From NCBI RefSeq assembly GCF_949628265.1, contig NC_088787.1, positions 12,948,501 through 13,012,500 on the forward strand: a stretch of 64,000 bases of DNA, given 5' to 3'. This DNA comes from Cloeon dipterum (Eukaryota; Arthropoda; Insecta; Ephemeroptera; Baetidae). The first letter of the stretch is position 1. Each line of letters starts with the position of its first letter. The notes beneath the pieces were generated by a model. That model saw only the letters and a list, made by a program, of their open reading frames with translations. It made no database searches and was not told where the DNA came from. A program made the position numbers and the translations under genes. Below are positions 1-64,000 of this stretch, piece by piece.

Positions 1-138
1 TCTTAGGCCGAGTAATGGTTAAACGGTCAAGCACACCAAGCGTTATTATTATTATTAATCAATTTCCAGAGTGCATGCGTCCAATGTTTCGACAATTAGT
101 CTTTTTCCACACTGGCGTTAAACGAGGGCCAATATTAC

Positions 139-3100
139 CTGATGGGGTGTGTGGGAGGAAGCTCTGTCATGGCAATGTCGCTCGCCGCCTTGTACGCGAC
201 CAGCGAGTTTTCTGCAGCCTCCTTTCGGTCGTTGCCGGTGGCGAACTCGGCCAGGTATCGGTGGTAGTCTCCCTTCCTGCAATCAAATTATACGGAATCA
301 GTCTCAAGCAAAAGAGATCACAGAGATAAGAGATGTCAACGAATATTTCAAAGGGAAACAGGTATACCTGCCGGGGCAATCGACCTAGAAAGTTGAAAGA
401 GGGTCAAGCGGGCCGAGGGCAAGGCGAAAGGCAAACTTACATTTTGTAGTAGAAGACCTTAGATTCACCAGAGGAGGCGCAGGGGATGAGGTGCTTGTCG
501 AGGACGCCCAGGATGTCGGAGCAAATGTCTCTGAGCTCCTTCTCGACTTGTGACCTGTACTGTCTGATCATCTCGAGCTTCTCCTCGGCGCCTTTGTTCT
601 CCTCCTTCTGTTCGATACTCGAGATGATGCGCCAGGAGGCCCTCCGGGCGCCGATCACGTTCTTGTACGCGACGGACAGCAGGTTGCGCTCCTCCACGGT
701 CAGCTCCACGTCCAGCGATGCCACCTTTTTCATCGCGTCCACCATTTCTGCGGGAACAAAAGGAGCAGCATTTTAATTCAAGTCATTCATCGCTTAGGCA
801 GAGCTGCTTATTGTTAATTGTAACGCCCTTGTTTTGCCGAGCGAAGCCTCTAAAAGAAAACATTCCGCGCGTCTCGCTGCCGAATTGAACTCGTTTGGAA
901 GAAAAAAGGTTAACGAGCCCCCGTCTGATGGGCTGCTGACGTGATTCTCTGCGATTTATTGATTTCCGCGACACAAGGCATGAATTTTTCCTCAAGAGGA
1001 CAGAAATAGTCGGCCGCACACACATGCCTCATATAAATTGAATTTCTGGCAAACGGGGGAAATCGAGTTTGTCGCGTTTGCTTCCAACTCCGCCGAGCAT
1101 GCGGCGAGATGAGTTTAAACCGATTTTTCACAGCAAAGTGGATTTTGGTGCTGTGGGCGCGACTACTCGCGGCTCGAATCAGTTTCGCCTAACGGTGAAA
1201 CCACCTGTTTTCCACCACGACTCCTCATTTTCTCCTTCATCAGAAAGGCAGTTTGCCTGATTTGGTTTCAGCAAAATTGAATATAGTTCACAAATGAATA
1301 TCATACCTTCTTGGATATTATATAAATATATATATTAAAACTGTTTTACTACTTTATTTAAACGTCGGGCAATCATTAAAAGTGACATTTTATGGATCAT
1401 CTTTTCTTTTTTGTCCAGACTAGGCGTTTGTCGCGACAAAAGGGAGTCGAGCGGCGAAAATCCAGCAATTGGCACGCCAAATCCAGGCGCTAAAAATAGC
1501 CGCGCAGCATCGCAGGCTCAAAATAGCGGCAGTGACCGTGTGCTCCAGCACCCCGGGCCTCGCCCCTTGACCCCGGCTGCCTCTCTGGGCCGCCGCGGGC
1601 CGCCAATCAGCCCCCGCGACGTTTCGGCGCCGGCGATTCCGAAAAAGAGGCGGCCTGATTTCGCTTTTGGCCTGCCCGCAGCGTCGAGCGAACGAGCGAG
1701 GCGGCCGCCGCCGCCTGACGTCACGCGCGCTCGCTGGCAACTTGAAGCGCGATGTAGCGAACTCTTTGGAAAATCAATAGCCCCGGCTTAAGTTTAGAAC
1801 CGCACCCGAGCGGCAGCGGCGAACACCGCCGACACCGGCCGTGTTTGCGCTCACTCGCGTGTCCGTCCACTCGCGGCGTCTCGTCCGCACGGCGGCCCCA
1901 GGCTCGAAAAAGCGGTCAGCTCCAGTGAGTGGAGTGGCCCACTACCGAAAATCGGCTATTTCTGGCCGCCGCCTGCTGGAAATAAGCTAAGCCGCGCAAA
2001 TCGCGAATCGCATCCCGGCCATACCGAGACCGCGTGTCTTGCGATAGGTCTGGAAAATTTGGATAGGCTCGCCGAGCTGAGATGGCAATTTCCGAGGAAG
2101 AGAAAAGACCTAAGCTCCTAGAAGAAGGAAAAAACAACTAACTGAATTCAGTGATCGGTTCAAAAGGGAAAAGTTTCTAAAATTGACTGTTCAGTTATAA
2201 AGAAAAATATTAACGCAACGCCTTAACTACAGTCAGTGTTGTAGCTCGTTAGCCTGGCCATTATGGTTTTAAGATATCAATAATATGTCTAGTATCGTTT
2301 CCATGATTTTCTTCTATATATCCTAACCCGAGTTATATTTAATTTTCATGTTACATTAGGACTCGAATGAACTTAGAAACTGGAACACCATCAAATATAT
2401 TGATTCCAGAAGTTACGCAATAATATATTGTTTTCCTTTGTGTAATACAAAACAACTGTGCGCCTTAGGAAGTTATTAGTTCACAATTTCATCACGAAAA
2501 CAGTTAATTTTCTTCAAACAACATCGTCATTTGTTTAATTGCTCAATATCTTAGGATTACTGAGAGTTGGTAGCCGAACTGACGCAGATTTCCCTCGTTT
2601 GACAGGGTGGAAAGCTAACAAAGAGTGGCTTACACTATCAGCCACACGCGCGCGTACCGATAAAGAGTGCTATCAAGCGCAATTCGTCACTCCCTTTTGA
2701 ATCCGAAATGAAAAAGGCGTTATCTGCGGCGGCGATGAAAGTCACCGCGCAGCCAAACAGAATTATGTGTGACGCCGCGAGCAAATAATACTCGCGTCTA
2801 TTTTCCCTGAGATGAGGTCACACGCTGCGCTGCTCGGCTGACTCAGGCGTCTAACTTACACGGCAAATGAGCTGATTTCCTAGCAAAAAAGATCCTCTCG
2901 CGGCAGGCCAACCTGGATCAATCGACAGTGGCGGCGGGCGCTGCGTGGGTCGTACGTACACGCGAGAGGGGTGCCTGCCGAGCAAAAAAACCGAAACGAT
3001 CGGCCGTGTAATTGAACGCACTCAACTTTCGGTTTTGTTTTATTTGCGTCGCGCTCGTGAATAATACAATACTTTGTCACGCAAGCATCAATTGAGAACG

Positions 3101-4122
3101 GAATGGCTAGGGATTCCCGGTCGCCGCTTCCTTCGCTCAGCCTTTTTTCTCCGTGATTTATCGTTATGCTTATCTGAAATAACAATTTTACGATTAAATT
3201 AACTCGAGCTATTTATAAAAAATTTAATAGCTCCGTGACTGTCAACAAATGCAGCACAACATATTATCGATTAAAGTGCACCTGTCATCAATGAACCGTT
3301 CGATAATTTTTTTGATGATAATAATAATAAATTCATTTCGTCATAGAAATTGTTAGCGCATCGGGTGAAATTGCGAAAGCTGAACCCGCTGAACGGAAAG
3401 CCACCCCTTTATTGCTTCCTTCAAATCGGCGCACTTAGCTCGGATTGGCACCAGCGGAAGACAATGGAATGCCTACAGAATACATGAATGCACGCGCACC
3501 GCCCAATTAGGCATCGACTAAGCTCGGCGGATGATTAAGCCGAATGGAATGCGGAAGGCCCGACACCTAAAGGGGTGAGCGGCACCAATTTCACGCTCCA
3601 CGGCCCTGCCAGGAAGACAAGGGCGGAGAGAAGGGTGGGCCCGAGCCGTCGGGGGCTGGTGCGGACGACGGCCGCACCTGACCCGCGACCCGCAGCCCGG
3701 CCCGACAATGGGCCCAGGACCCTACGAAAAGCTCGACGGCCCGGGCCCACCGCCACCGACCGGGAGCTGCCGAACGAACGTGCGGCAGCAATTTTACCCC
3801 GAACGCTCGGTTTGACGTTTCGGCGACGCGCATTTGCCGGTCGGCGTCGCGAACGTGCGGCCAAAACGCGAGCTGGGGCGTTTCCCGGGTCGGCGCCGAC
3901 GGTGCGGACGGCCGCGGTGCTCGCCGTGCTCGCGGAATCTGCAAATTCAGCGGAATTCGACAAGAGGCTTCGCTCGCGGAGACGACTCCAGAGTCGGCTC
4001 TTTCCGCCCACCAAGATCCCGGTGAAATAAGCCACTGCTGCCGAAATTACGCACTTACCATCGTATCTCTCAGCTTGCTCCGCCAATTTGGCTTTGTAAA
4101 CGTTATCCTCCCTTTCTGACAT
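139..4122 (-). CDS. 14-3-3epsilon: 14-3-3 protein epsilon (5' part; gene runs off left edge)
   Basis: This is a phosphoserine/threonine-binding adaptor that acts as a dimer in the cytosol on clients of Ras/MAPK, cell-cycle and other signalling. Coding exons on the minus strand are 4059-4122, 441-747 and 139-276, with GT-AG ends and phases that agree. Exon 1 starts [21 protein letters not shown] and exon 2 carries the invariant [19 protein letters not shown] helix. Exon 3 covers [13 protein letters not shown] to LPPTHPIR. The start and the [19 protein letters not shown] opening are typical of the epsilon isoform rather than zeta. The C-terminal third, beginning LGLALNFSVFYYE in the family, lies beyond position 1. 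Intron 1 is 3.3 kb. The start codon faces SNAP-29 across a short shared promoter. The family assignment is secure; the epsilon subtype is very likely. Confidence 0.96.
748..4058 (-). other. 14-3-3 epsilon intron 1, with two GC-rich blocks
   Basis: This is a 3.3 kb intron. Most of it is AT-rich and unremarkable. Two blocks, about 1410-1900 and 3560-4030, are strikingly GC- and CpG-rich and carry long frames without any recognisable protein. Such blocks could be intronic enhancers or alternative promoters, but nothing in the sequence proves this. No transposon was recognised. Confidence 0.5.
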
Positions 4123-4654
4123 GACGGATGATTTGAGATTTTCCACCTAGGTAACAATCAGGCCGTACTCTCAAAATGCAAGATGGCTGCGTCCGCGATC
4201 GCCCGCTCAACTACGCCAAAGTAGTCCGCGTATTGTGTATCCGTGCGCGCGCAGCGGCTGCTTCCTCCGCTTCAAAGAATAGGGCAGCCGCTGCTGGTGG
4301 AGCTGCTAGAGAGTGGATCAATCGACAGCGTTGCCGTTTTCATGGCTAGTCCGTGACGGCGAATCGGTGAATCACGCGACAGCTAGTGTCAGTGTCGCGA
4401 AGTAGAGCTATTTTTTTCCGCAAGTGGTTCAGTTCAGTGTCCCAGTCTGAGTGTCGTCACCTCGTCACGTCTTGTCACGCACAATCAGTGTTTATCAGAA
4501 TTCATATTTTGCAAGTAAAACCGCAAAAAACGTAGGTACATATGACCTTACTTCGTCTTGTCCTCGTCATTACTTATACGCACTATTCGTTCGCATTTTT
4601 CTGCGGTAAAAATAAATTGTTTTGATAAATGATTGCAGAGCTATATTTCTCACT
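4123..4654. promoter_or_regulatory. Divergent promoter region of 14-3-3 epsilon and SNAP-29
   Basis: The two start codons are 532 bases apart and face away from each other. A YY1-like motif, AAGATGGCTGCG, lies at about 4180, close to the expected 14-3-3 start site. A SNAP-29 5' UTR intron is likely: a donor near 4515 or 4536 pairs with the acceptor TTGCAG at 4638, 16 bases before the ATG. No TATA box is seen on either side, as expected for housekeeping genes. Confidence 0.5.
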
Positions 4655-5655
4655 ATGGCCTATCAACCTTCGTCTTCTAAATTTTCGGACGTCGACGACG
4701 ACGCATTTCTACGGCACTCGAAGAGCGGGTCATCTGGCTACATGTTCCAGTCTGACAGTCTGTCCAGGGAGCAACAAGACCTAGAGGACAGAAGGCTGCA
4801 GCTGCTGGAGAAGCGGAGGCAAATCGAGCAAAGGACAGTTGAGTCATCCAACAGATCCATCGGACTTCTCAGAGACTCGGAGCAGATCGGAGTTGCGACC
4901 GCAGAGGTTTGATTAATTATAAATACCATTTTAATATTTTGGTTTAATTTTCTCGAAACTTCAGGAGCTTGTGAGGCAGCGAGAGCAGCTGGAGAGAACT
5001 GAGTCAAGGCTGGACGAGATAAACAACACTCTACGCTTCAGTCAGAAACATATCAATGGAATAAAGGTATGTCAGTGGATGGGCGTTTTAAAAAAATGCA
5101 CTTACGTAATAAAATGTTCCTTAGAGCGTTTTTGGGAGCTTGAAAAATTACATCAGTGGTAGAGGGGCCAATGCAAATAATGCGAATGCTTCCACGTCAC
5201 AGCGCCCTGCGGAGGTGTCAAGAGAAACAACCGCCCTGGCAAGTCGGTTGCAGGAGATGAAGCCTGAGAGCCCCAATGATGACCATCCTGGTAAAATAGA
5301 CCATGATAATTCGCTTCGTAGTGTGAGTTGAAATTTTTGCAGCCCTGCGGATCCGAGGTCTTACTGAAGAAAGAACTTCCTCAGGTTCTTCTGGCATTAG
5401 AGACGCCAATCGGGTGCTTGACGATAATTTAGGTAATTTATCAGCTTCTCTAACTTAAGAATTCTGCTCTCATTCATTTGCTTTCCAGACGAAATGTGTT
5501 CTGGACTCGCACGTCTCAAAGGTCTGGCCAGTGGTCTGAATGAAGAGATTGTCGGCCAGAACGAGATGCTGGACCGAATAACCACCAAGACCGAGAAGGC
5601 CGACACCACGATCGACCATCAAAACCGCGATATGAGACGCATCTTGAAGAAGTGA
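4655..5655 (+). CDS. Snap29: Synaptosomal-associated protein 29 (SNAP-29, Qbc-SNARE)
   Basis: This Qb+Qc SNARE pairs with syntaxin 17 and VAMP7/8 to fuse autophagosomes with lysosomes and also serves other endomembrane fusions. Exons are 4655-4906, 4965-5066, 5125-5290, 5343-5432 and 5489-5655, giving 258 residues, close to the family's usual 250-260. The first SNARE motif (about residues 40-120) has regular heptads with SIGLLRDSEQIGVATAEEL. The C-terminal SNARE motif (about 195-258) contains LARLKGLASGLNEEIVGQNEMLDRI and ends near RRILKK. No cysteine-rich palmitoylation loop is present, which separates it from SNAP-25. The start ATGG is the first methionine after a likely 5' UTR intron. The usual N-terminal NPF motif was not seen. 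A poly(A) signal lies at 6029. Confidence 0.93.
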
Positions 5656-6654
5656 ACGCTCTCTCACCTTGTCCATTCATTGTCGGCACCCACTTTGGTT
5701 TTTACATTGATTCTCGCTACTGAAACGTGCTATGGGAAATACTCTCGTGATTCGTGATAAAAAAAAATACTGATATTCATGGATACTTTACGTTAAGTTT
5801 ATTCCAAGCTATTATATTTGCTGCGAAAGGAAATATTGTTGGTAATTTTTGAACACATGCAAGTGCGCCTCAATTATTTAGATTGTACACAACCTTTGCA
5901 ATAATGTTATTCTCTCTTATCTCAACAATGCCAATGTGATAGGCTTGTATTATTTAGTTTTCATCAGAATGTCATCATCTCGGGTTTGAATTATTTTCTG
6001 GGACCATGACCGTGTTTCGTCTCATTAAAATAAAGTTTATATTTCATGAGACTTTTATTTCAAATTAATCAAAACAGAATGGAATGGTAGGAAGGAAAAA
6101 ATAACAAAATAACCAATCGAACACAAAAGTATAACAATAGATATCACTACAGAATAGATTGTGGAATGAACATGGTGACAAAAAATGCAAAACATACAAT
6201 TAAAGAAGTCTGAAGTAGAGAACAATTTACGCAGTGCATTCAAATATAATATATTTCTCTTCAACACTTAACATTCACTAAGCTAATCATTTCTGTCATA
6301 GTGCAAAAATTTCAAGTCTTATTATTTGTTGGCAAATTATTTAACATCTCAAATTGTTAACTATTTAGGATTTAGATAAGCAATTCGGTCGTAAAAATAT
6401 ATATATATGTTTCAAAACAAAAATGCATTTTTGCGGAATGATGATTAATTACTACTGCGCCGGCCAATCAGGTGCAAGTGTTGAATATGTGTCAGTGACC
6501 TAGGCCAGTCTAGAGCAAGTCTGCGGTTAGGGAATATAAAATTTCTGATGGGATTTAGTTTAGGCACTTGCAAAAGCCATAATTAGGGGACAAATACTGG
6601 TTCCAAAACCGCAGACGAGTAACTTCTAACGTTGGCTTGCGGTTATGATGCGCT
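5656..6654. other. Tail-to-tail spacer between SNAP-29 and the citrate carrier
   Basis: This stretch holds the two 3' UTRs. An AATAAA on the plus strand at 6029-6034 fits SNAP-29. A TTTATT at about 6054-6059 reads AATAAA on the minus strand and fits the citrate carrier, so the transcripts probably abut or overlap by a few tens of bases. No gene was recognised; the AT-rich 62-70-codon frames here are chance. Confidence 0.5.
6029..6034 (+). terminator. Poly(A) signal of SNAP-29
   Basis: AATAAA lies about 375 bases after the SNAP-29 stop and is the best candidate before the opposing gene's 3' UTR. Confidence 0.6.
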
Positions 6655-9605
6655 TCACTTCCAGAACTTGTTGAACAGCTCCATGAACGAGTCATAGATC
6701 ATGAAGGTGATTGCCACGTCGAGACACACTCGACTCAGCCTAGGCACCGTACCCTTGTAGAACCTGGACAAGGAAATAATTTATATCACAAATAATAATG
6801 TTTTATTCATTATGGATGATACAATTAACACTCTAGTTAAATGGCTGTTTGATAAATCTGTTTGCAAGTTAACTGACATCAAGTCCAATAAAGTTTGTTA
6901 AATTTTGAGTTGTGTGTGTGTGTGTTGTCACACACTGTTGTGCAAATATGTGATTAAATTATGAGGTTATTGAGTTAGATAAATATAAATTGAAAATATT
7001 GTTATAGCCAACATGAAATCTTTTGAGATTAAAGAGAAAATAATTACGCTTTCGGTCCTTCATGTCTCCAGATCTGTAGAGCGCAGTCGGCAGTGTTTTT
7101 ATACTTGTGAGCATCAAGACCCTACAATTATTTCCAAATAGTTTTGAGTGCTGAGTAACCGATGACGAGAAAGTTCATTGCTCAAACCTGCATTCTGGTC
7201 TTGACGACGTCGATGGGAGTGTTTCCGAAGACAGAGGCTGCTCCGGCGACGGCACCAAACGCGCCCACCACCAGCTTTGGCACGTGGGCATTCGGGTCAC
7301 CCTTGCGGTACCAGTCTTTGCACGTTTCCATCACATAGAACCGGATGGCTTGGTTGCTGCCCTGCTTCATGATGGTGGCTGACAGACCCTGATATGTACC
7401 CCTGATGCCTGAAATAAAATTTCACCATTCCTAATTTTTTTAAAAAAAACTTGAAACTTATATATATTTATTTTTTTTATTTCATAGAAAATCTGTCAGG
7501 ATTCAGCTGATTTTTTTCTTGGGTAATTGCAGTCTTTTATTATTTGAGCTAGAATGAATGTTTTGAATGCGCAAGCAGAACTTTAACGCTAGCATTATTC
7601 ATGGAATTTTCCCCGTTGAGTTTAGCAACAGAAACGCTTGCCCCATGTGGAAACAGCTTGATCTATTTATAACTACAAGTGATAGAAAAGCTATTTTTCA
7701 GAAATCCGGGTTTTCCGTACCTTGTTCTTTGATGATCAACGAAACGCCGTGGAAAAATCCTTTAAAGCGCGGGTTAGGCGAGCGCTGGTCGTTGATAAAC
7801 TTGACTTTGACTGTCTCCATGGGCGTAACAGCGAAAATTGCTTCGCACACTCCGGCACCGAGACCACAAAGCAGGCGCCCACCTGGACTCAGGTTGCCTT
7901 TGGAATCGACGCTGCGCTTTTTGAACTCTTCAAAAGCACCAAATCTGTGGATTGCACAAATTTATCTACTGCTAAATAGAGCAATTTCTAAAATAATTAG
8001 GTCATTTGAAATAAAAAATACTTATGTAAAATGACTATGTTTGCTTCAATATTGTTTTCATTAACCAGCTGCATTTTTAGCTAGTTTAATTTGGTAAAAT
8101 GTGAATACCTGACGGCTGATTTCGGAATTGAGCCGTAGAGAAGGACACTGAGGCCACGGTAGAGTCCGAAGAAGCCCCGCTGCTTGACCGTTTTCTTGAC
8201 GCAGTCGACAATGCCATCGTACTGCTTGGTGCCACCTTTGCCGGATTTCTCGTCCAGCTGTAGCTGCGTCTTGACGTACTCGGTTGGGAATGTAATGCAT
8301 ATTTCAATGCCGCCAGTAATCCCTCCTAAGCGACGGGAAAAGACTTTTAATTTTAAACTGCCTTTGAAAACTAAAGCGTGGTCGCGGAGTTAAATGAAAG
8401 ACATTGATGTCCAGCGAAAAAAATGTACCTCGGTCATTATTTTAAACTCCATATCCCAGGCATTGGATTCTTAATTAAGAGACATAAAATGCTACTGTGG
8501 CTTAAACTTTCTCTGGATGAGAGGGATGCAATTTATTCATAAATATTTACACACAAAAACGGTTAACTCATAAAATGAAACAACACTGAAGTTGAAAAGT
8601 ATGGAGAAAACGATAACCTAGCATTGCCTCTGAACCGATAAAAAATAACAAGGTTGATGAAAAGATAAAAATACAAGAAATTTATCCATGTATCACAATA
8701 CCATTAAAAGTTAAGCAACACCCGCGTTCTAAACTCCTTTAGCAATAATTTTTATGGGTCTGTTCACACTAGCTTTTCGTCGCCAGTCGCCACTTGGATG
8801 GAAGCGGACTGTCAAAGGTAGGCAACACGCACATCACCTGTGCGGAGCAAAATGCCTATCCTCGTCTGCAGGGGCTAATGAACTCAATGAATGCACGAGA
8901 AAATTTTTAATATATTTCTGTCCCACGTCCTTCAAGGCAAGTACAAAATTCTATGGAAGAGTGAGTTTGTCGTTATCACGATTATGAAGAACTCGGGATT
9001 CTAGAAAACCTCTTAGTTAGTTGAAGCCCAATGCGATCAGAGTTTAAACCGCCTTCATACAAACTCGTTCAGTGACATTCCCCAAGGCTGTAGAACAACT
9101 TGAGAAAACTTTCCACGGCTAAGATAACTGTAGAGAAAAAGTGAAATTAAAAAATCCCCTCCATTTATTTACGCTGAATTAAACATGGTTAAATTTCAAT
9201 TCCACTTGGCGTTTTTTTTTTTATTTCACAAATCCAATAGGGAATGATGCTTAATTAAAAACTAACACACACCGGCAAATTCAAAATATGAAATACATAT
9301 TCTGACGCACCAAACAGTCTCAAGAGAGCAAATAAGTGCCGAGAGAAACGTTGATTGTGCAAATGCCGGCGGAGGCAAAAACAACGCGACCTTGGCCCGC
9401 AACCCTAACGTCCTATTCGCACTTGGAAGCAAATAACGAAAAAAAAATAAATTAAAATAAAGGGCTGATGGAATCTGGAATCGGTGTTCGCACCTGCGAT
9501 GATGCCCTTGACACCCTGGCCCCCTCCGGCGGCGGCGGCAGCACCATGCTCGGTCATCCATGGCCTGACGAACGGGTTCCTCCTCGCGGTGCCGGACGAG
9601 TTCAT
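6655..9605 (-). CDS. sea: Mitochondrial tricarboxylate (citrate) carrier, SLC25A1 family
   Basis: This inner-membrane carrier exchanges mitochondrial citrate for malate and supplies cytosolic acetyl-CoA. The Drosophila orthologue is scheggia. Exons on the minus strand are 9494-9605, 8109-8325, 7721-7944, 7188-7408, 7048-7121 and 6655-6763, giving 318 residues with consistent phases. The three carrier repeats each open with a P-x-[DE]-x-x-[KR] signature: FPTEYVKTQ (about residue 51), TPMETVKVK (about 150) and [11 protein letters not shown] (about 250). The substrate-specific stretch [20 protein letters not shown] matches the citrate carriers closely. The chosen start [12 protein letters not shown] is the only ATG in frame before the conserved part and gives an ordinary N-terminus. 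Intron 1 is 1.2 kb. The gene is head-to-head with PEX12. Confidence 0.95.
6907..6924. repeat. (TG)n simple repeat
   Basis: A short TG dinucleotide run lies in the last intron of the citrate carrier. No function is implied. Confidence 0.7.
8326..9493 (-). other. Citrate carrier intron 1
   Basis: This is a 1.17 kb AT-rich intron with normal GT-AG ends. I saw no transposon, RNA gene or conserved block in it. Confidence 0.5.
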
Positions 9606-10001
9606 CTCGAGTTCTTGCAGTGTCCTTCTCTCGCTCAGTCAGCTCGTCATGCGATGCCAGAGATAAATCTTTGCCGAGTCCGCCGTCCCCTTGTGATGCA
9701 AGTCACTCCCCCTTCTCTCCAGCAGCTGGGTGCCGCACTGGACGGGTGGACTCTGCGCAGGGCAGCCAACTTGCCTTTGTTTACGTTTTCACTGGACCTG
9801 CTGCGCGACTCTTTAAAAAGGGAAAGGTGTCCTAAATTAATTTAATTCGCATGGTTTTGGCCCACTGCCGACCTCGCATGATGTGAAGCTTTGAGGGTTT
9901 TTGAAAGACAAGGTGATTTACTGCGGACAGGGAGAGTGGTTTAATTTTATACAAATTAATTTTTTTTTTCTTTGATTTTGCAGATTTTTTTGCGTGATTG
10001 A
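9606..10001. promoter_or_regulatory. Divergent promoter of the citrate carrier and PEX12
   Basis: Fewer than 400 bases separate the two start codons, so promoter and both 5' UTRs must lie here. The left half is GC-rich and the right half AT-rich. No TATA box or other motif was convincing. Confidence 0.45.
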
Positions 10002-11273
10002 ATGGCTGAGCGAGGAGCATTTTTGACGTCAACGACGGTCAGCCGTCCTTCCTTCTTCGAGGTGTTGGCCCAGGAAAATTTAGCCAGCACAATCCACCCT
10101 GCCTTAAAAAGGATAGCCAATGTAGGATTTTTTAATTTTAAATATCATACAGAAAGATCATGATTTTTTAACAGTTCCTAGCTGCATCGAATCCCAGAGT
10201 CTATGGCTGGATATTACAGTGGTTTGATGAAATTTACCTTGTCTTTAATTACTGTGTGCAAACCCACTACTTGAGAAATTACGGTGATTATAACAAAATT
10301 ACAGGTTTTAGAAATGTTGAATTCAAATTGATATAGGTGCCTCATTTGCTGAGACGTTCTACGGCCTTAAAAGAGCGTCTCTAAACAAACCAAACGCAGC
10401 TTTCCTGACAACTAAACAGAAAAACCTGTCGCTTGTTGTGATAGTACTAATTGACTACGTGAAAAACAAGCTTGCTCTCTTGATCGAAGAATGGAAAAAC
10501 TGCTCAAATTTGGAGCCTCCCAAGGTAGATTTTATTCTTTTATTCATTAAAATTTAAATTGCATCGTCCATTCCAGGCACTGTTTTTAAAATATTGGGCC
10601 AACATGCAAGTTCTGTGGCGCGCAGTGTTCCTTGCCAACCTGCTCAGCTACATGAATGGAGGAACCGACTATCACTCTCCTCTCATGAGGTTTGCAGGAG
10701 TCGGTTTGAAAAATGCGGAGGAAGAGACAGAGTTGAGGGACACTAGTAATTTAAGGCAATTGGTCCTTTTTAATTTTCCCCCATATTCTGAATTGATGCA
10801 TTGATGACAGTATTTGGAGGAGAGCGATTGCCCTGATCGGGCCAGGCCTTGCCAGGTGTCTGGAAATTAGCGCATTCACCCTTCAGTTCCTGCAGTGGTG
10901 GCACGGCGATGATGGCCCCAGGACTAAGCTTGTCGCCCTCCCTGTGCCTTCTGCGCCACCGGTGAGCCACTCTCGCTTTCCCTGCAACGCATGTCACCCT
11001 TCTCTATTCTTTCAGTTGTTGCCTGGCGGCCAGGAATATTCAGGGCTGTGTCCGTTGTGCCTGAGACCATGGAACATTGAGACCGTTTTACCAGTTTCTG
11101 GGTATTGTTCTATAATTAAAGAAATTCCTAACTCTTCCTGTCTCTTCCACAGGTTTGTTTTCTGCTACAAGTGCATTTTCCAGCATTTGAAAGAAACACA
11201 GAGATGTCCTGTCACCAACTATCCAGCGACAACGGATGATTTGCTTCGAATTTACTCAATGAGGAACCATTGA
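10002..11273 (+). CDS. Pex12: Peroxisome assembly protein 12 (PEX12, RING ubiquitin ligase)
   Basis: PEX12 is a membrane RING protein of the PEX2-PEX10-PEX12 ligase that ubiquitinates the import receptor PEX5. Exons are 10002-10121, 10175-10283, 10337-10524, 10577-10755, 10811-10961, 11016-11101 and 11153-11273, giving 317 residues. The N-terminal part has the Pex2/Pex12 helices (RPSFFEVLAQENL, ASFAETFYGLKR), and TLQFLQWWH precedes the RING. The RING CPLC...VFCYKCIF...CPVTNYP has the reduced cysteine set typical of PEX12, which binds one zinc. The exon 4/5 junction keeps frame only if intron 4 starts with GC at 10756; a GT at 10746 gives the wrong phase. The family is confident; that one junction is inferred. 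Confidence 0.92.
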
Positions 11274-11372
11274 AATTACAGTTGGGTTTACTTTGTATGA
11301 TTATTTTTGTACATCAGGGTTTATTTTTATTAATTCCTTGGTTACTGGGCTCAAGCCAGTGAAACCATGATA

Positions 11373-11378
11373 AATAAA
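11373..11378 (+). terminator. Poly(A) signal of PEX12
   Basis: AATAAA lies 100 bases after the PEX12 stop codon. Confidence 0.7.
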
Positions 11379-11692
11379 GCGCAGGAATAAGATTAAAAAG
11401 CACGCTTTTAAAATTTATGTCAATTTTCCCTATTTTTTTTAAAGAGACCAGTGCATTTTGCTTAAAATTCAACCTTTTTTGTTAATTTCTATCAAGTAGC
11501 GCAGATGGAAAGAATTCATATAAAACTTTTAATTAAAATAATAGGCTTTGTGTCTGCATCCTTATTTTATGACTTACAACAATTCCCTGGTTTTTGTTTG
11601 AGATGCATTTGAATTTATGGAATTTGATTATGTCTGACTAACGAATAGGCTCATGAAAGAAATTCCATTGATATTGTATATGCAATGTTAAA

Positions 11693-11698
11693 TTTATT
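11693..11698 (-). terminator. Poly(A) signal of the GTPase gene
   Basis: AATAAA on the minus strand lies about 245 bases past the GTPase stop codon. The opposing PEX12 signal is about 315 bases away, so the two ends do not need to overlap. Confidence 0.5.
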
Positions 11699-11941
11699 AT
11701 ATTTTCAAGAGGCGAGTTTAACTCAATATTTTTCAAATGGTATGTTAGACGATTCAGATCAAGATTTATACAGCTATTCTTTACAAATAAATGCCACAAA
11801 TAAAAGCCGGAATGCATGAGAGACTCAATCGAAAAGATTGCACAAAGCGTAGACAATGCAAACTATGCACACTAAAAATTGCTGCAAATACAAGGAACAC
11901 ATTCGACACCATTGAATGATGAAAGAGTGGCAAGGCCGCAG

Positions 11942-14900
11942 TTACGACAGATCATAGTCTCCGATGCTCTGCTCAAGGTATTCCCTATAGAGTTGTTGCT
12001 GCAAAATAAAACTCGATGAAAAGGAGGCTAAACATTTCAATATCGGATTACTCACTCTCTTTGGAATGACAACTTCTTTTATGAAAGTGTTTGTGTCCAA
12101 AAGGGACTGTTTCAATTTCTTTGACAAAGTCGGTTTCCGGCCAGAGCACCACTTAGAGACACAGCCCAAGAAAAGAGAACTGGCAAAGAGAATCGCAATT
12201 GTGGTCAGCTTGCTGCCTGCTCCAGAGATGAAGATTTTAATATCATGTAATAGTGGCTACAATGGTTTCTATACCATCAGGGATCAATGACCAAAGCAAT
12301 CTGGCTGGGGTGAGCCCGGTCAGAATATATTCGCTGATCTGTACACCTAGAGTGTCCATCAAACTTTTCACAGAGAAAAACTCGACCAGCAGGTGGAGGA
12401 CCAACATGAGTGGCAGCAGAAAGGCGATTCCAGCAAACATAAGGCCTAGAGAGATATTTACGCGTTAGTTCACATGGTTTCCAATTGCCCTTGATCTGTT
12501 GACGCAGACAAAATAAAATATTCAAGTGTTTACTCATTTCGAATAAAGTGTGGCTATACAAATTAAATATTTAATTTATTAAAGCAATACAGATATAGCA
12601 TATCGCTCAGAGTTGAAATCTCAAGCATTAACAAATTTAAAGGCCGTCTGAAAAATCAATTTATCGATTAATTCAGTTTTATTTCTCCAAACAAGTCATA
12701 ACATAAATTAAAATCAGAAAAATAAATATCTAGAGATCTCAGCTGGCCAGAAAATTTTGGGTCACGTGGGCAGCCGCAAGCCGCCGTGAATCTGACTAAG
12801 CCGCGCCAGCCGCCAGGGAAAAGAGTCAAAAATTAAAAAGAGCATGAGCAAAAAATGTCTTGCGACCCTTCGAGCCACGTTAAAAATATTGTCAGCCGTT
12901 CCAGCAGCTAGCCGCCGGTGAAAATGGCCAGCCGCCGGGCAAAAAAATCAGCTAAGCCGCCACCGCCTTCAATCTTGCGGCTGATACCTCTTTAAATATC
13001 ACATTCTCATTTAGGAGCAATGAAGGTTTTTAGTAGCATAAGCGATCAACTCATGATCCAAAAAATATTAGCAAAAAGTACTACTAATTCAACCACTCGC
13101 CACACTATAGCCTACTAAACTAAATTTAAATTGCAAAATTTGGGATGCTGGGAACTCGGACACAATTTTACCACGGAGATTTTTAATTTACCTCTTGTCG
13201 TCGCCTTGCGGTTACACTTGCAGGACTCCTCGTCCACGGCCAACTCTTCTCTTGCAAGCTTCATCACTTTTTCACAGTCTTTGCCAAGCGTGTTTAGCGC
13301 GTTTTGGATTGTCTGATTGATCGTCTTCTCAATTTCCCGGCAAGCATCGTCAATTTGATTGACACACCTGGTCGGCTGCAGAAAATTAATAATTTTTAAA
13401 TGCTGGGAGACCTAAAACGCTTTAATTTACTTTGTTGCTGTCTGGGATGTAGATGGTCGGCATGTCAAAGCCCGTTTTGTTTAGGCCTGGCCGCTTGCAC
13501 AGCTCTTGAACAATCTGCATCATCACCCTGCAAATCGTTATTTTCTGTAAAATCAATGCAGCTCTTAACTTTGAAAATTTAATAAAGACTACAATAACGC
13601 GACAAGCTACAAAATCTAAGCCAGTTCTGGGCCCAAAATCATAAGATGAAGCCTACGAATTAAAACGATCAGTACAACAATTTGTTTTATTTTTTCAATT
13701 CTTTTTTTAAATTATGAAAATAATTTAGAATATTGTAAATATTAATTTTAGCAAGGAGAATAAAAGAAGTGTGATAAAAAGTGTGATCACAATTTGTGAT
13801 GATGTAAATTAGCTGTCGATATACTTTAAATTAAACCTAAATTATTATTGAACTGATTTTTTGGGGCAAAAGCTCTGAGGTATAGAAAATTTGCGGATTT
13901 TGTGATCTGATGTACATCCAAAGTAAACTATTACTTTTGCCTGTCAGCCTCTGTGCCCGCGTCGTCGGCCTTGGAGAGATAAAAGCGCATCTTTTCTGCG
14001 TGCTGCGCGTTGAGCTTCTCAACCAGAGAAACGGTTCGGTTGCACAGCGCCTGGCCGATCGGGTCAAAGAAGACAAATACCAAGTCGGACATAGTTCCTG
14101 TAATTGTCAAGAGTAAAATATTCGCAGTTTTATTGAGATTGAAAGCTACCAAGCCACAAGATGGATTGATTGACGTCAAAGTGGTACTGAAGATCGCCGT
14201 CTACCAGTCCAGGCGTGTCCACGAAAGTGACCAGAGAAAATTTCTTCTGCTTTGACGTGGATATTTCAGTAGTCAGGAAATCGACCACACCTGTGAAAAG
14301 CATTTTATTTTGCAGCTCTTTTCTGGCGTTTTATTTTATTTATTTAAGGAATAAACTGATTACTGATGCTGACCGAATATCTTTCTCAGGCGTTTTAATT
14401 AAAAAAAGAGAGTTCTCGAAATATATATCATAAAAACATAACTATCTAAATTTAACTAAGCGCAGCTTTCACGTTAATTGGAAAAATATTCATGATTTTA
14501 AACATATAGTTAAGGACACCGTTAAGTCACTCCCTCGCTGTACTTTATCGAACAAAATTATTGCGTTGTTAGATTTAAATAAAACACCAAGAACTTTTTC
14601 CTATGACCTACGCGAAGGAAGTGGTTTAAGAAATACAAAAGAGGTACCTAAGGGGGAATTTATTTCGCCAAAACCGCATAACACATGCTTCACATTTGCG
14701 TATAACGCAATAATCTATTCTACCATTAAAATGGAATGCAATAGAATTGACATAAAATTCCTTAAAATCGTATTTTATAAGTCTACCGATGAAATTTATC
14801 TGTGCTAACCAAAACTAAGACAAACACCTTTGGTTATTACATTTTATATGTTAATATTATTATAAAAAAATAAAGTAAAAATGGCAAGCCTATTAATAAA

Positions 14901-15074
14901 TCTTCTATTGAACTAACAAACAAACCGAAAGTAGCGCAGAATTAAAATCAATTAAATATGATAATACTAATAAATTCGTATACAGCTTAAAATTTAATTT
15001 CTAACAAACCTACGTGTTCTGACATGCAATTTTTTAAATTCTCCATTAACAGTGTGAAATAAGAACAATCACCC

Positions 15075-15105
<31 letters not shown>

Positions 15106-18100
15106 TAAAAGAAACCAAAATGACAGTGGTAAATACAATAACCTGCAATGAACAGTAAACCGAAGAAACGACAGACACAAAATTGAAACAGTGTAATATA
15201 AAAAGCAGTGCGTTTGTGTGTGTGGGCTAGAGTGAGGTAAGGGTGCGTGTCAGTGTTGCCCTTCACAAGGCAGCTAGCAATTAAATGAAAGCTAAGCGCC
15301 CAGGGAGGAGCCGAACTTGACGCACTGTGTGCCACCTGCACCACCGAGATTCCCGGACACCGCGTGCTTGTGGAAGGACAGCGAGTGAGCGACTGGTGCT
15401 GAGCAAGCCATCCCGCCAGCTTTTATACAAATCCAAGAGGCAAGCAGGAAACGCGCCGAGCGCGGCACAGGAAAACCATGAAACTCCCCTCAGCCACTTC
15501 CGAGTGGTCACTGTGCGAGACCCAAAACAACAATCAAACCACAAGAGATTGTGTGCTTGAGAGCGATAACCGCCTAAGACTTGTGATAGTGGTTCAGAAA
15601 ACCGACTTGGCTGGCCACCCGGGGGGCGTATTTTCTTGGCCCGCGCCTGATAAAGCGTCTCGCTTGCTGCGGAGGAAAATTAAAGCGAGATTGATTTGAA
15701 AATCATGCAGCCACTCGATCCCATAATACCATGCGGTGGATAGCATATTTTCAAGAATTAATAACTTGTAAGGATGAAACAAATAATCATTGCTTACCTG
15801 GAATCTTGCTCAATGGTTTCAGGTGAGGATACAAGTGCATAGTAGCATTGCCCTGAAATCAAAAGCATATATACAATTTTTGGAGATACTATAGTTTCAA
15901 TCAATATACGTGCGAATATCCAAATTTTTACACTAGTACGTCGTAAGGAACATCAAACAAAAGAAAAATTGTGTAACGTACCATCAGAGTTTCACGCTTT
16001 TTTCCACTTGTGACGATTATAAAGCCCTGAGTCTCTATTGCCACTCCGGTTCTTTGGACATGCTCTTCGATATACCTGAATTAAATAAAGAATTTTGTAT
16101 TTGATAAATCACCCTCTGCAAGCTTTGTAAAAATTTAGCGTTTTTGAAGTTCAACATTGAAAAGGAATATACTAAAATTAAGAGTTTAGAAGGAGGTATC
16201 AGGAGCAATAAAACATTGTAATTCCACCAAAAGTAAACCGTTTAAGAGATCGGTTAAACTCAAATACTATTTAGTTTTGCGGGAAAAATTTAAATCCAAC
16301 TTGTATTATTCTGTTGGAAATAGAAAAACTCTTCCGCCTTTATAACAGGTGGGAAACAATTTTTCATAGCTCAATCAATTCAAATGTCTTGTTTGAGCTT
16401 ATATCGCGGCATCACCTAAGGCGCTTTGAGCATATTTTAAATTTTCACGAATGACATCACAGTTTGTGAGCTACGGCGACACATGGTGGCACAAACACAT
16501 TTTGTGCCAAACACAAGCTACAGGAAGTGGTGCTCGATAAAAACCATAGGGTGTTGCTCAGCACCACTGAAACTTTATCAAACGCACAAAAAATACACGC
16601 GCTTGTGTTGCTTACCAGCTTTTAATTAGCTGGAAAGTTAATACAAAGCCAATTAATTCAATTTTTGAGTCACAACACATAATTATTATACTATTTCTGT
16701 CCTGAACGCAGAGTTACCAGCGACAAAGGGGATAATAAATTGAATGCAGAACTGTAAAAATGTCTGCCAAAATATCAACTCATGTATTTTAGCTGATTTG
16801 AATGGGATTTAAAGTGGATCGATTCAAGGCGACAGTCGAAATTTATTTGAATTGTTGGATGCATTAAGCAGTTGGTCGAGAAAAAATTTGTTCTAGAATT
16901 GGCTGAAATAAAAAAAAGAACCTCGCTAAAGTAAAATTTAAATTTTGCCAATTTTCTCCTAAATTTACAGCGCTTGAGACCACTTTTTCTTGGTAGATTT
17001 CGATTCCTCTCGTCGATATCTGTCCAACAGCGTTTTAAACTTTTTATGAAAACTCCTTGTTGTGAAACAAAATAGTATTTCAAATAAGGAGACAGTCCTC
17101 ACCATTTGAAAAGCATGCTAACTTTGCTATCACTTCCCTCAAAAATGTACACTGCTACTTAGGTCAATTTTGGCTTCAACTGAATCCTAAGGGATGAGTT
17201 CATGCATTTGCAACAAGCATTTTACAGAATCAACCCTCTTTAATCAGGTAAAGGTATATGAAAGAAATTTTTCTACATTAATTTTAAATTCGATCAAATC
17301 ATTTTATAATCTGGCTAATTATGTAGGACATTTTCTGGTTTTACCAAAAGAAATAAATTAATGGTGACAAATATTACTTCAAAGATCGATAAAAATTATG
17401 TAAAAAATTGTCTTTTTGAATTATTTTAATTTTCCAGTTAAAGAAAACATAATGTAGCTCAAACTACATGAAGTACAACCAGGAAAATATAGTATAAAAT
17501 AAAGTTCAGAGCTATAAGCAGTTCTCCTTATCGCCTCAAGCGTAATCAGCCTCACAAGGAGAAAAGCCGCAAAAAAACCCACCAATGCTGCACAGTGCAC
17601 ACGGTCCCAAGAGTAAAAATCAAAATTATTATTAAATATTACCAATTTATGAAAGACGACTTGCCAGCCGAATGATTTCCAATGAGCATCACAGTGACCT
17701 TTTTCCTCGGCGCCAGCAGCTTGAGTCCGAGCGGCTGGGCCAGCTTGATCAGCCCTGAAACAAAATAGAGTAATCTGCGTGAGATGCGATAGCATCTCTC
17801 CCCAGCCGACTAAAGAATAACACACACGCGATTCCGCCCTCTTGGCGCAACACATGTCCCGCAGCGGGAGACCAGAAGTGGCTGTTGCATCGGGCAAAAA
17901 AGGGTTAAGAGCAGCGGAGGCGGCAGACGATGACACGTGTGGGGCGCTCGCTCTCATGCAAAACTCGCTTCTTGCAAATTCACATATTCCACCAGTTAAT
18001 TAAATCGTAATTGGATTGGAACAAAGTTTAAAAAATTAAAAGAGCATAGTTTAATCTTGTGTACCGTTTTTGAGTCTTGAACACATTAATTTTTTTTTAA

Positions 18101-20349
18101 ACTAACTAAAAAATAGGAAACAGTTTTGAGAGTTTGGATGCTATAATATCACTTTTGCCCCGAGTATACCTTTTCCCGAAAATTATTTCCCGGATTCGGC
18201 CCAGTCCCAAGAAAATTTTATATTTTTTTCGGGAGAATCTGAAAGGTGAAAACAACTTCCCGGGAAATCTCGGATCGCTTGTCAGTCCATGCAAATGTCT
18301 CAAAAAAATTTTAATTTGGAGTAAACCGTGTCAAATTTCAAATTAAATTAATCAGCTTTTTGTTTCCCTTCCCTGGTGCATGTTATCATATTTTACCATT
18401 GGAACAGTTCCAGGCGATATTGGACATTATTTGGAGGTCAGTCGATTGGACCTTGGACGTAATTTTTGGCGTTGAAATTTTAAAGTGACACTAATATCTG
18501 CCTTAATGCAGGACTTCTTTTTACTAATTTCAATGGTGAAATTCCAGCTTGTGAGGAGCGTTCCCTATTTCTTCGTTATCTCACATATCCCCGAAAACGA
18601 GTTTGTGAATGAAAGGTGGACTGTAACTATTGACCGCGTCCCCCATTCCCGAACTTCAAACGTGGAATTTCTCCCCATCTATTAACAAGTACTTTAAGCA
18701 AATTTGTTGTTTATTGTTCATGACTCATAACATTTCGTACAATTAAATCAATAATTAATTTACATGAACAAAGGCAAAAAATGACAAGCAGGATCTGCAC
18801 AAACGCGCGAAACAAAAAATTGATTCGACGTTGTCACGTGCCGTCATCAAATCAGCGTCAACTAAATTTTGAGGTCGAATTTGCCTGGAACAGCTCGTCG
18901 GGATTCTTGTCCCGAAAAAATATCCGACTCTGACCCGATTCTCATGATATAACCGCTCAACCATCTGCTCGGGATCCGAGTTTTCCCAGGTTTTCCCGGC
19001 CCGATAGACGCTCTAATGCTAATCAAGCATTCTCCTTGCTGTGAAATAACGATTTATTTCCCAATTTATTTTCTCGAAATTCACACACCGTTGGATAGAT
19101 TGCGACGACAGGGATCAAAATCAAGCATAAATAATTTTATATAACTTCTGCTCCTCAGTCCTGATTTCATAGAGATCAACTGTAGCTAAATATCACAAAC
19201 AATAAACTCATTGAACTACTTGCAACAGTGCAAAATGTTCTTAATTGTTGTACTATATTATAAACTATAAACCCATTCCTTTAATTGGAAAGCGTCGGAA
19301 AAAAGCGTTTCTCCGTTTCTCACAGCGATAGCAGCTGGACCATGAGATCAGCATTCCATAAAATGTGTGTTATCTTCATATAACGGAGCTGTTAACAAAA
19401 CTATTTACATCCGTTTTTAGACGCCCACTTCCTTATTGTGATCAAATAAGAAATATTGGCAGCTTTGAGTCATACTGTGCAGACCTTATATTTTACCATT
19501 GCACTGTAAATGAAACGAATTTAAATTTTTAACAAAAACAATGAGAGGGATGTCTGAAATTGAAATAAAGCCTAACAATTTGATTATTGAATCCGGTCAA
19601 ATTCCGTTTATACCTCTCTCTGGGTCGGTGTACATGGTGTGGCATTCTTTCAGGATCCTTTCGTTGACACTCAGGGTGGCCTGTTCAGCCGAATTCACTG
19701 CCTGACGAGCTCTCACCCCGCTTTGGTTTAATTTTGACATGTCTGGACGAAGCTTGTTAATCCTATATTGGAAATTACAAATCATAAACAATAAATATTT
19801 ATCTTGTAAATTTAAACAGTCGATCAAATGATCCGAGATAAAATATACGCAAAAATTTGTATGAATACATATATATTATACATAATTATGGGGAACGATA
19901 GCACGTCATGAATAACAAAACAAAAACAAATTTTTTGAAAAGCACTACTTGTTGCATATGGCACTTTCGAGATTAACTTCACAAACTCATCCGACGCGCC
20001 AAAAAAAAATTGTTGTCGTTAATTAAAAAGGGGAGACAAACAAGAAAGGCAAAAATTTTCATTCGTCATTTCTGTTGATGTTGATTGGGAATCACGCTAG
20101 CGTGAATGTGAATGAGGTCATTCCTTAATTTAATTATACCTTAAATGTGCGACAATTCTGCCAAAAATATAGGGGTGTAACGAACGCACAACAAACCACC
20201 GGCTGAGCGTGAGCGGCTGATTTCTTTCCAAAACAATACACCGCTCCACCTTGCGGTTATTTTTGAATGAATTTCCTCTCGTAGCTTTACCAGGCTCTCT
20301 TCAGCGGCCGCGAAAGCCCTCACAAGTTCAAAAATATAATAACTTGTAT
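11942..20349 (-). CDS. Unnamed EHD/dynamin-like GTPase with C-terminal membrane hairpin (5' end not found)
   Basis: I do not recognise a named orthologue. Minus-strand exons in order are 20250-20349, 19614-19762, 17643-17754, 15982-16075, 15798-15852, 14150-14290, 13935-14097, 13431-13527, 13192-13375, 12275-12445, 12056-12216 and 11942-11998. Phases agree throughout and about 494 residues are visible. G1 is MLIGNHSAGKSSFINW, G3 is VTFVDTPGLVDG and G4 reads LSKADD. The spacing resembles EHD ATPases and sarcalumenin. The C-terminus has two hydrophobic spans (MFAGIAFLLPLMLVLHLL and LTTIAILFASSLFLG) and ends YREYLEQSIGDYDLS. A membrane-anchored remodelling GTPase is the natural inference. The first exon and start codon lie upstream of 20349, possibly in 20350-20938, and were not resolved. 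Confidence 0.8.
12731..12992 (-). mobile_element. hAT-like MITE, copy A
   Basis: This non-autonomous DNA transposon lies in an intron of the GTPase gene. Its ends are imperfect inverted repeats, AGAGATCTCAGC and GCTGATACCTCT. It is flanked by an exact 8-bp duplication TAAATATC (12723-12730 and 12993-13000), the target-site length of hAT elements. It aligns in inverted orientation with the element at 39029. It has no coding capacity. Confidence 0.75.
14291..15797 (-). other. GTPase gene intron with (AG)n repeat
   Basis: This 1.5 kb intron lies between the exons ending KPLSKIPG and starting VVDFLTTE. It contains a 26-base (AG)13 run at 15075-15100 and a moderately GC-rich stretch at 15230-15680 with no recognised product. 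No RNA or transposon was identified. Confidence 0.5.
15075..15100. repeat. (AG)13 microsatellite
   Basis: A perfect AG dinucleotide run, useful as a polymorphic marker; it lies in an intron. Confidence 0.9.
16076..17642 (-). other. GTPase gene intron between the P-loop exon and the next exon
   Basis: This is 1.57 kb of AT-rich sequence with normal splice ends (TTCAG acceptor, G|GTAAT donor). Nothing else was recognised. Confidence 0.45.
17755..19613 (-). other. GTPase gene intron with possible degraded repeat
   Basis: This is a 1.86 kb intron. Blocks at about 18160-18280 and 18860-19010 share short GC-rich words (CCCGGGAAA, CTCGGATC, TCCCGAAAA) in opposite orientations, as an old inverted-repeat element might. 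The match is too weak to define ends. Confidence 0.3.
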
Positions 20350-20938
20350 CTAATTTCCCACTTCATGTGTGCCGTGCGCCGCTGATGATTATTGGAAATT
20401 ATTATTGCGATCCAACTTTGTACCAAGTTTTATATTTAGTTAGAATTTATATTCATAAATTATTAATAAAAATCGCGATTTATTTTATTACGACTAAAAG
20501 AGACAAACGAAAATTTAGAATCTAGAGCATCTTTTATATCTTGGTTTGACAATAACATTCTAAAATATTTGAAAAATGCGATCACTCAAGGTTGTTTTCA
20601 TGTTGGTTTTAATTATATTCAAAATAACATTCTACTTGAAACAAGAAACAATATAAATTTTCAATCTATAACGTAGCTTAATTTATTTGTTTCCTGCTAA
20701 AAAATATTAAAAAAATTTGTAACCATGGCCTAGCATTCCTCATGAGTGCTATACAAATTTTACGCTGCAGTGTGAAGCAAAAATACATTTAAGCAATAGT
20801 CATTACAAATCAAATCGGTTTTACGAGCCTCCATTTGAAATAATTGAATTCGTAATTCCACTATGGTATTTTATGATGAAAGCACAATATAACAATCAGT
20901 CTGCATTCTATATAGTAAGATTCTCATTAATCGCGCTT
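20350..20938. other. Spacer between TIM22 and the visible start of the GTPase gene
   Basis: AT-rich sequence that should hold the missing first exon and promoter of the GTPase gene plus the TIM22 3' UTR. I found no ATG exon with a phase-1 donor that fits the exon at 20250-20349. Confidence 0.4.
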
Positions 20939-21679
20939 TCAGTGTCCTCTCATGTAGTAATCCATCGCTGTTGTAAAAGTGGCAAATCCCACCGCACTAA
21001 AAATTCCAGCCTTCAATCCAGCTGCAAAAATTGAAATAAAATCAAGTTGATTTAGCGTTACATTTTAATAAAAACACACCTCTATAACCTATCAACCCTC
21101 CTGTTATGAGGCCCGCGTAGGTTCCGTTTTTCCAGTCACTTTTGCCTCGATACTAAAATATAAAACAGAAAAAGACAGTTAATTATTAAGTTTACAGAAT
21201 AATTCACCACACTACTATTGTACCGTTTCTATCGTGCATTCCACCGCTGTAAACACGAGTCCGATCATGGCGAAACTTTTGGCGTAGCTGTGAGTAGACT
21301 TCCTCAGGTCCCTGAAGACCTCTCGTGCTGTCTGCTGCTTCGCATCTTGTCCTGTGATGGTGGGGTTCACGCTCGCTGAGAAGAGACCGAGCGCACCACC
21401 CAAACCGTAACCTACGGGCCAAAAATCATTGGTAAGAATTTTTCGTGAAGTACGATAAAATAATATAATTTAACCCATAACGCAGCTCAAGCCAGCCTTG
21501 AAGGGACAGCTCTCGGAGAACCCCTCAATCATTTTTTGCTCGAAAGTTTTAATAGTGACCGGGCCCATGTTACGAGGCACGATGATGTTCTCCCGGTACC
21601 TGGACAGATCACCCATCATGTACTTAGCCACCTGATCGTACTCGTCGCTGGTGAACAATGTGGACTTAGACTCGGTCAT
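20939..21679 (-). CDS. Tim22: Mitochondrial import inner membrane translocase subunit Tim22
   Basis: Tim22 is the channel-forming core of the carrier translocase that inserts SLC25 carriers and Tim17/23 into the inner membrane. Exons on the minus strand are 21475-21679, 21224-21411, 21080-21152 and 20939-21021, giving 182 residues. The Tim17/22/23 fold is clear from glycine-rich helices: [49 protein letters not shown] and [12 protein letters not shown]. The paired cysteines found in Tim22 before helices 1 and 2 ([10 protein letters not shown] and VECTIE) are present. The start [16 protein letters not shown] is the first ATG before the conserved region. The gene is head-to-head with RpLP2. Its substrates include the citrate carrier encoded 12 kb away, but that closeness is probably chance. 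Confidence 0.95.
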
Positions 21680-22472
21680 GTTTTCCTGTTGTTCGTTTCA
21701 AAATTCGTGTTAAAATCGGGTTCAAAATAGAGATTTTCGGCCTATTTTATGCGCCGATCCACACATGTCATGTTTACATCCACGAATCAGTGCTGCCAAT
21801 GTAACTAACCATAATTACTAAAACCTGCTAAAACCACATTGCGAACCAAATACACCAACCAAACCGTATTGTGCTTTTAGTTTTTATTTATTTAAACGTG
21901 GCTTTTAAATTGATTTAAATTCTTAACTGATTCAGAAATATCACAAATAAAAACAAAATTCTATATCTATCGGCACATTTATTTGATGAATTTAGATAAT
22001 AACTAACAACTAACTATAACAAAAAAGAGCACTATTATTTTGAATTGGCCGCCACAGAAATGAAGCCTTGCTGTTGCGCATGAGAACCCCGTTGATCCAC
22101 ATGTTTCCTCTCCTCCTTCCATTCGTAACGAAGCTTTTCTCAATCAAGCTTGATTTGTTTCGCGTGGCTCACGTTTCGTGTCTCTAAAGACTTAAGTATG
22201 TATTTGTTCGATTTTTTTTTAGCTTTATTTGAGTTTTGCATGTCCCGTTTTAACTGTCTTTTGCATTTGAGAAATTATATTCACGAAAAAAGGACAAATT
22301 TCGGCGTAATCCAGTCGATTAAAGTTAAAATTATACACACCGCATGGCGAGCATGGCCTACGACCATCTTGCCGGCGTCTGTTTTTAAGTTGTGATATTT
22401 TTGTGCCATCCGATGAATTCATATTCATTCTCAATTATAATCTAGTTTAATCCCGCGTGATTTGTTTTCAGA
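21680..22472. promoter_or_regulatory. Divergent TIM22/RpLP2 promoter and RpLP2 5' UTR intron
   Basis: The RpLP2 ATG follows directly on an acceptor (TTTTCAG|A-ATG), so its 5' UTR is split. A pyrimidine tract at 22104-22120 (TTTCCTCTCCTCCTTCC) is a good 5'TOP start typical of ribosomal protein genes, which are translated under mTOR control. The donor is probably shortly after 22140. The left part holds the TIM22 promoter. Confidence 0.5.
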
Positions 22473-23094
22473 ATGCGTTACGTGGCTGCGTACCTCTTGG
22501 CTGCCCTTGGAGGCAAGGAAAACCCATCTGCCGCAGACATTGAGAAGATCTTCAGCTCTGTGGGCATCGAAGTTGACAAGGAGAAGTTGACTAAGGTCAT
22601 CAGTGAGCTGAAGGGAAAGAACCTGGAGGAGATCATTGCTCAGGGTAAATTATTATTTCAGCTTATAGCCATATTTTATTTAAAATTTTTTTAATTCATG
22701 TACCACGTGTCGTGTGCTGATAGTGATTCAGCTTAAGAATTTCCACTCGTAAATGAATTTCTGTGATGAGTTAACTACCATACACCATCTTTCGGCTGAT
22801 ATGCTGTGCTGAGTGTTTCAATTCTGAAGAAATTCAGTTTTCCTTATAAAATAATATTGATCTACCATATTATTAATCATACTTCTAGAGACAACATGTG
22901 AGCTAACATTCTATCTTTGTTTTACAGGCCAGGAGAAGCTTTCCTCCATGCCTGCCGGAGGTGGCGGCGGTGCCGTTGCAGCCCCTGCTGGAGCTGCCCC
23001 TGCTGCTGCAGAAAAGAAGGAGGAAAAGAAGGAAGAGAAGAAAGCTGAATCCGAGGAATCTGATGATGACATGGGCTTCGGTCTCTTTGATTAA
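22473..23094 (+). CDS. RpLP2: 60S acidic ribosomal protein P2
   Basis: This is a stalk protein of the large ribosomal subunit, present as P1-P2 dimers on P0, which recruits elongation factors. Exons are 22473-22644 and 22928-23094, giving 112 residues, the usual size. The N-terminus [20 protein letters not shown] is diagnostic of P2. It is followed by the dimerisation helices, the alanine/glycine-rich hinge, the charged KKEEKKEE stretch and the universal tail [11 protein letters not shown] that binds EF-2. The only coding intron hosts a box C/D snoRNA (22755-22835), a common arrangement in ribosomal protein genes. A poly(A) signal lies 52 bases after the stop. Confidence 0.98.
22755..22835 (+). 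ncRNA. Box C/D snoRNA in the RpLP2 intron
   Basis: This 81-nt unit has an exact 8-bp terminal stem (GAATTTCT 22755-22762 with AGAAATTC 22828-22835). Box C GTGATGA follows at once (22763-22769) and box D CTGA (22824-22827) abuts the 3' stem. A D' box CTGA is at 22796-22799. The 13 bases before D' (CACCATCTTTCGG, 22783-22795) are the exact complement of CCGAAAGATGGTG, a conserved LSU rRNA segment known from memory. The box D+5 rule then points to the second A of CCGAA. That region is modified in yeast (snR39/snR59) and vertebrates (U32/U51). It would be released from the spliced intron. Confidence 0.85.
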
Positions 23095-23881
23095 ACATGC
23101 AGTTTCATTCCACCATCTGCAAATAATCCTCACCATCTTTTTTTAAATAAAAGACCAGAAAATATACAATTATCGTTTTTGTCATGGAATTGCTATTGAC
23201 CTATCATCATAATATTTTTATTGAGCAAGAATTTCGCAAGTTCTATGTTGAAAAATTATATTAAATAGGTAGTTGCTAGGATGGAAGAACAAACTTTATT
23301 TCACTAGAAATTTACAAACTTGGCAACTGAGTAATCTGTTTTTTTTAACTAAGAGTGAAGCAAAACAAGTTTGAAATGAACAAAGATAAAATGTTGACAT
23401 TATCTGCAACGCACAACGCAGTCACTGCCTTTCTGCTAAATTGCTTCGTTTGTATAATGTGGGAGTAGGGTATGTAGAGTGATTCATAGAGGGTGTGCGC
23501 GCCTTCAAAGTTGCTCATGTGGCACTAGCGCACTTTTTTCTTTGCAGTACAAATTCGTAAATTAATCCCCTTTCCATTGAGCTAATTGAACCGAAATGCT
23601 TTCAAATGAAATTTACTACTTCTAGTTTTTAGAGATATTTGTGCGTAAAATTAAACTGAATTACTTTTGGATATTTCTCGTCGCGGAGGATTATGTACGC
23701 CCTGCGCTGTTGACGTCACGCACTCAGCCGGCGGTCGCCATGTTTGATTGAGATACACCACTGGAGCTGCGAGTTGGACCCTCAATATTCGACCGATTTT
23801 GTCCCATTTCTTTATGCACTGGTGTATGGAAACTGCATGAAAATTAGCTAACGTGCCCTTGTGTCGAATACAAACGCCACA
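23095..23881. promoter_or_regulatory. RpLP2 3' UTR, spacer and Chc promoter
   Basis: The stretch after 23160 is AT-rich. A full CRE palindrome TGACGTCA is at 23711-23718, followed by CGGTCGCCATGTTTG, a YY1-like word in reverse. These lie 160-170 bases before the Chc start codon and probably mark its core promoter. No TATA box was seen. Confidence 0.5.
23146..23151 (+). terminator. Poly(A) signal of RpLP2
   Basis: AATAAA lies 52 bases past the RpLP2 stop codon. Confidence 0.85.
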
Positions 23882-35007
<11,126 letters not shown>

Positions 35008-35810
35008 ACAGAGAGACTAATTATGCCGGCAAACACACACATATACAATGAGTATAAACAAAGAAAGAAGCTTCGGCGGTGCGCGGCCGTCTCATTTGTA
35101 CATAGGGAAATTGGGGTGGACAACTAATTAATTAATTAATTGATCATGCAGGCTGGTAGAGCTCATTAATGATTATTAATTAATTATTACTCTTTTATGC
35201 TTCGTAAAATCAGTTTTCCTCTTTGCATTCTGATTTTGTGATTGTCACTGCTCGAAAGAAATTACATTGCTACTCTCCTTTTCCTTGGTAAAGTGAAAAA
35301 GCATGCCCTCGGACCGTGTGCATGCTTCGACTTTCAACTAGTGTGCAATTCTCAAACGTTCGTTCATTCCATAATTAATACTGACTATATAAATATATTA
35401 TGCTTTGTATCGGAAGATTATTCTCATGATTAATGTACATTGTTCCCCGCGGGAGGTGTCGAAAGGAAAAATGCTGACCTTTTTATTTTTCATCCGTGAG
35501 TAAAGAAGTTGATTGTTTCGTCGCTGCAGTTTTGTGTGAATCGTCTGTCGCTCTGGCTTTCCTCTCACCATAATCATGCAATTCGTCGCTGCTGCAGTCG
35601 CTCTTGCTGTAATTTATTTGTTATTTACTGATTTGTTTATGTGGTTGATGCTTTACACAAGTATAGTTATTACGGTTAATTACGATAATTATTACGAATA
35701 TATTTGTCATGATTATTCTATTACCTAGCTACAGTACGAAGAACAGTGATTCGCATGGCTATTATTATTTTTTCGTCCTGTTTTGAGCGCTCTCGATATT
35801 GAGAGATCAA

Positions 35811-35816
35811 AATAAA
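35811..35816 (+). terminator. Likely poly(A) signal of Chc
   Basis: AATAAA about 800 bases past the stop; another AATAAA near 35946 could serve as an alternative end. Confidence 0.5.
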
Positions 35817-36925
35817 TATAAATGAAAAATATAGTGATGATGAAGATGACGATGAGAGTGGAAAGATGAAATGTTATATGAGAAAATCAATTATTATATT
35901 GAGAAAATTATAATTGCACTGTACCGTGGTATCAACCAGTGTCAGAATAAAGAAACATGTGACGCATTAATCACGCATTTTACATTACACAACAATCCTC
36001 AAATTTTTAAGATCGACTTAATATTGCTAATTAAATTTGTATTTGAGTCAAGCGTGGTGTCTGGTATGAGTTTCAGGAAAGAATGGAAAGATTATGAATT
36101 ATTACGAGCTTAAGTTCGACAGGTAAAAATTTGATTTTAAAAATGTTGCACAGATTCTCGTGCAGAATTCTTGGAAGACACGACCAATACTTTTCTTCCC
36201 ACTAAAACTTCCAATTCAATGAACCTCCCCTACCAGAAGGGTTATCCTTCTCGCTATCCTAGAGATAGAGACATAATTAGACCACCTGAGAACTACAGCA
36301 AACAACCTCCTTGACTTCGATACGAGTATAGGATTTATTACCGAATTTCCTGACTACTTAAACTCATGTAATTTCGCCCTAAAAAAATGATCTGAATAAT
36401 GCTCATGTATGTATATGTTAATAGTTACTTTGTGAAATAAACAAAACTCAACTTAATTTCTAATCTCAAATTTCAATTTCATTGTTTTTTGTCCTTCTTT
36501 CATTATCGAAGCACGGATCGACGCACCTTTTGTCGATCATGGCCACTCTATTTGAAGATAAGAAATACATAGATGATAGTTCTGCATGTGATTACGATTT
36601 GCGATTGCTTTTGAGGAGGTTGCGCGTTGTACGCCGTCCTAGTTGATTTCCTCAAAGCTTGCAAGCATATTTAACAGGAGCAAGATTTTCTTATCTCAGC
36701 AGAATTTGACGATCCGTGTAATAAAAATGGTTCTATTAACATGCTACTTAATCGCTTTTTAATGTTGACCATGTTGACCGATTATCAGGGTTCGTCAGTT
36801 CTTGCTCCCTTGTATTTATGTTATTTTGATCTTCAAAAATTATATCGCCCTGCTCAGAGTTGAGAGGAAGAAAAGTCTCCCATGTTAAATACCCCTCGTA
36901 TTCGTCTATTGCTACCGATTATTTG

Positions 36926-36990
36926 CCGATTTAAATCAACTAATAATGTGTTGTCAATCGATAGACGAACTCTTTAGCTGCAAGTAACTA
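36926..36990. repeat. Dispersed repeat, copy 1
   Basis: This stretch shares TTTAAATCAACT, TCAATCGATA and CTCTTTAGCTGCAAGTA, in the same order and spacing, with 52079-52150. It lies just upstream of SFSWAP. The family is unknown. Confidence 0.5.
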
Positions 36991-37196
36991 TAAACGTCAC
37001 GCATCAGAGGTGATTACACGTTGTTTTGGCGCTAAAAGCGCTCAAAAAATGACTCGCCTCGTAGGAAGGCCGCGTGGCGTCGCTGTCAGCGGCGCGTTGC
37101 GGGCCAGTCTGGCCGCGAGTGAGGAATCGAGCGAGACGAGTGAAGTGAAGTAGTGTTGCCGCTGTGTTTTGGTTCGCGCGGCGGATGGTCGGAAAA

Positions 37197-40100
37197 ATGG
37201 CTGAGCAGCAGCCGTGGGTGGACTCTGGCATTTTGCGGAGCGGAAAAGGTGGCGAGGACGAGGAGCTTCTGGTGTTCGGCTACTCCTGCAAGCTCTTCCG
37301 CGATGACGAGAAAGCCCTGTTCGTTGACCAAGGCTTACACTTGATCCCCTGGATGGGAGATGAGACTCTTAAAATAGACAGGTCCGTTGTGCCACCTTTT
37401 ATGCGTACCATTTCTCATCATTTGCTCTTTACCTACCTCTAATAAGCCGATTGCAGACACGTTTAACTCGCGAGACGAGGGGTCACTTCTTATGTATTTG
37501 AGATTTGAGACCCTGTTTTCCAAATTCGCGATTCGTGTGTGCTGGATTTTTGTTGATAACGAAGTGCGGTGAAAATTCCGAGTGTGATTGGACACGGGCA
37601 AATTTTCACCTTGCGGGGGTAGGTTTGTCTTAACGTGCCAGTTATTTCCTCCCAACAGGCTTGATTGGTTCAAGTTTCAAGCTTTAAAGGCGAGAAACCC
37701 AGCCGAAATGCCGCCGAAATGTAATTTACATAAATCACGGAGTCGGGGCCGAGGATGCGGAAAAGCTTCATGAAGGTGAGAAAAACACTGCCAGAGGCGT
37801 CAAAAAGGTTTGCCACAGGGAGTATTTTTAATATACATATCCATCCTTTCGTTACACCTATAAATGAGAAAATCGGAGAAGTCGCGAAGAGCTCTGTTTC
37901 CATCCTGCATTAATTTTTTTGTTTGTTTAGCAATGCAAAAGAGAAATTATTTATGTATTTTTCAGTTGTTGACGTTGCCGGACGAAATCGATTTATCCGT
38001 ATCTCAAGACGCAATGTGTTTCTTTTTTGCAGATTCCGAGTTGCCGACACTTTTCAGCCAAACACAATCGTTCTTGCTTAGTTTTTGCCAAAATTACCAA
38101 AAGAAAGTTCTACACTGTTCGTGCTTGTCGCCACAGTCGTTTGCATCGTCGCTATAACATGCTGTTCTGCTTCGCAGATATGACGGAAGAGCCGCCTTGC
38201 CTGACCTCAGGCCCTTCGAGGCGCAGCCAGACATGGACCTCATCGGCATGACCGAGGCTGAACGCCGGGTTGAGACCAAGTGCGACGAAGAACGCTACTG
38301 GGCACTCCACCACAAGGAGGACCAGGACGAGCAGTTCAGAGGTACCAAACTCATCCTCAATCTTTGTCCTTAAACTGGAGCCAGATTGAGCAAAATTCTC
38401 GAATGGCAATGAAATTCTTAACAGTTCAAATTATTGTTTTTGTTGATGGCGTGAAATGGAATAAAATTGCTTCAATAAATACTTATTTTTTCTCGTCTAG
38501 TACTGTTTATATCCACGCAGCAAGAAAACTTAAAAATAGAGAAAGGAAATTGGTTGAATTTTAGTAGGGGTTTGAAATTTCAGTGAGGCTAATGGATTCT
38601 TCATTCACCAAGCCTTCTTTTCAAGAACAATAATTACATGGGTGGTGTCGCTTACAAAGCAGAATTTCGCAATCATGTTTCGGAAATAACTTGGCTCTCT
38701 CAACTTGGACAGATGATGCTGATGACAAAGCAGGATTTCAGAATAAAAATAGGACAAAAGTGATGAAAGGTTTCTAAATGTTTCGGCTTCGGGATGAACA
38801 TCTAGAAGCAGGAATAATCTCTTTTAACTAAATTGTCAGTGAGAAGGTCAATTTAAACAAATCATTACACAGAAATTAATATTTAATGTACTACTAACAG
38901 AATAATTTCCCAAGTCTTTGTAACATTCAATCAAGTTAAAAATAAACAACAGATAACATTTTATTTTAACCTTCGTGGTTATTTTTAGAGAAACTCAAAA
39001 CATCAATTTTAAACAGAAATTAGATAATAGAGGTCTCAGCCGCGAGATTTAAAGTGGCGGCTGGCAGGACCGGCTTTGCCGAATTGTTTGCCCTGGCCAT
39101 TTTCACCAGAGGCTGCCGCTGCTGACAATATTTTAAACGTGAAGGTTGACAGTGCGGAAGACATACATTTCCTATATTTTCCCCAGCACTTTCAAGGTGG
39201 CTGCCCACGTAACCCAAAATTTACTGACTTGCGCGGTGCAGCGCGGCAGGCTGAGACCTCTTTTTCTGGGTCTTTCCATGAAAATGCAAGGCCCCCCAAA
39301 CTGATTTTGTGCTGGCGCTGTTGCAGAGGAGGAACTGAAACGTCTGCAGCAAGCGCTGAAAGAGAAGGAGTATAGCGCCGTGCAGTACAGCTATGATGAA
39401 AACTCGCAGAACTCTAATTTAAACTGCGGCACCAACAAGGATGAAGAGGAGGAGGATGTCCCGTTTGTTGCTCCTCCAGAACTGGACATCCCAGTCAACA
39501 TGGTGTTGGTAATTAATCCTGAATAATTTTAATGCTCAAAATACTTCTTTTAGTTTAATGTTTGTTGAATATAAATTATAATGGCTGGTTGAATTGAGTG
39601 AGAAATTTTAAAATCGAATCTAGGACTAGATTAGAAATCATAGTACAAAACCAGTCATTCTCTTGAACAAAATGTGTTTCTCTGTTTATTGGAACAGCCG
39701 CCAAACATGAAGCAGCACGCCATTATTGAAAAGACTGCCCTGTTCATCTCGCAGCAAGGGGGCCAGATGGAGGTGCTGCTGAAGGCCAAGCAGGCCGGCA
39801 ACCCGCAATTTGGCTTCCTCAGCTTCAATGACGAACTGCACCCCTACTACAAAATCGTCCTCACCGCCATCCGCAACAACCGATACAAAATTATTGAGTC
39901 AAGCGACACCAAAAAGAGCGAATCAGGCGACGACGAGTCAGATGACGAACACTACCTACACCCCAGCCTCGCCAGGACCACTGTGCTCGACTCTGTAAGT
40001 CTGCATCGATGCCCCTATTGGTGGAGTGATAAACTTTCCTGGCATGATTCATAAGTTAAAATTACAGTCAGGATCTGGTTCCGAGTTTTATCGACAGTGA

Positions 40101-43100
40101 CATACTTAAAAAAAAATAATGAAATCATTATGCTCTTTTTTGTAATTATTGATAGTCATTTAACTGACACATTCCAGTGCTAACCAATTTTGTTAAGTCC
40201 TTAAGTTAATTTTTTAATCCAAAAATAGATTCTGATTTTAAATGGCATAATTTAATATTTTTAACCATCTTCTCGGGCTCTATGGTTTCAATTGCCCAAT
40301 TTTTTATTCTAAATGAAATTGGATGTGTCGTTTGAAATCAAACTTGACTGAAATTTGAATGACTTTGTCGACAGGCGCCGTCGATCCCGAGTGTAACTTA
40401 CCGTCCTAGCGCTGACTGCGCCTACTCGATGCTAGTGAGCAAAATCAAAGGCAAGCCCATAGAGCTGGGCACACGACAGCCTGAGGAAGAAGTGAAGAAG
40501 AACCAGGCCCCTGTTACACCAGTTCCACCTAAGGAAGAGCCACCGGCGCCAGCGCCTCTAGTGCCTGACTCGGAGCTGCAGGTTGTTGTTGACAAAATAG
40601 CGTCTTATGTTGCCAAAAACGGCCCTGAATTTGAAGCTGTCGTAAGAGGCAAAGGTATGTTTTGTTGAAAGTATTTTATTATGAGCTTATTAAACTGTGT
40701 TATTCAGGTGATGCTCGGTTCGCTTTCCTTGACCCCAACCACATGTATCATATGTATTACCGCCAAAGAACGCAACACTTTGTTGATGAGCTGAGACCAA
40801 GAGCAAACCCCAAAAACAAAGCCTGTGAGTATTCCATATCAACGCTGGTTATTATTGTCAGTGATAACAGCCTATGTTCGAAAAGAAAACATAAGTTTTA
40901 TAAACAATTTTTATGATGGGCTGATAAGCACAGAGTTTAATTTATTTATATGAAAGGATATTTTCAAGAATTTCCAGTATTTGATATGAATAATCTCATT
41001 TAGATAGCAAATTCTCTCGGAAACTCCACTCACTATCATCGTTTGTTCAAATAAAATTTTTCCTCTTGAAAATTCCACTTTTTGTTATTGGAAAGTTCCT
41101 CTACATGTTCATTGATTGTTTGTAAACAAGGAAAAAGTGAAATCAACTTTCAATGTGGCTCTAAATAGATGAATTTGCCAAGAGACGAATTCTCAAATTA
41201 CAATTATTGGCCTTGACATGTTGTTAAAGTAATTATAATTATAGTTGTTGTGATTACTAGGCATTTGAACTGTTAGTAAACAGCGAAAATTAAAACACAA
41301 ATTCAAGGAAGAGAAAATAACATTTCAGCCCACAGGAGTGACTGTAAATCGTTTCTGTTTCAGCAATTCTTCCAGTCAGCTTCTGTATAAAGGCGCAAGC
41401 ACCGGAGGGTGTGCTGGAGAAGCGTTCGGCTTTGGAGCTGGACGGGGCTCCACGTCCACGAGCGGCGGCCGCGTACATGGCGACGGCGCTTCAGAGCGTG
41501 TCAGACGTGCCACTGCCGCCGTGCCCGCCGCCTGAGAAGCCTGAGGTGAACTCTGAGGAGAAGGAGCGGGTGCTGGCTGCCAAGAAGCTGGCTGAAGAGC
41601 GGCTGCGGGCTAAGTTGATGGCCGTCGCCCGCAACAATGTTGCCTCGGCCAACAGAGAGAAGCAGGTGCAGCAGGAGCGCAAGAAGAAAGTGGCCGCCTT
41701 CCTCTCCAGGATCGCGCTCGAGAAGCGGCAGATCGTGAAGCCTGCCGCGCCAGTCATGATCGGGCCGCAGCTGCCGCTTGAGATGCAGCTGCCCGAGCCT
41801 GAGGACGACGTCCGCTCCATCCCGTCGCCCACGCTTTTCGAGGACAGGCCCCTGTCGCCGCCCCCACCGCCCAACATTGGTAGCGGGTTGGGGTCCACGC
41901 CCCCACCAGCACCTCTTATCGGGGGGTGAGTGTATTTCCGTTTTTTTAGCACTTTAATACATCAGTTAAGAGCAATTTGCATTGTTGACTTAAGCAAGTA
42001 GTGGTTTACTGAGTTAATTGCCTGTGAACTCAAGCTATAGTTTGTCCCCTCAATTTGCAATAGTGAAATCAGCAGGGTTCCCCATTTTTTCAATGTGTTA
42101 AAATGTACCAATGGTTTTATTGCCAAAAAAAAACGCTGGAAAAAACAAGATTTTACCAAATAGTACTCCGTAAAGGTCACACTTCATAAATCGTTGAAAA
42201 TAACAATGATAATGCAAAGATTTTCGTTCCTTTGTTAAAACCAGTAGCTTTTATATTGATTTTCTTAAAATACCTATTTTTGAATTCATTCATCATGAGA
42301 ATCTTTGAACTTCAATATAAACGCACATGTTTCGAAAAAATGCACAAAGCTGCAGAAAACCCCGCTGAAAAAATTGTTTGTTTCTCCGGGAAAATGCAGG
42401 AACAGTTCAATTTCAGATTTTGCCAAACTTCTCAAAAAATTTAATGATTTTTCATCTAATTTCGATCCTCCTTGCCGCGATCTATCCTATGGGATGCGAA
42501 AAAAGTCCCTAAATTGTAGAATAAATCGTGGATTCACAGTAGAGATACAATTCTAGATTTGAATGCAAACTATTGGGCCGATTTTCTCATATATTGAAAT
42601 GAAGTTTTTGGAATTTGTTGGCTTTTTCATAGTTTTTAGATAGTTTTTCTAGGAAAAATAAAAAGTTAAATTTTCTGTAAATCATTTCTTCTTAACTTTG
42701 AGCTTTTAAAGAGATGTATAGAGGCGATTAAGTGTCGTCGGGATAAGTGGAATATTATTTCTCGTAGAGGAGGGGAACACGTTTCTACAAGTCACGTGCA
42801 TGATGCGTGTGAAATGTCAAGATAGTGTTTTTGTTTATGAGATGTTACAGCTACAGCATGCGTAACATCGATATATATCCTAAAAGTTGCGACGTAGAAA
42901 CAAAATCCGCATATTGTGTAACTTTTCTATGACTTCATGTATCTCCATTCAAGAAACAATAATTACGTTCTCACGATGAAGAAATAAACGCACTTTTCCT
43001 CGTTGGTTACTGAGGGCTAGGCTCTCATGTACTATGTCAAGGTCGCCAGGTGGAACCGAAACACGTCGAGAACAAAAAAAGTCCGTTTCATATCTTCTTG

Positions 43101-44285
43101 AGTAAAAATTTGAAGTCAATAATTATATTTACACAGAATTTTCACTCCTAAATTTTCGTTAGTGTATCGTAATTCTTCTTTTCCTCTTGGCAAAAGGTGG
43201 CTAAATGGCAATCACTTTCATCGTATGTTTTGATACGTGCTTTTTGTATCTTTTATTGCCAGTAAGAGCTGCTTCTATGTCAAATAAACAGCCATGAAAA
43301 TTTGTTTTTATCTTAATAAATTCATTATGGTAAAAGCGACCTCCGTTACTCTTCAATAATTATTTTCCAGAAACATCAAGACGAAGATCACGTGTCTTTG
43401 AACTTTTGTCACGCTTCTTTTCGACTTTTAACCCTGTTTACTTTGACTTTCAAGGGCGTTATTTACACTTCACAATCAAAAGCAGCCATCAGGGTTGCAT
43501 TTGATTACCACTCAATTTTTACCAATTTCGTGCGCAAGAAATGAATTTTCCCCCCGTGAAATTTTAAAATTTGCGGTCATAGGAGTGGTCAAAATTTCCT
43601 CTACTGTGCAGATTTCTTTCTTTAAAATTGATATTTTTACCTCAATTTCTCCTAAAAAGTTATTTAAAAATTTTTCAAGTCGCGGTCATGTGCAAATAAT
43701 TTGGAAATTATTATTGAAAACTAAAGTGCCTGCAAGAAAAAGGTAAAAATGAAAAAAAACGGTTTTACCACTGCACTGAATTTTTTTAATGCGGGTTTTT
43801 TGCAACCCTATCAGCCATTTATGTGATTTTTGTTTTCCTCAAACTCAAAGCCTCATCAAAAACTGAAAATCCTTTTGCTACTTTGATTCCAGGACTAAAT
43901 TCGAGTCAAGAAGTAGAGACAGACAGTCATACAACGGCAATAGCAAAGGGCACAGCAGAAGTCGCAGTCCAAGTCGGCCCTCGCACCGCAAACACGGCAG
44001 AGGCTCTCCGAGGAACCACCGACGCAAAAGGTTTTTATAAATATAATTCTTTCCCATTTGCATTTGTTATTCTAACATACGTGATACAGATCGAGCTCTC
44101 GCAGTAGGAGGCACAGTAGCTCTTCCCAGTACAAACACAGCAAAAAGCGATCTCACGACTCCTTGAAAGAGTCAAAAGACGGCAAGAAGCACAAACGGCG
44201 GCGCAGACGCTCGTCCTCGTCTAGTTCATCCTCGTCCAGCAGTAGAGATTCCAAATCAAGAAGTGCATCGCGGGAGAAGAGCTGA
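37197..44285 (+). CDS. su(w[a]): Splicing factor, suppressor of white-apricot homologue (SFSWAP)
   Basis: This SR-like splicing regulator is nuclear and in Drosophila represses splicing of its own first introns. Exons are 37197-37381, 38178-38341, 39327-39508, 39698-39994, 40375-40654, 40708-40824, 41364-41925, 43893-44030 and 44090-44285, giving 706 residues. The N-terminal DRY_EERY-type region ([18 protein letters not shown] to [15 protein letters not shown]) is followed by Surp module 1 ([20 protein letters not shown]) and Surp module 2 ([34 protein letters not shown]). A charged coiled coil ([20 protein letters not shown]), proline-rich stretches and a C-terminal RS/poly-serine domain follow. 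I chose AAAATGG at 37197; an in-frame ATG at 37185 is possible. Intron 1 (796 bases) is a candidate for regulated retention, by analogy with the fly. Confidence 0.93.
38342..39326 (+). other. SFSWAP intron 2, containing a MITE
   Basis: This is a 985-base AT-rich intron with GT-AG ends. Its last third is the hAT-like element at 39029-39261. Nothing else was recognised. Confidence 0.6.
39029..39261 (+). mobile_element. hAT-like MITE, copy B
   Basis: This 233-base element has exact 13-bp terminal inverted repeats, AGAGGTCTCAGCC and GGCTGAGACCTCT. It lies in SFSWAP intron 2, ending 65 bases before the next exon. Interior words such as GGCCATTTTCACC, GCTGACAATATTTT and GGCTGCCCACGT recur in reverse orientation at 12731-12992. 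It has no open frame. A clear target duplication was not seen here. Confidence 0.75.
41926..43892 (+). other. SFSWAP intron 7
   Basis: This is a 1.97 kb AT-rich intron just before the RS-domain exons. I saw no RNA gene or transposon. It is the longest intron of the gene. Confidence 0.5.
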
Positions 44286-44336
44286 TTTGAGACTGTGCAC
44301 CTTCAATTATAATGATCATGTCTATTTTTCAGTACA

Positions 44337-44342
44337 AATAAA
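44337..44342 (+). terminator. Poly(A) signal of SFSWAP
   Basis: AATAAA 52 bases past the stop codon. Only about 235 bases separate it from the next start codon, on the same strand. Confidence 0.75.
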
Positions 44343-44577
44343 TGAACATTTTGTTAAACAAAATTAGCGAATTTTGAACCTTTTTAGCCCTGTCCAAAGT
44401 TCTGCGAAAGACTAAGTTAAAGAGTACGGTCACCGAAGAGAAGATAACCTCTGTCTCTGTTTTTATGTTGGCTAAGCGCCGACGCAATCATAAAAACAAT
44501 AGAGATAATTTATATTAAATGTGTAAATGCTTTAGTGTTGCTTGGCTTAGTTGGTCTCGCACCTCCAAGCTGTCAAC

Positions 44578-46701
44578 ATGAGGGTCTTGGTGAGTGGATC
44601 ACAAAATTGATTTTTAATAATCCATCTGGCATTAAACGACTCAATTTTTACGGATTTCTGAACTGTACAATTCATTGTCTCATTTACATCGCGAAAAATT
44701 GGTGGAACGAATCAGAATCTTAATAAAACCTGAGTCTCCTTAATGAATTGCTGTTAAGTAGAAAAGCTGCTTGTCTGATATTAAAAAATCAAATTGGTTC
44801 ATCGAAATTCCATGGTGGCTGTGCCAAAGTCCATACTTAAAGACTGACGGCAATACTCTGCAGCAAACGGTGTCCATCCTCGACCCCTCGGAGCTCGTCC
44901 GCCCAGAGGTGGGCTTCGCGTCCAAGGACGAGCACGAGTACCGCGATTACACGGTCACCGCTGGCGACGCGCACATGGAACGCGTCCTGCAGACCTACAC
45001 CGAAATGCACGACTCGCAGACGGTCGACTCGGTGCGCTCGCGTCTCAAGCGCTGGACAAAGTTCAACGCTTTTCGCGCCGAGGTGCTCGAGACGCTGGAC
45101 AAGCTGGACAACCTGGTGGACGAGAGTGACCCTGACTTAGATCTGCCCAACAGCGTGCACGCTTACCAGACGGCCGAGCAGCTGCGCAAGGACTACCCCG
45201 ACCTCGACTGGCTCCACCTGACAGGTCTCATCCACGACCTGGGAAAGGTCGCTTCATCATCCCAAGTAGTTAGTGTTTTTTGTTTTAATATTAATTTCAT
45301 CATTAGGTCATGGCATTCTACGACGAGCCCCAATGGGCGGTTGTTGGTGACACATTTGTTGTCGGATGCGAGTGGGCCGACAGCATTGTCTACAGAAAGG
45401 AGACTTTCAAGAACAATCCGGACGGCAGTAACCCCAAATATAAGTATGGCTAGTTTTGATTGAGATATTATACGTATTTTATATTTTAATTGATAAGATA
45501 AATGGTTAAATTTGAGTTTCTGTAATCAATTTAATTGATTGAAAATTGCTGTTAATTTGTCGAACAATATTTCATTGGGGAAATTTAACTAATAGGCTGT
45601 CATTAGGTCAATTTCCTCATTTAAATTTAAATTCAAGGATGGCTCGAATGAAAATTACTAATAGGCATAGAAGTATTACACCAAACAAAAAATATAAAAA
45701 GCTCACAACAAATATTTTTCAATGAATAACCATCAAATTAAGAGAAATTAAAAAAGATATACACAAGCATCTTATCTTGTGAAATTTTAATTATTGAATG
45801 CTCCGCTCTGCGCAGATTTTCTCAGGACGGATAATTATTCCCAAACAGCTAACCATATCCTGAGTAAATTCGCACGGCATGGGTATGAGAAAGTGCTGGA
45901 ATTTTCTTGGGGCCAAAAATTCTTCGCTAGGATGCCAGAGTTAGGTTAGCCCATTTGGCATAAATAATTTTAATTAAGATTAACAGCAACGCAATTTTCA
46001 AGACGGCAAGCCAAATTGAACTATTTTATGAGATAATTTACTTATATGTATTTTAGTGAAGATATAAACAGTTCTCCTGCACAAAGTTATGGGGGTTGAA
46101 GTTTAATCATTAAAAATTCGAAATATATTAAATTGCAGCACCAAATTTGGCATGTACTCTGAAAACTGCGGTCTGGACAATGTGACCCTGTCCTGGGGCC
46201 ATGACGAGTACCTGTACAGGTTCCTCAAGCACAACAAGTCTACCCTACCAGAGGAGGCGCTTTACATGATCAGGTGAAAATTATTACACGCCAAGGGGGG
46301 ATTTTTTTTATATTTAACATTTTTGTTATGGTAAAAGAATACTTTGCTAAATAGGGCACTTGAAGGTCACGGTCATTAAGAAACAATCCTCCTCATACCT
46401 ATTTTATTATTTTCGCCAGGTATCATTCCTTTTACCCGTGGCACAGGGGCGGCGATTACATGCACCTTTGCAATGAAAAGGACAAGGAGATGCTGAAATG
46501 GGTGCAGTTGTTCAAGTACGTGTGCACTGAAAATTTATGAGTCTGTCGCGGAAGCTAATCTCTAATGGAAAAACAACCTCTTCCTCTTGCAGCCGCTACG
46601 ATCTGTACACAAAAAGCGACCAAATGCCCGATGTTGCGAAGATCAAGCCCTACTATCAGAGTCTCGTTGATAAGTATATACCCGGCGTTTTGGAATGGTA
46701 A
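44578..46701 (+). CDS. Miox: Myo-inositol oxygenase (MIOX)
   Basis: MIOX is a cytosolic mixed-valence di-iron enzyme that cleaves myo-inositol with O2 to D-glucuronate, the first step of inositol breakdown. Exons are 44578-44589, 44864-45247, 45307-45443, 46139-46273, 46420-46515 and 46593-46701, giving 290 residues (about 285 in mammals). Exon 1 is only four codons (MRVL), followed by an acceptor CTGCAG; its length mirrors the short mammalian MKVTV start. Iron ligands lie in LIHDLGK (His about 128, Asp about 129) and in SWGHDEY. The substrate-pocket segments [21 protein letters not shown] and [12 protein letters not shown] are intact. The tail is KYIPGVLEW. It converges on an SDR gene, and a poly(A) signal lies at 46921. 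Confidence 0.95.
45444..46138 (+). other. MIOX intron 3
   Basis: A 695-base AT-rich intron with GT-AG ends; nothing was recognised inside it. Confidence 0.5.
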
Positions 46702-46920
46702 ACTTCAGATTTGAGCTGTCAAAATACTTACTGATAATGATGCTGTCCTCTTAATGAAATCGTCATAGTATATTTTTCTGGGTTAACGACTTGTAAGAAA
46801 AAACAAAGATTATATAATTATACTTCTGGTAATGTATTTCATGAGCAAAACTAACGTTTACATAACAATTTAAGGAACTTTTGATTTACATTTTATCCCT
46901 CATGTAAAGCCCGATATAAA

Positions 46921-46926
46921 AATAAA
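46921..46926 (+). terminator. Poly(A) signal of MIOX
   Basis: AATAAA lies 220 bases past the MIOX stop and only 86 bases before the stop codon of the opposing SDR gene, so the two 3' UTRs probably overlap. Confidence 0.55.
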
Positions 46927-47011
46927 TTGTATATTGATTTTATCCTAACAGTCTACTACAGTACAGTTCTTTACTGGGTGTACTATTTGATTTTTAAATA
47001 TTGACACCGTT

Positions 47012-48165
<1,154 letters not shown>

Positions 48166-48724
48166 CTTGCGTTGGACTTTCGATAAATCACGACTATCAC
48201 GAGTTAGTGTTTGGTATTAAACGGCCGTGTCCTTACGCAAGACAGAGAGACCAGTTCCTATTATATTATAATTTAGTTCTCCAAATGGTCAGAGAGAAAG
48301 GTTAGAGCCAGAGCCGAATTCAAATCTGGCGCCCTCTGGCAGTAGCGAATCAACAAGCTCCCTTGGTGATGCCGACAAATAAAAAATTTAAAATAATAAA
48401 ATAGTCCTCCAAGAGCATTGGAAAATTTACATAAAACCCGGATGAAAATAATAAAAATCAGTTAAATGCAGCAGTGTGATTTTTTCTCAGCTAGGAAAAT
48501 ATTAATTCAAGATCGGCGCTTTGCGGAAGAGCCGTTTTGGCGAAAACGGCGAAAATTAAATCACCGGCTTAATGCGCGTGCGCAATCGAAGCGGAAGTAA
48601 GCCGAAGCAACGCAACGAGCACCGCTTTCGCGCCCATCATTTTGCCGGTCAACAGAATTCTCAGCAAAACAAACAGCAGTCCAGCGGCAACCGCCAAAGT
48701 TTAGTAGCAAATCAGAGAGCAAAC
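48166..48724. promoter_or_regulatory. Divergent SDR/selenoprotein H promoter
   Basis: This is 559 bases between two start codons. GC content rises from about 48510 toward the selenoprotein H start. An in-frame ATG at 48572 would add 51 basic residues to selenoprotein H but is probably in the 5' UTR. No clear TATA box was seen. Confidence 0.45.
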
Positions 48725-50875
48725 ATGCCGAGACCGAAGAAGGCCGACGCACCAGCCGCCGAGAGCGCCGATAAAACCGAGGAAGCCGCCGCAGCGACCG
48801 CCTCCGATGGAGAAGCCGCCGAAACGGCTGCCCCCGCGAAGAAGCGTGGCCGCAAGCCCGGCGTCTCCACGAAAAAGCCCGCCGAGCCGACGAGGGAGAA
48901 AATCCCTCGTGGGGCCAAGGCCGCCGCCAACATCAAGCTGGCCGAAAAGGACGAAACGGAGGTAAAGCCGAAGAAGGCTAAGCCTGCTGCCAGTGGCTCC
49001 GGAAAGGGCCGCGGAAGGCCCAAGAAGGTGGAGAAGGAGGAGGTAATAATGACCCACGCTTTTCATTAGAATTTCAGGATTTTGAATTATTTTTCCTTTT
49101 GTATCAGTCTGCGGATGAGGCAGAGGAGAAGGAAGAATCCGAGGAGGAAGAGGAAGAGGCCCCCTCCAAGAAAGCTGTAAGTTCCAGGAGAATAATGCTA
49201 CGAGATTACCAAAATTATAGCCTTAGAATTTGATGATATCGATCTGCATTCTAGTTGCTAAATTTAACTTATGCATAGTAATTGGCTGGAAATTGTTGCT
49301 TTTGCCCTATTTTACTGCATGCCAATCTAATTCCGTTTTTGAAGAGACAGCCTGATGCTGAGATTAGCACCGATGAGGATGATTCTGAGGAGGATACTAC
49401 GCACATTGCAGAGAAACCCCAGAAGAAAACTGGCAACAAGAATGTTAGTTTTTAATTTTTCTAATTGATATTATTCTCGATTTGAAGAACAGCCTTGATA
49501 GATTTATTGATTGAGGGTAGAATTAATAATTTTCATGTATAGCAACAGGCTTCAAAGAAGGCAACTCAGAAGCAAAGTGATGAGAAAGTGGACAAGAAAT
49601 CCAAGGGAAATAAGAAGGACAGTAAAGTAATAATTTTAGTGCATCTTGTGAAGAGTCTGCCTTATTGTTTATAATATTACATAGGAAGAAGAAGATGAAG
49701 ATGATGGATATGAGCCAGACAGTGACCAGGTAAGTTATGATTGAATTGCATGTGTACACTACTGAATTTCATTCACTTCTTTTAGTCTTGTTACATTATG
49801 TTGATTTTTAGGCGTCGAATGATGGAGTAAAGGAAGTGGACAAGAAAGGTACCAAAAAGGATTCGGGCAAGTCTGCTGTTCAGGTGCATGACCTAGTATT
49901 TAAGCGCTTCATTTCATAACTTGGTGACTCTAAGGGCAAACCCTCCAAGGCCGGTACAGCCAAGGAGTCTACCACTGCTGGCAAAGAAGAACAGCCTGAA
50001 GAAACTTCTGACCAGGAAGTCGCAGATGATGACAAGAAGGCTGCACCCAAGAAGGTTTCGAATGCTCTACGCTTTGATTAATTTTATATCTTTGCTTCTT
50101 TTTTATATGTGTCTAATTGCATGTGTAAATCCATTCAGAAAGCAGCAGCTAGGAAGGGCCAGAAACAGAAGGAGGATGCCGACAATAAGGTTTAATTCAA
50201 ACTGCACTTGATCGAAATTTCTGCACGCTTTGCTCAATTTATTTCCAGTCAATTAAAAAATTAGATGTTTGTTAATTGCTGTGCATTTCTCATTTCGTTG
50301 AATCTTGTTTTGCAGAAGAAGGAAGACTCTGAGAGTAAGACTTCCAACGGATCATCCACTAACGGCGCTAGCAAGGCCAAAGGCAAAAAGGCTGTTGCTG
50401 CTGAAGCCTGGTAATAAACTAGCATTATCTTTTCTGGGAATTGATAACAAAATCAGCCAGCTACGTGTACAGAGCTCATTATACCTTATTTTAACATTTG
50501 ACCGGGAGATTTTAGTAATTTTAGGTTTAGTGCAGCGTTGAATAAATTAAGGTCAAAATTTTGGATACCTAGATCATCTGAAATTAAATTGTTACTGATT
50601 GCTGAATTTGTTTATCTTCGTGTTGCAGCAAATCATGATCAGTATTCAAGCGCAAAGCGCTGGAGATCGGCAGCGTTCTGCAAGAAACTTATCCCGAGCT
50701 GGAGTTGTTGATCAACGAGGGCAAAGCACCGCGCCGAGGCGCCTTCGAGCTTGAGCTAATCCTCGACGGCGAGCGCCACCCACTTTGGAGCGGCATCAAC
50801 AAGGGACCCCCGCGCAAGGATAAGTTTCCAGAACCTGCCGCCGTTTTGAACATGGTGAACAAACTCCTCCAGTAA
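48725..50875 (+). CDS. SelenoH: Selenoprotein H with long AT-hook N-terminal region (UGA read as selenocysteine)
   Basis: This is a nuclear redox selenoprotein of the SELENOH/BthD family. Exons are 48725-49042, 49108-49176, 49345-49443, 49543-49626, 49685-49729, 49812-49883, 49935-50054, 50139-50189, 50316-50410 and 50629-50875, totalling 399 residues with Sec. The first 317 residues are low-complexity, acidic and lysine-rich, with AT-hook words RGRKPG and GRGRPKK. The last exon completes C-K-S-U, the C-x-x-U redox motif (TGA at 50636-50638). It continues SVFKRKALEIG, GKAPRRGAFELEL and LWSGINKGPPRKDKFPEP to TAA, all matching vertebrate SELENOH. A SECIS follows at 51133-51215. Human SELENOH also has a short AT hook, but this N-terminus is far longer. 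Standard gene callers would end it at 50414 or 50638. Confidence 0.93.
50636..50638 (+). other. Selenocysteine codon (in-frame TGA)
   Basis: The TGA follows C-K-S and precedes S-V-F-K-R-K in one frame, at the site where SELENOH proteins carry Sec. Seventy-eight conserved sense codons follow before TAA. Confidence 0.92.
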
Positions 50876-51132
50876 TCCGAACACAAGAGCAACAACAACC
50901 AGCACTATAGCCATGTATGCCCTGGCAGTGGAGCGCCTCTACTCCCATCCTCTTCTCTAAACACCGATCAATTTTATCAGAATCTCGACTCGCAAAGTAC
51001 AAAAGCATTTCGTTCAGCAATCTTCTCGGCCGATTCAAAGTCTCGAAACATTTCACGCTCTATTCACCATTTTCGGCCCAAATCCGCGTTTCGTTTTCGA
51101 GTTGGGGCGGGCGAGACGGAAAGGAGCTGTCA

Positions 51133-51215
51133 CACTGGCGTGTCGATCTCATGACGGCCGGCAGGGAAAGGCCCCGCGGCCTCCCGGTCGGCCTGACGCA
51201 CTCGCACGGCCAGTG
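51133..51215 (+). promoter_or_regulatory. Type II SECIS element in the selenoprotein H 3' UTR
   Basis: Helix I is CACTGGC/GCCAGTG (51133-51139 with 51209-51215), extended by GTG/CAC. The quartet strands are ATGA (51151-51154) and TGA (51194-51196). Helix II pairs 51156-51167 with 51182-51193 at 11 of 12 positions. The unpaired AA is at 51168-51169, and a mini-stem GGCC/GGCC (51170-51173 with 51178-51181) makes it type II. It starts 495 bases after the UGA codon, well beyond the minimum spacing. Confidence 0.93.
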
Positions 51216-51581
51216 GACGGTTCACTTTCATCTCCTGCCACTGCTAGGGTATGAAGCATTTTAAACAAGTTTTTTAAGTACAATGATGTGTGAGTAGGAA
51301 CTGTTCAGTGTCTATTATCCATAAACTGATGATCTTCAGCTGAATAAGTGCGTGCAAGCTGAGAGGTTTTTAAAAAAAGCGATCAGTACTTGTTCTAAAT
51401 GTCAATTTGCTCACTTCTGCATTCACATCTCCTCCGTTTGTTCTGTGTGCGCGCGCCCCTATGAACTTTTCTTCATTTGTTTGAAATAAGATTATTGATT
51501 GCAACCAGCAGGCGCATTTTATATGGTCTTAGAGTCTAGAATTAAATGATTAGTGTATTTTCTCAATTTCATTTGCACAAA

Positions 51582-51587
51582 AATAAA
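51582..51587 (+). terminator. Poly(A) signal of selenoprotein H
   Basis: AATAAA about 365 bases after the SECIS, the first good signal downstream. Confidence 0.5.
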
Positions 51588-52078
51588 ATATTGTATTAGT
51601 GAAGTCAAAAATGTTGCGATTCATTACGAATAAAACCCTTCAAAAAAATTGTATCCTCTAGAATTTTTATTAGACCTTGAGAAGAAACCTCAATAAGTAG
51701 TGATCTTGGTTAGATCTCCAAACGCTTTTTTTTATCCAGTGAGAGTCATTGATGAACGTTTATCCAATTGCTTGGTGTCTACTTTCGGCTACAGATTTGT
51801 TCTATCCATCGATATTTACTCGCATAAACATAAAAGTTGATTTAAACAGACTTTGCTGCCAGTGAAGACGCCAAAATCGGAGATAGCAGTTGAAATATTA
51901 TATAATTATTTGATCGAAAAGTACAGGACGCTGATTGACTGAAGCAAACGCGCAATTCGCGACACCTGTGATCTGATTGCAAGCTATGACGCGCCAGCCA
52001 ATCAGCGTCGAGGATTTTTCTAGCAAAGAATTTGAAGTGCTGTCTAGTCTACGATTTGAATATTTCATTCCAATTTAT

Positions 52079-52150
52079 GGGTTTAAATCAACTTTCAATG
52101 CGTTTCTGCGATTTATCAATCGATATAGTGACTCTTTAGCTGCAAGTAGA
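52079..52150. repeat. Dispersed repeat, copy 2
   Basis: It shares ordered blocks with 36926-36990 in direct orientation. The TCAATCGATA and CTCTTTAGCTGCAAGTA blocks are nearly identical. Confidence 0.5.
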
Positions 52151-52638
52151 CACAAAAAAATCAGTTGCGAGGGCAGCAATATATAAGAATAAAGAAATTT
52201 TTAAAATGCATTTCTCTAGACTTTTCTCAGGGTTCTTATCTCAGTCAAAGGTCACTTAATTATTTTATCTTATATAAAAATCAGTTCTGGAAGATTCCTT
52301 ATGGCACCTGCGTTCAAGCATTGCACGAATAAAATGGTGAAAGGAGAAACAAGAAATATTTTTGCCTACTGAAATATATTCTTAGCTATTATGAAACCAG
52401 AAGTGGAGGTTTCATTTTCAGTATTCCGTAAAGGGTCCATGGAATAAAATCTTAAGTAGGAAACAACTGCGTTCTCCACAGCACCATAATTTAATATAAC
52501 CATGTACAAACAAAATATTAAATTTAACATTTTTGTGTTCGAATGCTGGAAATATATCACCGTTTTACACAAAGAGACCACTTTGACCAGTGTCCAGGAT
52601 AAAGCATTTTGAATTCTTGCTTATACCCATGGAAAAAT

Positions 52639-53491
52639 CTACAACTCATCTTTTTGGAATGAATTCAGAATGTTCAGTCGCACAGAAATTTCCTCTTTCT
52701 TCTCCTTGCTAATCTTGCTTTCGAGCAGATTTTGCACCCGCTTGACCTCATTGGCGACAAATTCTTCCCCCTTCTCGATCACCCTCCTCATTGTCTTCAC
52801 ATAAGTTTCCGCTGCTTTTTGCTCGCTTTTGCCGGTGGCTTGGTCCCACAGGTCTTCCGCCTCTCGCAGCAACACCTTCCGCTGCGCCACATCGGCACTC
52901 GCAAACTGCAGACCAAAATATTGAGCTATGGGACAATTAAATAAATACAAATCTAATTAACCTTCATGGCTATCGTATCGAATTTCTCCAAGCAGCCTGG
53001 CAGTCCAATGTATACTCCCGAATTCGACCTGATGAATTTCTTCAGTTCGTCCGCGTTGAAGTCTTTGCCTTTGAAGTCGATCGGAGCGTCCTTGCCCTGA
53101 ACGAACAACTTTACCGCAGGGTAGTCCTCTTTTTTCACTTCAAACTTCTTGGCGAGGTCTGCATTCTCGTTGTCTCCATAGTCTTTCACTCCAACGTCTG
53201 CAATTAGCAGGTCTAATTGGAGGTGGGAAGCCTCAGCCACTTTAAGGAACTCGTCGTGCTTGGCACCATACGGGTAGGCTATGTCGAACTTCACCAGGGT
53301 GGCTTTGAACTTTGAAATTACCTGCAAACCCATAAATTAGAATATTTTCCATAATACGTGAATTGAAACCATTTAAAAAAATGCTCATTTACCTTATCAA
53401 ATGTATAGGAATCAAGAGATACACTGCCTTTGCCATGAACATGCAGGGCAAAAAGAAGGGCCAAAAAGACTGGTGTGAGTAGTTTAAACAT
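52639..53491 (-). CDS. wbl: ERp29 / windbeutel, ER lumenal thioredoxin-fold chaperone
   Basis: This ER-resident chaperone is related to protein disulfide isomerase. In Drosophila it moves Pipe to the Golgi for dorsoventral patterning. Exons on the minus strand are 53393-53491, 52962-53321 and 52639-52905, giving 241 residues. A signal peptide is clear in MFKLLTPVFLALLFALHVHG. The thioredoxin-like domain (about 30-140) has FDIAYPYGAKHDEF in place of a CxxC site, as in ERp29. The D domain (about 155-241) is all helical (QKAAETYVKTMRRVIEKGEEFV), and the chain ends in the retention signal KDEL. The single cysteine in the middle of the chain (LPGCLEKF) fits a non-enzymatic role. The start is the first ATG before the signal peptide. 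Confidence 0.95.
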
Positions 53492-54686
53492 TTTTTAAAA
53501 AATGGAATGAAATAAAATGTTTTTAAATGCAGCTTTACGCCGCCTGCCAACGATAGTTTCGGGCGTTTCGGGAGTAAAAAGATCGAGAATAATCTCTTAA
53601 AAATATAACGTTGGATAAGAGCGGAAAACCGGAAAAGCTTGCGGTGACCGGTGAATGTTTACAAAATTCAGAGGTAGAGGGGAAGCTGATTTGGAAGATT
53701 ATGATTGGATAGTTAAGCGAGAGGGAAAAAAACGCGCGAAGACTCACCGCGAGCCAGCCAGAGCTAAAATAACCGAAATAACATAGATTTCAAAGCAAAT
53801 ATTTGGAGTTTTTTCTAGATAAACAAATTCATTAGAGTTGTATTGTAATTTTCCTGCTGAAATTGAAGAAAAAATAGGTATTGGTTCATAGCTCATTAGC
53901 TGTCGTCTTCTCCTCACCTGCTCGCATGTCGCGCCCTATTATTTTCAACCCTGCGGGGGAGGTGATGTCATTATTTGTCATTTAACCAATCGGGGTAGTA
54001 AATATAACCCAAATTCTAATTGGAGAAAAATAATGCACGTGCCAATAAGAAATGAGATCGGTTATTTTTGTAGCCGATAGGGAGCGCAGAAAGTGCATTT
54101 TTTCGATTTTTTCATTTGCACCCTGACGGACTACAGCGACCAACATCCCCGCCCTCTATAACATGCATCAGATGACACAGAGGACACCTGACAACGCGTA
54201 ACACACGTGCTCTAAACACAAAAGTTGCTTTGATAGAAAGAATCTCGCTAAAAAAAAGCACAGGACTTTCCCCATGACGAGGCGTCTGTGAGACGATAGA
54301 AGAGTATTAGCAGCTAGGTCGGTTTGTATATACAATTATACGTATATATATATTTTTACCATCGAACAAAAGTTACTTAAAATTATAACAATGGAACTCT
54401 CGCTTTCACCATTAAATTTTTCTTATTATTCGATTGAGTTCTTCTATTATCTATGTAATAAATTATTTTAGCTCGTTTATAAACTAAAAATATTTTGCTG
54501 GACATGATTTCTTGCCCCATTAGCAGAGAAAATAATTGAAAAAATATTATTATCACTTATTATTGTTGTTTCAGTTGTAAGAATTAAGAATATTATGTTG
54601 TGATATTTTAGATAAAGCACCATAAATAAGAAGAAAGCTCGACCAAGGAAAAATTGAAGGCTTATTCTGTATTATTCCACTTCACA
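53492..54686. promoter_or_regulatory. Divergent ERp29 / unknown-gene promoter region
   Basis: This is 1.2 kb between start codons. CCAAT boxes occur near 53984 and near 54036. The second is preceded at once by CACGTG, giving CACGTGCCAAT, which resembles an ER-stress element but does not match the consensus spacing. An AT-rich tail follows. No gene was recognised inside. Confidence 0.35.
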
Positions 54687-55682
54687 ATGACTTCTGCTTT
54701 TGCTGAGAACAACCCTGATTTGAGACCATTGTTTCAAAAATTGAAAAACTACGCATCAACTCAAAATAGCCTTCCAGGCCGATTGTCCAGCGATCAAAAG
54801 CAACACTCTCTTCTTGATATGGGACGATGTATTGAAGGATTATTAAAATTACCAGCTGCTGTTAACTTCGCAGGTGGAAAGTCAACTTTGGAACGGTGAG
54901 AGAAATTGCGTCTATTTATTTTCATTTTTATGTACCAATATTTTTTATTATAGCGAACTTTGGGACTTTGCCACCAAATCGTCAACTGCAATGTCCACAT
55001 TGTCCACACATGTGAACTTAAAGGAGCTCTATTTGAGGTTGAAAAACCACGAATTAGAGGAGAAAAATCGCAAGCAAATTGCGGAACTGAATGGATCGTA
55101 CATCCAGACTCATATGGTATATATAGCGATTAAACAATTAAAACAAATTAATCAATTTTATGTTGAGAAACTTGAGATCTAACTAATAATACTTTTTTAT
55201 TTACTGTAGGAAGGGCATGTGCCAATCAGGGTTGCTGATGAGTTTTCAAAGCCAGTCAATAATTTGTCAGCAGAAACGAATAATATTTGCTCCAATTTAA
55301 TGGGTCCTAGGATTAAGGAATTTTTACAAGCATTGGACGACCTTGGATTATATCGATATCACAAGGGGAAATCAATTATGGATGTCCAGGTTCACAGTCA
55401 AATGAAACTCTATCTTTATAAGATCGGAGCTCATATAGAACAGTGTTTGGAGCGGCCTGAAGTCTCCAATGACAAAAATCAATGGCGGAGGTAAATTTAT
55501 CAATTTAAAAAATATTTATTTTAATTAATCGGAAACATATTTTAAGGCATCTTTGGAGTTATGTGAAAAACTCCACTTATCTTTCGCAACACTTTGACCC
55601 GGAAATGCTTTACTACAGATTTCAACTCACAGATATGGAAGATAAACAGAAAAGCGCATCCCAAATAATAACAGTTGATTAG
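54687..55682 (+). CDS. Unrecognised 262-residue helical protein
   Basis: I do not recognise this family. Exons are 54687-54895, 54954-55116, 55210-55490 and 55547-55682, with GT-AG ends and phases that agree, so it is a real gene. The product starts MTSAFAENNPDLRPLFQKLK and is predicted mainly helical, soluble and without signal peptide or membrane segments. Notable stretches are LLDMGRCIEGLLKLP, LKELYLRLKNHELEEKNRKQ (short coiled coil), LMGPRIKEFLQALDDLGL and MKLYLYKIGAHIEQCLERPE; it ends SASQIITVD. Its codons are more AT-rich than those of most neighbours, unlike Chc or SFSWAP. It could be a fast-evolving subunit of a conserved complex, but that is a guess. A poly(A) signal is at 56146. Confidence 0.8.
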
Positions 55683-57496
55683 AAGAAAGTGAAACAAAAC
55701 TATTATGCAGGGGATTCAAGATTTAACTGAATATTTAATCAGTCGGTCACTCTGAGCCTCAGTGGGAGTATAATCTTCGTTATAAATATTTTCTTTAATT
55801 TAGCATAATTTATATTTATGCTAAAATGAGGTTTCCTGTTTTATGAACTTTGGTTTCTTCCATTTAGGCTTGTGTGTTTTTGTTATTCATTCGTGACGTT
55901 ACTATAAGCGTACATGACTCGGTAGCCGACAGCATAATATGTGAATGTCTTACTCAAAGAGTTAAGGCCGCCCACGCTATATTTTTTATTAATAGTTTAT
56001 TCACCCCTATACTAAACTATGATAATATTTTGATCGATAGTCAATCCAAAAATAAATTTTCCAGTTATCAGAAAATTTGGAAATTATTATGCCGCTGCGC
56101 GCATTCCTGAGTTTGATGGATCTATTTTAATACTAACTGCAACAAAATAAAGCAGGCTCATTGTTTAATAGCACCGTATAATACTGTTTTTTTCTAAGAT
56201 TGGCAAAATATTAATATGTTTGTTTGTTATATAATGTACTTTATGATACTATAAACATTTGTGTGAATAATAACGTGCAAAATTTACTAAAATGGATCGG
56301 CAAATTAAAACGGTCAAAAGAATTAATTTAACTTTGTGTGACATGAGAGAAAAACAAATTGGTGAAAAGTCAGCAAGTTTCGCTGATTTAGATATTTTCC
56401 GAGTTTTCAATTCCATCCGAATTTGGTAGAAATATAATTTACTTATAAAAAGATAATTTCTCTTTTCTTTGTGAAGTAAAAATTGAAGAGATCCGCAGTT
56501 GAAATTGAATCATATTGATGAATGGTGTGTAGCACACAGCTTGTCTTCTGCATTTATATATAAAGGAAATTTCAAAATTTCAACAACTTTTGAAATCTTT
56601 TATGGCCACTACAAAAACGCCTCTTTTTGCTTTCATTTTGGCCAAATTTTGGCATTTCAAAAATATTTTATTGATTTTTTGTAGGCTAGTGTACTACATA
56701 GAACATTAGTGTTTTATTTTTATTTACCCAAAAAATTAAGAGCGATTTTTGCTTGAGAGGCGAGAGACCTCTCGATCCGTGGGTAACAAAATTAAAATAA
56801 ATGAAGGAAGGGCTGTTAGAAGCGCGCGTGATTATGTGAAAGATAAAGACAAATAATGATAAATGGGCGTGTCAATTGCAAGACTCAGCATGATATGTAG
56901 CGAAAGAAGTTAGGTAGCTGCTATAATTCGTGTCAAATTAGTAATGAAATAATTATGTAATACATTTTCCAAAATTAATTAATACGGAATTTACTCGCAT
57001 TTTAGATTGATTGTTGAAAAATACAATTCATTGATCTATTAGTGCATAATTGTTTGCACGTACCATTTTACTCCCGAGTATACACCAAACACATGTTTGT
57101 TATTGTGTAAAGTGTAAACCCGCCTTCCAATGGTATTGTGAATAATTTGGCGGTTTCCTCTTTCCTCTCCAGTCTATGAGCAGTATGAGCTGAGTCTGCG
57201 TTTCTGTTGACAACAGGTATGTATAGATAGACTAGGTGATATTTCTCTAACATTTTTTGAATGCCTTTGCTTATTGGATCAGTGACTATGCATAGTGTAA
57301 AGTAAAAAATACCGGAAATTCATTTTATTTAATGCTAAAAACCAAGCAGACGCATCAATTTTAAAAGGTAAAAATGCATGCATGAATGAAGTATGATAAT
57401 AATTATGTATCTACAAAACCAGTTCTAAAAATTGCTTTGTTATCTCTATGTATGTATCTAATTCTAGAACAACAGGCCAACTTTCTTTCCATAAAA
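55683..57496. other. 3' UTR and spacer before TRAIP
   Basis: This is 1.8 kb of AT-rich sequence. Only the 3' UTR of the upstream gene and the TRAIP 5' region are expected here. No repeat family, RNA or protein gene was recognised. Confidence 0.5.
56146..56151 (+). terminator. Poly(A) signal of the unrecognised gene
   Basis: AATAAA about 465 bases past the stop codon. Confidence 0.5.
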
Positions 57497-59427
57497 ATGG
57501 TGTTCTCGTGCTCCATTTGTCTATCATTCTTTGATGCCTCCTCAGACATTTTTTGTCTACCGTGTGGCCACATTTATCATATGACCTGCACCATGCAGTG
57601 GTTCGAAAGGTGAACACCGAATTTTTTCCAAATCCGTTCAATTTGAATGAAGAACCTGTTAAATTTTCAGAACGCAGTCTTGCCCTCAGTGCCGCAAGCC
57701 GACCACCGAGAAGAAATGCATCAAAATATTTCCCCACTCAAGCGAACAAGGGACGCAACAGGACCCAAGTCAACTCATGCAGACCATCGATGGCTTGAAT
57801 TTGGAGATTCGCAAGCTGACCAAATTGAATCACGAAAACCAAGCTGCCCTCAACATGCTGAACTCAGTTAACCAAGAATTAGAGTGAGCCCATTAGAGTA
57901 GCCCATTGTAGCAAATTTATTCAAATCCGCCAATTGAAGGTCTAACAAAGAGGAGGCGAGTGCTGAGATAAGTCGGCTGATGAGCCACAACACTCTTCTC
58001 AAGAAGCAGGTGAAGCTGCTGAAGAATGTTGAAAATGAGCTCCAGGTCGCTAGGACAGCAAAGGAAAAGGCTGAGAAAGACCTCTTGGTCTGGAAAAAGT
58101 AATTCATTACTATTTTAACTTTTTAACCCTTTCTCAGACGGATTAAATTTATTTATAGTTTCAGTCCGAGAAAGGATAAGTGATCAGAGAGTACACCATA
58201 GCAACCAAATGTTTTAGACTTGTCATTCATTTTTGTACCTTATCTAATCCAAATACTTGTTTTCGCAGCGTGTCCAAGGTTGTGGATGGGACATTTTCGG
58301 AGGCTGATGAGGCTCTGAAGGAAAGTGCCAACTGCTCCGACATCAACTCTGTGCTCACCATGTGCCGCAGTTTGAAAAGGTTAGCACTTGCCGGGCTTCT
58401 TGAAATTTAAAAATATTTGATACTTATGATCTTTATTACGGTTCTGCAGGGCTATTTTGCCCCATACATTACCATATCCAGAGGCTTAAGGCGCGAATAT
58501 GAGTTCCATTCCACTGGAAAAGAGCTCAGTCTAGTAGTACTAACTGAGCTCTACTTTTTCTTTGTAATATGTTCAGGGCAAAATTAACTTACGTTACGTA
58601 TGATTGTGATTTACCTAATATACGACTGACGTTTAAAAAGAAAAATACTAATAATGCCAGTTGTGATTTCCTCAGATTTTACAAAAATACCAGTTAAATA
58701 TTTTGCTTTTGTATGGGCTGTATTAATTATGTTTAAAAAGAAAATATAGTATCGCTTATAATCCAATATCTAGAAAAAGCATTATTTTCTCTTTTAATTT
58801 AGGGAGCTGGTCACCTTTAAATCCAGAGTGTTACTCCTGAAGAGAAGTGTCGAGCAGGAGAAGATGAACGGCAAGCGGCAGGTGGCTGAACTGGAAAAGC
58901 AGCACAAGATTGAGGTGGAGCTGCTCAACAACCACATGAGTAACCTTGAGCACGAGATCTTGCAGCTGAACAAAAGGCAAAAGGAGAAGGAAGCTAAGGC
59001 AGAGAGGGACTACCTGATGTGCGACCAGTTCCTCTCCAACCTTGAAGGCAGTCAGAAGAGCATCTTGGACTCAACACCACCGGGCAGCAGCCAAAACAGT
59101 AGCCGTGGCGCCATCCTGAAGCCCTCGACTAGCAGCACCCTGAAGCCTTCTACTAGCAGCACCCTGAAGCCCTCGACTAGCAGCACCCTGAAGGTGTCCA
59201 ACAGCAACAAGATGAAGGTGGCGCTGCGCAAGCCTGGCGACATCTTTGGCGTGTCGCGGCTCAGCGGCGGCTCTGGACAGACTGGACTGATGAAACGGAT
59301 GTACGAGAATGCGGCCAAACTTCCCGACAACATGACTTACGATGGCTTTGGCAGGACTGTCAGGGCCGAGAGTTGCTTCAAGAGCAGGCCATCCACCTCG
59401 ACAATGCCAAAGAGGCCCAAATGCTGA
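57497..59427 (+). CDS. nopo: E3 ubiquitin-protein ligase TRAIP (no poles homologue)
   Basis: TRAIP is a RING E3 at replication forks that ubiquitinates CMG helicase and other blocks; the fly orthologue no poles guards early embryonic mitoses. Exons are 57497-57609, 57671-57883, 57940-58098, 58269-58379 and 58803-59427, giving 406 residues. The N-terminal RING has CSICLSFF...CLPCGHIYHMTC...CPQCRK (residues 5-46). Long coiled coils run from about residue 75 to 255. A serine-rich linker with three exact 8-residue repeats LKPSTSST follows. The end has YDGFGRTV, like the C-terminal GFDGLGGRT box of vertebrate TRAIP, but the PCNA-interacting tail was not seen. The ATG is at the start of the RING, as in other TRAIPs. 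A poly(A) signal is at 59877. Confidence 0.9.
58521..58552. repeat. Perfect inverted repeat in TRAIP intron 4
   Basis: AGAGCTCAGT (58521-58530) and ACTGAGCTCT (58543-58552) are exact reverse complements, and the 12 bases between them contain TAGTA/TACTA. The arms extend with A and T runs. It could form a hairpin or cruciform; no RNA class fits. Confidence 0.6.
59116..59187 (+). repeat. 24-bp tandem repeat within TRAIP coding sequence
   Basis: Three adjacent 24-base units each encode LKPSTSST; a fourth, diverged unit encodes LKVSNSN. The units differ by one or two bases, so the expansion looks recent. Confidence 0.85.
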
Positions 59428-59876
59428 GGAAGAAAAGGCCAGATTAATTTTTGTCCATTGTTACTTATAGCTGTTAGACAGCGCTACACAGTCTGATTCT
59501 GTCTTTTCCATTAGGCCATTGGCCCTGGTTTGCAAATTTTATGCAGTGAATTTGAGTCGCACTGTAAACTTTACTTTGTGGGCTTCGTGGATAGCTGCAA
59601 ATGGTTGATCAATTTTGATTTTAATTGCTTATAAAAATAAGTCTAATATGATGAAATTATCTGAGATGAGACGAAATTTTTAAATCTCTTAAAACTCATC
59701 TTTGTCTAACTTCGCAGGTTTGCTATTTTTAATTCGAAGACAAATAATGTGTGTTTAGTCCATGTAATCAGTGAGACTAGTTGATAAGCCCTTGAAGACT
59801 GTTAATTTAATCCTATTTTTGTACACGCAAGCTATTTATGTATCCGTGCCTTGCTGGAAAAAACACTTCTTTCATA

Positions 59877-59882
59877 AATAAA
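59877..59882 (+). terminator. Poly(A) signal of TRAIP
   Basis: AATAAA 450 bases past the stop codon. Confidence 0.6.
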
Positions 59883-60525
59883 GATAAATTCAATTCACGT
59901 CACTCAAAAAACTGGATGAAAGACCAAATTAATTCATTTGTTGTTGCAGCTTGGCTTGAGATTATATTTTCAAATAATTTTGTAATGCTCCACAGTAAAA
60001 ATCGCATGTAAAAATTAAATTTAAATTAAAAAATACACTTGCTTTTCATTTTCAAACCTGCAAGAGTCAGGATAAAATATATCCTTACATTTTAGTAAAG
60101 GACCGCAATTTATTTAGTTTGGAACCCGTGAAGGCAAAGCCGCAAGACTCGGTTTTAACCTGCCCTTTTGACCTGCTCTTAATTAATTGGGTGGCTAATG
60201 GAAATATTAGATCACATTTTAATTTAAAATTATTCTTTTGCATTTGGCGGAAATCTCATTGTCAGTACCGCAGGATCCCCATAATGTGCAGTCCTTATTG
60301 GCCGAAAGTGACGTCATGAGCGATCACGTGATATTTGTTGATATGTACATGGACATGTGACTCTGACTGCTTCGTTTGCCACAGGTCCTTTGTTACGTTG
60401 TTTTCAGTTTTCATTTCCATAAGAAGTAGAAGATTGAACAGAGAGAGAGAGAGAGGGATCGCAGATTTCGTTTTTTGCTCCTGTGTGGGAGCTGGGAGAT
60501 GCGATAGAAATACATACGCACTAAA
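59883..60525. promoter_or_regulatory. ZIP transporter promoter and 5' UTR
   Basis: A full CRE palindrome TGACGTCA is at 60309-60316 and an extended E-box ATCACGTGAT is at 60323-60332, about 200 bases before the start codon. The E-box fits TFEB/Mitf-type CLEAR sites. A short GA repeat follows at about 60440-60455 in the probable 5' UTR. The left half is AT-rich spacer. Confidence 0.5.
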
Positions 60526-61916
60526 ATGGATATCACGGCAGTAAAATGCATCGTTCTAGTTGCTTGTTTGTTTGTCACGATGATCTTCAGCTTGATGCCC
60601 TTAAAGTTGATGGCCGAATATAGGACAACTCGGGACCTGACAAAACGCGCTAAGTATGTGCACCACCTGTGGAAACCACATTAATTTGATTCTTGAATTG
60701 CATCTCTATAGGTTTTCTCAATTTATTGGCCTGATGAGCTGTTTTGCTGGAGGGGTGTTTATGGCCACAGGATTGCTGGACCTCTTTCCTGAAGTGCTAG
60801 AGAACGTCACAAAGGTTCGAATTTCTCAGAACCTAGGCTCAACGATTTATAAAAAAATTAATGGATTTTGTATTAATGATCAAAAGCTGAGAGGATCACA
60901 GGCAACGTGATTGTTAACTCATAATCGCTCATTAATGAGCGATTGGACAAATTTTCCAATTTGTTTTAATTTTATTTTTGCATTAATTTAAAAACAGATG
61001 CTTTCTTGAAGAAATATTTTGACTGTTTTACTTGTTTTATTGACTCAATTAAGATAATGTTGCCTCTCCAATCAAAATGATTTACTTTTTTTGGTATTTT
61101 TACAGGGACTGTCCATGCTGCATATAAAAACTACGTTTCCTGTGTCTGAATTCATCGTGGTTTTCGGGTTCCTATTTGTTGTGGTTCTTGAACAGGTATA
61201 TACTATACTAAATAAAATGAAAAAACTTGGTTAAAATCGCGACTTGGCTCCCAGATTGTTTTGGACTGCAAGCAGAGTGATCAACCAATTTCCCACGAAG
61301 TCCCTCGAGGGGACCTGGAACAAAGCACTGAAGTCCTTGAGGATGGGGAACGATCCATAGGGTCAGATATCCAAGATCCGACTGAGCATGTACATCCCAG
61401 TTTGAGGTATAATTACAGAAATAATCGCGATTAATTAAATATTTAACTGTCAAAAAATGCTGGATTGTCAGGTCTGTTCTGCTGGTTGCTGCATTGTCTC
61501 TGCACTCTGTTCTGGAGGGAGTTGCGATTGGACTGCAGCCGAGTGTGGACAGTGTCGTGCAGATTTCGGCAGCTGTCATGCTCCACAAGGCAGTTATTGC
61601 GTTCAGTCTCGGCCTGAATTTGGTGCAGAGCGCGCTCGGCCTCACAGCAATCCTCCAATCGTGCCTGGTTTTCTGCTCGACCTCCCCAATTGGAATCGGA
61701 TTGGGAATGTTGGCGGACGAAATGGGCCACACGCCTCAGTCAGTGTTGCTCAACGGCGTGTTGCAGGGACTTGCGTGCGGCACGTTCATTTACGTGACCT
61801 TTTTTGAAGTGTTGCCCAGGGAACTGAGCAATGGAATTCAGCGGCTTCCCAAAGTGCTGGCCGTCCTCATTGGCTTCTCTGTGGTTTGCGGAGTGCTATT
61901 TCTGGATCCAGGCTAA
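60526..61916 (+). CDS. ZIP-family zinc transporter (ZIP1/2/3-like)
   Basis: This SLC39 transporter brings zinc into the cytosol across the plasma membrane or out of organelles. Exons are 60526-60653, 60712-60814, 61106-61195, 61255-61406 and 61472-61916, giving 305 residues, as in ZIP1-3. Eight hydrophobic spans can be placed. The first is VKCIVLVACLFVTMIFSLMPL, and FSQFIGLMSCFAGGVFMATGLLDLFPEV covers span 2. Span 4 has the signature HSVLEGVAIGLQ and span 5 has HKAVIAFSLGLNLV; their His and Glu form the metal site. The loop between spans 3 and 4 contains HVH in TEHVHP, a small histidine cluster. The tail is short. It is closest to the vertebrate ZIP1/3 and fly Zip42C group; I cannot choose a paralogue. 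Confidence 0.93.
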
Positions 61917-63010
61917 TTAGAGCTAATAAGCAAGCTTCTCTCCAAACCACCAAATAATTATATTGTATTGATACTCCGTTGTAGGAGAGGTGTTAATCGT
62001 ACTCATGATGCAGCTGTATGGACAGTTAAGTGACTTTTAACTAGAGAGGTGTCTTTCAATTTAATTTTACTATAGAATTATTTTAGCCTCAATGAGCAGG
62101 TGCATTTTATAGTCTTGATTAGTAAAGAACCGGGGATCTGCCATATTGTATTTGCCACTAGCAGTGCTTTCTATGAAAAAAATGGTATAATCATGTTCAG
62201 TACGGTAATTCCGCCAATTCATTCTAGGCAAGATTCCCTCAATTATTAAAACCATTAAAAGTCTGAGTATTGTATTTCCATGTAACTCTGTGATACAAAA
62301 AAATTAGGGGCATAATGATATAATGATGGTATTAACAATATATATATTTCTAATAAATCCGTAAAAATACTGGAATCATTAGTTCACCTGTTAATTATTT
62401 GCCTAGATAATATATTAAATAACCTCTCAACTGGCAGTGATGAGCTTGAGCTCCCACAGGTCACAGGCAAAAGCAGCATTAGATTTTGTAGTCAGAGGCA
62501 TTAAATTGACCACAAATAGTTTTCATGTAACAGACTACTTGAAGTAAATTTTCATCAAAAGAGGAGTGTACCATTGTTGAAATTTTTTTTTAATTGTTGC
62601 AGCTTAGATTTTTTTAAGAAAAACGAATGTCATAGAATTCTATGGTGAACTACTGCTGTGGAGAATTGCTGCTGGTCAATTTTCACTGCATTTCTATTTT
62701 AATCTTATTCTCCCACGATATGGTATCAACTCAAATATTTTCTTTTCCTGAAAATCTAATCCATTGTAATTATAGCTGATATAATTTTGTATTGTTTTAA
62801 CCAGAAATATAAGGCTTAAGGCGTTGAGGCGCGACCAGTCAGGAAAAACAAATTGACTCTTGAAAATGAGTAAAATATATAATAACAGCTGATAGTGAGT
62901 AAATTGGGTTTAAATGAAACAGAACTCGCTTAATTTCAAATTTTAACATTTCATTCCTTTTTAAATGAAGCAGTTCATTAGTAATGTTGTTACAGATTAA
63001 TTGCAAGAAA
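61917..63010. other. Tail-to-tail spacer between the ZIP gene and PDCD7
   Basis: This is 1.1 kb of AT-rich sequence that must hold both 3' UTRs. No gene or repeat was recognised, and no single poly(A) signal stood out for the ZIP gene. Confidence 0.4.
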
Positions 63011-63953
63011 TTATTGTTTTTCCAAGTCCCCAAGAAGTTCCTTCCAATCATCAGAAGAGGGTTTGCTTGGTACAACCCAGCCAACAGGAATTGAACTGGC
63101 CAGAATGTTCTCTCTGGGAACCACAAACTGGTCCCAGCACTGCCTGAAATAAGTTAAAACAGGAATTGAAAGAGCGTCTGAGAGCTATAATGAGTTTTCC
63201 CTTACCTTATACTAACGAGGCCATTCACATTTTGATGAAAGGACTCAAAATCTGAGACACATCCTTTCTCTTTTCCAAATAGCACCATTAGCCAAAGCTT
63301 CAGGTTCCTTTCAAACGAGGAGGGCTGCTGCTTTTCCTGGTGATTCACTTTTTCCTCTTCTAACATCACCCTGAGAGTCTGCTCCTCTTTTCCGTACTCC
63401 GCCAGTTGCAGTTGCCACAAATCTTCAAGTTTTCCTAATTTTAGAACAAATTAACTGAGGTTTAATTCTCAACACAAATTTCAATCTGTACCAATCATAG
63501 TATTGAATCTCTCATTTTCCTCTTCAGTTGGGAAAAGCTTTTTGTCTGCAGCTGCCTGCGCTCTAAGGAGACGAAGCTTCTTCAAGGACTCCAGCACCTG
63601 CAAAAATCCCTTGCCAAAAGACTGCTTCTGCCGAACTTCACAGAGCACAGCATCAGCTTGCTTCCTCATTTCTTCTTCCTGAATAGACGTTAATTTAATA
63701 TGTACGGAGAGGTCACAGAAAATTCTTAATCACTGACCCTTTTAGCTTTTTCTACTTGTTCCTGTTGCTGCTGCAGCCAAGCATCTATCTGTCTATGTTT
63801 AGCCTGGCGATCCAGAATCAGCTTTTCCTTTTCTGCTCTCCGCTTTTGCCGCCTCAATTTTTCCAAGTTCCTTTTCTTTGCACGATTTTTTACCGACAAA
63901 ACCATCTGTGACTGCGATGCCTTAAGAAACTCGGTAATTTCCAAGGCTTCATT
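63011..63953 (-). CDS. Programmed cell death protein 7 / U11-U12 snRNP 59K (C-terminal part; runs off right edge)
   Basis: PDCD7 is a protein of the U11/U12 di-snRNP, which recognises minor-class introns. Visible minus-strand exons are 63738-63953, 63492-63678, 63206-63434 and 63011-63143; the N-terminal part lies beyond position 64000. The visible chain starts NEALEITEFLKASQSQ and has a long basic coiled coil (RNLEKLRRQKRRAEKEKL) and a second coil (LRLLRAQAAADKKLF). It ends with IRQCWDQFVVPRENI...SSIPVGWVVPSKPSSDDW. That last block resembles the conserved end of PDCD7, where an IR-x-x-WDQ-x-LVP stretch is followed by IPQGWVLP and DIW. The call rests mainly on it. Another coiled-coil protein is possible but less likely. 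Confidence 0.75.
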
Positions 63954-64000
63954 CTAAATGATATTTCTGCGTTAGCTAATCAAACAAAAATCCTGCTCTT

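Follow-up and report, generated by a model that had tools for sequence, protein, structure and literature searches.

Whether an in-frame TGA ends the protein or encodes selenocysteine (Sec) is the question raised by a predicted AT-hook gene in the mayfly Cloeon dipterum, located in a stretch of 64 kb that was analysed as a whole and is here called the window. Judged from the sequence, the UGA at codon 319 is very likely to be recoded as Sec, and the complete model, a functional ten-exon mayfly selenoprotein H (SELENOH) gene with a recoded UGA, is very probably correct. Two observations go beyond chance, namely the homology after the TGA and a SECIS-like element in the 3' UTR. The gene is thus a new SELENOH of an already known family.

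Gene model of the SELENOH locus

The coding sequence has a length of 1194 nt, is divided into ten exons at 48725-50875 on the plus strand, and contains one in-frame TGA when translated. The TGA at 50636-50638 is codon 319 of 397 and completes the stretch C316-K-S-U319, after which 78 codons are open. The exon boundaries were picked by eye so as to keep the frame, which gives the following features:

48725-49042, plus strand: exon 1, with start codon, 106 codons and GT donor
Within exon 1, plus strand: AT-hook-like motifs KKRGRKPG and KGRGRPKK, identified by eye
49108-49176, plus strand: exon 2, boundaries by eye
49351-49443, plus strand: exon 3, boundaries by eye; an alternative acceptor at 49345 leaves the frame unchanged
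49543-49626, plus strand: exon 4, boundaries by eye
49685-49729, plus strand: exon 5, boundaries by eye
49812-49883, plus strand: exon 6, boundaries by eye
49935-50054, plus strand: exon 7, boundaries by eye
50139-50189, plus strand: exon 8, boundaries by eye
50316-50410, plus strand: exon 9, boundaries by eye
50629-50875, plus strand: exon 10, which completes Cys316 and encodes K-S-U and the Rdx domain; TAA at 50873-50875
50636-50638, plus strand: in-frame TGA, putative Sec codon 319, at nt 8-10 of exon 10

The two motifs in exon 1 resemble the AT-hook consensus by eye, and exons 2-9 (49108-50410) encode a linker rich in Lys, Glu and Asp. All nine introns have GT-AG ends, and each contains an in-frame stop if read through. 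The splice signals are weak in some of them, notably in intron 6 (51 nt, GTGCAT...AAG). The lengths of exons 1-8 are all divisible by three and the exons are joined in phase 0; skipping any of exons 2-8 (within 48725-50189) would leave the frame of the redox domain unchanged. Intron 9 divides the Cys codon (TG|C) of the C-K-S-U stretch, and exon 10 begins in phase 2.

The first-pass annotation, made from the sequence of the window, had described an in-frame TGA in a C-K-S-U stretch with 78 codons beyond it, and had quoted three blocks (GAFELEL, LWSGI-KGPPRK and KFPEP), all of which are present. It also placed the last exon correctly at 50629-50875, but the frame runs from 50630, and the frame-1 translation from 50629 is nonsense. 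Without recoding, the product ends at residue 318 (the TGA), or at residue 316 (TAA at 50412-50414) if intron 9 is retained as well, in agreement with the two protein ends named earlier (50414 or 50638). A standard gene caller is expected to end the protein ahead of the conserved domain, and annotation errors of this kind are described as widespread in vertebrates (PMC12822975).

Exon 10 and the SECIS could also represent a separate short SELENOH transcript, likewise recoded, that begins with a first exon of its own, the AT-hook exons then being part of a different gene. Among 4778 candidates, no relatives of residues 1-110 were found at E <= 0.001, and vertebrate SELENOH is a protein of 14 kDa (PMC10650576), both of which favor two genes. 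However, intron 9 interrupts the Cys codon in the phase that is needed, the frame continues unbroken from exons 1-9 into exon 10 (with boundaries chosen by eye), and SELENOH has been described with an AT-hook (PMC10650576). We therefore consider separate transcripts very unlikely and retain the single ten-exon gene.

The surroundings of the gene were inspected by eye. A minus-strand gene that resembles a short-chain dehydrogenase/reductase seems to start near 48165, about 560 bp from SELENOH in a head-to-head arrangement, and further upstream on the plus strand, to about 46700, there are exons resembling myo-inositol oxygenase.

Homology of the domain after the UGA

The length of the open frame is in itself no evidence of coding, since 1113 of 20000 base shuffles of the 77-codon stretch after the TGA also stay open (the shuffled stretch, 50640-50872, is one base short of the frame). 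When U is entered as C, the translation of exon 10 matches the Pfam family Rdx (PF10262) with 25.4 bits against a cut-off of 22.6 (E 1.7e-5). The protein of 397 residues as a whole, again with C for U, matched none of the Pfam families, perhaps because of its biased composition. In a protein search (database of 5.8 billion), six of seven candidates had E <= 0.001, with values from 2.5e-21 to 2.8e-11. These six relatives are 41-72% identical to the mayfly protein across 65-86 aligned positions, and the alignment of the seven sequences contains 16 invariant columns. The frame beyond the TGA is conserved in these six proteins, and the lack of such conservation, which the first-pass annotation had named as a refutation, does not apply. 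One of the relatives (P0004) is a UniRef entry from Anopheles melas named Selenoprotein H, with 51% identity over 78 aligned positions, which together with the Rdx match of the last exon agrees with the identity suggested for the gene.

The relatives differ at the Sec site. P0006 has C-K-S-C where the mayfly has C-K-S-U, and in P0005 a W stands in place of Sec, as if a TGA had been translated with a different genetic code. The entry from A. melas lacks the C-x-x-U stretch in its model, and P0001 begins only past the point that corresponds to the TGA. At the Sec site, the public predictions for two of the relatives (A. melas P0004, and P0005) thus appear to be broken.

A sequence search against the PDB returned MIEN1 (C17orf37) alone, at a non-significant E-value of 0.89. 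For the 81 residues that follow the Cys, AlphaFold2 gave a model with a mean pLDDT of 78.5 and the order helix-strand-strand-strand-helix. No second SELENOH or Cys copy was found in the genome, where there was one further match with an E-value of 0.447.

The SECIS-like element and the selenocysteine machinery

In eukaryotes, SBP2 bound to a SECIS element recruits eEFSec and the Sec-tRNA to the UGA. A SECIS-like element, which is an addition to the first-pass annotation, was found in the predicted 3' UTR of the mayfly gene:

50876-51600, plus strand: predicted 3' UTR, from a scan for polyA hexamers; first AATAAA at 51582, end approximate
51133-51215, plus strand: SECIS in the form with an extra upper helix, from the Rfam alignment, a motif scan and folds
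51133-51146 and 51202-51215, plus strand: helix I, with bulges
51151-51154 (ATGA) and 51194-51196 (TGA), plus strand: SECIS core
51156-51167 and 51182-51193, plus strand: helix II, one mismatch
51168-51169, plus strand: unpaired AA
51170-51173 and 51178-51181, plus strand: upper helix

The core starts about 275 nt past the TAA and 515 nt past the start of the UGA, ahead of the AATAAA at 51582. The Rfam model SECIS_1 (RF00031) aligns in full to 51142-51210 with 23.6 bits, where the gathering cut-off is 35, and the match has an E-value of 0.16 (2401 bases against 4227 families). At the gathering threshold, Rfam gave no match in the whole 64-kb window, and a genome-wide SECIS_1 search in which 133 of 3197 candidates were scored did not list the element at 51133-51215. 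The 3' UTR also contains, in its GC-rich part, a mechanically called ORF of 115 codons (50917-51264, plus strand), which overlaps the SECIS.

A motif-plus-fold scan of the 64 kb gave a single site on the plus strand, at 51151-51196 with -27.4 kcal/mol, and two weak sites on the minus strand (-7.0 and -5.0 kcal/mol); the scan was written after the element had been spotted by eye, and the choice of motif was thus not blind. Sixty shuffled versions of the window, scanned on a single strand, contained 0.72 sites each, one of which was at or below -15 kcal/mol, the best being -17.0 kcal/mol. Among 5000 shuffles of a 750-nt UTR, 14 had any site and none reached -15 kcal/mol. The stricter control, local shuffles of the 95-nt SECIS, provides weaker evidence: with a z-score of -2.33 and 3 of 200 shuffles as stable, the fold is only moderately better than the shuffled sequences.

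The genome-wide search also located a second SECIS at C3:35012487-35012551 on the minus strand, with 32.5 bits (Rfam cut-off 35) and an E-value of 0.0106. It lies directly 3' of a small gene with four exons by eye, a hydrophobic N-terminus and the stretch S-G-G-U. With U as C, its product has a weak match to Sep15_SelM (E 0.0092, below the cut-off), and two other families score similarly (E 0.026 and 0.046); with X there is no match. A search of this SelM-like ORF against the PDB gave nothing of note (best E 1.1, unrelated). From its sequence, the gene may be a divergent SELENOM. A third SECIS-like match, at C3:4047733-4047798 on the minus strand, had 23.3 bits and a genome-wide E-value of 3.42.

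The Sec machinery was searched for in the assembly of 190.1 Mb in 10 contigs, exon by exon and with scores for the best candidates only. The first-pass annotation had pointed to tRNA-Sec, SBP2, eEFSec and SPS2 as parts to look for, and the first three are clearly encoded, as is SepSecS; absence of the machinery, another of its named refutations, therefore does not apply. The tRNA-Sec has 75.3 bits and, according to ARAGORN, the anticodon TCA; of four matches it alone exceeds the cut-off, the other three being located on tRNA-Ser genes. ARAGORN found no genes in the 64-kb window. SepSecS is represented by one locus with five matches, all five of which exceed the cut-off. Domain III of eEFSec scored 107.3 bits, and the hand-joined protein matches eEFSec in the PDB with an E-value of 4.4e-173 and is 97% identical to a protein of Cloeon dipterum and 79% to one of Neocloeon triangulifer. 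Its long exon is identical to the C. dipterum protein at 244 of 250 positions, and the other pieces, some of which cross introns, at 65-100%, which places the genome with C. dipterum or a very near relative. The RNA-binding domain of SBP2 was identified with a protein query (E 1.3e-6, 35% identity to the query), and the hand-joined neighboring exons have SECISBP2 as their best PDB match (E 1.4e-18), followed by a ribosomal protein (5.5e-6). The SBP2 locus was not among eight L7Ae matches, which resemble ribosomal and RNP proteins by eye. The candidate for PSTK is weak: a P-loop kinase at C5:18145829-18145972 scores 25.5 bits where the cut-off is 382, and a hand-joined piece matches the KTI12 family with an E-value of 0.0034, below the cut-off.

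As for SPS2, one SPS gene is present, yet no convincing SECIS could be assigned to it. The locus, at C4:4621473-4623739 on the plus strand, has four matches to the selD model, none of which is over the family cut-off, and when its own protein was used as the query, all five matches fell at the same locus. A search for the AIRS family returned this locus and one other, the translation of which is by eye GART, a purine enzyme. The N-terminus of the SPS protein matches selenide water dikinase 1 (SPS1) in the PDB (E 2.3e-15), and no Pfam family was found with its 74 residues. At the Sec/Cys site, the gene has a TGA followed by GGG TGC, the read-through hexanucleotide described after SPS1-UGA by Mariotti et al. 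(PMC4561486). Within about 2.7 kb past the SPS stop, neither Rfam nor a strict scan detected a SECIS, and a relaxed scan gave a single weak candidate (-3.7 kcal/mol). A second SPS2 gene may have been missed or be absent from the assembly, or else a single SPS gene has a dual role. The lone SPS gene found bears on the timing of the split between SPS1 and SPS2 in insects.

Several results count against the SELENOH model: the SECIS score below the Rfam cut-off, the failure of the genome-wide search to list the element, its modest advantage over local shuffles, the lack of a Pfam match for the whole protein, the SPS gene without a convincing SECIS, and the weak PSTK. The SECIS score and the SPS gene would fit a UGA that is an ordinary stop, which gives an AT-hook protein of 318 residues and makes the redox domain a decaying remnant after selenoprotein loss, as has happened to selenoproteins in several insect orders (PMC2500217, PMC5330540). 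Against this, the domain is open for 78 codons and shares its 16 invariant columns with six relatives, the 3' UTR contains a SECIS-like element that has the core motifs, and tRNA-Sec, SepSecS, eEFSec and SBP2 have been kept in the genome. An ordinary stop is consequently exceedingly improbable.

We judge it just as improbable that the SELENOH UGA is read through with an ordinary amino acid, independently of selenium, as proposed for SPS1-UGA of Hymenoptera (PMC4561486). The GGG-TGC after the UGA of the SPS gene, the motif of the same study, suggests that the genome may use such a route somewhere. However, the UGA of SELENOH is followed by TCAGTA rather than by the hexanucleotide, its 3' UTR contains the SECIS-like element, and a C-x-x-U redox site would be pointless with another residue. 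Since the main parts of the machinery are encoded in the genome, recoding of the UGA as Sec is the best reading.

Proposed expression of the gene and comparison with known systems

Splicing, Sec insertion, nuclear location and the redox function of the SELENOH product are inferred from the results above. The ten exons would be spliced into the SELENOH mRNA, and at codon 319 the SECIS-bound SBP2 would recruit eEFSec with the Sec-tRNA(UCA), so that selenocysteine is inserted. A C-x-x-U site would then begin the Rdx domain, putatively of thioredoxin-like fold, and the long basic and acidic N-terminus with its putative AT-hooks should put the protein on DNA in the nucleus.

A further and rather doubtful suggestion is that the gene is a switch set by selenium, with two stable nuclear proteins as products. 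At low selenium, or if intron 9 is retained, a stable AT-hook protein of 316-318 residues without the redox domain would be made, and at high selenium the full protein. Because the UGA is placed 8-10 nt into the last exon, termination at this codon would occur with no exon junction beyond it that could set off decay, and a stable short protein is thus possible. The charged linker could moreover vary by exon skipping, as the eight phase-0 exons are divisible by three. With its long N-terminus and last-exon UGA, the gene lends itself to a test, in a laboratory insect, of whether selenium switches its expression between two products.

With this locus, a SELENOH gene, a SECIS and most of the Sec machinery are described for a mayfly, an early-branching winged insect. 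Among the papers listed in a limited literature search, none was seen to name mayfly selenoproteins, which does not prove that there is no such paper; selenoproteins are mentioned in a review of edible aquatic insects (PMC8700862).

Among known systems, SPS1-UGA of Hymenoptera and Paraneoptera (PMC4561486) is likewise an insect gene in which an in-frame UGA is passed, but the mayfly SELENOH differs from it in having a SECIS-like element and not the hexanucleotide. SELENOW, SELENOT, SELENOV and MIEN1 belong to the common thioredoxin-like Rdx family with C-x-x-U (PMC10650576; PF10262). Unlike the match to MIEN1, which was non-significant, the blocks after the site in the mayfly protein match the entry named Selenoprotein H.

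Published descriptions of SELENOH give a nucleolar protein of the Rdx family that has an AT-hook (PMC10650576). In Drosophila and in mosquitoes, SelH is among the known selenoproteins (PMC2500217), and the Drosophila protein is named SelH/BthD (PMC2375036). The mayfly gene resembles SELENOH in its C-x-x-U, its Rdx domain and a SECIS in the 3' UTR, in the GAFE, LWSG and KGPPRK-KFPE blocks, and perhaps in an N-terminus that looks AT-hook-like by eye, the AT-hook of SELENOH being taken from PMC10650576. It differs from its relatives in the 315 residues before the C-x-x-U, which are encoded by nine exons and rich in K, E and D; P0005 and P0006, the two relatives in which the site is visible, have 54 and 31 such residues by hand count. 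The trait that sets the mayfly protein apart is thus this unusual, 315-residue charged N-terminus.
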